A stretch of DNA of 61,422 bases, from assembly GCF_016907925.1 (NCBI RefSeq), contig NZ_JAFBCZ010000035.1, positions 1 through 61,422 on the forward strand. Direction: 5' to 3'. Of the stretch, positions 1 through 61,422 are shown one piece after another. The notes below the pieces were generated by a model. The model searched no databases. It had not been told where the DNA came from and saw only the letters and a program-made list of their open reading frames with translations. The translations under genes were made by a program, and so were the position numbers. This DNA comes from Herpetosiphon giganteus (GTDB lineage Bacteria; Chloroflexota; Chloroflexia; Chloroflexales; Herpetosiphonaceae). The number at the start of each line of letters is the position of its first letter. The stretch's first letter is position 1.

Positions 1-111
1 GCTGGGCAACGACGGTGATGCGGGGCAGACGACTGGGCTTGGAAATGGCCTAACATCTATTGATAGCTATTCCTCAACCTGTCCGCCCTTAAACGCCCAC
101 GGGCGAGTGGG

Positions 112-172
112 AACCACGCGGCCCTTACTCCCCCTCGCCCGCGTTCAGTGGGCGAGGGGCTGGGGGTGAGGG
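112..172. repeat. Right half of the GC-rich palindromic repeat
   Basis: This stretch matches the right half of the ~133-bp double-hairpin repeat seen complete at 6229-6362, 23294-23427, 39050-39181 and 57575-57708. It carries the core ctcgcccgcgttcagtgggc followed by the gaggggctgggggtgaggg end. The left half is missing. The rest of 1-266 holds a short 'cccgatccccaaccccc' low-complexity tract (about 222-262) and no gene I can support. Confidence 0.7.
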
Positions 173-266
173 CATGCTACTTATTCCCAATCTAATGAAC
201 CATTACACATATAGCCGATAGCCTCATCCCTGACCCCCGATCCCCGATCCCCAACCCCCATTCGCC

Positions 267-1181
267 TTACAACCCTGCAAACAAATCGTACTCGTGGCCG
301 TTGGGCGCTGGCACAACGCGGCTAAATTGCTCGCGGCCAAGAAAGCGCTGGCGCAGCAAACGTGGCAATTTAAAGCTCAGCGCCATTTGGCCAAGTTGGC
401 TGCGATGAGCCTGCCAGGCAGCAACTTTTTGGTCAATCACACTTGAGCAATCGACACTGGCGGTTGGCGGATTAACCGCATCCAAAATCTTTACAAAATC
501 AACATCGCCGTTATTGCCACCCTTACGTGGGTCGCGGCCCGAAAGTCGCCATGCTCGCACCATCAATTTAATCATCAAGGGATTAAAGGTCGAGTAATAG
601 AGTTTGCGCGGAGTCCACGTCGGCAAGCCAGCATCAAGTTGTTCGGGCAACCACGAGCCAGCGCCAGCGCGCTCAAAGGCTAAATGGGTCGCATGATGAA
701 TGGCAATATGATCGGGATGGCCATAGCCGCCATATTCATTAAAGGTAATGACAACCTGCGGCTGAATTGCCCGAATTGCAGCGGTTATCTTGGCGGCAAC
801 TGCTTCGACCGGGGCTTGCACCAAAGCTTCGGGGTGCTCGTTGGCGGGCGTGTTCGCCATGCCCGAATCACGATAATTTAAAAAGTGATAGGCGGCCAAA
901 CCCATCGCATTGGCTGCATCGCCCAACTCGGTTGCCCGCAGCGTCGCAATATCGCCGTAGCCATGCAACAAACTTTGGTCAACATCGCCAGCTTCGCCAC
1001 GGGTGGCACAAATATAATGCACACTAACTCCGTGATGGGCATAATAGGCAATCGTGCCAGCATTGCCAAAACTCTCGTCATCGGGATGGGCATAGACAAA
1101 CAATAGGCGGCGGGTCATTGGCGCAGTATTCAGCCAATGCGATTCAATCCCATAAGCGCGTAGATCGCGTGGAAAATGCAT
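267..1181 (-). CDS. PIG-L (LmbE-like) family deacetylase
   Basis: A zinc-dependent N-acetylglucosaminyl-type deacetylase of the PIG-L/LmbE/MshB fold. The metal motif AHPDDE lies near the N-terminus, and GHPDHIAIH in the middle supplies the third ligand. About 304 residues is normal for the family. The frame is open back to 1262, but the ATG at 1181 has a GAGGA sequence at correct spacing, so it is preferred; the next ATG (1118) lacks an SD. Family members act on small-molecule or sugar N-acetyl groups (mycothiol, bacillithiol, glycolipids). The substrate cannot be read from the sequence. It is transcribed divergently from the HD-GYP gene. Confidence 0.87.
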   Translation of the reverse strand: MHFPRDLRAYGIESHWLNTAPMTRRLLFVYAHPDDESFGNAGTIAYYAHHGVSVHYICATRGEAGDVDQSLLHGYGDIATLRATELGDAANAMGLAAYHFLNYRDSGMANTPANEHPEALVQAPVEAVAAKITAAIRAIQPQVVITFNEYGGYGHPDHIAIHHATHLAFERAGAGSWLPEQLDAGLPTWTPRKLYYSTFNPLMIKLMVRAWRLSGRDPRKGGNNGDVDFVKILDAVNPPTASVDCSSVIDQKVAAWQAHRSQLGQMALSFKLPRLLRQRFLGREQFSRVVPAPNGHEYDLFAGL

Positions 1182-1363
1182 GGGAGCGTTCCTCACACAA
1201 ACAATAGGTATGGTCGGACGCTTTGGGCTGTTTGTCAAGAACGTGGCAATATTGGCCTGCAACGTATACCAAGCCTATAGTATACTTAAGCTACGCTGTT
1301 CTCCAACTAACCTAGCTTCGTTCCGGCCCAACATTGCTCAATCACGCTAGTTTCGTTCATTCT

Positions 1364-3754
1364 ATGGTGAGAGTTATGCATTGGCGCTCGTTGATTCCAC
1401 GCACATTAAGCGATGCTCAAGCACGCCAACAGTTATTGCTGGTGATGCTGAGGGGTGTCTTTTTTGTTTTTACGCCCGTTCAAATTCTGTTAAGTTTGAT
1501 GCAGGCAAATATTAGCTGGCCCCGCCTAGCAATTATTGCAGTAGTCAACCTGATCTGCGTTTGGCTCTGGAGTTTGGTCAAACACGACCACCTTGATCTG
1601 GCAGCCAAGCTGTTTGTTGGCTTATTTTGGCTGGTGTTTAGCGGTTTGATGCTCAGCACTGGCGGAATTGCATCGCCTGCGATCATCGCCTATTTTTTCG
1701 TTATTTTTGCTGCCAGCTTTTTGCTCAGTGAACGCGCTAGCTTGCTGGTTGCACTGCTGAGTTTAGGTGTAACTTTAGCTGCCGTGGCGCTCGAAAGCCA
1801 GCAACTGCTGCCAAAGCCATTAATTGTGTACACGCCATTTTCGCGCTGGCTTAGCTATAGTTTTTACTTTGGCTTGATGCTGGTTTTTCAAATTGTCAGT
1901 GGGCGCTTAGTTTATAACGCTTTGCAAAAAGCCCAAACTGAGTTGAGCGAACGCCAACGAATCGAAGCTGAATTACGCCATTCTGAAGCTCAATATCGCC
2001 TGCTTTTCGAAACTACGCCAATCGGGATTGGTATGGCCAAACTCGATGGTACGGTCATCGCAGTCAATCCAACTGGCAGCCACATGCTCGGCTATAGCAA
2101 TGAAGAATTTATGCAATTCAAGCTCGAACAGTTGTATGCTTATCCCAATCAGCGTGCCGACATCATTCAAATGGCCCAACAACACGGCAAAATTCGCGAT
2201 TTTGAAATGGCATTTCGTCATCGCGATGGACATCTGGTGTGGGCCTTGGTCAATGTTGATCTGCAATCGATCAACGATGAGTTGGTGACAATTTCGACCT
2301 TGCGCGACATTACCAGCCAACGCGCCGCCGAACTTGCCCTGCGCACCAACGAAGCGCGCTTTCGCGCAATGTTTGAGCATGCAGCGATTGGCATTGTGTT
2401 AATTGATACCAATGGCGTGGTCTTCCGCGCCAACCCAACCGCCTGCATTTTGCTGAATTTTAGCGAACGCGAGCTGCAACACGAGCCATTTATCAACTTT
2501 ACCCATCCCGATGATCGTGAATTTGAACTGAGCTTAAATCAAGAGTTGCTTGCTGGTCAATGCGATTCGTATCAAATTGAAAAGCGCTTTTTACGCTCCG
2601 ATGGCGGAATTGTTTGGGGTCGTTTGTGTGCTTCGTTGGTGCAAGATAGCGACGATAACCCACTCTTTACCATCGCCATGATCGAAGATCTTAGCTCATA
2701 CAAGGCAACTCGTGAGCAGCTCGACCTGCAAATGCAAACCCTCACCGCGCTCTACTATAGCTCGCAACGATTAACCACCAAGCTCAAAGTCGAAGATCTG
2801 GCCCGCGATGTTGCTGATAGCTGTGTTAATATTTTTGGCGCACAACGAGCTTGGCTCACGCTCAATCAAAGCGATCAACTGCTTGACCACACCAATCACA
2901 ACGAACCCCAACTCCCAAGCATCCAAATTGAAATAGAAGCAGTCGAGCCGCTTGACGACAGTGCTAGCCAAACCATGGCTTTTCCCTTGGTCAGCCACAA
3001 TCACACCTTTGGCATGCTCAATTTGCAAAGCAACCAAGCCAATTTTTTCGAAGCTGAACGCAACGATATGCTGCAAACCTATGCCAGCCAAGTTGCCGCC
3101 GCCTTGGATAATGCGCTGCTCTTCCAGCATTTGCAACAAGTAAATCACGAGGTTACCAGTGCCTACGATATGACGATTGAAGGCTGGTCGCGGGCCTTGG
3201 ATCTGCGCGATCACGAAACCGAAGGCCATACCCAGCGCGTCACGTGGATGACCGAACAGCTCGCAGCGGCTATGGGTAAATTCAGCTCAGAGGAATTAAT
3301 TCATGTGCGGCGCGGCGCGTTGCTCCACGATATTGGCAAAATGGGCGTGCCCGATGCAATTTTGCACAAGCCAGGCCCGCTCGATGATGACGAATGGGTG
3401 ATTATGCGCCGCCATCCAGTCTATGCCTACCAGTTACTCGCACCAATTCTCTATTTGCAAGGCTCGCTCGATATTCCGCATTATCATCATGAACGCTGGG
3501 ATGGCACGGGCTATCCCAAGGGCTTGCAAGCAGAAGCGATTCCCTTGGCGGCGCGGGTTTTTGCTGTGGTCGATGTTTGGGATGCTTTGCGCTCTGATCG
3601 TCCGTATCGCAAAGGCTGGTCGGATCAGCGAATTATGGAATATCTAGCGACTGAATCGGGCAAGCATTTTGATCCAATGGTGGTTGAGGTATTTTTGCAA
3701 TTGCTCAAAACTATGAGCGTTGCCGAGGTGCGCAACCCAGTCAGCGAGCAATGA
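1364..3754 (+). CDS. Membrane PAS-PAS-GAF-HD-GYP signalling protein
   Basis: A likely cyclic-di-GMP phosphodiesterase. Residues ~20-185 hold about five or six hydrophobic segments, an input or anchor module. Two PAS domains follow (~205-325 and ~330-450; the second starts near EARFRAMFEHAAIGIVLID), then a GAF domain (~460-595), then HD-GYP (~600-780). The HD-GYP motifs HDIGK and HHERWDGTGYP are intact, so hydrolase activity is expected. The frame is open from a TTG at 1334. ATGs at 1364 and 1376 are more likely starts, the latter preceded by a weak GGTGAGAG. It ends at a hairpin shared with the convergent operon. The ligands of the sensory domains are unknown. Confidence 0.9.
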   Translation: MVRVMHWRSLIPRTLSDAQARQQLLLVMLRGVFFVFTPVQILLSLMQANISWPRLAIIAVVNLICVWLWSLVKHDHLDLAAKLFVGLFWLVFSGLMLSTGGIASPAIIAYFFVIFAASFLLSERASLLVALLSLGVTLAAVALESQQLLPKPLIVYTPFSRWLSYSFYFGLMLVFQIVSGRLVYNALQKAQTELSERQRIEAELRHSEAQYRLLFETTPIGIGMAKLDGTVIAVNPTGSHMLGYSNEEFMQFKLEQLYAYPNQRADIIQMAQQHGKIRDFEMAFRHRDGHLVWALVNVDLQSINDELVTISTLRDITSQRAAELALRTNEARFRAMFEHAAIGIVLIDTNGVVFRANPTACILLNFSERELQHEPFINFTHPDDREFELSLNQELLAGQCDSYQIEKRFLRSDGGIVWGRLCASLVQDSDDNPLFTIAMIEDLSSYKATREQLDLQMQTLTALYYSSQRLTTKLKVEDLARDVADSCVNIFGAQRAWLTLNQSDQLLDHTNHNEPQLPSIQIEIEAVEPLDDSASQTMAFPLVSHNHTFGMLNLQSNQANFFEAERNDMLQTYASQVAAALDNALLFQHLQQVNHEVTSAYDMTIEGWSRALDLRDHETEGHTQRVTWMTEQLAAAMGKFSSEELIHVRRGALLHDIGKMGVPDAILHKPGPLDDDEWVIMRRHPVYAYQLLAPILYLQGSLDIPHYHHERWDGTGYPKGLQAEAIPLAARVFAVVDVWDALRSDRPYRKGWSDQRIMEYLATESGKHFDPMVVEVFLQLLKTMSVAEVRNPVSEQ

Positions 3755-3756
3755 AA

Positions 3757-3788
3757 AACAGGCGAGCTAGCACGCTAGCCCGCCTGTT
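3757..3788 (-). terminator. Intrinsic terminator for the DUF2089/DUF4097 operon
   Basis: A 15-bp stem starting aacaggcg. In the minus-strand transcript the single non-Watson-Crick pair is a G-U wobble, and a U-run follows (tttttcat). It sits 10 bp after the minus gene and overlaps the end of the convergent plus gene. Confidence 0.85.
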
Positions 3789-3797
3789 GAGCGAATT

Positions 3798-5360
3798 TTA
3801 GCCTAATGCTTCGAGCAAGAGCGCTGCTTCGTCTGCGCTAATCTTGCCACTTTGCACCATCTTCAAAATCGCCAAGCGTTCTTGGGTTTTATCAACCACT
3901 GGAGCTTCAGCTGCTGGAGTTTCAGCTACTTGGGCAACAGGTGCGGCCTGGGCTGCGGCTGCTGCTTGCTCTGGTGTAATCCGCACGGTATCACCGGTGT
4001 AGGCCACGTGTTGGCTTGATGATGAGCCATCATCTTCACTAATCGAGACGCGATGGGGCGCATTTGGCGCTGCTGGGGCTGCTGGAGCATTTGGTGCTGC
4101 TGGTGGCGCTGGCGGGCGTGGCGCATTTGGCCGCGCAACATTTTTCTCGATGTTGCCCAAGGCTTGGCCAATCGCCTCGTAGGCGCGGCTAATGCCTTCA
4201 TCAGCAGCCCGCTTGGCTTGCTCTTTCAAGCGTTCGATCCGCTCAGGGTCGAAGCGATATTCGCGTTCGTTGATGCGTACGCTTACGCGTTCGGCGGCTT
4301 TAGCGGCCCGTTCAGCGGCGCGTTCGGTGGCTTGGCGGGCGCGTTCAGCAGCCTTTTCGCCCTTGCCACCATGCCAATCGCGGCTCATCTCACTAAATTG
4401 AGCAGCAATATCGCGGCCCATCGAGGCTAAGTCGTCGGTGAAATCGCGAATTGCGCGGTTGAAATCGTCGTTCTTCCAATTCCAGTTGCCGCCCCAATTG
4501 CTGCTACCAACACTCTTCGATTGACCAGATGCCGCAGCACCACGAATGCTCAAATCGCCTTGAACATTGACTTCGAGGCGGGCCGAGCCATTGCCCCACG
4601 TCAGGCTAATTGAGCCAGGCTCACGGTCGGCCATCCCCGAAACATCGCCTTGCACAAAGCCGTTGACGGTCAAGTTAGCATCGTCGGCAACTTCCAAAAT
4701 CAGATCGCCACTCGCATTGGCGTGATAGACGTGCTCAGGAGTCCAAACAATCCCCAATTTCAAATCGCCATCAACGTGAATTGGCGCAAGGCTCTTGATT
4801 ATGCCACGCAAGGTTGCATCGCCGCTCACGCGGGTAATTGCCACATCACCAGTAATATCGCTGGTGCTCAAATCGCCATGAATATTGATAATACTAAGGT
4901 TATGCACTTGGCCGATTTTTGCATCGCCATTGACATTTTTGACTACCACAGTATCAGCGTTCTCATAGATTTTGAGATCGCCATCAATGTTGGCGATGGT
5001 AATGTTGGCGCTTTTGGTTAATACCGCATCGCCCTGCACCGAAGCACCTTCGAAGGTTTGCACATCGCGAATATTAAGATCGCCTTCGATTTGGCGGGTG
5101 TGCACTGCCGCAATGCCACTAATATCCAGGTCGCCTTGCACCACTTCTAGGGTCAAGGTTGTGCCATGGGGCAAGCGCAATTCCAAATCATCGGAGCAGC
5201 GCTCGATCGAAAGATGGCCTTCTTGGGCGCGAAAACTAATATCATCTTCAGCAACATCAAACCAAGCTTCGGCCAAATCGTGGGCAATGACCCGTAAGTT
5301 TCCTTCACAAATGCGAACCGCCACGGTTGGATTCGTACCAATATTAATACGTTGTTGCAT
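3798..5360 (-). CDS. DUF4097-like beta-repeat protein with C-terminal SHOCT-like module
   Basis: A 520-residue protein. Residues ~10-285 form a run of short beta repeats of the pattern V-x-GDL-x-I, typical of DUF4097/adhesin-like beta-solenoids. A charged Ala/Arg/Glu-rich amphipathic helix (~320-395, with ERARQATERAAERAAKAAER) follows, then an Ala/Pro linker. The last 30 residues (RLAILKMVQSGKISADEAALLLEAL) form a helical module also present in both upstream neighbours. A good SD (AAGGAG) precedes the ATG. No signal peptide is visible. Similar modules occur in YvlB and LiaX, which respond to cell-envelope stress, so that role is an inference here. It is the last gene of a three-gene operon. 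Confidence 0.75.
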   Translation of the reverse strand: MQQRINIGTNPTVAVRICEGNLRVIAHDLAEAWFDVAEDDISFRAQEGHLSIERCSDDLELRLPHGTTLTLEVVQGDLDISGIAAVHTRQIEGDLNIRDVQTFEGASVQGDAVLTKSANITIANIDGDLKIYENADTVVVKNVNGDAKIGQVHNLSIINIHGDLSTSDITGDVAITRVSGDATLRGIIKSLAPIHVDGDLKLGIVWTPEHVYHANASGDLILEVADDANLTVNGFVQGDVSGMADREPGSISLTWGNGSARLEVNVQGDLSIRGAAASGQSKSVGSSNWGGNWNWKNDDFNRAIRDFTDDLASMGRDIAAQFSEMSRDWHGGKGEKAAERARQATERAAERAAKAAERVSVRINEREYRFDPERIERLKEQAKRAADEGISRAYEAIGQALGNIEKNVARPNAPRPPAPPAAPNAPAAPAAPNAPHRVSISEDDGSSSSQHVAYTGDTVRITPEQAAAAAQAAPVAQVAETPAAEAPVVDKTQERLAILKMVQSGKISADEAALLLEALG

Positions 5361-5372
5361 CGCTCAGACTCC

Positions 5373-5735
5373 TTATTCAACCACAATTTCAATACGTTCG
5401 CCGTCTTCAAGATCTTCCATATCAACGATTTTGCCAGTCATACCGCCGCGAATTGCTTCCAACATTTCGTCAAAGTTAAGCGTCGTATGTTTGTTGGAAG
5501 CAAAGCGTGCACCGAGTTTCAAGCCAATGCTAATCAAGCCAACGGGAATATTGACATTGATTTTGTGATGGTTGGACTTCAAATCGGTGACCCGAATGCG
5601 TACCCATTGAGCACGTTGCGGGCGGGAAATCCGATTGTTTGGCTCCATCACACCAAGCAAACGTGCGCCTTCTTCGGCAGTCAATTGGCCATTTTCAATC
5701 AGGCGCAAAATGCGCATGCGTTCTTCGGTTGCCAT
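5373..5735 (-). CDS. Small SHOCT-like-module protein of the DUF2089 operon
   Basis: A 120-residue protein with the order ATEERMRILRLIENGQLTAEEGARLLGVM (residues ~2-30, the shared helical module), a middle part LKSNHHKINVNIPVGLISIGLKLGARF, and an acidic C-terminus. The SD GGAAGG precedes the ATG. It lies 12 bp upstream of the DUF4097-like gene and 11 bp downstream of the DUF2089 gene, so it is surely co-transcribed. The shared module suggests the three products interact or are read by a common partner. The biochemical function is unknown. Confidence 0.7.
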   Translation of the reverse strand: MATEERMRILRLIENGQLTAEEGARLLGVMEPNNRISRPQRAQWVRIRVTDLKSNHHKINVNIPVGLISIGLKLGARFASNKHTTLNFDEMLEAIRGGMTGKIVDMEDLEDGERIEIVVE

Positions 5736-5746
5736 TGAATACCTTC

Positions 5747-6103
5747 CTAGCCTTGCAGCAGTTTGAGCGCTTCTTCAGCACTCAGTTCGCCGGTTTCGAG
5801 TTGCCGCAACACCTCGCGGGAATCAGGCCGCGAAATTGATGGCGGCGCGCCCAAGGCAGCGGCGATTTCGTCCATACGCATTCGCGCTGTCGTATACGAC
5901 ACATTCAACGAGCCTGCGACTTGGTTGACGTTGCCCCGATGTTGGGCCAAGAGTTCCACAAAGCTGAGTTGTTCGCGGGTCAAACGTCCCAAGCGCCCGA
6001 GCGTAAATTGGCCTTCAATCGCCGTGTTGCAAATTGCACATTCCAACCGAGTGCTGGTGAGTTCGCCCATACAAACTGGACATTGAGTCAAGATAGGATT
6101 CAT
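5747..6103 (-). CDS. DUF2089-type zinc-ribbon/HTH regulator
   Basis: A 118-residue protein. An N-terminal zinc ribbon uses the pairs CPVC and CAIC (residues ~8-30). A helix-turn-helix segment (~45-90, LTREQLSFVELLAQHRGNVNQVA) follows, and a C-terminal helical module LETGELSAEEALKLLQG resembles those of the two downstream genes. This is the DUF2089 layout, predicted to bind DNA. The ATG at 6103 has GAGG five bases upstream. As first gene of the operon it may autoregulate it; this is an inference, and no operator was identified. The 5' flank (6107-6228) is AT-rich and should contain the promoter. Confidence 0.8.
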   Translation of the reverse strand: MNPILTQCPVCMGELTSTRLECAICNTAIEGQFTLGRLGRLTREQLSFVELLAQHRGNVNQVAGSLNVSYTTARMRMDEIAAALGAPPSISRPDSREVLRQLETGELSAEEALKLLQG

Positions 6104-6228
6104 CAATACCTCGCGAAGTATCAGTTCATCTGCGAAAAAGTGTAACCTACATTGATAATAATTGTCAATCTATCTTATATTAATTTTAGATTAGAAAGTT
6201 TTAGCTAAAAAATGGCTGGGATTAAGAT

Positions 6229-6362
6229 CCCCTCACCCCAACCCCTCTCCCGCCCAGCAGGCGAGGGGCTTTAACCGCGTGGTTCTCTCCCAATTCCTTG
6301 GTGCACCACGGATGCTCCTCCTCGCCCGCATTCAGTGGGAGAGAGGGTTGGGAGGTGAGGGA
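6229..6362. repeat. Complete double-hairpin palindromic repeat, copy A
   Basis: Starts ccctcaccccaacccctctc and ends with its near-complement ending gtgaggg. Each half can also fold alone into a GC-rich hairpin. It fills most of the spacer between the divergent DUF2089 operon and dinG. No gene is seen in 6107-6463. Confidence 0.8.
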
Positions 6363-6390
6363 TTGAGCCAAAATGCGACCTTCAATCGAC

Positions 6391-6418
6391 TTGTTTTGAG
6401 GCCTAGAACAGGTATAAT
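6391..6418 (+). promoter_or_regulatory. Candidate promoter of the exo-DinG gene
   Basis: TTGTTT at 6391-6396 and a perfect TATAAT at 6413-6418 are 16 bp apart, 45 bp before the GTG start and just outside repeat copy A. The -35 box is imperfect. Confidence 0.5.
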
Positions 6419-6463
6419 GGCAAAACATTTGAGCGACATCGAGCTTGCTAGCGAGGAGCATCT

Positions 6464-9247
6464 GTGGAACCGATATATATCGCCTTGGACTTGGAAACAA
6501 CTGGCTTAGAACCAGGGCGCGATGAGATTATTGAAGTTGGGGCCGTTAAATTTCGTGGCAACGAGGTTCTCGAAACCTACCAAACCTTGGTCAAACCCAA
6601 ACAGGTGCTACCAATCAAAATTGCTCGTTTAACTGGCATCGATGCTCACGAATTGACCACCGCGCCAAGCTTTAATAGCATTGGTGGCCAAGTAGCCAAA
6701 TTTCTCAAAAGCTATCCAATTATTGGTCATTCGGTTGATGGTGATTTGCGCTTTTTGCAGCAACAAGGGCTAAAAGTCACCCAGCCGCATTACGATACCT
6801 TCGATTTGGCGACCTTGTTGATTCCGCAATTGCCCAATTATTCGCTTTCAACGATTGCCGAACATTTGCAAATTGAGCATCCTGATGCCCACCGCGCTTT
6901 GGCCGATGCCGAAGCGAGCCGCTTGGTGTTTACTGCATTACTCGATAAATTATCCGAATTATCAGCCGCCGAATTGCATAACATCGCTCAAACCACCCAA
7001 AAATTGCAATGGCCGCTGGCTAAATTATTTGGCGAAATTGCCAAACGCCGCGTGCAAACGGTCTGGCAAGCGCCAATTGAATTTCAGCCCAAACCAATCG
7101 TGCGTCCGGTTGCGCTTGAACCAACTGGCAACCAACAATTGCTTGATAGCCAGGCGATTGGTGCGATGTTCGGGGCCGAAGGTGGCTTTAGCCGCATGTT
7201 TCCTGGCTACGAGCCACGCCAACCACAAATCGAAATGACCGTGGCCATCGCCGAAGCGCTCAATCAAGGCGAGACCTTGATGATCGAAGCACCAACTGGC
7301 ACGGGAAAAAGCTTGGCCTACCTCGTGCCCGCCGCCCAATGGGCGCGTCAACGCGGCGAACGAGTGGTCATCTCGACCAACACAATCAATTTGCAAGATC
7401 AGCTGTGCTCCAAAGATATTCCGACCGTACAAGCGCTCTTGGCTGAGCATCCCGACCAAGCACCAGCGTTGCGCGCCGTGCAGCTCAAAGGTCGCAGCAA
7501 CTACCTATGTTTGAAGCGCTACGAAGCCTTTCGCGCACAACCAGACCATAACGAAGATCAAACCCGGGGCTTGTTGAAGCTGCAACTGTGGTTACCATCA
7601 ACCAACAACGGCGACCGTTCAGAGTTAATGCTGATTCAAGGCGAACAGCAGGTTTGGAATAATGTTAATGTTGATCCCGACCAATGTTTGCGCCAACGCT
7701 GCTCGCTCTATAACGAATGTTTCTTCTTCAAGGCGCGCGCCGAGGCCGAAAACGCGCATATTGTGGTCGCCAACCATGCCTTGTTGATGGCCGATGTTAA
7801 ATCGCCTGGCATTTTACCGCGCTACGATCATTTGATTATCGACGAAGCGCATAACCTTGAAGATGTTGCCACCGACCAATTGGGTTTTCGGATTTCGCAG
7901 CACGGCTTGAATGGCTTGCTCAACGATATGCACAGCACAGGCGGCGCACGCTTGGCCAGCGGCGTGCTCAACGAGTGGCCGCAACTCTTCCGTTTGAGCA
8001 CGGTCGACCATAAAGAGCAACGCAAACTCGAAGATATTAGCGCCGATGTGCGCCCGAATGTTGAAAAAGCCCGCGATGCAGCCCAGCAATTGTTCAGCAT
8101 TTTCAACGATATTATGGCCAAAGATCGCAGCGTAACCCAATACGATCCCCAACTTCGCATCACGACCAAAATTCGCCGCCACGCCGAATGGAGCCAAGTT
8201 GAGCAAACATGGGAAAATTTGAGCATTAATTTGCGCAAAATTGGCGATGGTTTTGGCAAACTCCAAGCAATTTTGGATAATCTCGAAGGCCGCGATATTA
8301 ATGGCTACGACGATTTGGTAATGCGGGTCAAGGGCATTGTCAATGCATGCAGCGAATTGCAACGCCAATTTGATTTGGTGATTTATGGCAACGAAGAAAC
8401 TGTGGCCTGGCTCACCGCCGATCAACGTCGCCGCGAATTGTTAGTCCAAGCAGCGCCAATTCATGTTGGGCCATTGCTCACCGAAGATTTATGGATGAAG
8501 AAACGTGCCAATATTTTGGTTTCGGCCACGCTTTCGGTCAGCAATAGCTTCGATTACCCCAAACAGCGCTTGGGCCTAGACGAAGCCACGGCCATGCAGC
8601 TCGATTCGCCATTCGATTACAGCAAATCAACCTTGATCTATTTGCCAACCGATATGCCCGAACCCAATGAGCGCAATTATCAACGCGCCATGGAAGACGC
8701 ATTAATTAATTTATGTAAAGCAACTGGTGGCCGAACCTTAGCCTTGTTCACCGCCAATACCTCGTTGCGCCAAACCTATCATGGCATTAGCGAAAGCCTT
8801 GAGCAAGCAGATATTTCGACCTTGGCGCAAGGTATGGATGGCTCACGGCGCTCGTTGATCCAGCGCTTCAAATCTGACCCACGCACGGTTTTGCTGGGCA
8901 CGGCCTCGTTTTGGGAAGGCGTTGATGTGGTTGGCGATGCCTTGAGCGTGTTGGTGATTACCAAATTGCCCTTCAGCGTGCCCAACGACCCAGTGTTTTC
9001 GGCGCGTTCCGAGGGCTTCGACGATGCCTTTGCAGAATACTCAGTGCCGCAAGCGATTTTGCGCTTCAAACAAGGGTTTGGCCGCCTCATTCGCTCCAAA
9101 GATGATCGCGGGATTGTGGTGGTGCTTGATCGGCGCTTGCTCAGCAAAAATTATGGCCGCCAGTTCCTTGAATCATTGCCCGCGTGCACCGTGCAGCGCA
9201 AGCCACTCTCTGAGCTAGCAACAACTGCGGCCCGCTGGCTGGTGTAG
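6464..9247 (+). CDS. dinG: DnaQ-type exonuclease fused to DinG-family helicase
   Basis: A 927-residue protein. Residues 1-165 form a DEDD 3'-5' exonuclease domain (LDLETTG, GHSVDGDLRFL, HRALADAEA). An XPD/DinG superfamily 2 helicase follows, with Walker A APTGTGKS near residue 275 and DEAH near 460. Four cysteines (YLC, then C-x4-C-x5-C in DQCLRQRCSLYNEC) match the iron-sulfur spacing of E. coli DinG. C-terminal motifs include GTASFWEGVDVVG and GFGRLIRS. It starts at GTG 6464 with GAGGAG seven bases upstream. It probably unwinds and trims DNA during repair or replication-fork rescue. Exo-fused DinG is common in Firmicutes; the retained cysteines are notable. Confidence 0.93.
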   Translation: MEPIYIALDLETTGLEPGRDEIIEVGAVKFRGNEVLETYQTLVKPKQVLPIKIARLTGIDAHELTTAPSFNSIGGQVAKFLKSYPIIGHSVDGDLRFLQQQGLKVTQPHYDTFDLATLLIPQLPNYSLSTIAEHLQIEHPDAHRALADAEASRLVFTALLDKLSELSAAELHNIAQTTQKLQWPLAKLFGEIAKRRVQTVWQAPIEFQPKPIVRPVALEPTGNQQLLDSQAIGAMFGAEGGFSRMFPGYEPRQPQIEMTVAIAEALNQGETLMIEAPTGTGKSLAYLVPAAQWARQRGERVVISTNTINLQDQLCSKDIPTVQALLAEHPDQAPALRAVQLKGRSNYLCLKRYEAFRAQPDHNEDQTRGLLKLQLWLPSTNNGDRSELMLIQGEQQVWNNVNVDPDQCLRQRCSLYNECFFFKARAEAENAHIVVANHALLMADVKSPGILPRYDHLIIDEAHNLEDVATDQLGFRISQHGLNGLLNDMHSTGGARLASGVLNEWPQLFRLSTVDHKEQRKLEDISADVRPNVEKARDAAQQLFSIFNDIMAKDRSVTQYDPQLRITTKIRRHAEWSQVEQTWENLSINLRKIGDGFGKLQAILDNLEGRDINGYDDLVMRVKGIVNACSELQRQFDLVIYGNEETVAWLTADQRRRELLVQAAPIHVGPLLTEDLWMKKRANILVSATLSVSNSFDYPKQRLGLDEATAMQLDSPFDYSKSTLIYLPTDMPEPNERNYQRAMEDALINLCKATGGRTLALFTANTSLRQTYHGISESLEQADISTLAQGMDGSRRSLIQRFKSDPRTVLLGTASFWEGVDVVGDALSVLVITKLPFSVPNDPVFSARSEGFDDAFAEYSVPQAILRFKQGFGRLIRSKDDRGIVVVLDRRLLSKNYGRQFLESLPACTVQRKPLSELATTAARWLV

Positions 9248-9261
9248 ATTTCAATGCAAGC

Positions 9262-9302
9262 AAAAATGCTGCTGAATGTTTGTGCATTCAGCAGCATTTT
9301 TT
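9262..9302. terminator. Bidirectional intrinsic terminator
   Basis: The perfect stem aatgctgctgaatg/cattcagcagcatt has an A-run before and a T-run after. It lies between the convergent dinG and penicillin-binding protein genes and can serve both. Confidence 0.9.
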
Positions 9303-9312
9303 AGTTAAAAAC

Positions 9313-12120
9313 TTATTTCACGCTCAATACACTGACACTGCTGGTTACACGGTTGCCAGCCTGATCGATTGCTGTAGCGACAACGCGATAGGTTCCAGCT
9401 TGGGTTGGGCTGAAATCAAGGCTATACGGCGCTTGATCGCGCATAAACACCTCGCCATTGACCGTCCACTCAACCTTGGCAAGCTGACGATCATCTTGGG
9501 CGTTGGCTTGAAACTGCACTGATTGGCCGCGCAAGGCCGTAGCTGGCACCGTGATGCTAATTGTTGGTGCAGTGCGATCAAGATAGATCGTGACTCGTTG
9601 CTCGTTCATGCCGTTGCTTTGCTTGACTAACAAACGCAAGCTATACTCGCCTTCGGGCAAACCATCAGCATTCCAAATTGCCAACAAGCCATTAGAAATG
9701 CCGCCAAAGCCTTCGATAATCGTCGTCCAGCTGCCAGGGTTCGCGCCAGTGCCCCAAGCAACCGTGTAATCACCAGCGGCGCTGCCACGAATGCGAATTG
9801 GCGCGGCTAAGGCTGCGCCATCTGTTGGCTCGATCAAGGCAATTGGAACATTGGCGTTGCCTGCATTGGTTGGATTCACCAAAGCACACGGCTTGGTTGG
9901 TGGCGTTCCCAAGCCGCCAGTTTCGCCCCAATTGCCCGCCTCATCGGGATAGATTGCAAAGACCCGATCTTCGCCTGGCTGGTCGGGCAAGGCCACACAA
10001 TCGCCACTTGGCCCAACCCGAATCGTGCGATAGACATTTTCGGTTTCAACTGGCTCAGTGCCATTAACAAAATATTCGCTGCGAATGTTGGGGCAGGCTT
10101 TCGATGGTTTGGTGCCAGTTGGAATACAAACTTCGTGCTCGGCAACATTCGCTGGCGGCGTAAATTGCTCGATTGGCAAGTCTTCGTGAAACTTAGTCAT
10201 CAAGCGATTCCAAATCACAGCAGCGCCAAACGAGCCAGGCACTGCATCCATTGGGGTATTATCGCTATTGCCAACCCACGCGCCAATCACCACGCTCGGC
10301 GTATAGCCAACCGTCCAGCTATCACGATCGTCGTCGGTCGTGCCGGTTTTGACAGCCGCAGGCCGATCGTTGGGCAATTCCATGGCATTGTCAGGGCCAA
10401 ACATCCACTCGCGGGCTTGGTTATCGCTCAGCATACTTGAAACGATAAACGCCAAGCCGTTGCCATCTGGCCCCAAGGCTGGTTGGCTTGGTGGTTCGCT
10501 CCAGGCTTCGAGCACTTCGCCCCGCGTATTGACCACCTTCAAAATCGTTGAGGCAGGTCGATAATTGCCCTCGTTGGCAAACACGCTGTAGGCAGTGGTC
10601 AATTCCATTAGGGTTACTTCGCCGCCGCCAAGCGCCAACGATAAACCATAGCGTGGGCGATCATCGAGGGTGCTGATGCCAACCCGCTGCATCAAGCGCA
10701 AAAACTCGTCAATGCCAACATGATCAAGGGTTTTGACCGCTGGCACGTTGAATGAATTGGCTAGGGCAACCCGAATCGAAACCGGCCCATGGAAATTACG
10801 ATCATAATTTTTGGGCGCATACACCTCGCCCCCAGCAAAGCGATATTCGGTTGGTACATCCCAAAGCACGCTGGCCGCCGTCCAATCGCGCATCATCGCC
10901 GCCGCATAGACAAACGGTTTGAGCGCCGAGCCTGGTTGACGTTCAGCTAAAGCCACATTCACTTGGCCATCAATCGCCGCATTATTGTAATCAGCCGAGC
11001 CAACCATCGCCAAAACTTGGTTGGTTTTGCGATCGAGCATCACTACCGCGCCGTTGGTTGCGTTTTGGGCAGTAATTTCGCTCACCCGCTGCTGCACCTC
11101 TTGCTGGGCGGTTGCCTGCCATCGCGGATCAAGCGTCGTGGTCACTCGCAAGCCGCCACGATAGAGCAATTCGGGGCCGTAACGCGCTTCAAGCAATTGG
11201 CGCACATAAAACACAAAGTGAGGCGCAGTTAAATTCACTTGCGACGGCTTAACATACAGCACTTCAGCAAAAGCTTGTTCTGCTTGCTGCTGGGTGATCA
11301 TGTTGTTGCGCACCATCGCCGCCAGCACGATCTCTTGGCGTTGTTTGGCGGCATCGGCATTGACCAAGGGGTCAAGTTGCGATGGCGATTGGGGCAAGCC
11401 TGCCAACATTGATGCTTGGGCCAAGCTTAAATCGCTCACGCTAACCCCAAAATAGGCTTGGGCAGCGGCCTCAGCACCATAGGCATTATTGCCATAGGGA
11501 ATTTCGTTCAAATACAAGGCCAAAATTTGATCTTTGGAGTAGCGTTGGCTAATTTGGTAGGCCAAAATTGCCTCGCGAATTTTACGCTTGGGCGTTTGCT
11601 GGCCGCGTTCTTCTGGCGAAAGCAACACATTGCGCACCAATTGCTGGGTAATCGTCGAAGCGCCGCCTTGGCCAGTTTCTTGGTCGGTCAAATTGGCCAG
11701 CGCTGCCCGGGCAATCGAAGGCAAATTGACCCCAGGATTGGTATAGAAATTACTATCTTCGACCGCAATCGTGGCCTGTTTAAGATACTCGGAGAAGGCG
11801 CTGAACGGCACGACCGTGCGTTGGCCAGCGTTAGGATCGAAAATCTCATACAGCAAGGTTGTGCCATCGCGGGCATAGAGTTTGGTGGTTTCAAAGGCGC
11901 GATGGGTGCCCAAATTATCAATCGACGGCAAATTGCGGCTAAAATACCAATAGCCACCCAAGCCAGCTGCAAGGATGCAAAATACCCCAATCAGCAGCAG
12001 TTGCACCAAAAGAATCAGTGTTTTGAGCCACCATGGGCGCGCTTGACGACGAGCAGCCCGCGCCGAACGCCGTTCCTGCCGAGCAGTTAATTGTGGTTGA
12101 TCGCTGTTTGATTGTGCCAT
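9313..12120 (-). CDS. Class A penicillin-binding protein
   Basis: A bifunctional peptidoglycan glycosyltransferase/transpeptidase, 935 residues. A basic cytoplasmic tail and one membrane segment (WLKTLILLVQLLLIGVFCIL, ~30-50) are followed by the GT51 domain (AVEDSNFYTNPGVN; GGASTITQQLVRN). The transpeptidase carries SALKPF (SxxK), SFN (SxN) and KTGT. The C-terminus adds Ig-like beta segments (~750-935) outside the catalytic core. The frame extends to 12171, but those codons lie in a 'ccctgacccctaatcccc' repeat, so the ATG at 12120 (MAQSNSD) is the likelier start even though its SD is weak. It acts on the outer face of the cytoplasmic membrane. Confidence 0.93.
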   Translation of the reverse strand: MAQSNSDQPQLTARQERRSARAARRQARPWWLKTLILLVQLLLIGVFCILAAGLGGYWYFSRNLPSIDNLGTHRAFETTKLYARDGTTLLYEIFDPNAGQRTVVPFSAFSEYLKQATIAVEDSNFYTNPGVNLPSIARAALANLTDQETGQGGASTITQQLVRNVLLSPEERGQQTPKRKIREAILAYQISQRYSKDQILALYLNEIPYGNNAYGAEAAAQAYFGVSVSDLSLAQASMLAGLPQSPSQLDPLVNADAAKQRQEIVLAAMVRNNMITQQQAEQAFAEVLYVKPSQVNLTAPHFVFYVRQLLEARYGPELLYRGGLRVTTTLDPRWQATAQQEVQQRVSEITAQNATNGAVVMLDRKTNQVLAMVGSADYNNAAIDGQVNVALAERQPGSALKPFVYAAAMMRDWTAASVLWDVPTEYRFAGGEVYAPKNYDRNFHGPVSIRVALANSFNVPAVKTLDHVGIDEFLRLMQRVGISTLDDRPRYGLSLALGGGEVTLMELTTAYSVFANEGNYRPASTILKVVNTRGEVLEAWSEPPSQPALGPDGNGLAFIVSSMLSDNQAREWMFGPDNAMELPNDRPAAVKTGTTDDDRDSWTVGYTPSVVIGAWVGNSDNTPMDAVPGSFGAAVIWNRLMTKFHEDLPIEQFTPPANVAEHEVCIPTGTKPSKACPNIRSEYFVNGTEPVETENVYRTIRVGPSGDCVALPDQPGEDRVFAIYPDEAGNWGETGGLGTPPTKPCALVNPTNAGNANVPIALIEPTDGAALAAPIRIRGSAAGDYTVAWGTGANPGSWTTIIEGFGGISNGLLAIWNADGLPEGEYSLRLLVKQSNGMNEQRVTIYLDRTAPTISITVPATALRGQSVQFQANAQDDRQLAKVEWTVNGEVFMRDQAPYSLDFSPTQAGTYRVVATAIDQAGNRVTSSVSVLSVK

Positions 12121-12139
12121 AGTCGTTTGGGGAATGGTC

Positions 12140-12206
12140 GCTGGGGAATGGGGGCTGGTTAAAATCAGCATATTCCCGATCCCTGACCCCTAATCCCCAA
12201 CCCCCA
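12140..12206. repeat. 'ggggaatggg / ccctgacccc' low-complexity repeat
   Basis: Imperfect iterations of gggaatgg, gatccctgacccctaatccc and ccaaccccc. The same style of sequence occurs at 222-262, 27590-27750, 34600-34640 and 44800-44840. It lies between the divergent penicillin-binding protein and HtrA genes. Confidence 0.55.
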
Positions 12207-12281
12207 CAAATAAATTTTGCGATAAAATTATAGCATGCAGCCTACACCATTTTCGGTGATTATGCAGAAAGGATGTTTTGC

Positions 12282-13496
12282 ATGAAGCAACGCAGCATGC
12301 GTGTTTTGATTCCAGCATTTCTTATTCCACTAGGGCTTTGTATTCTGGGCAGTATCTTGATTTGGATTTTTGCCCCAAATGAGCAAGCAACTCCTGAGCA
12401 AAGTACAAATCCCAACACAACTCTGTCAGCTGAGCCAACGCCAGTTGCAGTCAGCCCAGTTAATGCCAATCCAAGCAATGATCTCAGTGATGAGCAAGCC
12501 CGCATCGATTTGTACAAGCGGGTTGGGCCTGCTGTCGTGAGCATCGATACTGAAGTTGCAGGCGAAAGCAGCCAAGAAGTGACCCAAGAGGCGCTTGGCT
12601 CAGGCTTTTTGGTCGACGACCAAGGCCATATCGCCACCAACAACCATGTCATCGAAGGCGCTACCCGCATTTTTGTCACCTTCTCCGATGGCCGCCAAGT
12701 GCCAGCAAGCTTGCGCGGCGCTGATCAAGATAACGATATTGCGGTGATTAAGGTGGAGGCCGAGGAAGTATCTAGCATCGCGCCCATGGTTTTTGGCAAC
12801 TCGCGCGAGGTTCAAGTTGGCCAAGATACGATTGCGATTGGCAATCCTTTTGGCTTGCAAAATACCATGACCTTGGGCATTGTCAGCGCCGTCGAAGGCC
12901 GTTCGTTGCCTGGGCGCACCCTAGCTAATGGCGGTCAATTTCGCATCAGCCGCATCATTCAGACCGACGCAGCAATCAATCCTGGCAATAGCGGCGGCCC
13001 TTTGCTTAATAGCAACGGCGAAGTGATTGGCATCAACACCGCGATTCGGGTCAGCGATCCGACGGCAGCACCAGCCTTTGCTGGGGTTGGCTACGCCGTA
13101 CCTGCAAATACGGTCAAAATCATTGTTGAAGATTTGATTAAAACTGGCAAGCACGATTCGGCCTATTTGGGCGTGAGCATGCTCACGATTAGCTCGCAAT
13201 TGGCGGAAGAATTGAAATTGCCAGTCAATCAAGGCGCACTCGTGACCAATGTGGTTGTCGATGGCCCCGCCGATCAGGCAGGCATTCGCTTGGGCACAAA
13301 CAGCATCCAAGTTGAAGGCGCTGAATTGATTATTGATAGCGATATTGTGACCGCCTTCAATGGCGAGCGCATTCGCTCAAGCGACGATCTGATTGCCCAT
13401 ATCAACGATTCGCGGGTTGGCGATAAAGTTAATTTGACGATTATTCGGGGTGAGGAAGAGCAAACAGTCGAGGTAACCTTGGGGGCACGCCCTTAA
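12282..13496 (+). CDS. HtrA/DegP-family S1C serine protease with PDZ domain
   Basis: A 404-residue protein. One N-terminal hydrophobic segment (LIPAFLIPLGLCILGSIL) anchors or exports it, followed by a low-complexity linker. The trypsin-like domain has His in ATNNHVIEG, Asp in QDNDIAVIKV and Ser in NPGNSGGPL. A single PDZ domain (~295-400, from AYLGVSML) completes it. The ATG at 12282 is preferred over 12273, because AAGGA is eight bases upstream of 12282 and abuts 12273. It is expected to degrade or refold misfolded envelope proteins. Confidence 0.92.
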   Translation: MKQRSMRVLIPAFLIPLGLCILGSILIWIFAPNEQATPEQSTNPNTTLSAEPTPVAVSPVNANPSNDLSDEQARIDLYKRVGPAVVSIDTEVAGESSQEVTQEALGSGFLVDDQGHIATNNHVIEGATRIFVTFSDGRQVPASLRGADQDNDIAVIKVEAEEVSSIAPMVFGNSREVQVGQDTIAIGNPFGLQNTMTLGIVSAVEGRSLPGRTLANGGQFRISRIIQTDAAINPGNSGGPLLNSNGEVIGINTAIRVSDPTAAPAFAGVGYAVPANTVKIIVEDLIKTGKHDSAYLGVSMLTISSQLAEELKLPVNQGALVTNVVVDGPADQAGIRLGTNSIQVEGAELIIDSDIVTAFNGERIRSSDDLIAHINDSRVGDKVNLTIIRGEEEQTVEVTLGARP

Positions 13497-13519
13497 AACG
13501 GAGTGGTTAGCCCAATTTT

Positions 13520-13537
13520 ATCACCCCAAGGGGTGAT
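13520..13537. other. Short perfect hairpin after htrA
   Basis: The palindrome atcacccc-aa-ggggtgat is 23 bp after the HtrA stop and is followed by ctttcg. It may assist termination, but the stem is short and there is no clear T-run. Confidence 0.4.
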
Positions 13538-13621
13538 CTTTCGAGATTCTGGATCGCGAGCCGTATCTTTTTTGCAGGCTGCACGGTTTCCCTTATGCCA
13601 GACCTCTCCACACAGCAAACA

Positions 13622-13655
13622 CGGGCGGGTGCAATCGACTGATAGCACCCGCCCG
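13622..13655. terminator. Terminator hairpin between convergent genes
   Basis: The stem cgggcgggtgc/gcacccgcccg (11 bp, 12-nt loop) is followed on the plus strand by atgttttt. On the minus strand the tail is tgtttgct, so it may also serve the gene ending at 13662. Confidence 0.75.
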
Positions 13656-13661
13656 ATGTTT

Positions 13662-14474
13662 TTAGATGTTTTGCCATAACAAGCCTTGCTGGCGTTGCAT
13701 GGCTAAAAGCGCCAGATTACGGATAAACGCCAAACCCAAGGCCTCAAACGCCACATTCGGAAAATATTCCTCGCGTAAAGCTTGATTCTGAAAGGTTCTG
13801 AGGGCTTGTTGCATCGCTTCTAAGCTTGGTTTGATCGCTGGTAGCTCAATTTTTGATAAATGGTAGGCCAAACGTGCAGTTTCTGCTGGATCAAGCCAGC
13901 CATGAATCCCTTCTGCTGAGCCACCCCAACCATAGCCAATAACCCAGCCGCGTTGGCCCAAACGATTCAATAATTGATAGGCTGGATGCACAGGCTCCAT
14001 GCCTTGTTGCTCCAACCAAGCCTGATGAAAACGGATGGTAACGGTTCGGCCAACAAACATGCTTGGCCCTAAACAAAGCTGTTCAACAACCTCATTGAAT
14101 AAAAATGAAAGATCATCGGCTAAATGCCCATTTTGCAGTATATGCAGTGAACATTGATTGATCTCAACACAGTTGCTTGAACGACAAGCACGCTCTTTCC
14201 AATCGACAAACCATGCTTTAGTATTTTGATGCTGGCCATTCCAAGCCCAATCGTGGTCAAGGTAGCTGCAATGCGCTTGGAAATCAGCGCCATGCAAAAA
14301 TTTAGCCGCATATTGCTCACGATAGGCAGGCAGCATCACGTTATTGCTGCCCTGAATAATCGCTTCTAGCCATGGGTCAGCAACTCCCGTTTTAATAAAG
14401 GCTTGGATGGCAGGCACAACCAATTCACGATAAACCTGATAATCAAAAAGATGTACCGCTGCATCAGATCCCAT
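13662..14474 (-). CDS. Uncharacterised protein (270 aa)
   Basis: I do not recognise a family. The product is soluble, rich in aromatic residues and has several Cys (CRSSNCVEINQCSLH). It has no signal peptide or membrane segment. The ATG at 14474 has a strong SD (AAAGGAG, spacing 6), so the longer frame back to 14594 is not used. The C-terminal third looks helical (IKLS/AMQQALRTFQNQALREEY). The gene is monocistronic, between a terminator and the divergent ATPase gene. It might be an immunity- or nuclease-associated DUF, but nothing visible supports a role. Confidence 0.7.
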   Translation of the reverse strand: MGSDAAVHLFDYQVYRELVVPAIQAFIKTGVADPWLEAIIQGSNNVMLPAYREQYAAKFLHGADFQAHCSYLDHDWAWNGQHQNTKAWFVDWKERACRSSNCVEINQCSLHILQNGHLADDLSFLFNEVVEQLCLGPSMFVGRTVTIRFHQAWLEQQGMEPVHPAYQLLNRLGQRGWVIGYGWGGSAEGIHGWLDPAETARLAYHLSKIELPAIKPSLEAMQQALRTFQNQALREEYFPNVAFEALGLAFIRNLALLAMQRQQGLLWQNI

Positions 14475-14633
14475 CTGCTTCTCCTTTCTAGCCGAGCAAC
14501 CAATCCCAAAAATTCGCCTAGCTTTTGGCAATTCTCGCGCTATAATTAAACACCCAAACGTCGCAGCCTTGATCAGCCCAACGCCCAATTCCACCCTACG
14601 CGAAAACCCTCAACTAGCATACTGGAGTTCATC

Positions 14634-15821
14634 ATGCAGCAACTTCCCCAGTATTCGACCAGCTTAATTGGCCGCAGCCGCGTCGTTGCTGCCCTCGCTG
14701 AGCTGTTTCAGCAGCAAGCTCAGCGCTTGGTCAGTTTGATTGGAGCCAGCGGCACTGGCAAAACTCGGCTTGGGCTTGAAGCTGCCGAAACTATTCGCGA
14801 TAGTTTTGTTGATGGCTGCTACTTTATCAATCTTGCGCCAGTTGATGATGCGGTGTTTGTGCTACCAACGATTGCCCACGCCTTGGGCGTGCATGAAACC
14901 GCCAATCAATCGTTGCTTGATAGTTTGATTAATTTTTTGCAGGGCAAGCGAGTGTTGTTAATTCTGGATAATTTCGAGCAGGTTAAACGCGCAGCCAGCG
15001 AACTCAATCTCTTGATCGAAGGCACCGATCAGGCCCAATTTATGGTAACCAGCCAAGTGGCCTTGGGCTTGGCGAATGAATATGAGTTCAACGTGCCGCC
15101 GCTGGAAGTGCCCGACCAAGCGCAGCTGCCTGCAAGTGAATTATTGGAATATTCAGCGATTGGCTTGTTTGTTGATCGGATGCAAGCGATTCAGCCGCGC
15201 TTTGTGTTGAGCGATACCCAAGCCAAAGCGGTGGTCGAAATTTGTCGGCTACTGCATGGCTTGCCCTTGGCGATTGAATTAATTGCCGCCCATAGCTCAG
15301 CGCTCTCGCCAAGCGATTTATTGCTCTTGGTACGCAACTATTTGGCTCTAGGGCGCGGTGCAACGGTTGCCAAACCAAGCAGGCATCACGTGCTCTATCC
15401 AGTGCTCGATTGGTGTTTTAGCCGTTTATCTGCGCCCCAACAAACTTTGTTTAGTCGCTTGGGAGCCTTTAATGGCGGTTTTTCCAGCGATGCGGTGATG
15501 GCGCTTTACCAAACCGCTGGCGAATTTCCTACAGCGGTTGATTCGGGGCTTGCCAGTTTGCAGCAAAAACATTTGCTATTGCAAGAAACGCTACCTGGTC
15601 AACAGTCGCGCTACATTATGCTCGATGCAGTGCGCGAATATGCCCACCAGCGCTTGCGCAAACGCAAAGAGGCCCAGCAAATCGAGCTCTATCACGCAAC
15701 CTACTACCGCGATTTGAGCGCGAGCGCCAAAGAAGATTTAGGTGGCCCCAACAACGAATTCTGGACAATCGGTTGCTCAGCGAGATTCACAATATTCGCG
15801 CGGCGCTGCAATGGTCGTTGA
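14634..15821 (+). CDS. AfsR/LuxR-type STAND ATPase, N-terminal part (frameshifted)
   Basis: The N-terminal half of a signal-transduction ATPase. Walker A is GASGTGKTR near residue 38, Walker B is RVLLILDNFEQ near 105, and a GLPLAIELIAA motif lies near 225. A winged-helix-like segment ends at DAVREYAHQRL. There is no DNA-binding domain in front of the NTPase. The reading frame is lost near 15746: after GG-P the expected family sequence (PQQ...NIRAAL) continues one base out of frame in the next ORF. The last ~25 codons here are therefore out-of-frame read-through. The ATG is preceded by TGGAG. Either a real pseudogene, a polymerase or sequencing slip in a C-run, or recoding. Confidence 0.75.
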   Translation: MQQLPQYSTSLIGRSRVVAALAELFQQQAQRLVSLIGASGTGKTRLGLEAAETIRDSFVDGCYFINLAPVDDAVFVLPTIAHALGVHETANQSLLDSLINFLQGKRVLLILDNFEQVKRAASELNLLIEGTDQAQFMVTSQVALGLANEYEFNVPPLEVPDQAQLPASELLEYSAIGLFVDRMQAIQPRFVLSDTQAKAVVEICRLLHGLPLAIELIAAHSSALSPSDLLLLVRNYLALGRGATVAKPSRHHVLYPVLDWCFSRLSAPQQTLFSRLGAFNGGFSSDAVMALYQTAGEFPTAVDSGLASLQQKHLLLQETLPGQQSRYIMLDAVREYAHQRLRKRKEAQQIELYHATYYRDLSASAKEDLGGPNNEFWTIGCSARFTIFARRCNGR

Positions 15822-16834
15822 GCCACAACCAAGCGAATCTGGCCTTGCAACTCAGTAGCAACTTGGTGCGCTTTTGGATTCGCCAAGGCTACTTAAGCGA
15901 AGGCCGCCGCTGGATCAGTACCGCCTTGGAGCAGCAAACCAACGCCGAGCCAGCGACGGTGCGCACAGGTTTGGCTTCAGTCGGCGCGATCGCTTGGGTT
16001 CAAGGCAGTTATCGTGAGGCCAATACCTATCTCGAAACCGCCTTAGCAATTGAATCAACTAATCAGCATGAAACAGCCCGTTTGCTCAATACCTTGGGTT
16101 TGGTAGCCTACAACCAAGGACTTCCCGAGCAAGCTAGTGCCTATTTTGAGCAAACCTTAGCACTCTATCTAGAACTCTATCGAGAACGTGATGATCAAGC
16201 AATGATTGGAATTACGCTCAACAATCTGGGCTTGATTGAAATTGATCGCGGCAATTTAACGGCGGCGCGCCAAATTTATGCTGAAGTTTTAGCCCTTTTT
16301 CGCCCAGCCAATAACCCGTTTAATCTCATCATGCCGCTGAGCAACCTTGGCTTGATCGCGATTCTCGAAGAACGCTATGCTGAGGCCGAACCATTGCTTG
16401 AAGAAGGCTTGGCGCTTTGCCGCGCGCATCGCGATTACAACGGCTTAGGCTATTTTTTGACCAATTTAGCCGCCTGTTTGGCTGGTCAAGGTCGCTTTGA
16501 GCGTGCGCGCGATTGTTTGATTGAAGCCTTGGTTGTGCGTAACAATGCACAATCACAAAGTGGCATTGTGGTAGGAGCCAAAACCGCCAGCGAGATGTTG
16601 CTCAAGGCTGGTTTGGCGGAAGCGGCGGCGCTGGCCTGGGGCTATGCCAGCGCCAGATTTGCCGAACTGCAAGCAAATCCGGTTTGGTATGACGAGCGCC
16701 AACAAACCATGATCGAAACTGGATTAGCTACAACCCTTGGCAGCGAGCAGTTTGCAAGCCTCAAACGCACTGGCGCACAACAAACGATCGACGAGCTAAT
16801 TAATCTGCTGCAAACGGCAAAATTTATGCAGTAA
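15773..16834 (+). CDS. STAND ATPase, C-terminal TPR part (frameshifted)
   Basis: The C-terminal continuation of the preceding ATPase. It begins IHNIRAALQWSL, which in intact relatives follows the winged-helix segment directly. Tetratricopeptide repeats follow (about residues 40-300; e.g. LNTLGLVAYNQGLPEQASAYFEQTLALY, LNNLGLIEIDRGNLTAARQIYAEVL). A start at TTG 15773 has no SD, so this part is unlikely to be translated independently. Restoring one base in the C-run near 15746 would join both parts into a protein of about 730 residues. TPRs in this family bind partner proteins or regulate the NTPase. Confidence 0.72.
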   Translation: MLSEIHNIRAALQWSLSHNQANLALQLSSNLVRFWIRQGYLSEGRRWISTALEQQTNAEPATVRTGLASVGAIAWVQGSYREANTYLETALAIESTNQHETARLLNTLGLVAYNQGLPEQASAYFEQTLALYLELYRERDDQAMIGITLNNLGLIEIDRGNLTAARQIYAEVLALFRPANNPFNLIMPLSNLGLIAILEERYAEAEPLLEEGLALCRAHRDYNGLGYFLTNLAACLAGQGRFERARDCLIEALVVRNNAQSQSGIVVGAKTASEMLLKAGLAEAAALAWGYASARFAELQANPVWYDERQQTMIETGLATTLGSEQFASLKRTGAQQTIDELINLLQTAKFMQ

Positions 16835-16840
16835 GCAATG

Positions 16841-17404
16841 TTATGGGTGAGAATTTAATGTTGTGCCATCAGCACGCCAGCGACAACGATTCCATTTGGC
16901 TTTAATCGCTGCGACCTTTGGCTCATCAGGCTCATATTCAGCATCTTGAATAAAATAAGCCCCAGTTGCATAACATTCTTCGATTGCCGCCAACATCGTC
17001 GTTAATGAATCATAGACTTGGCCAGAACCTTGGAAAACAAACCAAATTGAGCCATAATCATCACGGGTTGCATCCATTTGAACCATATAATATTCGCCCA
17101 TGAAATCAAATAATGGGAATAAAAATGGTTCATAGGCTTCAGATGTAAATTCTTGATAAATTTGATAAGCAGCTTCGATTGCAAGAAAGTGATGGTAGTA
17201 AAATAATTTTTTATACTCATTATTCGTTCCGTTATGCCAGGCATAGAGTTCAAGAATCTCTGCTGGTAGGGTAAATGGTATTACACTGGCAATTTGTTCA
17301 GGGCTATAGCCTAGCTGTAAGGCAGTTAATAATTCAGGATCAACTTGCGCCATATAGTTGGCAATTGATTCAAGCAACTGTTGAATATTCGCTGTTTGCG
17401 CCAT
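16841..17404 (-). CDS. SMI1/KNR4 family protein
   Basis: A 187-residue protein with the SMI1/KNR4 (SUKH) pattern: LPAEILELYAWHNGTN near residue 45, a long aromatic middle, and FDFMGEYYMVQMDATRDDYGSIWFVF. SUKH proteins often act as immunity proteins or binding scaffolds. No toxin gene is adjacent, so the role is open. The ATG lies one base after the phzF-like stop. A GGAGG inside the upstream gene is 12 bases away, so translation is probably coupled. The longer frame to 17476 overlaps phzF and is rejected. Confidence 0.75.
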   Translation of the reverse strand: MAQTANIQQLLESIANYMAQVDPELLTALQLGYSPEQIASVIPFTLPAEILELYAWHNGTNNEYKKLFYYHHFLAIEAAYQIYQEFTSEAYEPFLFPLFDFMGEYYMVQMDATRDDYGSIWFVFQGSGQVYDSLTTMLAAIEECYATGAYFIQDAEYEPDEPKVAAIKAKWNRCRWRADGTTLNSHP

Positions 17405-17405
17405 G

Positions 17406-18284
17406 TTAGATCTCAACCTCCAGCGTTTGCATAACTTTGGCTCGACCTCCAGCCAGCAAACTCTGAATTGCTCCATCAGCCAGTTTGAGTTGCACTTCGA
17501 TCACACTTGGCGATTCTGGTTGCATCAGCCAACCTTGCTCGATCAAAAAGTTGGTTTGCTGCAAGCCCAGTTTATTGTACAAATAACAGGCCAGCGGGCC
17601 AGCAGCCATGCCAGTGCCTGCCTCCTCGCGAATGCCGTAGCGCGGCGCGAACATACGCGTGCCCGCCGAGCGGTCTGGCTGTTTAGTCGCAAGCGTAAAC
17701 ACATAGTAGCCAATCAAATCAAGTTGCTCGCTGATCTGTTGGATTTGCGCAAAATTTGGGTGCAATTCGGCAAGGGTTTGCTCGCTCGCCAGCCCAATAA
17801 TCAAAAAGCTATTGCCGGTGTTGACCAAGGTTGGCAAACTGCCGCTCAGCAAGGCATCGCTACTGAGATTGAGCGATTGCAAAGCTTGTTGGGCGATGGG
17901 GTCGCTTCGCTCAAACTGTTGGTAGCGCGGTGCAACTTGCTGCATAAAGGCCTGATCATCAGCCACAATAATCTCGCGTAGCCCATCGATGGTTTCTTTG
18001 GAAAGCTGGCCCGCGGGCACGCGCTTAAGCTGACGCAAAAGGCTGAAGGTGGCAATTGTGGCGTGGCCGCAGTGGGCAATTTGGCGAGTTGGAGTAAAAA
18101 ATTCAAGCTTAATGGTGGCAACATCCGATGCGCTGACAAAGGCTGTTTCCGATAAGCCAACCTGCTGGGCAACCGCCAATTTCTGTTCGGTTGTTAAGCC
18201 ATCGGCCTGAAACACGACCCCTGCTGGATTTCCGCCGCGAGCACCATCAATAAACGCATTGACAATCTGAACTTCAAGCTGCAT
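17406..18284 (-). CDS. PhzF family epimerase/isomerase
   Basis: A 292-residue protein of the PhzF/diaminopimelate-epimerase-like fold. The N-terminal motif NAFIDGARGGNPAGVV and the catalytic Glu in LSETAFV are present. FFTPTRQIAHCGHATIA is the hallmark of the first half. The C-terminal half has GTRMFAPRYGIREEAGTGMA. A clean SD (AAGGA, spacing 7) precedes the ATG. No other phenazine genes are nearby, so a general metabolite-isomerase role is more likely than phenazine synthesis. It is co-transcribed with the downstream SMI1/KNR4 gene. Confidence 0.9.
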   Translation of the reverse strand: MQLEVQIVNAFIDGARGGNPAGVVFQADGLTTEQKLAVAQQVGLSETAFVSASDVATIKLEFFTPTRQIAHCGHATIATFSLLRQLKRVPAGQLSKETIDGLREIIVADDQAFMQQVAPRYQQFERSDPIAQQALQSLNLSSDALLSGSLPTLVNTGNSFLIIGLASEQTLAELHPNFAQIQQISEQLDLIGYYVFTLATKQPDRSAGTRMFAPRYGIREEAGTGMAAGPLACYLYNKLGLQQTNFLIEQGWLMQPESPSVIEVQLKLADGAIQSLLAGGRAKVMQTLEVEI

Positions 18285-18341
18285 GTGGATTCCTTAACAA
18301 CACAAGGATTTTAAAATGAGTATTCATCAAACGCACGCAGC

Positions 18342-18375
18342 CACGCCGATCTAGCCTGCGGCGCTAATCGGCGTG
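18342..18375. terminator. Hairpin downstream of the histidine kinase end or upstream of phzF
   Basis: The stem cacgccgat/atcggcgtg (9 bp, 16-nt loop) lies in the spacer between the kinase stop and the phzF start, both on the minus strand. No strong U-run follows on the minus strand, so it is a weak candidate terminator or an RNA structure. Confidence 0.4.
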
Positions 18376-18409
18376 CGGCAATCTCCATTTTGAAGCTAGG
18401 TGGTTTTGG

Positions 18410-20494
18410 CTAATGGCGGCCTTTGGTGGCCGACACGCTATTGATTGTGCGTTGCAAATCGCTGAGTGTAAACGGTTTTTGCAAAAAGCCAGCCAAACCG
18501 TCATTCAACAACGGGTCAAGCATCGAATCGACGCTATAGCCACTCATCAACACAATCGGCACATCGTTGCGAATGGCGCGCAAACCACGGGCCGTATCGA
18601 TGCCATTAAAGTGGGGCATCGTCAGATCGAGCAACACCAGCTGATATTCGTTGGCCTGCTCGCGAAAGGCCTTAATTGCACTCTGGCCATCACCAAATCC
18701 GCGCACAGTTCGGCCTAAACGTTGCAACATGCGCTCAGTAACCATCCGGACTGGTGGTTCATCGTCGATCAGCATCACCAGATTGTGCACTGATTGAACA
18801 ACATCGTTCGATGCTGCGGGAGTTGGCTGTAAAATCGAATGTGGTGGTAATAACACCGTGACCTCCGTTCCCATTTGGGGTTGGCTCCACACGGCAATCG
18901 AGCCATGATGAGCGCGTACCATGCCTAAGACTGCGGCTAAGCCAAGCCCGCGTCCGGCAAATTTTGTGCTGAAATAGGGATCAAACATCAGCCCTTGGGT
19001 GTGGGCATCCATGCCAACGCCGTTATCACGAATACTCAGGGTGATATAGCTGCCTGCGGTAAGTTTGGGCAAGCCAGTAGCGGTATGCGGAGCTTGAGCA
19101 TAGGTTTGGAGCTTGCTGGTAATTTGAATTGCGCCAAACCGATGATCGATCGCCTCAATACTATTTTTGAAGATACTCAAGATGATTTGGTTCAGTTGAT
19201 TAACATCGCCCTTGAGTAGCCCCAATTGATCATCAAGCTCATAGGTTATGTTGGTCGTCGAATGCGCCTGCTCACTAAACGTCGGGGTTAGCTCACGCAA
19301 TTGCGCATTCAGATCGACAGGACTACTGACAAAGAGGCTGCTTCCGGTATAGGCGACAATTTGCTGGGTTAGCTCTGTAGCACGAATTGCGAGGGCTTCG
19401 ATCTCTTGCAGTTGCTGATAGATTGGGTGGGTCGGAATGAGATCGAGCAATCCTAGGCTAACATTGCCCCGAATGCCCATCAAAATATTATTGAAATCGT
19501 GGGCAATTCCGCCGGCGAGCAGGCCAAGACTTTTGCGTTTTTCGCGTTCGTTGGCAAGTTGTTGGGCAGCTTCACGTTGTTGGATGGCCGTATGATCGCG
19601 AATTACTATCTGTACCGCTGAGTTACCAGCAAAAGTTATGGGAATAATTGTCAACCTTAGGGGGATTTCTGAAGTTTTGGTTGGATCGTAGCGTAGTTCA
19701 TGGCTCAGCGGCTGCTTGGTTGCCAGCGCTTGATCAAATAGTTTTTGCACGGTATTCGAGCTTTGATCAAGCATGCCTGCGAGATCGCTACCAAGAATTT
19801 GATAGCAGTTTTCAAAGCCAAGCAAGGCGATGCCAATCGCATTGATATAGACAATTCGGCCTGCCTGTTGTACCACAATCCCATCGGGCATGGCATCGAG
19901 CATGGCCCGATAATGTTGGTCGATCAGGCTATTTGGTCGCCAGAGCGCCGCTTGACCAAGCGCATTGCTCACATGGCGACACACATTGATCAACAGTGTT
20001 GCATCGGCTTGATTAAAGGTATCAACGATGCTTTCGATCATCAACACAGCCAATAATTGCTGCCCAGCCAACAGCGGAACGCAGATCGACGATTGGATAT
20101 GCGGATGGCTGCGAATAAAATCGGGATCTTGATCCACATAGGCCACCAAATAGGCTTGTTTGGTGCGAGCGCAACGCCCAACAATTCCCTGTTGAAAGCT
20201 CAATTGTTCAGGATTATGGCCAAAGCCATGCTGGCATTGGAGTTGCAGCATATCGGTGTGGGCTGCATAAATACAAATGAAACTATTCGCAAAGCGCTCA
20301 GCAAGCACCGTTACAAGCTGGCGATAGAGCATATCCAACGGCAAATTTTGGCCTAAAATTGATTCAATCTTTTGCAGCAGCCCATCACGATCAACGTCGG
20401 GCTGAACAGCGTCGGCGGCATATTCATATTCATGACGAGCAGGATTAGGATGTGGGGCTACAGTCGGCTGTTCGCTGGCGTGGTGCGAGTCCAT
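18410..20494 (-). CDS. Soluble GAF-PAS hybrid histidine kinase with receiver
   Basis: A 694-residue protein without membrane segments. Order: GAF (~35-180), PAS (~195-300, DAMPDGIVVQQAGRIVYIN), HisKA with phospho-His in GGIAHDFNNIL (~325), HATPase_c with DNGVGMD and GRGLGLAAVLGMVRAHHG, and a C-terminal receiver (~570-690) with acidic pocket DDE and phospho-Asp in VLLDLTMP. The ATG at 20494 has GGGAGG just upstream; the frame open to 20755 runs into the neighbouring gene and is rejected. A kinase with its own C-terminal receiver usually feeds a phosphorelay; no partner is visible here. Confidence 0.9.
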   Translation of the reverse strand: MDSHHASEQPTVAPHPNPARHEYEYAADAVQPDVDRDGLLQKIESILGQNLPLDMLYRQLVTVLAERFANSFICIYAAHTDMLQLQCQHGFGHNPEQLSFQQGIVGRCARTKQAYLVAYVDQDPDFIRSHPHIQSSICVPLLAGQQLLAVLMIESIVDTFNQADATLLINVCRHVSNALGQAALWRPNSLIDQHYRAMLDAMPDGIVVQQAGRIVYINAIGIALLGFENCYQILGSDLAGMLDQSSNTVQKLFDQALATKQPLSHELRYDPTKTSEIPLRLTIIPITFAGNSAVQIVIRDHTAIQQREAAQQLANEREKRKSLGLLAGGIAHDFNNILMGIRGNVSLGLLDLIPTHPIYQQLQEIEALAIRATELTQQIVAYTGSSLFVSSPVDLNAQLRELTPTFSEQAHSTTNITYELDDQLGLLKGDVNQLNQIILSIFKNSIEAIDHRFGAIQITSKLQTYAQAPHTATGLPKLTAGSYITLSIRDNGVGMDAHTQGLMFDPYFSTKFAGRGLGLAAVLGMVRAHHGSIAVWSQPQMGTEVTVLLPPHSILQPTPAASNDVVQSVHNLVMLIDDEPPVRMVTERMLQRLGRTVRGFGDGQSAIKAFREQANEYQLVLLDLTMPHFNGIDTARGLRAIRNDVPIVLMSGYSVDSMLDPLLNDGLAGFLQKPFTLSDLQRTINSVSATKGRH

Positions 20495-20577
20495 ACGTCC
20501 TCCCCAAATCAGGATGGGACACAACGACAGAGTATAGAGGCATGGTTCCCGACAGTCTATAGTTCTTTTAGTGAGTC

Positions 20578-21786
20578 TTACCCATGACTTATTTCGCCCC
20601 ACGCCTGTTGTAAGCGCCCAGTGATCGCCTGCCAATCGTAGTTGGCGGCCACGAAGCTGCGCGCAGCAGTGGCGAGGCGTTGCGCTAATTGGCGATCGTG
20701 GAGCAGTTTGAGGGTTGCTTGGGCAAATGCAGGGGGCGTATCGGCCAGCAAACAATGCTGATTTGGCACTAAGCCAGTTACGCCATCAGCGCCCATAGTG
20801 GTGGAAACGAGGGGAGTTTCGGTGGCCAAGGCTTCGAGCAATTTGAGCCGCACGCCGCCGCCCATGCGCATTGGCAGCACAAACACCGCAGCTTGGTTGA
20901 AATATGGCTGCACGCTTGGCACATTTGGCATAATGTCGATCACGCCAGGCTGAGCCAGTTGCAGCACCGCCGCAGTTGGTGCTCGCCCAACAATTAACAA
21001 TTTGGTTGCTGGCCGTTCAGCCCGAATTAAGGGCAAAACTTCCTGCACAAACCAGCGCAGCGCATCGACGTTTGGTCGAAAATCTAAGCTGCCCGTAAAA
21101 AGCAGCGTATTGGGGTCGAATTGGCGGGTCTGGCTTGGGCTAAATTGCTGGCTATCAACGCCATTTGGCACTACATACAACTGCTTGGTAACCCCAATTT
21201 TTTGCAACATCGTGCGATCTTCTGGCGAAACCACATAGGTCTGATCCAGTTGGTTGCAAACCAGCCGTTCGTAGCGCGCCAATTTACGCCATTGAATCGC
21301 CGAATAGAGCGCAGCATGCCAGCGCTTGGGCTGTTGGCGGTCGGTTTGGGCGGCGCGTTGTTGCAACAGATATTCAGCATTCCATTGATCGAGGGTTGCG
21401 GGCACACCCCAACGTTGCGCTTGCAAGGCATATTGCGCCATCTCGATGCTTTCAGCTTGGACTAAATCAAAGCGATTGGTATTGAGCAAGCTGGCCAAGG
21501 CCGAGCGAAACATTGGCAAAGGCGCGCGCAAGGCCATATCAGGCAACGGCGAAGCGAGTGTCGTCCAAGCGCGTTTGGCAAGGCTGCGTTGCGGCGCAGG
21601 AATCAAGGTTAAATTGCAATATTGATTAAGTGGTTGAGCGGCGGCACTAGCTTTATGGCTTGGCGAGAGGCTTAAACACCATAATTCATGCTGGCTGCTC
21701 AGCTCGCGGATGAGCTGAAACATGCGTTGGGTGCCGCCACTATTGGCGGGGTAGGCAGGATATGGCGTGAGAAACAGAATCCGCAT
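20578..21786 (-). CDS. Glycosyltransferase family 4 protein
   Basis: A 402-residue GT-B glycosyltransferase. N-terminal RILFLTPYPAYPANSGGTQR resembles the acceptor-side Gly loop. The C-terminal half has LLFTGSLDFRPNVDALRWF and MGGGVRLKLLEALATETPLV, the region that binds the nucleotide sugar. Probably involved in extracellular polysaccharide or glycoconjugate assembly, but neither donor nor acceptor is predictable. It starts three bases after the lipoprotein gene, so the two are likely co-transcribed. Confidence 0.87.
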   Translation of the reverse strand: MRILFLTPYPAYPANSGGTQRMFQLIRELSSQHELWCLSLSPSHKASAAAQPLNQYCNLTLIPAPQRSLAKRAWTTLASPLPDMALRAPLPMFRSALASLLNTNRFDLVQAESIEMAQYALQAQRWGVPATLDQWNAEYLLQQRAAQTDRQQPKRWHAALYSAIQWRKLARYERLVCNQLDQTYVVSPEDRTMLQKIGVTKQLYVVPNGVDSQQFSPSQTRQFDPNTLLFTGSLDFRPNVDALRWFVQEVLPLIRAERPATKLLIVGRAPTAAVLQLAQPGVIDIMPNVPSVQPYFNQAAVFVLPMRMGGGVRLKLLEALATETPLVSTTMGADGVTGLVPNQHCLLADTPPAFAQATLKLLHDRQLAQRLATAARSFVAANYDWQAITGRLQQAWGEISHG

Positions 21787-21789
21787 AGG

Positions 21790-22203
21790 TTACTCTGGGG
21801 TATTGCACAAAAAGAACTGACGATCGCGGCCTGCATGATAGGCAAATTGCTCGCCACCCACCTCTAACACCACGCGAAAACCAGGCGTAAGCACAGCCCG
21901 CCCAATACCGCCATCATCGGCACAGCCAAGATTGCTCGCAGGCCACGTAACGGCTTCATCAACCAGAACCTTAATTTGCTCGCTAGAAGCACCAAATTGA
22001 GTCTGATGCAGGCTGATCACAGTTTGCGCGTTGATAGACTCAGGCCCACTGGTCATGACTGGCTCCTGAATAGTAACAAATGGTGGGTTAGTTGATAAAC
22101 GTTGATCAACATTGCCACAGCCAAGCAACAGCCATGGGCTTGCCAGCAGAGCGATGGTACAATTGAGTCGCTGTCGCCAACGACGAGAGCATGGATTTTT
22201 CAT
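21790..22203 (-). CDS. Small secreted lipoprotein
   Basis: A 137-residue protein. Signal peptide residues ~10-29 end in the lipobox LLLGC. The mature part has VTWPASNLGCADDGGIGRAVLTPGF, a pattern I associate with small secreted Chloroflexota proteins, with two further Cys that may form a disulfide. Function unknown. Its start lies only 19 bp from the divergent inositol monophosphatase start, so the promoters must overlap the opposing genes. Confidence 0.72.
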   Translation of the reverse strand: MKNPCSRRWRQRLNCTIALLASPWLLLGCGNVDQRLSTNPPFVTIQEPVMTSGPESINAQTVISLHQTQFGASSEQIKVLVDEAVTWPASNLGCADDGGIGRAVLTPGFRVVLEVGGEQFAYHAGRDRQFFLCNTPE

Positions 22204-22222
22204 AGCCCAAAGGATACCACAA

Positions 22223-22987
22223 ATGCGAAGTCATGCGATTGCCATTGCCAAAGCAGCAGGCCAAATTCTGCGCGATGGATTACGCAATGAGCGTCAGATT
22301 CAACATAAAAGTGCCAGCATCGATTTGGTGACCAATATCGATTTAGCCAGCGAAAAATTGATTGTTAGCAGCATCCACGAACACTTTCCCGAGCATCGAA
22401 TTGTGGCCGAAGAATCAGGCGACGATGGCCGCAGCGCCGAATATTGCTGGGTGATCGATCCACTTGATGGCACAACCAATTATGCCCACGGCTTTCCCTT
22501 CTTCGCGGTTTCAATCGCCTTGTTGCATAACAATCAGCCAACAATCGGCGTGGTTTACGACCCATGGCGCGATGAATGTTTTGTCGGCGAGCGCGGAGTT
22601 GGCGCATGGCTCAACGATCAGCCATTGCATGTCACGAGCACCAACACGGTTGATGCAGCCTTGCTGAGCACTGGCTTTCCCTACACAATCCGCACAAATC
22701 CCGATAACAATATTGCTGAATTCACCAAGATTGTGCTCAAAGCCCAAGCAATTCGGCGTGGCGGGGCAGCGGCCTTAGATATTTGCTACGTGGCAGCTGG
22801 ACGCAGCGAAGGCCACTGGGAACTTGGCCTCAAGCCGTGGGATACCGCAGCAGCAGCGGTTATTTTGACTGAAGCTGGCGGCAAGCTCAGTACATGGATT
22901 GGCGCAGAATGGAATCCATGGATTGATCGCTTGGTGGCGACCAATGGCGCGGTGCATGCTGAGTTGGTTGCGCTGCTACAAGCCTAA
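22223..22987 (+). CDS. suhB: Inositol monophosphatase family protein
   Basis: A 254-residue Mg-dependent phosphatase. Motif 1 is WVIDPLDGTTNYAHG with VAEESG upstream; motif 2 is ELGLKPWDTAAAAVILTEAGG. RRGGAAALDICYVAAGR is typical of the family. The ATG at 22223 has AGGA eight bases upstream; the longer frame overlaps the divergent lipoprotein and is rejected. Likely dephosphorylates inositol-1-phosphate or a related sugar phosphate. The symbol is by family only. Confidence 0.9.
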   Translation: MRSHAIAIAKAAGQILRDGLRNERQIQHKSASIDLVTNIDLASEKLIVSSIHEHFPEHRIVAEESGDDGRSAEYCWVIDPLDGTTNYAHGFPFFAVSIALLHNNQPTIGVVYDPWRDECFVGERGVGAWLNDQPLHVTSTNTVDAALLSTGFPYTIRTNPDNNIAEFTKIVLKAQAIRRGGAAALDICYVAAGRSEGHWELGLKPWDTAAAAVILTEAGGKLSTWIGAEWNPWIDRLVATNGAVHAELVALLQA

Positions 22988-23005
22988 TTCGATTTTTTAG
23001 CCGAC

Positions 23006-23035
23006 AAAGCTCTTGCGCGGTGCAAGAGCTTTTTA
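23006..23035 (+). terminator. Intrinsic terminator of the inositol monophosphatase gene
   Basis: The stem aagctcttgc/gcaagagctt is followed by ttttatttc, 18 bp after the stop. Confidence 0.9.
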
Positions 23036-23047
23036 TTTCAACCAAGC

Positions 23048-23226
23048 CTAATCACCGGAATCACCGATAAAACACAATTCATGTGGCTGCTCGTTTTCGT
23101 AGGCAGTGATGATAAAACCTTGCCAGCGCTCATGATGGTCTGAAATAGCCGACTCGTGGGCGATCATTTGGGCTTTGGTCGGGCGGGTTGTGCCAAAAAT
23201 TTCGCGTTGGGCTATTAGACTATTTG
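23048..23226 (-). pseudogene. Possible 3' remnant of a coding sequence
   Basis: A minus-strand frame open for about 59 codons ends in TAA-equivalent CTA at 23048. It reads like real protein, e.g. GTTRPTKAQMIAHESAISDH and WQGFIITAYENEQPHELCF. There is no SD or start near its 5' end, which stops just before the palindromic repeat at 23294. It may be a gene end left after a deletion or insertion. An internal ATG would give only 39 residues. Together with the repeat it accounts for the 23036-23523 spacer. Confidence 0.35.
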
Positions 23227-23293
23227 TAATGGTTCATTTTAACGACGGTTTGCCCGCTCACCCCCTAGCCCTACAAGGGTAGGTTGTTAAGAT

Positions 23294-23427
23294 CCCCTCA
23301 CCCCAACCCCTCTCCCACGTGGCGGGCGAGGGGCTTTTTATTGTGGTTCTTGCATGATTGGTAGGGAAAACGGGTGCTCCCCCTCGCCCGCGTTTTCGTG
23401 GGAGAGGGGGTTGGGGGGGGTGAGGGA
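23294..23427. repeat. Complete double-hairpin palindromic repeat, copy B
   Basis: Same ends as copy A (cccctcaccccaacccctct and its near-complement). The flank tacaagggtaggttgttaag at 23271-23290 resembles that before copy D. Confidence 0.8.
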
Positions 23428-23523
23428 ATAACGTATTCAAGCTATTAAACTATTTGTTGTTCACGTTAAACTATGCGATCATCGAGCATAATGGTGATGA
23501 GATTCTCACTCTGAGGAGTTTGC

Positions 23524-24096
23524 ATGCAGATTCAAGGGCAACGCTGTATGTTGCGCGATTGGCAGCTGAATGATTTGGCGATTTGGGGCGATTGGCTGCG
23601 GCCTGAACACGAGTGGCAACGCTGGGATGGCCCCTATTACCCAGGCCCAACGCTGGCTGAAATTCCAGCCTTGGTTGCCAAGAAGCGGGCAACAATTGAA
23701 GCCACCGAATGGCCCAACCCACGCATGAATTTGGTGATCGCCGACCCCGCAACCGACCAATTATTGGGCACAGTCACCAGCTATTGGGAAAGCATCGAGA
23801 CCAACTGGCTGTGCTTGGGGATTGCGATTTACGATCCGGCGTGGTGGCAACGGGGGATTGGCCGCGAAGCCTTCAGCTTATGGATCGATTATCAATTTGC
23901 CCAACGCCCAGAACTTGTGCGGCTCGATTTGCGCACCTGGTCGGGCAACCAGCGCATGGCCAAATTGGCAACCGCGCTTGGTTTTCGTCAAGAAGCCTGT
24001 TTTCGCAAAGCGCGGATCGTCGCTGGCCACTATTACGATGGCTTAGGCTTTGGCATCTTGCGCGAGGAATGGCACGATTTTATTAAACGCACGTAA
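23524..24096 (+). CDS. GNAT family N-acetyltransferase (RimJ/RimL-like)
   Basis: A 190-residue acetyl-CoA-dependent acetyltransferase. The N-terminus MLRDWQLNDLAIWGDWLRP and the acetyl-CoA binding stretch WWQRGIGREAFSLWIDYQF (motif A) are followed by SGNQRMAKLATALGFRQEA (motif B). SD TGAGGAG precedes the ATG. RimJ/L-like members modify protein N-termini or small molecules; the substrate is unknown. Confidence 0.87.
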   Translation: MQIQGQRCMLRDWQLNDLAIWGDWLRPEHEWQRWDGPYYPGPTLAEIPALVAKKRATIEATEWPNPRMNLVIADPATDQLLGTVTSYWESIETNWLCLGIAIYDPAWWQRGIGREAFSLWIDYQFAQRPELVRLDLRTWSGNQRMAKLATALGFRQEACFRKARIVAGHYYDGLGFGILREEWHDFIKRT

Positions 24097-24180
24097 AAAT
24101 AGTTCTAAAGAGCTATAGCCAATTCAGCCTAGCTCTGTGATAGTACCCTGCATCATTCTTTATTATTCAGGAGTATTTGT

Positions 24181-25185
24181 ATGCAGGGTATTTCAGATTG
24201 GTTGCGCGCAAACCAGCGCTGGGTCATTATTAGTGCGCTGATGTTTGGCTTGGTTGGTTCGGTTGCTGGCCAAGCTCCAGCTGCGGTGGCTGGCGGCAGC
24301 ATGAACTATCTGCCAGTCGTGATGTCCAACCCTATGCTTGATATTCACAATCGCCAATCGGTGGTTAATTTTTATACCAATTATTATAAAATTGGCATGG
24401 CTACAGGTTGGACGGGCAATGCCAGCACCTGTACACCAGGCACGACCAGCCAAGCCTTCCGCGATAATGTGCTAGCCCGAGTTAATTATTTTCGGCTTTT
24501 AGCAGGCATGGGCACAGTTACTTTTGATCCAGCGTTGAATGCCAAAGCTCAGCAAGCAGCCTTAATGATGAGCCGCAACCGCACCCTCAACCACTATCCG
24601 CCAAGCACATGGCTTTGTTATACCGCCGAGGGCAAAGAAGCTGCTGGTAAATCAAATTTGGCGGGCGGAATTACGGCCAATGGTGTTACCGCGATTGAGC
24701 TATATATGGACGATAGTGACGAGCCAACTGTGGGGCATCGACGTTGGTTGCTCTACCCACCAACGCTCAAAATGGGCACGGGCGATGTCGATGGCCAAAA
24801 CGGCACAATTGACGCTAACAGTTTGTGGGTCGTTGGCAATACTGGCCCGCGCCCAGCAACTCGCACCGAATATATCGCTTGGCCACCAGCCGGCTTTGTG
24901 CCATTTAGCCATGTCGTCAAACGCTGGTCATTTAGCTTGCCTAGCGCCAATTTTGCCAATGCAACGGTTACGATGCAAAAAGCCAATCAGCCGCAAACCA
25001 CCACGATTGTTTCGCGCAGCAGTGGCAGCGGTGATAATGCAATTGTGTGGGATGTTGCAGGCTATATCCACTGGCCTGCGCCTGCAACCGACGTTACGTA
25101 CACCGTCAAGGTGAGCAATGTTGTCCACAACGGCCAAACCCGCTCATTCAGCTACCAAGTCACCGTAATTGACCCAAATCGTTAG
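24181..25185 (+). CDS. Secreted CAP-domain protein 1
   Basis: A 334-residue exported protein. A signal peptide (~residues 15-33) ends near VAGQAPAA. The CAP/SCP domain (~95-240) has RVNYFRLLAGM, AQQAALMMSRN and the conserved His in LNHYPPSTW and VGHRRWLLYP. A C-terminal beta domain ends YTVKVSNVVHNGQTRSFSYQ. Two Cys flank the start of the CAP fold. CAP proteins are secreted and bind lipids or small ligands, some with peptidase-like activity; the role here is unknown. The next gene is a paralog in tandem, 73 bp downstream. Confidence 0.85.
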   Translation: MQGISDWLRANQRWVIISALMFGLVGSVAGQAPAAVAGGSMNYLPVVMSNPMLDIHNRQSVVNFYTNYYKIGMATGWTGNASTCTPGTTSQAFRDNVLARVNYFRLLAGMGTVTFDPALNAKAQQAALMMSRNRTLNHYPPSTWLCYTAEGKEAAGKSNLAGGITANGVTAIELYMDDSDEPTVGHRRWLLYPPTLKMGTGDVDGQNGTIDANSLWVVGNTGPRPATRTEYIAWPPAGFVPFSHVVKRWSFSLPSANFANATVTMQKANQPQTTTIVSRSSGSGDNAIVWDVAGYIHWPAPATDVTYTVKVSNVVHNGQTRSFSYQVTVIDPNR

Positions 25186-25258
25186 GGCAGATGGGCTATA
25201 GCCAAAATGGCAAATATTTGTCAAAATTCATTAACGAATCAATCAATGGAGGCATGGT

Positions 25259-26287
25259 ATGCAAGTGGCACAATACAGGCCGCGCAAGCGCTGGCTGGGT
25301 TTGGTTATCGCAAGTTTGGTGTTATTGGGCATGGTTGCCCCGCTTGCAGCCCAAGAACCCCAAGCAATTACTGGTGGCAGCACAACCTATTTTCCAGTCG
25401 TCACCTCGAACCCTGAGCTTGATATTCACAATCGCCAATCGGTTGTCAATTTTTATACCAATTTCTACTTGCCCAGCAATAATGTTGCTGATGGCTGGAC
25501 TGGCAATCAAGCCACGTGTGATGCTGGCACAACCAGCCAAGCCTATCGCGATGCAATTCTGCTACGGGTCAATTATTTTCGTAAAATGGCTGGCCTCGCC
25601 GCCGTTACCCTCAACGCAAGCTACAACAGCCAAGCTCAACAAGCGGCCTTGATGATGAGCCGCAATAATAGCCTCAGCCACAGTCCACCAACCTCGTGGG
25701 CGTGCTACACCGCCGCAGGTAAAACTGCCGCTGGCAAATCGAATTTGTATCTCGGTCAAATTGGCCCAGGTGCGATTACTGGCTATATGCTTGATCCTGG
25801 GGCTGGCAATAGCTCTGCTGGGCATCGGCGCTGGATTCTGTATCCGCAAAATAAATCGATTGGCACTGGCGATGTGCCAAGCCGCAGTGGTTATGCTGGC
25901 TCAAATGCGTTGTATGTGATCACCAGCGATTTTGGCACGGCACGACCTGCCACGCGCACCGAGTATGTACCTTGGCCACCAGAAGGTTTTGTGCCCTATC
26001 AAGTGGTCTTTGGGCGTTGGTCGTTCGCCTTGCATAATGGCGATTTTACCAACGCAACCATTGCCATGCGCCAAGGCAGCACCAACATTCCAGTCACCAA
26101 AGAGCAAGTTGCCTTTAATATGGGTGAAAATACGATCGTTTGGATTCCGCAGGGCTACAACCATAGCTCAAGCTGGGACAATCCTGGTGCAGATACAACC
26201 TACACAATCACCATCAGCAATGTTCTGGTCAATTCACAACCACGCAGCTTCACCTATAATGTGACCGTGATTGATCCAAGTCGATAG
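25259..26287 (+). CDS. Secreted CAP-domain protein 2 (tandem paralog)
   Basis: A 342-residue paralog of the upstream CAP protein with the same layout: signal peptide ending around APLAAQEPQA, shared segment LDIHNRQSVVNFYTN, CAP core (RVNYFRKMAGLAAVTL, AQQAALMMSRNNSLSH, AGHRRWILYP) and a C-terminal beta domain ending in IDPSR. GGAGG lies six bases before the ATG. More than half the residues match CAP protein 1 by eye, so this is an old tandem duplication. Both are probably secreted together. Confidence 0.85.
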   Translation: MQVAQYRPRKRWLGLVIASLVLLGMVAPLAAQEPQAITGGSTTYFPVVTSNPELDIHNRQSVVNFYTNFYLPSNNVADGWTGNQATCDAGTTSQAYRDAILLRVNYFRKMAGLAAVTLNASYNSQAQQAALMMSRNNSLSHSPPTSWACYTAAGKTAAGKSNLYLGQIGPGAITGYMLDPGAGNSSAGHRRWILYPQNKSIGTGDVPSRSGYAGSNALYVITSDFGTARPATRTEYVPWPPEGFVPYQVVFGRWSFALHNGDFTNATIAMRQGSTNIPVTKEQVAFNMGENTIVWIPQGYNHSSSWDNPGADTTYTITISNVLVNSQPRSFTYNVTVIDPSR

Positions 26288-26317
26288 CTCCGTTTTCAAA
26301 TTAAAATTGCCAATTCA

Positions 26318-26348
26318 GACCGACAGTAGCCTTGAGTTGCTGTCGGTC
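26318..26348 (+). terminator. Hairpin after the CAP gene pair
   Basis: The perfect 9-bp stem gaccgacag/ctgtcggtc has a 13-nt loop. It lacks a T-run, so it is a weak terminator or RNA structure. It lies just before the next gene's SD. Confidence 0.5.
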
Positions 26349-26370
26349 GTGATCTGTGTTGGAGGTGCGT

Positions 26371-27492
26371 GTGGCTCCGAAAATTGCCTTTATTCGCAAG
26401 GGCCGCTGGCCGTTGGCTAATGTGCGAACTGCCGAAACTTTGCGTGCTCAATTTCCCGAATATGAACTCCGTGAGATCGATTTAATTCCTATCATTCGAC
26501 GAAAGCCTGCACTGGTTGCCTTAAACGGCTGGTGGACATTACGTCAATACGCTGGCGATTTGGCTTTGCGGCGGCGCGGCCCCAAAGATGCCTTTTTAAT
26601 CACCAGCTATATTTTCAAAGCTGTCAAGCATTTGGTTGCCGATTTGCTGCGCGATGATGAGTATGTGTTCAGTTTCCAGATGCAATCATTATTTGATGCC
26701 AGCGTGCCGAACATTCCGCATTTTGTTTATACCGACCATACCTTGCTGGCAAATCGCCAATATCCGGGCTTTAATCCAGCCTCACTCTATCACCCAGACT
26801 GGATGAACTTAGAGCCAACAATTTATCAAAATGCCAAAATAGTCTTTACACGCTCCAATCATGTTTCACGCTCGTTGATTGATGATTATCATTGCGAACC
26901 GGAGAAAGTGCGTTGTGTTTATGCTGGCAGCAATGCACCTGTCATCAGCGAAGCACCAGATCCAGCGCGCTATGCCAGCCAAAATATCGTCTATGTTGGG
27001 ATAGATTGGGAGCGCAAAGGTGGCCCTGAATTGCTGCAAGCCTTCGCCCAAGTTCGGGCAGTTTATCCCAATGCAACCCTGACGATCATCGGCGCAACCC
27101 CGCAAACCAACCAACCAGGCGTTGAGGTGATTGGGCGGATTCCGGTGGAGCAATTGCCGCAGTATTACCAACGGGCCGCCGTCTTTTGCATGCCCACCAA
27201 GCTAGAGCCATTTGGCATCGTGACGATTGAAGCCATGAATTATTGGCTGCCCGTGGTTTCGACCAATCTTGGAGCCATGCCCGACTTCATCGAGCACGAT
27301 CGCAATGGCTATTTGGTCGAGCCAGGCACAGTTGATCAACTAGCAACCGCCTTGATCAAGTTGGTCGGCGATCCTGAGCGCTGTCGACGTTTTGGCGCAC
27401 GCAGTGTCGAAATTGCGGCCCGCTATCGCTGGGAAGCGGTCGGCAAGGCCATGCGTGAGGCAATTATCCAGAACATAGAACATAGAGCATAG
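26371..27492 (+). CDS. Glycosyltransferase family 4 protein
   Basis: A 373-residue GT-B glycosyltransferase. N-terminal KIAFIRKGRWPLANVRTAET, middle IFTRSNHVSRSLIDDYHCEPEKV, donor-site motif EPFGIVTIEAMNYWLPVVST (E-x7-E) and GAMPDFIEHDRNGYLV. GTG 26371 has GGAGG five bases upstream and is the likely start; frames from 26356 are less probable. Likely acts in polysaccharide or glycolipid synthesis. Its last codons run into a repeat tract (gaacatagaacatag), so the extreme C-terminus may be repeat-derived. Confidence 0.85.
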   Translation: MAPKIAFIRKGRWPLANVRTAETLRAQFPEYELREIDLIPIIRRKPALVALNGWWTLRQYAGDLALRRRGPKDAFLITSYIFKAVKHLVADLLRDDEYVFSFQMQSLFDASVPNIPHFVYTDHTLLANRQYPGFNPASLYHPDWMNLEPTIYQNAKIVFTRSNHVSRSLIDDYHCEPEKVRCVYAGSNAPVISEAPDPARYASQNIVYVGIDWERKGGPELLQAFAQVRAVYPNATLTIIGATPQTNQPGVEVIGRIPVEQLPQYYQRAAVFCMPTKLEPFGIVTIEAMNYWLPVVSTNLGAMPDFIEHDRNGYLVEPGTVDQLATALIKLVGDPERCRRFGARSVEIAARYRWEAVGKAMREAIIQNIEHRA

Positions 27493-27765
27493 AACATAGG
27501 GGCTGGGGATCGATTGTTGAGGGCGAGGAATCAGGAATTTGCTTTTAACGCAGAGCCGCAGAGAGTAAGCATCGGGAGCAGTGGTCAGGGTTCAGGGGTC
27601 AGGCTCTTGGCTTTGGGCGAACGGAAGCATAATCCCCATAATCTGTGTAATCTGTGGCGAAAAACTCATCCTTCGTGCTCTTCGCGTCCTTCGCGGTTTC
27701 AGCCATGCGTGGATCAAAACTCCCTAGCCCCTGAATCCTGCTCCCTGAACCCTCGGAAAATCATC
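27484..27765. repeat. Mosaic of dispersed short repeats
   Basis: A chain of motifs found in other spacers: catagaacatagagcatag, ttaacgcagagccgcagag, ggttcaggggtcaggctct, ataatctgtgtaatctgtgg, and cttcgcgtccttcgcggttt. No gene is visible. It ends three bases before the promoter of the lysine operon. Confidence 0.65.
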
Positions 27766-27767
27766 AC

Positions 27768-27796
27768 TTGACAAACTGAAATCTGCCTGCTATGCT
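27768..27796 (+). promoter_or_regulatory. Promoter of the lysine operon
   Basis: Consensus TTGACA (27768-27773) and TATGCT (27791-27796) are separated by exactly 17 bp. The predicted transcript starts near 27803 and would include the leader peptide at 27833 and the attenuator at 27949. Confidence 0.85.
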
Positions 27797-27832
27797 TCGG
27801 CGCAGAACTTTTGATTTGTGGAGTTTGTTGCT

Positions 27833-27919
27833 ATGTTCAGTCAACAATTGGTTCTGAACTTGAAAAAACGCAGCGCAAAGAAGCCAGGCAGCGAGTCTGG
27901 TTTATTGCGTCGCGTCTAA
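27833..27919 (+). CDS. Lysine-operon leader peptide (candidate)
   Basis: A 28-codon ORF beginning MFSQQLVLNLKKRSAKKPG and ending LLRRV. It contains AAA AAA and AAG AAG codon pairs, so four of 28 residues are Lys, plus three Arg. GGAG precedes the ATG by nine bases. It lies between a near-consensus promoter and an intrinsic terminator, upstream of lysine biosynthesis genes. This is the classic arrangement of a transcription-attenuation leader in which ribosome stalling at Lys codons reports charged tRNA-Lys. Just after the Lys codons, GCGAGTCT (27891-27898) can pair with AGGCTCGC (27948-27955). Function is inferred from layout, not known. Confidence 0.7.
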   Translation: MFSQQLVLNLKKRSAKKPGSESGLLRRV

Positions 27920-27948
27920 GCAACACTGCACGCGCTCAATAAACTCAA

Positions 27949-27980
27949 GGCTCGCCGCCACAAACGGCGAGTCTTTTTTT
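27949..27980 (+). terminator. Attenuator terminator upstream of homocitrate synthase
   Basis: The stem GGCTCGCCG/CGGCGAGTC (9 bp including one G-U) has a 7-nt loop and is followed by seven T. The 8-nt sequence GCGAGTCT of its 3' arm is repeated exactly inside the leader ORF (27891-27898), so the 5' arm can pair with either. The two structures are mutually exclusive. Confidence 0.85.
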
Positions 27981-28012
27981 GTCCCAAACGTCGGTTTTGA
28001 AAGGATTTTCCC

Positions 28013-28120
28013 ATGGCCACACTCAAGCAACTTAAACGGATTAGCCATCTTCACCGCCCTGCGGCAGTTCGCCCTGAATTGTTCACCGGATGTTCTTGCG
28101 GAAGGATTGTGCTTTCATGA
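28013..28120 (+). CDS. 35-codon micro-ORF overlapping the homocitrate synthase start
   Basis: A small ORF starting MATLKQLKRISHLHRP and ending GCSCGRIVLS. It has its own SD (AAAGGA, spacing 7). Its TGA overlaps the homocitrate synthase ATG as ATGA, so translational coupling is likely. It is basic at the N-terminus, with Lys and Arg codons early and a CxC near the end. It could be a second leader or a coupling ORF; no homolog is known to me. It lies after the attenuator. Confidence 0.5.
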   Translation: MATLKQLKRISHLHRPAAVRPELFTGCSCGRIVLS

Positions 28121-29250
28121 CCCGTCAGTTTGCAATTGTTGATACCACCTTGCGCGAAGGCGAACAATGGGCCAACGCCCACTTCAGCAGCGCAGATCGC
28201 CTAACCATCGCTAATTTGCTGGTTCAGTTTGGCGTTGAATATATCGAAATGACCTCGCCCTGCGCCTCGCCGCAAAGTGCGGCAGATTTGCGCAGCATTG
28301 CAGCCTTGCCACTCGGCAATACCAAGCTGCTGACCCATACCCGTTGCAACCTTGAAGACGTACAGCTTGCCGCTGAATGTGGCGTTGCTGGCGTAAATAT
28401 CCTCTTTGGCACCTCACCCTATCTGCGCCAATGGAGCCATGGTCGCTCAATTGAAGCGATTTTGGAAGAAGTTGGCCCAGTCGTGCGTTTCCTCCAAGAA
28501 CGGCAGATCGAAGTCCGTTTCTCCTGCGAAGATTCATTCCGCACTCCCTTGCCCGATTTGTTGCGCGTCTACCAAGCTGTCGATTTGCTTGGCGTGCAGC
28601 GGGTTGGCATCGCCGACACCGTGGGCATTGCCACGCCACGCGATGTTGAGCGGGTGGTTGGGGCAGTACGGAATGCAGTTCGCTGCGACATTGAATTTCA
28701 TGGCCACAACGACGGCGGCTGTGCAATTGCCAATGCCTATGCAGCGCTCGAAGCAGGCGCAACCCACATCGATACAACCATTCTTGGCATTGGCGAACGC
28801 AACGGCATCGCCGCCCTCAGCGGCCTGATTGCCCGCCTCTACCTCTCCGAACCTGAAAGTGTTGCAGGCTATGCCTTGCCAATGTTGGCCCAACTTGATC
28901 ATACAGTTGCGGCAATCTTGGGCATTCAAGTGCCGTTCAATGCCTGTATCACCAGCGAAACCGCCTTTGCCCACAAAGCTGGCCTGCATACCAAGGCTGT
29001 TTTGGCCAATCCCAGCACCTATGAAGCGATCGATCCCAATGCTTTTGGGCGCGAACGCAATGTGCTGATTGGTCATCGCCTAACTGGCCGCCATGCCTTG
29101 CAAAGCCGCGCCAACGCTCTCGGTTTGGAGCTGAGCGACACCACGATCATTGCGCTTGCAGCCCAACTCAAAGCTGCCGCCGATGATCAGCCGTTGACGC
29201 TCGATGAGGTGGATGCGCTGCTGCGCTCAAGCACCCTCCAAGCAGCCTAA
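28117..29250 (+). CDS. hcs: Homocitrate synthase
   Basis: Condenses acetyl-CoA and 2-oxoglutarate to homocitrate, the first step of alpha-aminoadipate lysine synthesis. 377 residues. TLREGEQ near the N-terminus and EFHGHND in the middle are metal/substrate motifs of the HCS/isopropylmalate-synthase TIM barrel. ATHIDTTILGIGERNG, and GETAFSHKAG-like ITSETAFAHKAGLHTKA, match the Thermus enzyme closely from memory. The ATG at 28117 (GAAGGA, spacing 10) is preferred over the upstream ATG 28090. There is no C-terminal regulatory domain beyond the short helical tail, as in Thermus. Confidence 0.93.
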   Translation: MTRQFAIVDTTLREGEQWANAHFSSADRLTIANLLVQFGVEYIEMTSPCASPQSAADLRSIAALPLGNTKLLTHTRCNLEDVQLAAECGVAGVNILFGTSPYLRQWSHGRSIEAILEEVGPVVRFLQERQIEVRFSCEDSFRTPLPDLLRVYQAVDLLGVQRVGIADTVGIATPRDVERVVGAVRNAVRCDIEFHGHNDGGCAIANAYAALEAGATHIDTTILGIGERNGIAALSGLIARLYLSEPESVAGYALPMLAQLDHTVAAILGIQVPFNACITSETAFAHKAGLHTKAVLANPSTYEAIDPNAFGRERNVLIGHRLTGRHALQSRANALGLELSDTTIIALAAQLKAAADDQPLTLDEVDALLRSSTLQAA

Positions 29251-29346
29251 CGATTTTTCGAGCAGGTCATTGAAATTGTTATTTCAATGCCGTAGCTTGC
29301 TATACCTTGATGTGCCATTTTTCAGCTATTTTTGGGAGTTTTTGCA

Positions 29347-30612
29347 ATGGGTCAGACATTTGCCGAGCAAATTTTGGGGCATGCTTCCGGTCGCAACGAC
29401 GTGCAAGCAGGCGATATGGTGGTAGTCAACGTCGATTTGGTGATGATGCACGATAGCCTCTCGCCAAGCATTATCGAAACCTTGCACAACGAATTGGGTG
29501 CTGAACGCGTGTGGGATCGCGACAAAGTTGCAGTGGTGATCGACCATGTTGCGCCAGCCGCCACGGTGCGCCAAGCAGAGCAACAACAACATGTGCGGCG
29601 TTGGGTCGCCCAACAAAGTATTTCGCACTTGTTTGATGTTGGGCGTGGCATCTCGCACCCTGTTTTGATTGAAGAAGGCCTTGTGCAACCAGGAATGCTA
29701 GTAGTTGGCAGCGATTCGCATAGCACTGGTTATGGCGCGGCGGCGGCATTTGGCTCAGGCATGGGCACGACCGACATCGCGCTAGCCCTCGCCACAGGCA
29801 AAACCTGGTTTCGGGTGCCAGAAACCGTGCGGGTTAATGCAGTTGGTAATTTTCAACCAGGCGTAAGCGTCAAAGATTTTGGCTTGTGGGCGGCGCGCAC
29901 GCTGCGAGCTGATGGCGCAACCTATCAAAGCGTCGAGTGGCATGGCGTTGATTTTCTTTCGTGGCGCGAACGTATGACCTTGGCAACCTTGTCGATTGAA
30001 GTTGGAGCCAAGGCCGGAATTGTTGCCCCAACTGGCTTGGGTGCTGAACATACTGTGCCAGCGTGGTTGCGAGTTGAGAATGATGCCCACTACAGCCGCG
30101 TTGTCGAATGCGATTTGAGCACGCTCGAACCGCAAGTCAGCGTTCCACATTATGTCGATAACGTCGTCGATTTGGCTGATGTCGGGCGGGTTGCGGTCGA
30201 TGTGGTCTATCTTGGCACCTGCACCAATGGCCACTACGAAGATATGGCCGCTGCCGCCAGCATCCTCAAGGGGCGGCGTTTGGCTCCGAATGTGCGCATG
30301 ATTGTGGTGCCAGCTTCGAGCGAAAGCCTGCATCGTGCTGCTAGCGATGGCACGTTGGCAACCTTAATTGCTGCTGGGGCGACGATCGGCACGCCTGGCT
30401 GTGGCGCATGCATTGGCCGCCATATGGGCGTGTTGGCTCCCGATGAAGTCTGCGTTTTCACTGGCAATCGCAACTTCCGCGGACGGATGGGCAGCCCAGG
30501 AGCCAATATCTACTTGGCCTCGCCCGAAGTGGCCGCCGCTACCGCCATCACCGGCTACATCACCCACCCGCGCAATGTGCTGCAAAGCACTGAACAAGCA
30601 GTTTTCGCCTAA
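29347..30612 (+). CDS. lysT: Homoaconitase large subunit
   Basis: The Fe-S dehydratase subunit that with LysU isomerises homocitrate through homoaconitate to homoisocitrate. 421 residues, the length of the split archaeal/Thermus type. Cluster ligands lie in YLGTCTNGH and GTPGCGACIG, and GSDSHSTGYGA is the conserved substrate loop. The ATG at 29347 has GGGAG eight bases upstream; a TTG at 29332 is a poorer start. The family is close to 3-isopropylmalate dehydratase (LeuC), but the neighbouring lys genes fix the call. Confidence 0.93.
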   Translation: MGQTFAEQILGHASGRNDVQAGDMVVVNVDLVMMHDSLSPSIIETLHNELGAERVWDRDKVAVVIDHVAPAATVRQAEQQQHVRRWVAQQSISHLFDVGRGISHPVLIEEGLVQPGMLVVGSDSHSTGYGAAAAFGSGMGTTDIALALATGKTWFRVPETVRVNAVGNFQPGVSVKDFGLWAARTLRADGATYQSVEWHGVDFLSWRERMTLATLSIEVGAKAGIVAPTGLGAEHTVPAWLRVENDAHYSRVVECDLSTLEPQVSVPHYVDNVVDLADVGRVAVDVVYLGTCTNGHYEDMAAAASILKGRRLAPNVRMIVVPASSESLHRAASDGTLATLIAAGATIGTPGCGACIGRHMGVLAPDEVCVFTGNRNFRGRMGSPGANIYLASPEVAAATAITGYITHPRNVLQSTEQAVFA

Positions 30613-30640
30613 TTTTTGCAATTGCACAGGAGTCAGCACT

Positions 30641-31138
30641 ATGCCACGGATTTGGGTTTTTGGAAATGATGTCAACACCGACCAGATGGTTCCAGGCCGT
30701 TATGCTCCCTACATGCTGGGCGCAAACGACGATGTGCGGCGCTATGCTTTTATCGAAGCGCGGCCCGATTTTGCCCCCAACGTTCAGCCAGGCGATTTGA
30801 TTATTGCTGGACCAAATTTTGGCTGTGGCTCAAGCCGCGAGTATGCGCCCTTGGCCTTGAAGCGCTGTGGGGTTGGCGCGATTATCGCTCCACTGTTTGC
30901 CCGCATTTTCTTCCGCAACGCCTTGAACTTGGGCATTCCCTGCTTCACCGCCGATATTCGCGAGCAAGTTGCCGATGGTGATGTTGTGGATTTTGATTTG
31001 GCTGCTGGCCTGATCACCAACAATGCCAACCAGATTCAGCTGCCACCACCAGAAGGCTGGATGCGCGAAGTTTGGGCTGAAGGCGGAATCGTGCCATTTT
31101 ACCGCCGCCATGGTCGCTTTCCGGCGACAGGAGCCTAA
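30641..31138 (+). CDS. lysU: Homoaconitase small subunit
   Basis: The swivel-domain subunit partner of LysT, 165 residues. It begins PRIWVFGNDVNTDQMVPGRY and carries GPNFGCGSSREYAP, the conserved loop of aconitase-like small subunits that sets substrate specificity (YLRS/YLxS-type region). The ATG at 30641 has GGAG eight bases upstream. A long frame beginning at 30368 overlaps lysT and is rejected. It ends two bases before the next gene. Confidence 0.93.
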   Translation: MPRIWVFGNDVNTDQMVPGRYAPYMLGANDDVRRYAFIEARPDFAPNVQPGDLIIAGPNFGCGSSREYAPLALKRCGVGAIIAPLFARIFFRNALNLGIPCFTADIREQVADGDVVDFDLAAGLITNNANQIQLPPPEGWMREVWAEGGIVPFYRRHGRFPATGA

Positions 31139-31140
31139 GC

Positions 31141-32136
31141 ATGACCAGCTTGTGTTTGATTGCTGGTGATGGGATTGGCCGCGAAGTCGTGCAAGCAGCC
31201 CGCCAAGTGCTCGAAGCCTTGGCCGTTCCTGCCCAATTTGTCGAGGCCGAAGCAGGTTGGAAAACCTTTCAACAAACTGGCAACGCCTTGCCCGAACAGA
31301 CTTTAGCTGCAATCCAAGCGGCCAACGCAACCTTGTTTGGCGCAGTTAGCTCGCCATCGCAACGAGTTGCTGGCTATCGCAGCCCAATTGTTGGCATGCG
31401 CAAAGCCCTCGATTTGTATGCCTGCGTGCGCCCTGTGCAAACGCCGCCGTTGGCCAATGCGCGGGCTGGAGTCAATTTGGTGGTGGTGCGCGAAAACACC
31501 GAGGGTTTGTATAGCGGCCAAGAAACCCGCGAGGGCGATGAACGGGCGACAGCGCAGCGAATTATCACGCGTCAAGCCAGCGAGCGAATTGTGCAATGGG
31601 CAGTGCATTATGCTCAGCGCACTGGCCGCCGCAAAATAACCATCGTGCACAAGGCCAATGTGTTGCGCGAAACCTGTGGTTTGTTCCGTGAAACCGCGCT
31701 GCGGGTGCTGGCCGATGCACCTGATTTGCAGGTTGAAGAAATGTTGGTTGATAACGCGGCCTATCAATTGGCGCGTGCGCCCGAACGATTTGAAGTGCTG
31801 GTCACCACCAATTTGTTTGGCGATATTCTCTCGGATGTGGCCAGCGTGTGGGGTGGCGGGCTTGGCTTGGCGGCTTCGGCCAACTACGGCACGCGCACGG
31901 CGGTGTTCGAGCCAGTTCATGGCAGCGCACCCGACATTGCCGGCCAAGGCAGCGCCAATCCATTGGCAACCTTGAGCGCTAGCGTGTTGATGCTCGAATT
32001 TGTGGGCTTGAACAGCTACGCCGAACGCTTACAAACCGCGATTCAAGCAGTATTAGCCAATGGGCCATACACGCCGGATCTTGGCGGCACAGCCACAACG
32101 GCTGAGGTGGTGCAGGCAGTGATTGACCAGTTTTGA
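31141..32136 (+). CDS. hicdh: Homoisocitrate dehydrogenase
   Basis: Oxidative decarboxylation of homoisocitrate to 2-oxoadipate with NAD. 331 residues, beta-decarboxylating dehydrogenase family. Motifs: LIAGDGIGREV, VVVRENTEGLYSGQE, VTTNLFGDILSD (metal Asp) and EPVHGSAPDIAG (cofactor). Close to the Thermus HICDH by recall. The gene starts two bases after the lysU stop (TAAgcATG), so translational coupling is likely. It could in principle also use isocitrate, as known for the Thermus enzyme. Confidence 0.92.
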   Translation: MTSLCLIAGDGIGREVVQAARQVLEALAVPAQFVEAEAGWKTFQQTGNALPEQTLAAIQAANATLFGAVSSPSQRVAGYRSPIVGMRKALDLYACVRPVQTPPLANARAGVNLVVVRENTEGLYSGQETREGDERATAQRIITRQASERIVQWAVHYAQRTGRRKITIVHKANVLRETCGLFRETALRVLADAPDLQVEEMLVDNAAYQLARAPERFEVLVTTNLFGDILSDVASVWGGGLGLAASANYGTRTAVFEPVHGSAPDIAGQGSANPLATLSASVLMLEFVGLNSYAERLQTAIQAVLANGPYTPDLGGTATTAEVVQAVIDQF

Positions 32137-32460
32137 TCCACGAAGAGCACGAAGAGCACGAAGGCCAGAAACCACGAAGAACGCGAAGAGCACGAAGGAG
32201 TGAGAAATGAAGGATGAAAGGCTCTAGGCTTTTGGCTATCAGAATAATTTAACTCCCCTCGCCCATCGGATGGGAGAGGGGTTGGGGGTGAGGGGACTTC
32301 TAGCCCCCGACCACTACCCTTGAAACCACGAAGGACGCGAAGAGCACGAAGATGATGAGGCTCTAGGCTTTTGGCTATCGGAATAATTTAACTCCCCTCG
32401 CCCGCGTTCAGTGGGAGAGGGGCTGGGGGTGAGGGAATATCACCCCTAACTAAATAAAGG
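32137..32460. repeat. Repeat-filled spacer inside the lysine operon
   Basis: A 334-bp gap between homoisocitrate dehydrogenase and lysW. It holds cacgaagagcacgaagagca iterations, then two direct copies of a segment starting ggctctaggcttttggctat (about 32220 and 32362), each followed by a partial palindromic repeat (32254-32299 and 32392-32436, type ctcccctcgccc...gggagagggg). The layout is a tandem duplication of about 140 bp. No gene or clear promoter is visible. Confidence 0.7.
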
Positions 32461-32470
32461 AATTAAACAA

Positions 32471-32638
32471 ATGAGCGCACAATGCCCAGAATGTGAAGGA
32501 ACGATCGCGTTGGCAGCCGATATTTTGGATGGAGAGATTGTGCCATGCCCCGATTGTGGCGCAGAACTCGAAGTCGTCAGCCTGAACCCAGTTGTTTTGG
32601 AATTAGCACCTGAAGTCGAAGAAGACTGGGGCGAGTAA
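32471..32638 (+). CDS. lysW: LysW amino-group carrier protein
   Basis: A 55-residue acidic carrier protein. A zinc finger (CPEC...CPDC) occupies the N-terminal half, and the C-terminus is EDWGE. The terminal Glu gamma-carboxylate is ligated to the amino group of alpha-aminoadipate by LysX and carries the intermediate until LysK releases lysine. The sequence ends with the invariant EDWGE. AAAGGA is nine bases before the ATG. It lies 13 bases before the lysX start. The size and both motifs leave little doubt. Confidence 0.97.
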
Positions 32639-32651
32639 GGGAGTTATGGCA

Positions 32652-33515
32652 ATGCGTGTAGGTATGTTGTGTTCCCGAATTCGGGTTGAAGAAAAGCTGC
32701 TGATCAATGAATTTGAGCGGCGCAATGTCCAATTTGAACGAATTGATGATGATCAGACATGGTTTGATTTAAATGCTTTGCAAGCTAATCGTCAAGTGCG
32801 CGCGCAATTTCCTGATGTGATTATTGAGCGTTCGTTGCACCATGGTCGGGCCTTATACACGCTCAAAACTTTGAACGATGCTGGCATTCCAACGGTCAAC
32901 AATTATAACGTGGCCTTGACCTGTGGCGATAAATTTTTGACGACCCAAGCCTTATTGCGCAACGGCGTGCCATCGCCGCGCTGTTTGCTGGCCTACACCC
33001 AAGAATCGGCGCTCGAAGCAATTGAAAGCTTGGGTTATCCGGTGGTGTTGAAGCCAGTTATTGGCTCGTGGGGTCGCTTGGTCTCGAAGATCAACGATCG
33101 CGAAGCTGCCGAAGCAGTGCTCGAACATCGCGACACCTTGGGCAATTATCAGCACGCAATTTTCTACATTCAAGAATATATCAACAAGCCAGGTGGCCGC
33201 GATATTCGGGCGTTTGTGGTTGGTGATGAGTGCATTGCGGCGATTTATCGCACCAGCGGCCACTGGATCACCAATACTGCGCGCGGCGGCGCAGCCTCGA
33301 ATTGCCCTATTACGCCAGCCTTGGCCGATATTTGCATCGGCGCGGCCAACGCGGTTGGCGGCGGCGTGGTTGCAATCGATGTCTTCGAAACTGCTGAAGG
33401 TCGCTATTTGGTCAACGAAGTTAATTACACCATGGAATTTCGCAACAGCATTAGCACAACTGGGGTGAACATTCCCGAACGCATTGTTGATTATGTGCTA
33501 GCTCAAGCACAATAG
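32652..33515 (+). CDS. lysX: LysW-alpha-aminoadipate ligase
   Basis: An ATP-grasp ligase joining alpha-aminoadipate to the LysW C-terminal Glu. 287 residues. Motifs: [51 protein letters not shown], and [17 protein letters not shown]. The GGAASN substrate loop resembles aminoadipate-specific LysX rather than glutamate-specific ArgX (family knowledge; a search would settle it). GGGAG is eight bases upstream of ATG 32652; ATG 32646 is too close. It lies 30 bases before lysY. Confidence 0.95.
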
Positions 33516-33545
33516 TTGGCGCGCTGTAGCCAAATTGAGGTTGTT

Positions 33546-34580
33546 ATGCTTTCAGTTTCGATCGTTGGTGGTTCTGGCTATGTCGGTGGTGAATTGCTGC
33601 GTTTATTGTTGGGGCATCCCCACGTCGAGGTGCGTCAGGTCACCAGCGAACGCTTAGCAGGCCAATATGTCTACAGCACCCACCCCAATTTGCGCGGGCG
33701 CACGGAGTTGCGCTATAGCCCACAAAGTAGCTTGGAGCCGTGTGATGTGTTGATTTTGGCCTTGCCGCATAGCTCGGCTGCCAAAAACATCGAGCATTAT
33801 GCTGGCCTTGGCCAAGCAATTATTGATTGTTCTGCCGATTTTCGCTTGCGCGACCCCGAGGCCTATAGCCGTTGGTATGGCGAAAAACACCCAGCCCCGC
33901 ACTGGCTTGAGCGCTTTGTCTATGGCTTGCCGGAGCTGTATCGCGAGCAAATTCGCTCAACCCGCTATGTCAGCGGCGTGGGCTGCAATGCAACAGCGAT
34001 CAACTTGGCGCTCTTGCCCTTGGTCAAGGCAGGATTGATCGATCAAACCAAGCCGGTGGTGGCCGAAGTCAAGGTTGGTTCGTCCGAAGCGGGCGCAGTT
34101 GCCAACGATGGCAGCCATCATGCCGAACGCTCAGGCGTGGTGCGCTCGTTCGCCCCAGTTGGCCATCGCCACACCGCCGAAATTATGCAAGCGCATGGCC
34201 TTGAAAATGTGCATATTTCGATCACGTCGGTGGAAATGGTGCGCGGTGCTTTGGCTACTTGCCATGTATTTACTCAAGGCTCGGTCAACGAACGCGATCT
34301 CTGGCGAGCCTATCGCGCTGCCGCCGCCGAACAACCATTTTTGCGGATTGTCCATGATCGTAGTGGTTTGCACCGCCATCCTGAGCCAAAAATCTTGGCT
34401 GGCAGCAATTATGCCGATATTGGTTGGGCACTTGATGAAGCGACTGGCCGCGTGGTGGCGCTGTGTGCCCTCGATAACTTGATGAAGGGCGCAGCCGGAG
34501 CCGCCATCCAATGCTTGAATCTGATGCATGGCTTCGAGGAAACAGTAGGCCTTGAGTTTACAGGCTTGCATCCGGTGTAA
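33546..34580 (+). CDS. lysY: LysW-aminoadipyl-6-phosphate reductase
   Basis: NADPH-dependent reduction of the LysW-bound aminoadipyl phosphate to the semialdehyde. 344 residues, ArgC-like. N-terminal SIVGGSGYVGGELLRLLLGH, catalytic Cys in VSGVGCNATA, and PVGHRHTAEIMQ near the active site. The ATG at 33546 has GAGG five bases upstream; the frame from 33516 is an extension without SD. The next gene, lysZ, is separated by a 468-bp repeat region. Confidence 0.93.
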   Translation: MLSVSIVGGSGYVGGELLRLLLGHPHVEVRQVTSERLAGQYVYSTHPNLRGRTELRYSPQSSLEPCDVLILALPHSSAAKNIEHYAGLGQAIIDCSADFRLRDPEAYSRWYGEKHPAPHWLERFVYGLPELYREQIRSTRYVSGVGCNATAINLALLPLVKAGLIDQTKPVVAEVKVGSSEAGAVANDGSHHAERSGVVRSFAPVGHRHTAEIMQAHGLENVHISITSVEMVRGALATCHVFTQGSVNERDLWRAYRAAAAEQPFLRIVHDRSGLHRHPEPKILAGSNYADIGWALDEATGRVVALCALDNLMKGAAGAAIQCLNLMHGFEETVGLEFTGLHPV

Positions 34581-34641
34581 GAACATAGAGCATAGAGCAT
34601 AGAACATAAGGGTCAGGGGCTAGGGGTCGGGGGGTCAGGGG
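34581..34641. repeat. Short-repeat tract after lysY
   Basis: gaacatagagcatagagcat and ggggtcaggggcta iterations, as in other spacers. They directly abut the MITE-like element. Confidence 0.55.
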
Positions 34642-34822
34642 CCTTTCAAGGGTAGATTTTCGCTGCAAACCACGGATATGCTGGTTCATCGGTGGATGAA
34701 TGACTGCCGATCCATGCCCTTGAGGGGGTGCAGGGGGATTAAAGCCCCCTGCGTTTCCCGCCTTGAGGCGGGACGGAAGGGTGGTGATCACCCATGATTG
34801 GAAAAAACCTACCCTTGAAAGG
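34642..34822. mobile_element. 181-bp MITE-like element with 14-bp perfect inverted ends
   Basis: It begins CCTTTCAAGGGTAG and ends CTACCCTTGAAAGG, perfect inverted terminal repeats; similarity continues inward (ATTTT/AAAAAAC). It contains two internal hairpins, gcaggggg/ccccctgc and cccgcct/aggcggg. No ORF is inside. The flanks both carry ggtcagg, possibly a target-site copy, but the surrounding sequence is itself repetitive. A non-autonomous element sitting inside an operon spacer. Confidence 0.65.
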
Positions 34823-35040
34823 GGTCAGGAGCTGGGGATCGGGGGTAGGGGATCAGGGTTTCGAGGATATTAAGCTGGATTTTAACGCAGAGGCGCAGAG
34901 CGTTGATAAGGATGAAGGATGAGGGATGAAGATCAAAGGTAAATCTGTGCAATTTGTGGCAAAACCTCAACCTTCGCGATCTTCGCGTCCTTCGCGGTTT
35001 CAGGCTTCGTGCCCTTTGTGCTCTTTGTGGATCAAATAAG
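34823..35040. repeat. Short-repeat tract before lysZ
   Basis: ggggtcaggagctggggatc, cgcagaggcgcagagcgttg, ggatgaaggatgagggatga and cgtccttcgcggtttcaggc motifs. No gene is visible. The SD of lysZ (AAGGA) comes immediately after. Confidence 0.6.
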
Positions 35041-35048
35041 GAACAACC

Positions 35049-35852
35049 ATGCTTGTGATAAAAATTGGCGGCGCGGCGGGCATTGATTATAGCAATCTTT
35101 GCAACGATATTGCCCAGCTTGCCGCCCAAGGCCAACCGATTGTGCTGTTTCATGGTGGGTCGGATGGAGCCAACACGCTTGGCGAGCAGCTTGGTCATCC
35201 GCCGCGATTCATCACCTCGCCGTCGGGCCACACCAGCCGCCAAACTGATCGCCGCACGCTCGAAATTTTTATGATGGCGACAGCCCTACTCAATCGCCAG
35301 CTGGTTGAGCGCTTGCGCGGCTTGGGAGTCAACGCTTTCGGTTTATCGGGCCTCGATGGTGGCTTGCTGCAAGGCAACCGCAAAACCAATGTTCGGGCGG
35401 TCGAAAACGGTCGGGTGCGCGTGATTCGCGACGATTGGACGGGCAGCATCGACCAAGTTAATCGCGATTTATTGCAAATGTTGCTGAGCACTGGCTATCT
35501 GCCAGTCATCGCACCATTGGCGGTCAGCGCTGCGGGCGAGCCATTAAATATTGATGGTGATCGCGGCGCGGCCAGTGTGGCAGCTGCACTCGAAGCCGAA
35601 ACCTTGTTGCTGCTAACCAATGTGAGCGGCCTATATCGTAATTTTCCCGACGAAAGCAGCCTAATCGAGCGTTTGCCACGAACGGAATTAACTCACGCCA
35701 GCGAAAAACTCGCCCAAGGCCGCATGAAGAAAAAATTACTGGGAGCACAAACCGCGCTTGAGGCTGGCGTGCGCCGCGTGATAATCGGCGATGGCCGCAG
35801 CGAGCAACCAGTCAGCGCCGCGCTCGCAGGCAATGGAACAATTATCGAATAG
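35049..35852 (+). CDS. lysZ: LysW-aminoadipate kinase
   Basis: Phosphorylates the side-chain carboxylate of LysW-bound aminoadipate. 267 residues, amino-acid-kinase fold, ArgB-like. N-terminal VIKIGGAAGID, VLFHGGSDGAN, LSGLDGGLL and the C-terminal NIDGDRGAASVAAALEAE and RMKKKLLGAQ motifs. SD AGGA is close to the ATG. It begins a second gene block (lysZJK) after the repeat region. Whether it is still on the same transcript cannot be seen. Confidence 0.93.
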   Translation: MLVIKIGGAAGIDYSNLCNDIAQLAAQGQPIVLFHGGSDGANTLGEQLGHPPRFITSPSGHTSRQTDRRTLEIFMMATALLNRQLVERLRGLGVNAFGLSGLDGGLLQGNRKTNVRAVENGRVRVIRDDWTGSIDQVNRDLLQMLLSTGYLPVIAPLAVSAAGEPLNIDGDRGAASVAAALEAETLLLLTNVSGLYRNFPDESSLIERLPRTELTHASEKLAQGRMKKKLLGAQTALEAGVRRVIIGDGRSEQPVSAALAGNGTIIE

Positions 35853-35871
35853 GATTTGGCAGGAACAAACA

Positions 35872-37053
35872 ATGACTGAACAACAACCTTTTGCCAGTTT
35901 GGAAGCTGCTCATAGCGCGGGCGTATACGCCAAGCGCCCAATTACCTTGGTACGCGGCAGCGGCGCAACCCTCTACGACGATCACGGTCTGGCCTATCTC
36001 GATTGTGGCTCAGGAATTGGGGTTGCCAACATTGGCCATTGCCATCCAACGGTGGTGCAGGCAATTGCCGAGCAAGCAGCCACCTTGACGGTTTGCCCCG
36101 AAGCCTTTCATAACGATCAACGCGCCTTGTTGCAAGCAGAGCTTGTACAATTATTTCCTGCCGAATTTCAACGGGTATTTTTGTGCAACAGTGGCACCGA
36201 GGCCGTTGAGGCCGCCTTGAAATTTGCCCGCATGGCCACAGGTCGCACGGCAATCGTCGCAGCCATGCGTGGCTTTCATGGCCGCACCTTCGGAGCCTTG
36301 AGCGCCACCTGGGAGAGCCATTATCGCGAGCCGTTTATGCCGCTCGTGCCCGATTTCAGCCATATTCCCTATAACAATATCGAGCGCTTGCAAAGCGCAA
36401 TCAACGAGCAAACCGCTGCGTTGATTATCGAAGTTGTCCAAGGCGAAGGCGGCATTCGGCTGGCAACCGCTGAATTTTTGCAAGCAGCCAAAACAATTTG
36501 CCGCGAACGCGGAGCATTGCTGATTCTTGATGAAGTGCAAACTGGCTTTGGCCGCACGGGACGCATGTTTGCCTTCGAGCACGTTGGCTTAGAACCAGAT
36601 TTGGTTTGTTTGGCCAAGGCCTTGGGCGGCGGCATGCCAATGGGCGCGGTCGTAATCAACCAACGAGTTGGCGAATTGGCGATTGGCACGCATGGCTCGA
36701 CCTTCGGCGGCAATCCCTTGGCATGCGCGGCGGCGCGGGCTGCGCTCAGCGTGATTCGCACCGAACAATTGGTTGATCAAACTGCCGAAAAAGGCGCTTG
36801 GTTATTGGCTCAATTGCAAGCGATTCGTTCGCCCAAAATTCGCGAAGTGCGTGGCTTGGGCTTGATGATCGGCATTGAACTCAAGGAGAAAGTTGCGCCC
36901 TATCTGCAAAAATTAATGAACCAGCATCAGATTATTGCGCTGAATTCTGGCAGCAACGTGTTGCGCTTGCTCCCACCGCTGGTCATTTCGTGGGCTGAAT
37001 TGGAGCGTGTGGTGGCAACGCTACGCAGCATGTTCGAGGAGCCAGTAGCATGA
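35872..37053 (+). CDS. lysJ: LysW-gamma-L-lysine aminotransferase
   Basis: A PLP-dependent class III aminotransferase that converts the LysW-bound semialdehyde to LysW-lysine with glutamate. 393 residues, ArgD-like. CNSGTEAVEAALKFAR, GFHGRTFGALSAT, LILDEVQTGFGRTG (PLP Asp) and CLAKALGGGMP (Schiff-base Lys) are intact. The ATG at 35872 is preferred; the frame back to 35791 overlaps lysZ. It overlaps lysK by four bases (ATGA). Confidence 0.94.
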   Translation: MTEQQPFASLEAAHSAGVYAKRPITLVRGSGATLYDDHGLAYLDCGSGIGVANIGHCHPTVVQAIAEQAATLTVCPEAFHNDQRALLQAELVQLFPAEFQRVFLCNSGTEAVEAALKFARMATGRTAIVAAMRGFHGRTFGALSATWESHYREPFMPLVPDFSHIPYNNIERLQSAINEQTAALIIEVVQGEGGIRLATAEFLQAAKTICRERGALLILDEVQTGFGRTGRMFAFEHVGLEPDLVCLAKALGGGMPMGAVVINQRVGELAIGTHGSTFGGNPLACAAARAALSVIRTEQLVDQTAEKGAWLLAQLQAIRSPKIREVRGLGLMIGIELKEKVAPYLQKLMNQHQIIALNSGSNVLRLLPPLVISWAELERVVATLRSMFEEPVA

Positions 37054-38105
37054 ACGATCACCAAGCTTTGCAATTAATTGAGGCCATGGTGGCAACGCCC
37101 AGCGTTTCTGGAGATGAGGCCGCGCTTGCTCAACTTTTAGTCGAACAGATGCACCACGCTGGCTTTGATGCGCATGTTGATGTAGTTGGCAATGCAGTTG
37201 GGATGCTTGGCGACGCTGCTGAAACCGTCGTGCTGCTTGGGCACATGGATACCGTGCCCGGCCAGATTCCAGTCGTAATGCGCGACGGCGAGTTGTGGGG
37301 GCGCGGTTCAGTTGATGCCAAAGGCTCATTAGCGACGTTTATTGCTGCTGCCGCCCGCGCTCATGTCGAGCAACGCTTGGCCTATCGGGTGATTGTGGTT
37401 GGTTGTGTCGAAGAAGAAATTGCATCATCAAAAGGTGCGCATTTTGTAGCCCAAACCATGGCCGCGCCAACGTGGTGCATCGTCGGCGAGCCAAGCGGCG
37501 CAGACCGCCTAACCTTGGGCTACAAAGGCAACTTGCGGGCACAAATTCGCATCGAGCAGGATGCGGCTCATTCTGCCCACGCCAGCCAAACCGCCGCCGA
37601 GCATGGCTGTGAATTGTGGCAAAGCATCGCCCAGCACGCCAATGAGTTTAACCAAGGCCGCGAGCGAGCCTTCGATCAACTGTTGCCAAGCCTTGTGCGC
37701 ATCGAATCTGGTGGCGATGGCCTGTGCGATTGGTGCGAGTTGCTGGTCAATGCCCGCTTGCCCTTAGATCTTGATCCGGCAGCCTATACTGCGCTGCTCC
37801 AACAATTGTTGCCCAATTATGCCCACTTGAACATTAGCGGCGCAACGCCAGCCTACAGCAGCGAGCGCACATCGAGCATAGCGCGGCGCTTTGGGCGGGT
37901 ATTTCGCGCCAACGGCCAACAACCGCGCTATGTGCAAAAAACTGGCACCGCCGACATGAACGTGGTTGGGCCAGCCTGGGGTTGCCCTGTTGTTGCCTAT
38001 GGCCCAGGCGATGCAGCGCTCGATCACACGCCACACGAACGGTTGCCGTTGGCCGAGTATTTACAAGCGATTAACGTGTTGACCGCTGTCTTGAGCAACG
38101 AGTAA
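37050..38105 (+). CDS. lysK: LysW-lysine hydrolase (carboxypeptidase)
   Basis: Releases lysine from LysW, the last step. 351 residues, M20 metallopeptidase fold, ArgE/DapE-like. Metal ligands and catalytic residues lie in LLGHMDTVPG, WGRGSVDAKG and VGCVEEEIASSKG, with EPSGADRLTLGYKGN and a C-terminal KTGTADMNV. The ATG overlaps the lysJ stop. It ends exactly next to the convergent VOC gene, with no space for a dedicated terminator. Confidence 0.93.
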   Translation: MNDHQALQLIEAMVATPSVSGDEAALAQLLVEQMHHAGFDAHVDVVGNAVGMLGDAAETVVLLGHMDTVPGQIPVVMRDGELWGRGSVDAKGSLATFIAAAARAHVEQRLAYRVIVVGCVEEEIASSKGAHFVAQTMAAPTWCIVGEPSGADRLTLGYKGNLRAQIRIEQDAAHSAHASQTAAEHGCELWQSIAQHANEFNQGRERAFDQLLPSLVRIESGGDGLCDWCELLVNARLPLDLDPAAYTALLQQLLPNYAHLNISGATPAYSSERTSSIARRFGRVFRANGQQPRYVQKTGTADMNVVGPAWGCPVVAYGPGDAALDHTPHERLPLAEYLQAINVLTAVLSNE

Positions 38106-38465
38106 TTATTCTTGAATTAGCTCCAAACTATTGCCATCGGGATCAGCGACGATTGCTGCTTTGATGCCGCCCTCAGTTGGTGGAGCGACGATTGTGCCAC
38201 CATGCTGCACGGTTTTTTCGAGCGCTCTGGCTAAATCAGGTACGCACACGTGAAATTGCAAGCGGCTTTGTTCGGCCACAACTCCAGCAATCGCGTTGGG
38301 GCAAAGCAACAAAGGAATATTAACCAAAAAACCTTCATAAAAAGTATGTTCGCCATGCTTAACTTTGCGAAAATTGGTAAACAACACAGCATTATAAAAA
38401 GCCGCCATTTGTTCAATATTGCTAGCGGCAAGCGTTAATTGAGTAAATGAAATTGGTGAATGCAT
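38106..38465 (-). CDS. VOC (glyoxalase-like) family protein
   Basis: A 119-residue vicinal-oxygen-chelate fold. N-terminal ISFTQLTLAASNIEQMAAFYNAVLF and C-terminal AAIVADPDGNSLELIQ are the usual beta-alpha-beta-beta-beta module ends. The ATG at 38465 has GAGGA five bases upstream. Substrate unknown; family members are dioxygenases, glyoxalases or antibiotic-binding proteins. The stop abuts that of lysK on the other strand. Confidence 0.83.
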   Translation of the reverse strand: MHSPISFTQLTLAASNIEQMAAFYNAVLFTNFRKVKHGEHTFYEGFLVNIPLLLCPNAIAGVVAEQSRLQFHVCVPDLARALEKTVQHGGTIVAPPTEGGIKAAIVADPDGNSLELIQE

Positions 38466-38674
38466 TGCGTTCCTCACATATGTATCGTTGCATAATTGTC
38501 TTTTGCCCTAGCCCATGCTACCATAGGCCAAGCCCAAACCAGCTATGGCAGCACTCCAGAACGACTTTAGCAGCAGCAAGTCTGATTATTTCTAGCCGCA
38601 TTAATTTCAAATAAACGTTATTTTTATTGTTTCGATTGCAGACCTAGAGTGGCCTAGTATGTGGAGGATCGACG

Positions 38675-39046
38675 ATGTTTAAAGAGTTCAAGGAATTTGC
38701 TTTCAAAGGCAACGTGCTCGATTTGGCAATTGCTGTGATCATCGGGGCCGCCTTTGGCAAAATTGTCACGGCCTTGGTTGATACTATTTTGATGCCATTA
38801 ATTGCCGCGATCTTTACTAAACCAAACGTTGCTGGATTGCAATTTATGGTTGGTGAAACTCCAATCGTCTATGGCATTTTTGTCCAAGCAGTAATTGATT
38901 TCTTATTGGTAGCCCTCGTCTTGTTCGGCGTTATCAAAGCAATTAACATTACCCGTCGCAAGCAAGAAGCAGAAGCACCAGCCGCGCCACCACCAAGCGA
39001 AGAAGTGCTCTTGCTGCGCGAAATTCGCGATAGCTTGCAAAAGTAA
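38675..39046 (+). CDS. mscL: Large-conductance mechanosensitive channel
   Basis: A 123-residue channel subunit. N-terminal amphipathic helix MFKEFKEFAFKGN, TM1 VLDLAIAVIIGAAFGKIVTA, a periplasmic-side loop, TM2 IVYGIFVQAVIDFLLVALVLF, then a C-terminal charged helix bundle EEVLLLREIRDSLQ. It forms a homopentamer that opens under hypo-osmotic shock. GGAGG precedes the ATG by seven bases. Palindromic repeat copy C begins four bases after the stop and could serve as its terminator. Confidence 0.97.
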   Translation: MFKEFKEFAFKGNVLDLAIAVIIGAAFGKIVTALVDTILMPLIAAIFTKPNVAGLQFMVGETPIVYGIFVQAVIDFLLVALVLFGVIKAINITRRKQEAEAPAAPPPSEEVLLLREIRDSLQK

Positions 39047-39049
39047 GAT

Positions 39050-39181
39050 TCCCTCACCCCAACCCCTCTCCCGTCCAACGGGAGAGGGGCTTTAATGCCG
39101 TGGTTTTTGCATGATTTGTAGTGAACATTGGTGCTCCCCCTCGCCCGCGTTTTCGTGGGAGAGGGGGCTGGGGGTGAGGGA
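39050..39181. repeat. Complete double-hairpin palindromic repeat, copy C
   Basis: Left half cccctctcccgtccaacggg forms a hairpin followed by ctttaa, like a terminator; the right half ccccctcgcccgcgttttcg forms another. The overall ends are inverted (ccctcaccccaacccc / ctgggggtgaggg). It sits directly between mscL and the convergent lipoprotein. Confidence 0.82.
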
Positions 39182-39185
39182 ATCT

Positions 39186-40283
39186 TTACGGCTCAAGCTC
39201 AATCTGCCAAATTGCCCCTTCATGCAATAGCAAAAACTCAGTTTGATTCAACGCCTGCAAATCACTCACCAAACGTGGTTGGCCAGCAGCATCATTAATT
39301 GGATAGACCTGCGTTGGCGACCAATAGACCAAGCTATTGCTATCCAAGGCCCGCACCAAAACCCCATCGCGATACCACACCAATGGCTCGACCCCCAAAT
39401 TGGTGGCTTGAATCGAATTCAGGCTTGGCTCATAGACCCGAAAATCATCGCCCAGATAATAGGCTAAGGCTCCGCGCTTGTTCCAAAGCAGCTTGGGTGT
39501 GCTCGTGCCACGCTGGCTTTGATCGAGCAACTGAATTTGATTGGTTTGCAGATTATAGAGGTGTAACTCTAAAGCAGCTTGGTCGCGCACTTGCACCAAC
39601 AAAGCTAGTTGATCGCGATTAGGGCTAAGTTGCAAGCCGCCAGCTACCAACTGCCGCTGGGGCAGGCGAATAATCACTTGTTCTTTGCTCGTACCACCAA
39701 CTTGCATAATCCGCAGGTCGCTATCACCGGCTGCATAATACAAGGCACTTTGGGTCATCAAGGCTGCTTGCACCAAGCCATTGGTCGAGGTCAGAACGTG
39801 CAGTTGTTGGCCACTAAATGGCTCGATCGCTTGCAACAGATCAGGCTCTTGTTGCGAACGCCACAAAAGCAAGGCCCCATCACTAGACCAACTCAACGCT
39901 TGGCCTTGATAGCGACGACTAAGCTCGATAAAATTCAGCCCTGGCGCATGCAATTCAAACTGATCTTGGCTAATCGATTGGGTAATGAGCCATTGTTGGC
40001 TTGGCGCAAGCGGGCCAAATTGAGCACGAATAACGCCATTCGCCGCTACCAACAATTGATCGCTAGGGCTAAGCGCAGTGGTCGGGCTGGCGGTTGGGGT
40101 GAGCAACGGCGTTGCCGTCGCTGGATTGCTGCTCGGCGTTGGACGAGCGGTGGCCCGCACCACGAAACTTGGCGTTGGCCGCAACTCCAAGGTCGGAATA
40201 ACCACAGCGGTTGGTTGCTGCTGGGCCAAATCACACCCATACAACAGGCCAATTAGTACCAAAACAATATAGAATCGTTTCAT
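39186..40283 (-). CDS. Lipoprotein with beta-propeller-like domain
   Basis: A 365-residue lipoprotein. The signal peptide ends in lipobox LLYGC, followed by a Thr/Pro-rich spacer (~25-75). The rest (~90-365) has repeating WSSDGALLLW-, LSPNRDQLALLV- and LLWNKRGALAYYLGDD-type strands, as in TolB/WD40-like propellers. It is probably attached to the outer face of the cytoplasmic membrane. Function unknown. It is divergent from the GNAT gene with about 50 bp between starts. Confidence 0.72.
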   Translation of the reverse strand: MKRFYIVLVLIGLLYGCDLAQQQPTAVVIPTLELRPTPSFVVRATARPTPSSNPATATPLLTPTASPTTALSPSDQLLVAANGVIRAQFGPLAPSQQWLITQSISQDQFELHAPGLNFIELSRRYQGQALSWSSDGALLLWRSQQEPDLLQAIEPFSGQQLHVLTSTNGLVQAALMTQSALYYAAGDSDLRIMQVGGTSKEQVIIRLPQRQLVAGGLQLSPNRDQLALLVQVRDQAALELHLYNLQTNQIQLLDQSQRGTSTPKLLWNKRGALAYYLGDDFRVYEPSLNSIQATNLGVEPLVWYRDGVLVRALDSNSLVYWSPTQVYPINDAAGQPRLVSDLQALNQTEFLLLHEGAIWQIELEP

Positions 40284-40334
40284 ATCACCATGCTATAATA
40301 AATGCTGGAAACGGTTATCAGCAACAGGCAGCCT

Positions 40335-40952
40335 ATGACGAATGATCCAATCATTGCGACCGCACCACGACTTATAATTCGTCGCTGGCAACGGGTAGAT
40401 TACCAAACCATGGATCGCTGGCCACCTTTCACCGAGCCATTGAGCAGCATTTGGAACTTACCAGATCGGGTGACAATTGGCGGCGATTGGATGAACGACA
40501 TCCGGCGAACCTATGCGATTGTTCTGCGTGATAATACCCTAGTTGGGCGAATTACGTTACGCAACATTGATTCGGCTAGTGGCTCGGCACGGCTTGGGAT
40601 TACAATTGGCGCACCCTACGTGAGCCAAGGCTATGGCACCGAAGGCTTAGCCGCCTTTCTTCAAGCATTTTTCAGCACTCTTGGCTTTCAAACCATGGTG
40701 CTCGATGTGGCTTCGGTTAACGAACGAGCTGTACGCTGCTATCGGCGGCTCGGCTTCCAATATAATGGTCATCATTGGCGTGATGCTGGCTGGCGTTTTA
40801 TGCAAACGCTCGATCAAGCCACCCGCGAACGTATCGCCCCCTTTATCAAGGAAGGTCGTCACGGGGTGTGGGTACAATTTTACGACATGACGCTCGCCCG
40901 CAGTGATTGGCAAGCGGCTCAACATCGGTCAGTTATCCACGTTAATCAATAA
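40335..40952 (+). CDS. GNAT family N-acetyltransferase
   Basis: A 205-residue acetyltransferase. APRLIIRRWQRVDYQTM at the N-terminus, YVSQGYGTEGLAAFLQAFFS for acetyl-CoA binding, NERAVRCYRRLGFQYNG near the end. RimJ/L-like. A TATAAT at 40294-40299 would place the transcript start near 40306, so ATG 40335 is preferred over 40302. The SD is weak. Followed 13 bases later by the nucleotidyltransferase-like gene. Confidence 0.83.
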   Translation: MTNDPIIATAPRLIIRRWQRVDYQTMDRWPPFTEPLSSIWNLPDRVTIGGDWMNDIRRTYAIVLRDNTLVGRITLRNIDSASGSARLGITIGAPYVSQGYGTEGLAAFLQAFFSTLGFQTMVLDVASVNERAVRCYRRLGFQYNGHHWRDAGWRFMQTLDQATRERIAPFIKEGRHGVWVQFYDMTLARSDWQAAQHRSVIHVNQ

Positions 40953-40965
40953 AAGAGGAAGCAGT

Positions 40966-41511
40966 ATGTCGCTGATTGCAGGAAACTTGGCAGTTGTTCA
41001 AAAACTACTCGACGGTGCGCAAATGGCGTGGGGCATTTATGGCGGAGCTGCAGCTCACTTCTATGGCAGTCGTCGCCCAATTAATGATATTGATATTGTG
41101 GTGCCAGCCAACATGCTGAGCGAAATTGCGCGCTTGTTGCAACAAGGCCAAAAAGCAGTGCAATACGATGGTGGGCGCATTTTATGGCGCGGCATTATTC
41201 TGCAAGAAGATCTGACGATTCGCCAAAATGGTGCTGTTTACCCGTTTGTGCTTGATCAACCAATGATCGAACGTCTGCAACGCAAACCATTGCTTGGCTC
41301 GCGGGTGCTCTTTTTGGCTCCCGAAGATATTTTGGTGCACAAATTAAATTTGTATCGTGGTTCAGACCAACAACGCTTCGATATTGTCGATTGCGAAGGC
41401 ATTATCAAGCGCCAACAACTCGACCTTGAATATCTGAGCCAACGCCTGCAAAGCAGCAACGCTACTGCCCTCGTTACCCCACGCATCGCCGAAATGGGCG
41501 TAACACTGTAA
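40966..41511 (+). CDS. Nucleotidyltransferase-fold protein
   Basis: A 181-residue protein. IYGGAAAHFYGSRRPINDIDIVVP near residue 20-45 matches the nucleotidyltransferase (MNT/AbiEii-like) signature G-G-x(n)-S/R...DIDI, and LFLAPEDILVHKLNLYRGSD is typical of the second half. GAGGAAG precedes the ATG. Such proteins can be toxin, antitoxin or tRNA-modifying; no partner gene is seen. It is probably co-transcribed with the upstream GNAT. Confidence 0.72.
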   Translation: MSLIAGNLAVVQKLLDGAQMAWGIYGGAAAHFYGSRRPINDIDIVVPANMLSEIARLLQQGQKAVQYDGGRILWRGIILQEDLTIRQNGAVYPFVLDQPMIERLQRKPLLGSRVLFLAPEDILVHKLNLYRGSDQQRFDIVDCEGIIKRQQLDLEYLSQRLQSSNATALVTPRIAEMGVTL

Positions 41512-41515
41512 GCTT

Positions 41516-41553
41516 AAAGGCATTGTGGGCTACATTGCTCAGAATGCCTTTTT
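41516..41553 (+). terminator. Intrinsic terminator of the GNAT/nucleotidyltransferase unit
   Basis: The stem aaaggcatt/aatgccttt is followed by tt, five bases after the stop codon. The loop is long (18 nt). Confidence 0.75.
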
Positions 41554-41583
41554 AATTGAACCCTGACCAATAGAACATTGCTT

Positions 41584-42339
41584 ATGCTAAAAACAACTCA
41601 ACCTCAACATCCGATCGCCTGGACTTTAGGCAATTGCTTGCTCTTTTGCGGCATGTATTTGTTGTTGTATGTTGGCGGCATGTACGCCGACGATTTTTAC
41701 AATCAACAAGCAGCCCGTGGCGATAGCACGCTGCCACTCGCTGCACCAATAATTGCCACTCCTGAGCCTGAACTTGGCGCATTCCAAGCCCCCAATTTAA
41801 ACGCCAACCAGCCCAGCGATCAACCAATCGCCAACATGCCAAGCGACCATTCAAGCATCAGCCGGATTCAAATTCCGCGTATTGACGTTGATCAGAAGGT
41901 GATTGAGGTTGGTTGGGAATTGATCGATGGCGTGGCAACATGGCAGGTTGCGAAATACGCCGTTGGCCATCATCAAGGCAGCGCCAACCCTGGCGAACCA
42001 AGCAATATTGTCTTGGCGGGCCATGTTGGCGGCTCGGCTCCTGTGTTTGATCGCTTGATTGAAACCCAGCCAGGCGACCAAATTGTGTTGTATAGCAATG
42101 GTCAGCAATATCTGTATGTGGTGCAATCCAACGAGCGCGTGCAAGAGGTTGGCGTTTCGGCAGAACAACGCCTGACCAATGCTGCCTATATGAACCCAAC
42201 TGCTGATGAAACCATTACCCTGATTACGTGTTGGCCGCCAACTGGCCCAAACGCCTTCGATCAACGGATTATTGTGCGCGCCGTTCCCTACACCAGCGCT
42301 TTGGAGCATCCAGCAGGCAGCAATTGGCAAATGCGCTAA
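41584..42339 (+). CDS. Sortase
   Basis: A 251-residue membrane-anchored transpeptidase. N-terminal TM (LGNCLLFCGMYLLLYVGGMY), linker, then the sortase domain (~95-245). Catalytic His in VLAGHVGG, catalytic Cys in ITLITCWPPTGPNAF and Arg in DQRIIVRA are intact. The ATG is at 41584. It could attach surface proteins to the wall or pilus, but no LPxTG-type protein is in this window. A coiled-coil membrane protein follows 83 bp downstream. Confidence 0.88.
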   Translation: MLKTTQPQHPIAWTLGNCLLFCGMYLLLYVGGMYADDFYNQQAARGDSTLPLAAPIIATPEPELGAFQAPNLNANQPSDQPIANMPSDHSSISRIQIPRIDVDQKVIEVGWELIDGVATWQVAKYAVGHHQGSANPGEPSNIVLAGHVGGSAPVFDRLIETQPGDQIVLYSNGQQYLYVVQSNERVQEVGVSAEQRLTNAAYMNPTADETITLITCWPPTGPNAFDQRIIVRAVPYTSALEHPAGSNWQMR

Positions 42340-42422
42340 ATCACGCTGCAACAAAATTTTATAGCCTATCGTCAGATGAACAGCTATCGACAATTCTGTG
42401 CCATCACGAAGGGGCTAACACC

Positions 42423-42953
42423 ATGACAAAACGAACATTAGGCTTGCTGTTGATTGGAGCAGGGATTATTGCACTCTTCAGCAACATTGGGAATGGCTTG
42501 TTTGGCCGCGACCACTACGATTACGATGAGGCTTGGCGCACAGAAGTAGCGCATAACCTCAATCAAGGGAGCATTGATTTTAACGAGAATATGGCCGATT
42601 TTCATGCCGATATGAGTAATTTGCAAGCTGACCTAAGCGATGTTCAAGCAGAAATCAGCGAAGCTGTAAACTCACAATGGCAAGATAATGCTGCCGAATT
42701 TCACGAAGAAATGGCCAACCTGCGCGCCGAAATGCAAGATGCCCAAGCTGAGATGTATGATGCTCAAGCTGAAATGCGTAGCGCAATGCCAGCCAACGGC
42801 TTTGCAGATTCACGCTTCGAGCATGGCCCACGCCACCGCGATGGCGCACCATTCGGCTTCTTGCTGTTTCCCTTATTAATTGGTGGTGGGATCTTCTTGT
42901 TGATTCGTCGTCGCCGCATGGTCGTACGTCGCCACCAAGTTCATCACTTCTAA
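42423..42953 (+). CDS. Coiled-coil protein with terminal membrane segments
   Basis: A 176-residue protein. N-terminal hydrophobic segment (LGLLLIGAGIIALFSNIGNGLF), a highly charged coiled coil (~45-130, repeats of the ADMSNLQADLSDVQAEI and AEMQDAQAEMYDAQAEM type), then a C-terminal TM (FGFLLFPLLIGGGIFLLI) and basic tail RRRRMVVRR. The tail orientation suits positive-inside. It lacks a sorting motif. The ORF can be traced from 42228, but ATG 42423 with AAGG upstream is the likely start. Unknown family. Confidence 0.65.
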   Translation: MTKRTLGLLLIGAGIIALFSNIGNGLFGRDHYDYDEAWRTEVAHNLNQGSIDFNENMADFHADMSNLQADLSDVQAEISEAVNSQWQDNAAEFHEEMANLRAEMQDAQAEMYDAQAEMRSAMPANGFADSRFEHGPRHRDGAPFGFLLFPLLIGGGIFLLIRRRRMVVRRHQVHHF

Positions 42954-42975
42954 TTTAGCGTTTCGAGCCTATTCA

Positions 42976-43007
42976 AAAGCCCCTGCAATGACGGTTGCAG
43001 GGGCTTT
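42976..43007. terminator. Terminator hairpin between convergent genes
   Basis: The perfect 13-bp stem aaagcccctgcaa/ttgcaggggcttt lies 22 bp after the coiled-coil gene. The tail is tgttgcg on plus and tgaataggc on minus. Likely used by the plus gene, possibly by both. Confidence 0.82.
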
Positions 43008-43042
43008 GTTGCGCTTAGAAAATAGTTGATGTGGCTGGCAAA

Positions 43043-44473
43043 TTAGCCAAGAACGCGATTAAGATTATCTTCCAATTTTTGGCGTAAGTCGCGGCGCACT
43101 TGCTCGCCAGTTGCGGGCGTGGTCAGTAAGCCAGCCACAATCCCCAAGATAAACGAGCGTAGACCAGTCCGCGCGCGGCGGCCCTTGCGACCAACCTCGG
43201 TGGTTACTTCACCAGTTTTATGGGCGATTGTTTGGGCTGCTTGCTGGGTCGTTTCACCAACGATATGGGCAGCATCTTTGGCGCGCTCACCAACAACTGA
43301 GGCGGTTTCTTTAGCGCGCTCGCCGACAACTGAGGCTGCATCTTTGGCCCGTTCACCGACGACTGAGGCCGTTTCTTTGGCTCGCTCGCCAACGACACTA
43401 GCAACATCCTTCGCCCGTTCGCCAACGACCGAGGCGGTTTCTTTGGCACGACCACCAACAACCGAGGCTGCGCCTGCAACTGCTGGAATAACGGTTGCGC
43501 TTACATCTTGGGCCTTGGCGCTCACGGTTTGGGCGACCGAGCGCAAAGCATCGGGCGCATGCTCACGGGCTTCTTTGGCACGTTCGCTGGTTGTTGCCAA
43601 AAATTCTTGCACAATGCCACTCAAGCGTTGCACCAAATCGCTGGCTTGATCACGAGTATCAGCGCCTTTGCTGCTAGCCACATCAACCGCGCGATGGCGC
43701 AAATCGTCTGCTTGTTCAAGCACAGTTTCGCTGGTGCTGCTCAAACGATCGCGTACTTCATTCAAAATGGTTTTAGCCTTATCAGCTAAGGTTTCGCCTT
43801 GATCCATCGCCTGTTCGCGCACATCGGCCAAACGGCTACGGGCATCGGCGCTTTTGCTGCTTGCAGCTTTCACCGTTCGATGACGCAAATCGTCTGCTTG
43901 CTCAAGCACGGTTTCGCTGGTGCTGCTCAAACGATCGCGCACTTCATTCAAAATATTTTTGGCTTTATCGGCTAAGGTTTCGCCTTGATCAACTGCTTGA
44001 TCGCGCACATCGGCCAAACGGCTTTTGGTTTGGTCGCCCAAATCGTTGGCCCGATCGCGGCTGGCGGCAGCAACCGCAGCTAAGCCAGCAGTTGCGGCGC
44101 TCAACAACGAACTACCTTTATCGCGACCTTGGGCGGCTTTTTTGCCAAGTTGGTCAACAGCATGTTCAACTTGATCGCGGCCAGTTTCTAGACTCGCATT
44201 CAAGCGTTGATTGGCGTTCTTGCCAGCTTTGCGCAATTTCTTTTGCTCGCGTTTCAGCTCTTTGCGGGCTTGTTTGCTGAGGCTATGCAAATAGCTATTG
44301 GCATCGGCAGCCCGATGTTCAACTTGATCGCGGAGGTTTTCGGTGAGCAAGGCGACTTTTTCGCCCAAGCTGGTTGGATGATTGCGGCGGCTGCGTGCGC
44401 CCAATACCCCACCAATCACACCACCAGCAATCAGCGCGGCAGTTAATAATGGTTGTTCTTTTTGCTCATTCAT
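43043..44473 (-). CDS. LEA-like amphipathic repeat protein with YtxH-type ends
   Basis: A 476-residue protein. An N-terminal Gly-rich hydrophobic segment (LLTAALIAGGVIGGVLG) is followed by a long charged helical region. Two near-identical ~61-residue blocks run from about residue 149 to 270 (each with LADVR-x-QA-x-DQGETLADKAK and SSTSETVLEQADDLRHR). A run of seven or eight 11-residue repeats (GERAKETASVV) follows (~335-420). The C-terminus has a second hydrophobic stretch FILGIVAGLLTTPATGEQ, as in YtxH. The 11-mer pattern resembles group 3 LEA proteins; membrane or desiccation protection is an inference. ATG 44473 has AAAGGAG nine bases upstream. Confidence 0.75.
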   Translation of the reverse strand: MNEQKEQPLLTAALIAGGVIGGVLGARSRRNHPTSLGEKVALLTENLRDQVEHRAADANSYLHSLSKQARKELKREQKKLRKAGKNANQRLNASLETGRDQVEHAVDQLGKKAAQGRDKGSSLLSAATAGLAAVAAASRDRANDLGDQTKSRLADVRDQAVDQGETLADKAKNILNEVRDRLSSTSETVLEQADDLRHRTVKAASSKSADARSRLADVREQAMDQGETLADKAKTILNEVRDRLSSTSETVLEQADDLRHRAVDVASSKGADTRDQASDLVQRLSGIVQEFLATTSERAKEAREHAPDALRSVAQTVSAKAQDVSATVIPAVAGAASVVGGRAKETASVVGERAKDVASVVGERAKETASVVGERAKDAASVVGERAKETASVVGERAKDAAHIVGETTQQAAQTIAHKTGEVTTEVGRKGRRARTGLRSFILGIVAGLLTTPATGEQVRRDLRQKLEDNLNRVLG

Positions 44474-44559
44474 AATCAATAACTCCTTTGCTCTTATGAT
44501 GCGAGCACGTATCTGCCGAACCTATAGCAAACCCTATACCAAGCGTTTGATCCATAGGC

Positions 44560-45032
44560 TATCGGCTATGGGCTTTTGGCTATTGGTTTAGGAGTTTTGA
44601 ACCGCGAAGGCTGAGTTTTTTGCCTCAGATTGATCCACGAAGCGCACGAAGCGCACGAAGAACCGTAACCACGAAGGACGCGAAGGCTTGAGGGATTAGG
44701 GATCAGAAAGTTTTAACGCAGAGGCACAGAGGATAAGGCTATAGGCTTTTGGCTAGCGGAGAATGGATGGGTTGGCAACAGGCGATTGATATTGCACGGG
44801 ATACCGATCCCCAGCCCCTGAACCCCGACCCCTAACGCGGCAACCACGAAGGACGCGAAGATCGCGAAGGCTGAGTTTTTTGCCACGAATTGCATGAATT
44901 GCATGAATTGCATGAATGAGAATTATTTTAGCCACAGATTGGCACAGATTATTAGGATTATGTTCCAATAACCCATCGCCCAAAGCCAATAGTCAAGAGC
45001 CTTTCATCCCTCATCCTTCATAATTCATCCTT
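44560..45032. repeat. Mosaic short-repeat spacer (44480-45032)
   Basis: ggctatcggctatgggcttt, cacgaagcgcacgaagcgca, ttaacgcagaggcacagagg, and three tandem aattgcatg units at about 44886-44917. Also 'cccagcccctgaaccccgac' motifs. No gene is visible in the 553-bp gap; the promoter of the LEA-like gene must lie at its left end. Confidence 0.65.
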
Positions 45033-45069
45033 AAAAGAAAGAGGACCGAGCTACTACTAGCCCGATCCT
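45033..45069 (-). terminator. Intrinsic terminator of the HEAT-SH3 gene
   Basis: In the minus-strand transcript, aggatcgggcta pairs with tagctcggtcct (12 bp with two G-U pairs), followed by ctttctttt. It is 29 bp after the stop codon. Confidence 0.8.
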
Positions 45070-45097
45070 TATGCTCTATGTTCTATGTTCTATGTTC

Positions 45098-46063
45098 TTA
45101 GTTCGTTACAGTTGGAACAGGGCTACTTGGTGGGCTGAGCACACTTGCAGCAACCCAGCCACGGCCTGTGCCATCGGGCAACTGAATTTGATACCAATCG
45201 CCTGATTGGCCAAGCACTTGCACGCTATCGCCAGCCTTGAGCTGGGCAATCGGGTCGTTATTGGTATTTGGGGCAGGCCGCACATTGGCGGTTGGGGCAG
45301 TTACGCTAGCGGTTGCTGGAGCCACGGTTGGCGTAGCAGCAGTATCTACCGTCGGCGTTGCCTCAGCCTCATCATCTTCTGGGTCTTCGCCCTCAGCTGT
45401 ATCTTCGCTGACCGGAGTTGCAGTTGGCAAAATTGGCGTAACCGCCGTGCCCCACGCTGCATGATTTGATTGATTGAGCGCGCCACGCACGGTCGTAATG
45501 CGTTCATTGGCCCAAAATAAGGCGATAAACGCTACTGCAACTAATAACGCAATTCGAATTGGGTCGGAAAGCCGCAGGATGGTGCTACTGCGTTGCATCT
45601 CGCGTAGCGCCGCAGCAGCGCTGGCGGCGACTGGCTCGCCCCAACTGGTGCGGCTACGATCATCGCGCGCAACCCGTCGCAAGGCCAGCAAGGCCCGGCC
45701 ATCGCCAACTTTGCCCAAGGCCCGCACGGCAGCCCAACGCACATTGCTGTTAGGGTGATTCAGCGCTTGGCTCAAGGGGCGGCTGGCCCGACCATCGCCA
45801 ATTTGGCCCAAGGCTTCGGCGGCTCGATAGGCCCGCAACCACGGATATTTTGGATCAAGCGCTTCGATCAGCAAAGGAACTGCTTGCGCCCCCAAGCGAA
45901 TCAAATCGTCTTCTGCTCGTTCGTGGTTGGGATCGTTGGCGTTATCTAAGGCGACGACCAACTGGCGCAATTGCGCATCGGCAACCTGTGGCGGAGCTGC
46001 TTCGGGCCGGGCCTGCGATGGCTGCGGCTGGCGCGGCTGTGATGGTGGTACTTGATCAGTCAT
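45098..46063 (-). CDS. HEAT-repeat membrane protein with SH3 domain
   Basis: A 321-residue protein. HEAT/PBS-lyase-type repeats (~45-145: AVPLLIEALDPKYPWLRAY, ALGKVGDGRALLALRRVA) face the cytoplasm. One TM (IALLVAVAFIALFW, ~165-185), an acidic Thr/Pro-rich linker, then a bacterial SH3-like domain (~255-315: ANVRPAPNTNN, WYQIQLPDGTGRGWVAASV). SH3b domains bind peptidoglycan. The likely job is to link an internal partner to the wall. The ATG at 46063 is preferred over the frame start at 46114; the SD is weak. Confidence 0.75.
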   Translation of the reverse strand: MTDQVPPSQPRQPQPSQARPEAAPPQVADAQLRQLVVALDNANDPNHERAEDDLIRLGAQAVPLLIEALDPKYPWLRAYRAAEALGQIGDGRASRPLSQALNHPNSNVRWAAVRALGKVGDGRALLALRRVARDDRSRTSWGEPVAASAAAALREMQRSSTILRLSDPIRIALLVAVAFIALFWANERITTVRGALNQSNHAAWGTAVTPILPTATPVSEDTAEGEDPEDDEAEATPTVDTAATPTVAPATASVTAPTANVRPAPNTNNDPIAQLKAGDSVQVLGQSGDWYQIQLPDGTGRGWVAASVLSPPSSPVPTVTN

Positions 46064-46322
46064 ATCAGCGAATCTCGAATATGCATTAATTAATAAGGAT
46101 GGTGTTGCCAGCACTCAGGCCAATTGCAACCCTCGCATTGTACCAGAGAAAGCAAGTTCAAATATCCACAGCACAATCCTGACCAGCAAACCAATCACTA
46201 GCGCGGCGCTTTGCCAATTGAATCAAATGGGCTATCCAAAGCGAATATGGTACAATTGATCTATATGCAGCCCGTTGGCGCGTTCGCAAACGGCTGTTTT
46301 TTTAGGGCAAACACGAGAGTTT

Positions 46323-48086
46323 ATGCTGCTAGAATTATTTATTGCCGATTTCGCAATTATTGACCAAGTACGCTTACAATTTACCCCAGCATTTAATGTG
46401 CTGACTGGTGAAACCGGAGCCGGTAAGTCAATTATGATTGATGCCCTCGGCATGTTACGTGGCGAACGGAGCGATCCGAGTTTCGTGCGTGCTGGTAGTA
46501 ATCAAGCTCGCGTTGAAGGCATTTTCACGCTCGCCGATCGCCCAGATATTCTGCCAATTTTAGCGGAATATGGCCTTGATGGTACTGATGATGATCAGAT
46601 TATTCTGACCAGAGAAATTCACGGAGCCAGTGGCCGGAGCGTCGCTAGGATTAATGGTCGTGCCGTGAGTAGCGCTGTGCTGCGCGAAATTGGCGGACGT
46701 TTGGTCGATATTCACGGCCAAAACGATAGCCAAACCTTGTTTAACGTTCGCACCCATGCCGAAATGCTCGATCGCTATGCAGGCGTGGTTATCGATCGTG
46801 AGCAATTGAGCCAACAGGTGATCGCGGTCGAAGCAGTACGCAGCCAAATTACAACCTTGCGCAACGCCGAAGCCCGCCGCATCGATCGCATCGAAGAATT
46901 AACCTTCTTGGTCGAAGAATTGACCAACGCCAAACTGATTGCTGGCGAAGAAGCAACATTAACCAACGAGCGGAGTTTGTTGCAAAACAGTGCCAAAATT
47001 ACTGGCATGGTCGATACGATGTATCGTTTGCTGCGCACTGGCACGCCTGCGAGCGAGCGCCGAACCGCAACCCGTTCGATTGTCGATAGCCTTGATGATG
47101 TGACGAATGTCTTGAGCGAGCTGTTGCGGCTTGACCCAAGCTTGGCAGCGCTCAACGAGCAAACTCTCGAAGTGCGCTATCGGCTCGACGATGTGATCGA
47201 GGGCGTGCGAGCGTATCGCGATCGTTTGGAATTTGAGCCAGGCCGGCTGGAAATAATTGAAGATCGCTTGGCAGAGCTGCGCGATTTGGCCAAAAAATAC
47301 CGCGCCGCCGATGCTGCCGAATTGCTCGAACGCTTGACCAACGCCAGCGAAGAACTCGAAACCTTGCACTACAGCGCCGAGCATATTGCTGAATTGGTGC
47401 AACAAGAGCAACAACTTTTAGCCAGCATTGCAATTGCAGCCGCTGAACTGAGCAGCCGCCGTCGCCAAGCAGGCGATGAATTGGCCGAACGGATTGCCGC
47501 TGCCATGGCCGATTTGGCCATGCCGCATGTCAAATTCCATGTGCAACTCTCGCAACGGCCAGACCCACAGGGCGTTTTGATCAATGAGCGCCATTTGGCC
47601 TTTGACCGCACGGGGATTGATCAGATTGAGTTTTTACTCAGCCCCAACCCTGGCGAGCCGCTCAAATCATTGGCCAAAATTGCCTCTGGTGGTGAATCGG
47701 CGCGCTTGCTATTGGCCATGAAATCGATTCTTTCGGCGGTTGATAGCGTACCAACCTTGGTTTTTGATGAAGTTGATGTGGGCGTTGGCGGTCGGGCTGG
47801 CCATGTGGTCGGCGAAAAATTGTGGGGCATTAGCGATGCCCATCAAGTGTTGTGTATTACCCACTTGCCTCAAGTTGCAGCCTTTGGCGATTGTCATTTT
47901 GCAATTGCCAAACAAGTTGTCAATCAACGCACCCAAACCTTTGTGCACCCACTGAGCGAGCAAGAGCGCATCGAAGAATTAGCAGCGATGCTTGATGGAA
48001 CACCGGTGAGCGAAGCCAGCCGACGCTCTGCAAGCGCCATGCTAGAACGTGCTGCCAACTACAAACTGGCAACCAGCAATTCATAA
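46323..48086 (+). CDS. recN: DNA repair protein RecN
   Basis: A 587-residue SMC-like ATPase for double-strand break repair. Walker A LTGETGAGKSIMIDAL near residue 30, Q-loop HGQND, coiled-coil arms (~150-380), signature KIASGGESARLLLAMK, Walker B PTLVFDEVDVGVGGRAG, and H-loop CITHLPQVAAFGD. The ATG at 46323 is taken over the longer frame from 46275; it begins MLLELFIADFAIID, the standard RecN start. Confidence 0.95.
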   Translation: MLLELFIADFAIIDQVRLQFTPAFNVLTGETGAGKSIMIDALGMLRGERSDPSFVRAGSNQARVEGIFTLADRPDILPILAEYGLDGTDDDQIILTREIHGASGRSVARINGRAVSSAVLREIGGRLVDIHGQNDSQTLFNVRTHAEMLDRYAGVVIDREQLSQQVIAVEAVRSQITTLRNAEARRIDRIEELTFLVEELTNAKLIAGEEATLTNERSLLQNSAKITGMVDTMYRLLRTGTPASERRTATRSIVDSLDDVTNVLSELLRLDPSLAALNEQTLEVRYRLDDVIEGVRAYRDRLEFEPGRLEIIEDRLAELRDLAKKYRAADAAELLERLTNASEELETLHYSAEHIAELVQQEQQLLASIAIAAAELSSRRRQAGDELAERIAAAMADLAMPHVKFHVQLSQRPDPQGVLINERHLAFDRTGIDQIEFLLSPNPGEPLKSLAKIASGGESARLLLAMKSILSAVDSVPTLVFDEVDVGVGGRAGHVVGEKLWGISDAHQVLCITHLPQVAAFGDCHFAIAKQVVNQRTQTFVHPLSEQERIEELAAMLDGTPVSEASRRSASAMLERAANYKLATSNS

Positions 48087-48120
48087 TTCAACAATATCCA
48101 TGCCTTTGAAGGAGTCTGCC

Positions 48121-51100
48121 TTGGATTCACGCGAGACAACGATCAGCCTGTGGTCGCGGCGGGTGATGGAAGCCTGCTGGCTACTGGCTTTAGCAATGAT
48201 CCCGATCTATTTTAGTTTGCTTAGTGACCGCCACTTTGAGCCAGATAAAGCGGTGGCCTTGCGTTCCATCGTGATGATCCTTGGCGGTGCGTGGATTATC
48301 AATTGGCTTGAGCGCGGCCAAGTGTTTCGTTTGTGGCCACGCTGGCGTGATTGGTGGCGCTCGCCGCTGGTTGCTCCGGCAATTGTCTATGTTGGGGTCT
48401 TTTTCTTTACGACACTCACCTCGGTCTTGGTCTTTACCAGCTTTTTTGGTGGCTATAATCGGCTTCAGGGCTTCTACACCAACTTCTCGTATGTGGTGGT
48501 GTTTGGAGCGATGTTGGCCCATGTACGCCGCCGCGAGCAACTTGAGCGCATTATTACGGTGATTGTGGCCACAACCTTGCCTACTTTAGGCTATGGTTGG
48601 GTCCAATTTCAACGCAGCGATCCCTTGCCATGGGCTGGTGATACCGCAGCGCGGGTTGCCTCAAGCATGGGCAACTCGATCTTTGTGGCTGCCTATTTGA
48701 TTCTGACGCTACCATTTATGCTCTATCGCTTGATTACGAGCTTGATGGCCACCAAACGCACTGAGACCGAAGGCGCAAGCTCGGTTGGCTTAGATGCAGC
48801 ATGGTTTGTTACCTTGGGCTTGCTGCCGCTTGGTCAATTAAGCTTGTTGTATGCCACGCTCAAGCTCGGAGCCTTGATTCAAGCACCATTGCTTGGCATT
48901 GGCCATTGGTGGATCTTTCCGCTGGCGGTCATTGTTACCAGCAGCACGTTGCCCTTGATTTCGTGGGTAACCAGCACCCGCAACCGCAATGATTGGCGCT
49001 TGTATGTGCCTGGCGGCTTGATTTTGTTCTACATGCTGGCGCTGGTTATCGGCGGCTATTTAACTGCCGATCAGTGCCAAGGCCAGATTAGCAAAACCTG
49101 CTACAACCTCGATATGGCTTCAGCAGATCGCGCCAGCAACTTCCGCACCTGGTTCTTGTTGGCGATGGCGGCCTATTTTGGCTTTTATGGCTTGGTTGTG
49201 GCCTTGCCACGCCGAATTGCCGCCGCACCCCATGCCTTGGTGCAATGGCTCAGCGCTGCGGTGTATGCTGGCCTCAGCATCTTCACCGTCGTCATTATCT
49301 TCTTTACCCAAAGCCGTGGGCCACAAATTGGCATGTTTGTCAGCATCTTTGTGTTCTTTACGCTGTTTTTGTTGCAAGGGCTACGCAGCACCAGCTTCAA
49401 ACGGCTTTTTGGCGCAGCGCTCAGCGCTTGGGTCGTGCTTTCATTGGCAAGCGCTGCCTTCTTGGTAGTGCTCAATACCGATTCGAGCAGTTTTAGTGGC
49501 TTGCGCCAAAGCAACCGCTATATCAACCGCTTGGGCAACTTGCTGGAAACCGATGGCGGCACTGGTTTGGTGCGGGTGCTAATTTGGCGCGGCGATGAGC
49601 ATACCAAAGGTGCAGTTGGTTTGGCCTTGAGCAACCCGCTGCGCACCGTCATTGGCTGGGGTCCCGAATCGATGTTTGTGGCCTACAATCCCTTCTACCC
49701 GCCGCGCTTGGCCAATTATGAATCGCGTGGCGCGTCGCCCGACCGTTCGCACCAAGCCTTGCTTGACGAATTGGTGACCAAAGGCGCAATTGGGTTGTTC
49801 AGCCATTTGTTCTTGTTTGGTTCATTCTTGATTCTCATGCTGCGCTTGCTGCGCATTCCACGCTTGGTCAATCTTGGCATTACAACCGTGTTTATGCTAG
49901 GGATTGGACTATTCTTCGCCGTCTTTTTGAAGAGCCTAGAATTAGGGTTGATTGCTGGCGGTGTCGGCTTGTTGGTAGTTGGCCTCGCCATATGGCTGGG
50001 CTATGCCAAGCCCTTGGATGAACCAATTAGCTTTGGCTGGCAATTATTGATTATCACCGCGCTTTCGGCAGTGGCAGCCAATTTTGTCGAAACCCTGTTT
50101 GGGATTCCGATTGTTTCATCATTGTTGTATACCTGGGTGATTATGGCAGTTGGTGTGGTTGCTGGTGCGCAAGCAGGAGCCTTCCAGCTTGGCAGCAAGC
50201 CTGCGGTTGTGGCTGCCACCCCAGCGATCGAAGAAGTGGCTGAAGCAGCGCCGGCCAAAGCTGGCACCAAACGCCAAGCAGCCCAAAATGCTCGCCGCAC
50301 AAGTGGCAATCGTAGCCGCACCAGCAGCGGCGTAACGGGTGCAGCTCCAGCCCGCATTTTGTATGCAGTGGTTGTGCCGATTGTCTTGCTGTTGGTTTGG
50401 TTCCTCAACCTCGATAACATTTTTGCCGATATGCGCTATTTGCAGGGCAAACAATTTATCGACCAAGGTCAAGGCCTCGATCAACATCTCTTAGGCTTTG
50501 CAGCGATTCAAGATGCGGTTGAGCATGCACCAAACGAAGATCTCTATTTCTTGATGTATGGACGGGCCTTGATGACCTTGGCCACCGATTTGAGCATCGA
50601 GCAAAACAAGTTGGTGAGCGAAAATCAAAATCAGGCTATTGCCCAAGTGCTGAATAGCCGCCCGCTGCCCAATGCAGAGCTGGACGATTTGCCCAAAACT
50701 GAATATAGCATTGCTGGCATGCAAACTACTGCCCGCGATTTCCTCACCAAATTTGGGCCGTTGCAAGTGTTGGATTATGCTCGCTTGGCCTTGGAAGAGG
50801 CGCAACGGCTCAATCCACAAAACAAAGATCACCCAGCCAACTTAGGCCGTTTGCATTCATCGTGGTTCCGCAACACCGAGCAAAGCGACCCAGAAGGCGC
50901 GCGCAAGCATCTCGATGCGGCAATCGAAGCCTACAAACAGGCCCATACCATCGCGCCGCAGGATGTGGAATTGACAGGCCAATGGGCAATGCTCTATCTG
51001 TATCGCCAAGAATACGATACAGCGATTGCCGAATTGAGCAAGGCAACGACGCTTGATCCGCTGTGGGCGATCAATTTCATTCGCTTGGGCGAGGCCTATC

Positions 51101-51513
51101 GGCGCAAGGGCGATTTGCAAAATGCCGCGCAAGCCTTTGCCAACGCCTTGGCCCTTGATCCACGGGCACTCAACAACAGCGGCTTGGTTGACGTGGCCGA
51201 ATTGCCTGCTGAACGCAGCGAACGGATTCAAGCAACCTTTGCCTCGATGCAAAGCGATCCAGCGGCGTTCGATAGCTTCTTAACGGGCTTCGAGCGGGCA
51301 ATCGCCAGCAAACCAGGCGATATGTCGTATCGCCAGATCTATACCCAAGTCTTGAGCGATAGCAAGCGCTATGATGCTGGCTTGGCCCAAGTTGAATTGG
51401 CTTTGGCTGAGATGGATAAAATGGGGGCGCAAGACCCTACGTTCAACACCACCTATGCTGATACCAGAACCGGCTTTGAGCAATTGCTCAGCTTTTTTCA
51501 AAGCCAACAATAA
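48121..51513 (+). CDS. O-antigen-ligase-like membrane protein with TPR tail
   Basis: A 1130-residue protein. About a dozen membrane segments (~20-690) include a Wzy/WaaL-type region with SRGASPDRSHQALLDELV in the extracytoplasmic loop. An Ala/Arg-rich cytoplasmic linker follows, then another TM (~770) and tetratricopeptide repeats (~880-1110, e.g. GEAYRRKGDLQNAAQAFANALAL). Probably polymerises or ligates a lipid-linked glycan. The TTG at 48121 has AAGGAG six bases upstream; upstream ATG 48100 has no SD. It begins 35 bp after recN. Confidence 0.82.
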   Translation: MDSRETTISLWSRRVMEACWLLALAMIPIYFSLLSDRHFEPDKAVALRSIVMILGGAWIINWLERGQVFRLWPRWRDWWRSPLVAPAIVYVGVFFFTTLTSVLVFTSFFGGYNRLQGFYTNFSYVVVFGAMLAHVRRREQLERIITVIVATTLPTLGYGWVQFQRSDPLPWAGDTAARVASSMGNSIFVAAYLILTLPFMLYRLITSLMATKRTETEGASSVGLDAAWFVTLGLLPLGQLSLLYATLKLGALIQAPLLGIGHWWIFPLAVIVTSSTLPLISWVTSTRNRNDWRLYVPGGLILFYMLALVIGGYLTADQCQGQISKTCYNLDMASADRASNFRTWFLLAMAAYFGFYGLVVALPRRIAAAPHALVQWLSAAVYAGLSIFTVVIIFFTQSRGPQIGMFVSIFVFFTLFLLQGLRSTSFKRLFGAALSAWVVLSLASAAFLVVLNTDSSSFSGLRQSNRYINRLGNLLETDGGTGLVRVLIWRGDEHTKGAVGLALSNPLRTVIGWGPESMFVAYNPFYPPRLANYESRGASPDRSHQALLDELVTKGAIGLFSHLFLFGSFLILMLRLLRIPRLVNLGITTVFMLGIGLFFAVFLKSLELGLIAGGVGLLVVGLAIWLGYAKPLDEPISFGWQLLIITALSAVAANFVETLFGIPIVSSLLYTWVIMAVGVVAGAQAGAFQLGSKPAVVAATPAIEEVAEAAPAKAGTKRQAAQNARRTSGNRSRTSSGVTGAAPARILYAVVVPIVLLLVWFLNLDNIFADMRYLQGKQFIDQGQGLDQHLLGFAAIQDAVEHAPNEDLYFLMYGRALMTLATDLSIEQNKLVSENQNQAIAQVLNSRPLPNAELDDLPKTEYSIAGMQTTARDFLTKFGPLQVLDYARLALEEAQRLNPQNKDHPANLGRLHSSWFRNTEQSDPEGARKHLDAAIEAYKQAHTIAPQDVELTGQWAMLYLYRQEYDTAIAELSKATTLDPLWAINFIRLGEAYRRKGDLQNAAQAFANALALDPRALNNSGLVDVAELPAERSERIQATFASMQSDPAAFDSFLTGFERAIASKPGDMSYRQIYTQVLSDSKRYDAGLAQVELALAEMDKMGAQDPTFNTTYADTRTGFEQLLSFFQSQQ

Positions 51514-51526
51514 CTGAGTCCAATCA

Positions 51527-51562
51527 ATTCCAACCCCTCTCCTGCATTGCGTGGGAGAGGGG
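51527..51562. repeat. Fragment of the palindromic repeat
   Basis: ccaacccctctcctgcattg followed by cgtgggagagggg, one hairpin of the repeat family, 14 bp after the O-antigen-ligase-like gene. It may function as its terminator. Confidence 0.6.
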
Positions 51563-51615
51563 AAGCGTTATTTTCGCATGGCTCAACAATATTAACTTTC
51601 ACCAAGAGAAGCTAT

Positions 51616-52638
51616 ATGAGTGTTTCGCTGGCCCAAATCTTCCTCATTTTTCTTTCGGCGCTCACCATGTCGATTGTAAGTACACCGCTGGTTCGGCGCT
51701 TGGCAATTGCCGTTGGCATTATCGACCAACCCAATGCGCGCAAAGTCCATACTAATCCAGTGCCCTTGCTTGGCGGCTTGGCAATTTATGCTGGGGTAAT
51801 GGTTACTCTGCTGATTTGGGATGAACAATTTATTCTGCGCGAGTTGGCGGCCATTTTGGGCGGCGCGACGATTGTGGTTACCTGTGGCATGCTCGATGAT
51901 AAATGGGGTTTATCAGCCTCATTAAAATTACTGGGCCAGATTATTGCCTGTTTTGTGCTGATCTTTGCTGGCATTCAGGTGCAATTATTCGCCTCGCCAG
52001 TGCTGAATGCTATCATCACAATTGCATGGGTGGCGGGCATCTCGAATGCAATTAATTTTCTCGACAATATGGATGGCTTATCAGCAGGTTTGACTGCGGT
52101 AGCATCGGCCTTCTTTTTGCAACTTGCGGTCTTGAATGGCCAAGTGTTGGTAGCAGCGCTCTCGGCAGCAACGATGGGCGCGTGCATGGGCTTTTTGCGC
52201 CACAACTTCGTGCCCACCAAAATCTTTATGGGCGACACTGGCAGCCTGTTTTTGGGCTTTATTTTGGCAGTGCTGGGCATCAAGTTGCGCTTTCCCAGCA
52301 ACAGCATCATCGTCACTTGGATGATTCCAATTGTGGTGTTGGGCGTGCCAATTTTTGATACCTCGATGGTGATTGTGGCACGTTTGCGCCGGCGGGTAAA
52401 CCCATTCAACACGCCAGGCAAAGACCATATTTCACATCGGTTGGTAGCGCTGGGAGCTTCCCGCCGCGAAGCTGTGTTGATTTGCTATATGCTTGGCGTT
52501 GGCTGTGGCATTACCGCGACGATGTTGAGCAAAGCCGATGTGCAGGAAGCCTATGCTCTTGCAGGCTTGTTGATTACAATTGCAGTTGTTGGGATTTGGT
52601 TTTTCGAACGCTATGCGCGCTATACGCCACCCAAATAA
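51616..52638 (+). CDS. WecA/TagO-type undecaprenyl-phosphate sugar-1-phosphate transferase
   Basis: A 340-residue membrane enzyme of the MraY/WecA family that starts glycan assembly on undecaprenyl phosphate. About ten TMs. Conserved Asp-rich motifs MLDDKWG, NFLDNMDGLSAG and GDTGSLFLG, and the histidine loop GKDHISHRLV. A weak SD (AGAGAAG) precedes ATG 51616. It fits with the upstream O-antigen-ligase-like gene and the two glycosyltransferases in the window as a glycan pathway. Confidence 0.92.
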   Translation: MSVSLAQIFLIFLSALTMSIVSTPLVRRLAIAVGIIDQPNARKVHTNPVPLLGGLAIYAGVMVTLLIWDEQFILRELAAILGGATIVVTCGMLDDKWGLSASLKLLGQIIACFVLIFAGIQVQLFASPVLNAIITIAWVAGISNAINFLDNMDGLSAGLTAVASAFFLQLAVLNGQVLVAALSAATMGACMGFLRHNFVPTKIFMGDTGSLFLGFILAVLGIKLRFPSNSIIVTWMIPIVVLGVPIFDTSMVIVARLRRRVNPFNTPGKDHISHRLVALGASRREAVLICYMLGVGCGITATMLSKADVQEAYALAGLLITIAVVGIWFFERYARYTPPK

Positions 52639-52649
52639 GCGCGCACAAC

Positions 52650-52694
52650 AAAGCCCATGGTTTCTGCTCCCGCAGCCGTAACCATGGGCTTTTT
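52650..52694. terminator. Bidirectional terminator
   Basis: The stem aaagcccatggtt/aaccatgggcttt (13 bp) has T on the plus side and a preceding A-run. It separates the WecA-like gene from the convergent zinc-ribbon gene. Confidence 0.9.
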
Positions 52695-52697
52695 GGT

Positions 52698-52901
52698 TTA
52701 AGCAGCGACCTTTTGTGATTCCCAAGGCAAATCGAGAGCTAGGCGTGAGGCAGTCACCAAGGCAGGCTTGAGCAAAAGCTTGGGACCATAGGCCATCCAA
52801 ACACTTTCGTCGGTAACACAGCGATACGATCCATCATCAACGAGTTCCAATCGAGCACCGCAATCGGGGCAGCGGCGTTCTTCGAGCGAACGATTTTCCA
52901 T
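52698..52901 (-). CDS. Small zinc-ribbon protein (67 aa)
   Basis: Starts MENRSLEERRCPDCGARLEL; CPDC plus a single later Cys (YRCVTDESVWMAYGP) suggests a degenerate zinc ribbon or one completed by another ligand. The ATG at 52901 has AAGGAGG at spacing six. No known family recognised. Confidence 0.68.
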   Translation of the reverse strand: MENRSLEERRCPDCGARLELVDDGSYRCVTDESVWMAYGPKLLLKPALVTASRLALDLPWESQKVAA

Positions 52902-53104
52902 GACGGGCCTCCTTGTGTGGGTGGTGTGTCCGGAGTTGGCGGAATTAAAAAATCCCACCCCCCGGATAGAGGAGTAGGCGATCATTGCCCTGTCGTATGG
53001 CCACGCTGCCATGTGTTAAGCTGTAGTATACATGGATTTAGTAAATTGACAATCGGGCTAGCGCAGTAGTTCTATGGCCAGCCTAGTTGATGGAGGGTTT
53101 TGTA

Positions 53105-53902
53105 ATGTATTGTCTCCAGTGTCGCCAGCGGTTGGAGCCACGTTTGCGCGGCGGACGCGAACGCTTGAGTTGCCCTGATTGTGGCTGGGTCTGGTTTAAT
53201 AGTGCGCCAGCTGGGGTTGCTGCCGTCATCCAAAACGAGCTTGGTGAGGTCTTGCTAGTGCGGCGGGCTGGTTCGTTTCGGCCTGGCTTGTGGTGTTTGC
53301 CCTGTGGATACCTTGAGCACGATGAGGAAATGCGCCAAGGCCTCGCCCACGAAGTGCTCGAAGAAACGGGCTTGCATGCAGAAATTGGCGAGGTTATCGC
53401 CGTGCATTCGAATCTTGATCGCGAGCCGCCGTATCCGCTTGGGGTTTGGTTGCAGGCCACGGTCAGCGGAGGCAAGTTGCAGGCTGGCGGCGATGCAGAT
53501 TTGGCCCAATTTTTTGCCCTTGATCAACTACCGCCGCTAGCCTTTGATCACGATGCGTTGGTGTTAGCTCAATTGCAGCAGCCACGTGATGCCAGCATCG
53601 CAACGTTAACCACAGAGATGAATGAGTTTGTTCGCGCGAAGGGTTGGTACGAGGCGAATTCAAAACGCCCGCAAACGCCACGCAACTTGGCCATTTCGCT
53701 GACCCTCGAAGCCGCCGAAGTGCTCGAACACCTGCAATGGCGCGACGAAATTGTTGATCAAGCTGAATGGCAGGGCGAGTTAGCCGATGTCTTGCTCTAT
53801 TTGCTGCAATTGGCCGATACCACCAACGTCAATTTGGTCGAAGCAGTGCGCGCCAAATTGCGCAAAAATGCCAATCGGGTGTGGGATCAACCAGCTCAGT
53901 AA
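53105..53902 (+). CDS. Zinc ribbon-Nudix-MazG fusion protein
   Basis: A 265-residue three-part protein. A zinc ribbon (CLQC...CPDC, 1-30) is followed by a Nudix domain (~38-150) with GYLEHDEEMRQGLAHEVLEE, in which the Arg of the usual REUXEEXGU is His. A MazG-like all-alpha pyrophosphohydrolase domain (~170-260) has EAAEVLEHLQW and ELADVLLYLLQLAD with the EXXE/EXXD metal residues intact. It probably hydrolyses nucleoside di/triphosphate derivatives in two ways, or one domain is structural. GGAGG is eight bases before ATG 53105. Fusion of the two NTP-hydrolase folds in one chain is unusual. Confidence 0.85.
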   Translation: MYCLQCRQRLEPRLRGGRERLSCPDCGWVWFNSAPAGVAAVIQNELGEVLLVRRAGSFRPGLWCLPCGYLEHDEEMRQGLAHEVLEETGLHAEIGEVIAVHSNLDREPPYPLGVWLQATVSGGKLQAGGDADLAQFFALDQLPPLAFDHDALVLAQLQQPRDASIATLTTEMNEFVRAKGWYEANSKRPQTPRNLAISLTLEAAEVLEHLQWRDEIVDQAEWQGELADVLLYLLQLADTTNVNLVEAVRAKLRKNANRVWDQPAQ

Positions 53903-53943
53903 GTGGCAAAAATGAGAGAATTAAAACTATTTAATGTCGTTGA

Positions 53944-53973
53944 TTGACAGCAAGCAGCAATATCCGCTATAGT
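53944..53973 (+). promoter_or_regulatory. Promoter of the 60-residue membrane protein gene
   Basis: TTGACA (53944-53949) and TATAGT (53968-53973) are 18 bp apart. The transcript would start at about 53980, inside the following inverted repeat. Confidence 0.75.
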
Positions 53974-53977
53974 TAAA

Positions 53978-54013
53978 CCAGAACTTGTGTTCTATCACAA
54001 ATACAAGTTCTGG
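53978..54013. promoter_or_regulatory. 11-bp perfect inverted repeat at the transcript start
   Basis: CCAGAACTTGT at 53978-53988 and ACAAGTTCTGG at 54003-54013, spacer 14. It begins within a few bases of the predicted start site and ends before the SD AGGAGG. It could be an operator for a dimeric repressor or a 5' UTR hairpin. Confidence 0.6.
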
Positions 54014-54031
54014 ATGAAGGAGGTATTGCGC

Positions 54032-54214
54032 ATGAGTCAGCAACCGGATCAACAACAGCAAAATCGGCCATTGCGGCTGATGTTTATGCTTACAATGGTG
54101 ATAATGTGTATCACTGTGACGGTTTTGGTCGTGCTTGGGCGTGATGTTGCCCAGCTTGTGACCGTTGTGGCAGCTTTTGCAGCTTTAGGTGCATTGCTCT
54201 GGCCAAAACATTAA
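54032..54214 (+). CDS. Small membrane protein (60 aa)
   Basis: Starts MSQQPDQQQQNRPLRLMFML and has one or two TM helices (LTMVIMCITVTVLVVL and VTVVAAFAALGALLW). AGGAGG precedes the ATG by eight bases. The longer frame from 53987 runs through the inverted repeat and is rejected. Function unknown; own promoter and terminator make it a monocistronic, probably regulated unit. Confidence 0.65.
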   Translation: MSQQPDQQQQNRPLRLMFMLTMVIMCITVTVLVVLGRDVAQLVTVVAAFAALGALLWPKH

Positions 54215-54216
54215 CC

Positions 54217-54254
54217 AAACCTTGCTGTAAGGGTTACTCCTTGCAGCAAGGTTT
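54217..54254 (+). terminator. Intrinsic terminator
   Basis: The stem aaaccttgctg/cagcaaggttt is followed by gttgctattttt. It starts three bases after the 60-residue gene. Confidence 0.82.
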
Positions 54255-54421
54255 GTTGCTATTTTTAACAATCTTGAGCCAATAATTCCAGTTTCAGCGC
54301 AATACCTTCATTCAAGCCTAGATTGATTCGTGGTAAATTCACCCTTGGCAGTTACGAGCCAATTGCGTATACTCATACGACATTCCGCCAAACGCAACCT
54401 CTACCAAGAAAGGGTTTCCGA

Positions 54422-55093
54422 ATGAAGCCACGATTTTTTGCGCTTGGCAACCAACAACTGCATAGCGCTGCGCTGAAGCAGCATCCTGCAAGCCGCCGGA
54501 TTATTGGCTGGATCAGCCTCTTTGTAGTTTGTTTGTTGCTCATTCTGTATAGTTTTAGTCAATTTGATCATATTCCGTTGAGCACGCTTACCCGCGACCC
54601 CGCCGATATTACGGGCGTGCCGTTTTATTTTGGCATTCTTTCAACCTTGGGTGTGATGCTCTGGTCGGCAGCAACTGGCATTTGTGCAGTTGGCTGGTTA
54701 TTGCTTGAGCCAAGCCATCCGCAGCGGCGTTTTTTAGCGGCCTCAGCACTCTTGTCTGGTTTATTGACCCTTGATGATGCTATTTTACTCCACGAACGGG
54801 TGTTTCCGGTGCATCTGCATATTCCCGAAAATTTGGTGCTTGCCAGCTATTTAGGCCTAGGAATCGCCTATCTTTATTATTTTTTGCCACGAATGTTAAG
54901 CACAGATTATGGCTTGTTTCTGATTGCCGCCGGATTTATGGGCTTATCGATTGTTTTTGATGTGATTATGCCCTTTCATGAGCTAGCCACCTTTACCGAA
55001 GATAGCCTTAAGTTTATTGGGATTGTCTTTTGGTTGAGCTATTTTGGGCGCACTGTCCAAAGCACTTTAGCTTACGCCAAACGCCAAAGCTAA
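54422..55093 (+). CDS. Polytopic membrane protein (223 aa)
   Basis: Six or so predicted TM helices. Striking residues: LTLDDAILLHERVFP in the middle and VIMPFHELATF later, acid/His residues inside or at the edges of TMs that could bind metal. No family recognised. ATG 54422 with AAAGG upstream is preferred over the frame start at 54323. It has its own downstream terminator. Confidence 0.65.
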   Translation: MKPRFFALGNQQLHSAALKQHPASRRIIGWISLFVVCLLLILYSFSQFDHIPLSTLTRDPADITGVPFYFGILSTLGVMLWSAATGICAVGWLLLEPSHPQRRFLAASALLSGLLTLDDAILLHERVFPVHLHIPENLVLASYLGLGIAYLYYFLPRMLSTDYGLFLIAAGFMGLSIVFDVIMPFHELATFTEDSLKFIGIVFWLSYFGRTVQSTLAYAKRQS

Positions 55094-55114
55094 CCCAACG
55101 CAATGCTCCTACTC

Positions 55115-55142
55115 AAAGCGCCGTTAGAAGCACGGCGCTTTT
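55115..55142 (+). terminator. Intrinsic terminator
   Basis: The stem aaagcgccgt/acggcgcttt is followed by tgc, 22 bp after the membrane protein gene. Confidence 0.85.
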
Positions 55143-55249
55143 GCTTGGCTGCAAACTCTACAAGGAACTGATTATAATACGTTAGCATTTATTCAAATGA
55201 CGTAGGATGGTCGCTTTGGGCACTGCGTCGATGAGACATGAGGATCAGC

Positions 55250-55798
55250 ATGGCAAACGAAACGCAACCTCAATCTAACATCGTTGAAGGATTAACTGGG
55301 CGCTTACCATTCTTGATTGGTGGTTTAGCTGGTTTTTTCAGCTTGGTCTTGTTTATGCGCATTCGTTATATGCTGCATGCGAGCGCGCACCAACTTGATT
55401 TTGAAGGCATTCAGGCATGGCTGATCGTCGATATCGTAATTATGTTGATCATTGCGCCATTAGCGCATACGCTGAGCCATGTGCTGGGCTTAATTGGCCA
55501 AAAGCAGCCATGGAAACTCCAACGCCGCTTGCTCTATCCGCGCGTTCGCCCAACGCAGCCACTTTCTCGTCGTCAAGTTATCGGCTATTTACTAGCGCCC
55601 TTGGGCTTGAATGTACTGTTGTTGTTTGGCCTCGTAATCGAGCCGCTTGCGGCCTACCTCGCCTTATGGGGTGCGGTTAATCTCGGGCTAACCACCAACG
55701 ATCTTTGGAAGGTCTTGGGTGTTTGGCGCTTTCCGCAAACTAGTTCATTTGTCGTTCACCAAAATCATCTTGAGCGAACGGAGGCGCAACGTGGATAA
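55250..55798 (+). CDS. DUF3267-like membrane protein
   Basis: A 182-residue protein with about four TM helices. APLAHTLSHVLGL occupies the place of the HExxH zinc site of DUF3267-type putative membrane proteases, but with Thr for Glu, so it may be inactive or not metal-binding. C-terminal GAVNLGLTTNDLWKVLGVWRFP also resembles that family. ATG 55250 has GAGGA five bases upstream. It overlaps the next gene by eight bases. Family assignment is tentative. Confidence 0.6.
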   Translation: MANETQPQSNIVEGLTGRLPFLIGGLAGFFSLVLFMRIRYMLHASAHQLDFEGIQAWLIVDIVIMLIIAPLAHTLSHVLGLIGQKQPWKLQRRLLYPRVRPTQPLSRRQVIGYLLAPLGLNVLLLFGLVIEPLAAYLALWGAVNLGLTTNDLWKVLGVWRFPQTSSFVVHQNHLERTEAQRG

Positions 55799-57026
55799 GA
55801 TTTGGTTTGTTGCCCGCCGCGATTTGCTCTATCACGTTCGCAAAAAGGATTTTTATTGGTCAACCTTGGGCGTGCCTTTGCTGATTGGTGCAATCTATTT
55901 GTTTGCCCAACTCTTTGGTGGCGATCCGTCGGGCCAAACCACCGCCAGCCTGTTTATTCCCGACAATGATCGCGATCACAGCATTGGCATCGTTGATCAA
56001 GCGGGCGTAATTAACCAGCATTTCGAGGTTATTTCGCCAACAACGGTGCTACAATTTGACGATCAAGCCACTGCTGAAAGTGCCTTGCGCCAAGCGCAAA
56101 TCGAAAGTTTGTTTCTGATTCCTGCAGATTATCAGCAATCGGGAATTGTGACCCGTACCACGCGCACGGCCAGCATTTTTGATCAGGCTGATACGAATGC
56201 CTTGCGCACCTTGTTGGCAGTTAATCAACTGCGCTCGCCACATATCGATTTTGTGCCACTTTTATTCGAGCCAATTAGCCTGAGCAAAGCAGAAGCTATT
56301 GGCAACAATGTGCGGGTTGCGGGCAATCTGAATCAAAATTTTGCTGGCTCGATGGTGCCAATCGGCTTTGCCATGGCAATTTATATTTCAATTTTTATGG
56401 GCGCAAGCTTATTGATGCAAGGCATTTTGGAGGAGAAAGAGAATCGCACGCTCGAAGTGCTGCTGACCTCAATCTCGCCGCGCGAACTCTTGACTGGCAA
56501 GATGGTTGGCTTGGGCATTGTGGCCTTTATTCAATTGGGCTTTTGGGCCTTTCTGGCAGTTGGGGTTTTGCGTGGTCAAGCAATTCGCGCAGCTCTCAAC
56601 CAAGTACAAATTGAGCCATTGACCTGGCTGTTGCTCGGCATCTTTTTTCTGCTCGGCTATCTGTTTTATGCCAGCTTAACCGCAGGGATTGGGGCAATTA
56701 GTCCATCGATGCGCGAATTATCGCAATTAATTATTTTGGTCAGCGTTCCGGCGATGATTCCATTGATGTTTATCACCTCGCTGCTGAGCAAGCCCAACGG
56801 CACTTTAGCATTAATCCTCAGCATTATTCCCTTCACTGCGCCCTCAACAATGATGCTGCGTTCGGTTATGACGGTTGTGCCGCCATGGCAAATTGGGTTA
56901 AGCATTGGGTTGCTTGCCCTATCAGTTGTGGCGACGCTCAGCCTAACTGCACGTTTATTTCGGGCCACGATTTTGTTACGCGGCAGCAAATTTTCCTTAC
57001 GTGGATTATGGCAGGCATTACGCTAA
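55791..57026 (+). CDS. ABC-2 type permease (NatB-like)
   Basis: A 411-residue permease with one N-terminal TM, a large extracytoplasmic domain (~40-180) and five or six C-terminal TMs. LEEKENRTLEVLLTSISPRELLTGK is the hallmark of NatB-like exporters. It starts at GTG 55791 (GGAGG, spacing 6) within the upstream gene's stop region. There is no ATPase next to it; the nearest one (58672) has its own two permeases. Function unknown. Confidence 0.85.
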   Translation: MDKIWFVARRDLLYHVRKKDFYWSTLGVPLLIGAIYLFAQLFGGDPSGQTTASLFIPDNDRDHSIGIVDQAGVINQHFEVISPTTVLQFDDQATAESALRQAQIESLFLIPADYQQSGIVTRTTRTASIFDQADTNALRTLLAVNQLRSPHIDFVPLLFEPISLSKAEAIGNNVRVAGNLNQNFAGSMVPIGFAMAIYISIFMGASLLMQGILEEKENRTLEVLLTSISPRELLTGKMVGLGIVAFIQLGFWAFLAVGVLRGQAIRAALNQVQIEPLTWLLLGIFFLLGYLFYASLTAGIGAISPSMRELSQLIILVSVPAMIPLMFITSLLSKPNGTLALILSIIPFTAPSTMMLRSVMTVVPPWQIGLSIGLLALSVVATLSLTARLFRATILLRGSKFSLRGLWQALR

Positions 57027-57041
57027 ATGTGGAGGCATTGA

Positions 57042-57524
57042 ATGGAACCAATTGTGCATGTTGTGCTAGCGTTGTTGCGGCGCGAAAATCAGGTGTTATT
57101 GGTGCGCCAGCAGGGCCAAAACGGCAGTTATTGGAGTATTCCTGGTGGCAAAGTCGAGGTTGGCGAACATTGGCTCGAAGCCTTTGCCCGCGAGGTGCGC
57201 GAAGAAACAGGCTTAGTTGCCGCGCCCAGCACTTTAGCCTATATGTCGCAAGTTTATTTGGTTGGCAAGGCCCAAACTGTGGTTTTTTGCGCCTTCGAAG
57301 GCACAACCGAGGGCGAAATCGCGATCAACGATCCCGATAATGAGATCGAAGAATGTGCGTGGTTTGATCTGCACGAGATTCCGACGATGGTGCAAGCGTT
57401 GCGCTGGCCAAGCACCCGTCTGCCATTGCTCGATTATCTGGCGGGTAATGTCGAGGCGGGCCGGGTTTGGGCCTTTCGCTCGAATGAAGACAATAGCGAA
57501 CAATATTTATTGCAGGCAATTTGA
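57042..57524 (+). CDS. Nudix hydrolase
   Basis: A 160-residue enzyme with a canonical Nudix box GGKVEVGEHWLEAFAREVRE continuing ETGL. GGAGG lies six bases before the ATG, which starts 15 bases after the permease stop, so co-transcription is likely. The substrate class cannot be predicted; it may clean oxidised or other nucleoside diphosphate derivatives. Confidence 0.9.
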   Translation: MEPIVHVVLALLRRENQVLLVRQQGQNGSYWSIPGGKVEVGEHWLEAFAREVREETGLVAAPSTLAYMSQVYLVGKAQTVVFCAFEGTTEGEIAINDPDNEIEECAWFDLHEIPTMVQALRWPSTRLPLLDYLAGNVEAGRVWAFRSNEDNSEQYLLQAI

Positions 57525-57574
57525 TTGGAAATCCCTCATCCCAACCCCTCATTACAAGGGTCGTTGTTAAGATT

Positions 57575-57708
57575 CCCTCACCCCCAACCCCTCTCCCGTG
57601 GCGCGGGCGAGGGGCTTTAACCTCGTGTCTCTCTCCTAATTCTTTGGTGAACCACGGCTGCTCCCCCTCGCCCGCATTCAGTGAGAGAGGGGGCTGGGGA
57701 GTGAAGGA
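57575..57708. repeat. Complete double-hairpin palindromic repeat, copy D
   Basis: Same family as copies A-C; the upstream flank ttacaagggtcgttgttaag resembles that of copy B. Situated between the convergent Nudix and SDR genes, seven bases from the SDR stop, where it may terminate both. Confidence 0.8.
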
Positions 57709-57715
57709 ACTTCAA

Positions 57716-58498
57716 CTAGCCACGCAAGAGCGATTGCCCGCCATCGATCCAGATTTCGGTGCCAGTGATATGGCTTGAGGCTTCGGAAGCCAAAAAGCCG
57801 ACCAACTGGGCAACTTGCTCGGAGGTTCCAGGCTTGCCGTGGGTCAGCGGAATATCGCCCTCGGGAAATTCGGCGGGCACTTGCACCCGTTCAATTGCCC
57901 GTTTTTCGGTGCTTTCTTCGATGCTAGTTTCGATTGCGCCAGGGCAAATCACATTGACGCGAATATTGAATTGCCCAAGCTCCAAAGCCAACATTTTGCT
58001 CATGGCAACTTGGCCCGCTTTGGTCGTTGAATAGGCAGTTGCGCCAGCGTTGCTAAAGGTGCGCGTGCCGTTGATCGACGAGGTAACAATAATCGAGCCG
58101 CCTTGTTTTTTGAGCGCTGGCACGCTTTTTTGAATCGTCAAAAAGGTGCCAGTTAAATTAATATCTAAGGTTTTTTGCCATTCTTCGAGCTTTAATTCCT
58201 CAATTGGTGCCCACACGCCGTTAATTCCCGCGTTGGCAAACACACAATTCAGCTTGCCCCATTGTTTAAGGGTTTGATCAACGGCTTTTTGCATCTCATC
58301 GGGGTCGCTAATATCGGCAATGATGCCTAAGGCCTCGCCACCAGCCTTTTTAATCGCTTCAACCGTTTCGTTTAGCTCATCTTCGGTGCGGCCAAGCGCG
58401 GCGACTTTAGCGCCATGCGCCGCTAAATGTAAGGCGGCTGCCTTGCCAATGCCCGAACCTGCACCCGTCACCAACGCCACCGTATCGTTTAAATGCAT
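57716..58498 (-). CDS. SDR family oxidoreductase
   Basis: A 260-residue short-chain dehydrogenase/reductase. Cofactor motif TGAGSGIG, NAG, catalytic Ser in VTSSINGT and YSTTK, and the C-terminal GTEIWIDGGQSLLRG. SD AAGGAG seven bases before the ATG. NADP preference and substrate are not evident. Monocistronic. Confidence 0.9.
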   Translation of the reverse strand: MHLNDTVALVTGAGSGIGKAAALHLAAHGAKVAALGRTEDELNETVEAIKKAGGEALGIIADISDPDEMQKAVDQTLKQWGKLNCVFANAGINGVWAPIEELKLEEWQKTLDINLTGTFLTIQKSVPALKKQGGSIIVTSSINGTRTFSNAGATAYSTTKAGQVAMSKMLALELGQFNIRVNVICPGAIETSIEESTEKRAIERVQVPAEFPEGDIPLTHGKPGTSEQVAQLVGFLASEASSHITGTEIWIDGGQSLLRG

Positions 58499-58671
58499 GA
58501 GTCTGCTCCTTCATTCAGTTCACAATCTTCACAGCAACCTATTGCAAGTTGCGTGCAAAGAATCCGCCTTGCGACTGAGGAGCACTCCATCATGCGATGG
58601 GCTAGCTTTTGTGGCCAGCGGCTTAAACTGAGTTGTACTCACCCACCCAATCCATGCTAGAGGAGTCCACG

Positions 58672-59682
58672 GTGCCAATTATTGATGTTCGTAATTTAGG
58701 CAAAACATATCGCACGATTGAAAAAGAAGGCGGGGTCAAAGGCGCAGTTAAGGCCCTCTTTCGGCCACAATATCGCGAAAAAGTGGCTGTCCACGATTTA
58801 AATTTCCAAATTGATGCCGGCGAAATTGTCGGCTACATCGGAGTTAATGGCGCTGGCAAATCGACCACAATCAAAATGTTAACCGGCATTCTTTACCCAA
58901 CCACTGGCTCGATTTCAGTTCTGGGCCACGATCCACAACGTGAACGGGTGGCCAATGCGCGCAATATTGGCGTAGTGTTTGGCCAGCGTAGCCAGTTATG
59001 GTGGGATTTGGCGCTGATCGAATCGCTCAATTTGGTTGCCAATATTTACGAAGTTGAGCCAAGCCGCTACAAACAATTGCTCAGCCATTTTGCTGAGGTT
59101 TTAGAGCTTGATGAAATATTAAAAACGCCAATTCGCTCGATGTCGCTAGGCCAGAAGATGCGCGCCGAATTAGCCGCAACCTTTATTCACGAACCCAAAG
59201 TGGTCTATCTCGATGAGCCAACAATTGGCCTCGATGTGATGGTAAAACAGCGCATTCGCGAATTTATCAAAGATTATAACCAAACTCACAATACAACGGT
59301 GATGCTCACAACCCACGATTTAGGCGATATTGAGCAGCTTTGTTCGCGGGTGATTATTATTGATGCAGGCAGCAAGGTCTACGACGGCCCATTGAATGCG
59401 ATTAAACAGCAATTTGGCAAATTTCGCACAATTACCTTTGAAACCAATCAACCAATCGTGAGCGTGAATTTGCCGCCAGCCTGTGAGCAACTGAATTTAA
59501 GCGAATTCAGCCTAGAAGTACGCTTTGATCGCAGCCAAATCAGCGCCAGCCAAGTGGCAAACGCTGTGATGCAGCAGCTTGATGTAGCCGATTTTACGCT
59601 CAACGAGCCAGATTTAGAGAGCATTATCAAGCATTTATATCAGAATCCGACTGCTTATAATGAGGTTGGCGCTCGTGGATAA
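58672..59682 (+). CDS. ABC-2 exporter ATPase
   Basis: A 336-residue ATPase. Walker A GVNGAGKSTTIKM, Q-loop GQRSQLWWDLALIES, signature MSLGQKMRAELA, Walker B VVYLDEPTIGLD, H-loop TTHDLGD. A ~90-residue C-terminal extension is typical of DUF990-linked exporters. GTG 58672 has GAGGAG six bases upstream and is preferred over the ATG at 58633. It overlaps the first permease by eight bases, so the three genes form an operon. Similar sets export lipids, antibiotics or multidrug substrates. Confidence 0.9.
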   Translation: MPIIDVRNLGKTYRTIEKEGGVKGAVKALFRPQYREKVAVHDLNFQIDAGEIVGYIGVNGAGKSTTIKMLTGILYPTTGSISVLGHDPQRERVANARNIGVVFGQRSQLWWDLALIESLNLVANIYEVEPSRYKQLLSHFAEVLELDEILKTPIRSMSLGQKMRAELAATFIHEPKVVYLDEPTIGLDVMVKQRIREFIKDYNQTHNTTVMLTTHDLGDIEQLCSRVIIIDAGSKVYDGPLNAIKQQFGKFRTITFETNQPIVSVNLPPACEQLNLSEFSLEVRFDRSQISASQVANAVMQQLDVADFTLNEPDLESIIKHLYQNPTAYNEVGARG

Positions 59683-60487
59683 ACTCTATTATCGGCTGCG
59701 GACATACCGTAGCGTGGTTGGGATGAATATTAAAGAAATCCTCGCCTATAATTTTTGGTTTTGGTCGCAAGTTGGTGCCCATATCTTACTTACAATTGCC
59801 TATATTTCATTTTGGAAAGCACTGTATAGCGAACGTGATTCAATTGCCGGATTGGATATGCAACAAACCCTAACTTATATCATCTTGGCACGCATTGTTA
59901 TGCCACTGGTGCAGTGGGGCTATACCCAAGAATTTGGCTTTTGGATTCGCGAAGGTACAATTTCAAGCGAATTATTGCGGCCTGTCGATTTTCAAGAACG
60001 AATTTACATTGGCCATCTAACCCGCACGTTTGTGTCATTAGCACAGCAATTAATTGTGGTTGGCAGCCTTGCACTATTTGTATTTAAGATTAGTTTACCA
60101 ACTGATCCCTTGGTTTGGCTCAGTTTTCTGATTTCGTTATTGCTTGGCTGTAGTATCTTGTTCTGCTTCGATTGGATTTTTGGCTGTATTGCTTTTTATT
60201 CAACCGAAGTTTGGGGCTTGCAAGTGGTGCGTGGTTCAGTGCTACTGCTATTTAGTGGCGTGCTTTTGCCATTAACTATGCTACCAACAGCATTACAAAC
60301 GATTGCCAAATGGTTGCCATTTGCCCAAAGTGTTTCGGTTCCTGTCTCGATATTAAGTGGCATGACTCCATTAAGTAATCTTGGCAGCATTTGGCTCCAA
60401 CAATTGGCTTGGCTTAGTGTGATGTTTATCCTTTCACGCTTGATGTTTAATTTCAGCGTGCGCAAAATAACTGTACAAGGTGGATAA
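59675..60487 (+). CDS. ABC-2 permease, first subunit
   Basis: A 270-residue permease with six TM helices. WIREGTISSELLRPVDFQER is the conserved cytoplasmic loop of this DUF990-like subunit type. Starts at GTG 59675 (GAGG, spacing 9) overlapping the ATPase stop. The sequence is more AT-rich in codon choice (tta, att) than the upstream genes, possibly an acquired block. Confidence 0.85.
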   Translation: MDKLYYRLRTYRSVVGMNIKEILAYNFWFWSQVGAHILLTIAYISFWKALYSERDSIAGLDMQQTLTYIILARIVMPLVQWGYTQEFGFWIREGTISSELLRPVDFQERIYIGHLTRTFVSLAQQLIVVGSLALFVFKISLPTDPLVWLSFLISLLLGCSILFCFDWIFGCIAFYSTEVWGLQVVRGSVLLLFSGVLLPLTMLPTALQTIAKWLPFAQSVSVPVSILSGMTPLSNLGSIWLQQLAWLSVMFILSRLMFNFSVRKITVQGG

Positions 60488-60489
60488 TA

Positions 60490-61278
60490 ATGCTCCGTTA
60501 TACAAAACTTTATTGGTATTTTGTTATCCAGCGTTTCAAAATTTTGATGGAATATCGGCTTAATTTTTTTATTGGCTCGATTTCAACCGTACTCTTTCAA
60601 GGAGCAAGCCTCGTTGCGTTATGGGCAGTTTTACGTCAAGTTCCAAGCATCCAAGGCTGGACATTCGAGCAAATTTTATTAATTTATGGTTTATTAACCT
60701 TATCGAAAGGAATTAATCATCTTTTTGCAGATAATCTTTGGGTTGTTGGTCGCGATTATATTCGGCCCGGCCAATTTGATCGATTCTTGGTTCGGCCAAT
60801 TAATCCCTTATTCCATTTATTAGCCGATCGGATTTGTCATGATGCAATTGGCGATTTTATTGTTGGCTTGAGCTTAGTCAGCTATGCAATGGTACAATTG
60901 CAATTACCAATTAATCTCACCAGCATTGGCTTTATCATATTAATGGTGATTAGCGGTGGCGTAATTTTCATTGCACTAAATTTAATCACAGCAGCAACAT
61001 CATTTTGGATTATGGATTCGATTGCGGTAACCAACGTTGTATTTCATACCAATGAATTTGCTCAATATCCGCTGACGTTTTATCATCGCTCAATCGGCAT
61101 GGTCTTGACGTGGCTCATTCCATATGGCTTTGCCTCGTATTATCCCGCTAGCTATTTACTTGGCCACGAGATTGGCTGGATGGCGTGGCTGGCTCCCGTT
61201 GTGGCGCTGGTTTGCATCACGATTGCCTATAAAGGTTGGCTGTTGGGGCTGCGGAATTATGGCAGCACTGGCTCGTGA
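60490..61278 (+). CDS. ABC-2 permease, second subunit
   Basis: A 262-residue permease paralogous to the previous one, six TM helices, with DNLWVVGRDYIRPGQFDRFL and VRPINPLF in the cytoplasmic loop. It starts two bases after the first permease stop. AAGGTGG is just upstream of the ATG. Completes a heterodimeric exporter with the ATPase. Confidence 0.85.
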   Translation: MLRYTKLYWYFVIQRFKILMEYRLNFFIGSISTVLFQGASLVALWAVLRQVPSIQGWTFEQILLIYGLLTLSKGINHLFADNLWVVGRDYIRPGQFDRFLVRPINPLFHLLADRICHDAIGDFIVGLSLVSYAMVQLQLPINLTSIGFIILMVISGGVIFIALNLITAATSFWIMDSIAVTNVVFHTNEFAQYPLTFYHRSIGMVLTWLIPYGFASYYPASYLLGHEIGWMAWLAPVVALVCITIAYKGWLLGLRNYGSTGS

Positions 61279-61331
61279 GCCAATTTCTACGTTAGAATAA
61301 TGCCAATTTAATCACAAGGAGAGACAGCTTA

Positions 61332-61422
61332 CTGCATGACATCCAGCCCAAGAACGGGCAATGGGACGACAACCCGTTCATAGTCAAGCGTCCGAAAGGC
61401 AGGGAGTTTCCACGTGATGGTG
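61332..61422 (+). CDS. Possible start of a gene cut by the window edge
   Basis: After AAGGAG, a frame with protein-like content (LHDIQPKNGQWDDNPFIV, then KRPKGREFPRDG) runs open to the edge. It has no ATG; CTG 61332 is the first possible start. An ATG in another frame at 61335 stops after 14 codons. Could be a gene fragment; not recognised. Confidence 0.3.
   Translation, partial: MHDIQPKNGQWDDNPFIVKRPKGREFPRDG

Follow-up and report, generated by a model that had tools for sequence, protein, structure and literature searches.

Ribosome-mediated transcription attenuators control the trp, his and leu operons of Proteobacteria. Leader-peptide attenuation has reportedly been described also for the lysine cluster of Thermus thermophilus, in which Lys codons of a leader peptide are said to stand ahead of the cluster of the alpha-aminoadipate (AAA)/LysW pathway (Tsubouchi et al. 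2005, J Biol Chem). Lysine riboswitches (RF00168) and T-box leaders (RF00230), which work without a leader peptide, occur before the homocitrate synthase gene of this pathway in other Chloroflexota, the T-box matches staying below the gathering score.

The window (the whole stretch of DNA analysed, 61,422 nucleotides of Herpetosiphon giganteus) carries ahead of its AAA/LysW operon an element that, judged from its sequence, is very probably a ribosome-mediated transcription attenuator sensing the supply of lysyl-tRNA. It resembles the trp, his and leu attenuators in its leader peptide with codons for the amino acid of the pathway, its P1 hairpin, its antiterminator and terminator, and the order of their energies; it differs from them in phylum, in its Lys codons and in the pathway served, AAA/LysW. 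Covariance models of the lysine riboswitch and the T-box gave no match in the window, whose three sub-threshold matches in Rfam (best E 0.043) were taken as chance; a search of eight attenuator loci against Rfam returned none at the gathering score. The mechanism is classical attenuation. Among titles and abstract openings retrieved in a literature search, no report of a Lys attenuator of this pathway was recognised; the statement of the earlier note that no Lys-codon attenuator of the pathway was known in any organism is nevertheless doubtful in view of the Thermus report, to which priority probably belongs. What is new is the breadth, co-variation and codon swap of the scaffold. The element gives the bacterial AAA/LysW lysine pathway a probable lysine sensor in Chloroflexota.

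The leader and its predicted folds

Table 1 Features of the leader and of the genes downstream in the window (positions of the window; Lys residues numbered within the leader peptide).
Feature	Position	Strand	Basis or remark
Promoter TTGACA-N17-TATGCT, extended -10 TG	27768..27796	+	Consensus scan
Leader peptide ORF, MFSQQLVLNLKKRSAKKPGSESGLLRRV*	27833..27919	+	ORF list; frame kept in relatives
First Lys pair, AAA AAA (K11 K12)	27863..27868	+	Varies among relatives (KK, KQ..K, others)
P1 (1:2) hairpin, holds antiterminator 5' strand	27868..27915	+	-26.9 kcal/mol, z -5.3
Second Lys pair, AAG AAG (K16 K17)	27878..27883	+	KK kept in relatives; fold scan
Antiterminator 5' strand (region 2)	27891..27907	+	Pairs with 27937-27955 over 17 bp; co-variation test
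Antiterminator 3' strand (region 3), overlaps terminator 5' arm	27937..27955	+	Folding, co-variation
Intrinsic terminator, 11-bp stem and seven T	27947..27980	+	Hairpin scan, folding
Second small ORF, 35 codons, VRPELF motif	28013..28120	+	ATGA overlap with the start of homocitrate synthase
Homocitrate synthase, first regulated gene (predicted)	28117..29250	+	TIGR02146 best, 410.6 bits, just below cut-off 413.55
Homoaconitase large and small subunits, homoisocitrate dehydrogenase-like gene	29332..32136	+	Family models
LysW carrier protein	32471..32638	+	TIGR01206, 73 bits against cut-off 53.2
LysX, ArgC/LysY-like reductase, [LysW]-aminoadipate kinase	32646..35852	+	TIGR02144, TIGR01850, NF010659, all above cut-off

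A promoter is followed by a short ORF that looks translated, and an intrinsic terminator precedes the first gene; the codons of the ORF match the amino acid of the pathway, and the antiterminator, which co-varies, excludes both P1 and the terminator (Table 1). The -35 box (27768-27773) is separated by 17 bases from the -10 box (27791-27796), before which stands TG; ten of twelve consensus positions agree, and both boxes are identical in the six Herpetosiphon loci compared (L006-L011). A 1-kb scan gave two promoter-like sites (0.6 expected) and two terminator-like sites against 1.5 expected, so that the terminator pattern by itself is not beyond chance. The leader ORF of 28 codons runs from ATG at 27833 to TAA at 27917-27919. 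The repeat GCGAGTCT lies inside the leader (27891-27898) and again in the terminator 3' arm (27967-27974), AGGCTCGC in the 5' arm (27948-27955), and the run of seven T at 27974-27980. Promoter, 28-codon ORF, AAA AAA and AAG AAG, repeat copies and T run were all found where the earlier note had placed them. Just upstream of the promoter, an intergenic repeat-like stretch (27720-27754) matches four further sites of the genome.

The 186-base leader folds with a z score of -4.7. The terminator hairpin described in the earlier note was recovered; its stem, given there as 9-10 bp, folds as 11 bp (27947-27975; -17.6 kcal/mol, z -5.4). The antiterminator proposed there through the 8-base repeat likewise pairs, its extent having been underestimated: it is extended by 27899-27907 with 27937-27945 to 17 bp in all, of which eight had been seen, and its segment 27887-27957 reaches -31.4 kcal/mol (z -4.7). 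That extension, the long P1 hairpin (27868-27915), which includes the second Lys pair, and the small ORF at 28013-28120 were absent from the earlier description. For P1, antiterminator and terminator alike, none of 200 shuffles folded as well.

The ribosome stall, the fold in vivo and the response to lysine would then run as follows. RNA polymerase would start just 3' of 27796, and a ribosome would translate the 28-codon leader. Given sufficient Lys-tRNA, this ribosome would pass K16-K17, cover region 2 and end at 27917-27919; with region 3 left free to join the terminator 3' arm, transcription would stop near 27980. Without a ribosome, region 2 would be held by P1 and the terminator would form too. 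With Lys-tRNA short, the ribosome would wait at the Lys codons, most likely at K16, and block P1, whereupon region 2 (27891-27907) would pair with region 3 (27937-27955), pre-empting the terminator and allowing transcription of homocitrate synthase and the AAA/LysW operon.

The position of the stall was approached by folding the RNA downstream of the ribosome at every position, with equilibrium energies and an assumed footprint of 12 bases past the A-site start. For the full element of the window, placing the A-site at K11 or K12 left the terminator as winner; A15 and K16 favoured the antiterminator, and every position from K17 to the stop codon again the terminator. The first Lys pair, on which the earlier note had placed the stall, is thus not favoured in the window, and among lysine-gene leaders it is the second KK that is kept (50/58); the conserved pair K16 K17 is likely the sensing pair. 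In a window transcript truncated 5' of the terminator 3' arm, a ribosome standing anywhere up to K17 allowed the antiterminator to form, so that early pairing singles out no codon. In seven elements scanned, the antiterminator won with the A-site on Lys in four: the window, L075 (both Lys of the second pair), L018 (first pair) and L069 (an earlier Lys); it won on no Lys codon in L014, L046 (Arg codon only) and L107. As the shorter transcript allows either pair and L018 fits the first pair better, stalling at the second rather than the first pair is no more than a tendency.

Conservation and co-variation upstream of homocitrate synthase

Upstream regions were taken from at least 30 loci and from the best 80 of 244 loci of homocitrate synthase relatives; after removal of duplicates 92 distinct regions were left, and 71 of these bear the element. 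Carriers range from Herpetosiphon to Caldilineaceae and Anaerolineae and include Herpetosiphon, Chloroflexus, Oscillochloris, Litorilinea, other Caldilineaceae and Leptolinea; the conservation in other Herpetosiphon and Chloroflexota for which the earlier note had proposed to look was found. The search pattern, which required two Lys codons and arms resembling CCGGAC and GTCTGG, by itself found 65 of 101 regions before full de-duplication; 15 of the 80 carrier loci (12 of the 71 distinct) were added by eye after these 65. All 71 distinct elements have an ORF that is in frame with the Lys pair (the other two frames give 5 and 14), and in all 71 a hairpin begins 44-75 bases 3' of the pair, the script picking the best hairpin in the stretch. 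KK was found in 68/71, partly by construction, since the pattern itself required Lys codons. Less circular is the figure for lysine-gene leaders found with R1, a covariance model built from 32 of the elements: KK stands at the second position in 50/58, and in 9 of the 13 that stand before a first gene other than homocitrate synthase, a class not represented in the training set of R1. Two KK pairs within the last 18 residues occur in only 13 of these 58.

A T-rich tail (at least five of ten) follows in 65/71 distinct elements; in four of the six others (L081, L082, L083, L094) the chosen hairpin ran into the T run, in L099 the tail is masked by N, and L032 is without a T-rich tail. The T run is broken (AATTGTTT and similar) in L070, L075, L026, L027, L032 and other Chloroflexus-type loci, where termination may therefore be weak or factor-dependent. 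In L113 and L114 two attenuator-like elements stand in tandem 5' of homocitrate synthase, both matched by R1 in each locus; the second in L113 has mixed Lys/Cys codons.

Co-variation of regions 2 and 3 was measured by exchanging strands between elements. Over 61 distinct pairs the duplex averaged -18.1 kcal/mol with its own partner and -15.5 kcal/mol with swapped partners; the own duplex was the stronger in 62/66 lineage pairs (12 lineages, drawn from the sequences themselves, unequal and not fully independent), and 0 of 20000 permutations were as good, permutation and Fisher values treating related sequences as independent. Lineages differ in their pairing solutions, for example GCGAG:CTCGC (Herpetosiphon) and GCGGG:CCCGC (L014, L039). 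In alignment A1 (32 sequences), 7 of 10 consensus terminator pairs changed on both sides; RNAalifold on alignment A2 (27 sequences) gave no double-sided pair changes, which leaves A1 and the swap test as the basis for pair co-variation. In these two the co-varying antiterminator and terminator stems that the earlier note had asked after were found. P1 plus terminator lies below the antiterminator segment in energy in 65/65 distinct elements, and the antiterminator segment below the terminator alone in 46/65; these comparisons give the order of energies that a switch requires. Minimum free energy folds link upstream sequence to the terminator arm in 61/65 elements, against 61% of shuffles; mean energy with real and shuffled upstream sequence (-24.7 vs -17.8 kcal/mol) separates better than this link frequency.

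The 21 regions outside the carriers hold other regulators in part. In 11 of twelve loci from MAGs (grouped by eye) a lysine riboswitch precedes the homocitrate synthase gene; the twelfth (L059) has only 197 bases upstream. T-box matches below the gathering score were obtained in L052 (E 3.6e-13) and L054 (E 3.3e-12), and in L043 the element is cut by the contig end. No regulator was identified in the upstream regions of L053, L078, L088, L091, L096 and L111; L088 has a small ORF with Lys/Arg and a hairpin, and R2 matched weakly in L111 (E 0.098). Given the riboswitches and T-box-like leaders of relatives without the element, lysine control of the homocitrate synthase gene appears common and its mechanism variable: within one phylum the same enzyme gene has at least three RNA controls (peptide attenuator, lysine riboswitch, T-box-like leader).

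The same scaffold upstream of other genes

With an E limit of 0.1, R1 matched 56 of 60 relatives; across 150 genomes of the class, at an E limit of 0.01, it matched 69, of which 66 belong to the order. Both counts include the training genomes and G029. The match in G029 (L157) was taken as false, its downstream gene being none of the reference genes. Elsewhere in the genome of the window, the next match had E 4.07 and was taken as noise. Independent of the training set, R1 found the scaffold before homoaconitase, LysX, LysE-type and argG genes, and it also matched L113, L109, L114 and L047. R2 gave at least 12 matches over 400 genomes of the phylum, with no more than eight candidates scored per genome, and this number was therefore left out of account.

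Codons and downstream gene were scored in 79 of 85 loci, with K, R and Q weighted equally in the score that picked the leader frame. In 58 of these loci the first gene is a lysine gene (homocitrate synthase in 45, homoaconitase in 11, LysX in 2), in 7 it is argG and in 14 a LysE-type gene. Left out were L239 and L155 (element cut by the contig end), L157, L233 (Arg/Gln-rich leader, without a reference gene downstream), and L153 (before argG) and L223 (before a LysE-type gene), in which the script found no leader frame. Lys exceeds Arg in 55/58 leaders before lysine genes and in 0/7 before argG; means of K/R/Q over the last 18 codons are 3.7/1.9/1.1 and 0.3/4.3/0.7, respectively, and all seven scored argG leaders carry Arg, not Lys, codons. 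In 7/58 lysine-gene leaders Lys does not outnumber both Arg and Gln: another of the three is commonest in L144, L230 and L156, and ties occur in L227, L238, L147 and L015. This apparent natural codon swap, Arg before argG and Lys before lysine genes, is the best evidence for the proposed mechanism, and lysine-sensing attenuation ahead of the LysW operon, as the earlier note had it, gains strong support from the comparison of relatives.

Arg-codon leaders on the same scaffold precede argG in L148-L154, L165-L180 and L222. Among the best 30 argG upstream regions, Arg-rich leaders of this kind are present in L165-L180 (that of L176 read from the sequence, that of L177 judged by likeness to L176 and L179); in L181-L194, with the genome of the window among them (L193), no Arg leader was seen. 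The 14 LysE-type loci, named from Pfam PF01810 on two fragments, one a composed reference, comprise five Lys leaders and nine in which Gln is commonest or ties with Arg. Gln-rich leaders are those of L217, L218, L219, L220 (Gln tied with Arg), L221, L224, L232, L234 and L159; one would not expect an exporter family to be controlled by a Gln-codon attenuator. In L140, L158, L225, L228 and L231 a LysE-type gene stands behind a Lys-codon leader, with LysX downstream in four of the five; since it would be paradoxical for lack of lysine to induce export, direction or substrate of transport may differ.

It is fairly likely that one inherited Chloroflexota attenuator scaffold has been re-tuned through its leader codons, to Lys for AAA/LysW, to Arg for argG and to Gln for LysE-type genes. 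If so, nature has in effect run a set of codon-swap experiments on a single RNA fold. The scaffold seems to have changed its amino acid through codon replacement and, with several RNA controls on one gene, this makes the evolution of attenuator specificity directly testable.

The codon swap also bears on other readings of the leader. That the Lys-rich ORF and terminator do regulate, with the leader peptide or the RNA itself binding lysine as an arrest peptide or riboswitch, agrees with the riboswitch before the same gene in other Chloroflexota and with the ending often shared by leader peptides (..KKPxxxSG*); we consider it improbable, as the window has no riboswitch match, the scaffold before argG bears Arg codons instead, and the conserved end of the leader overlaps the RNA pairing regions, by which its conservation can be explained. 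Still less probable is a leader that chiefly senses arginine or general translation through R13, R25 and R26, although the last 18 codons of the window leader (L006) hold three Arg beside four Lys: in the fold scan the terminator wins with the A-site on R13, and a ribosome stalled at R25-R26, past region 2, would favour termination; moreover, the downstream genes make lysine, and the Arg-codon version stands before argG in many relatives, with none seen in the genome of the window itself. An ordinary terminator beside a fortuitous small ORF in a repeat-bearing intergenic region, as the repeat-like stretch upstream (27720-27754) and the near-equal frequency of terminator-like patterns in shuffles might suggest, is hardly credible against the conservation, the co-variation and the match of codon to gene. 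Attenuation through lysyl-tRNA supply is accordingly the reading we prefer.

Downstream genes and the second small ORF

In the predicted operon, the homoaconitase large subunit exceeds the subfamily cut-offs (NF001614, TIGR01343) and the small subunit the cut-off of NF010629; the homoisocitrate dehydrogenase-like gene has TIGR02088 as best model, below cut-off. Neither NCBIfam nor Pfam gave a match for the window copy of the second small ORF. With a pN/pS of 0.36, measured on 17 codons of 24 distinct sequences, this ORF is conserved as a peptide; it may act as a translational coupler or as an arrest peptide. A [VC]RPELF-like small ORF lies between the terminator and homocitrate synthase in 36 of 101 regions, duplicates included. 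Further downstream, a second repeat-like intergenic stretch was noticed by eye at about 32150-32450.
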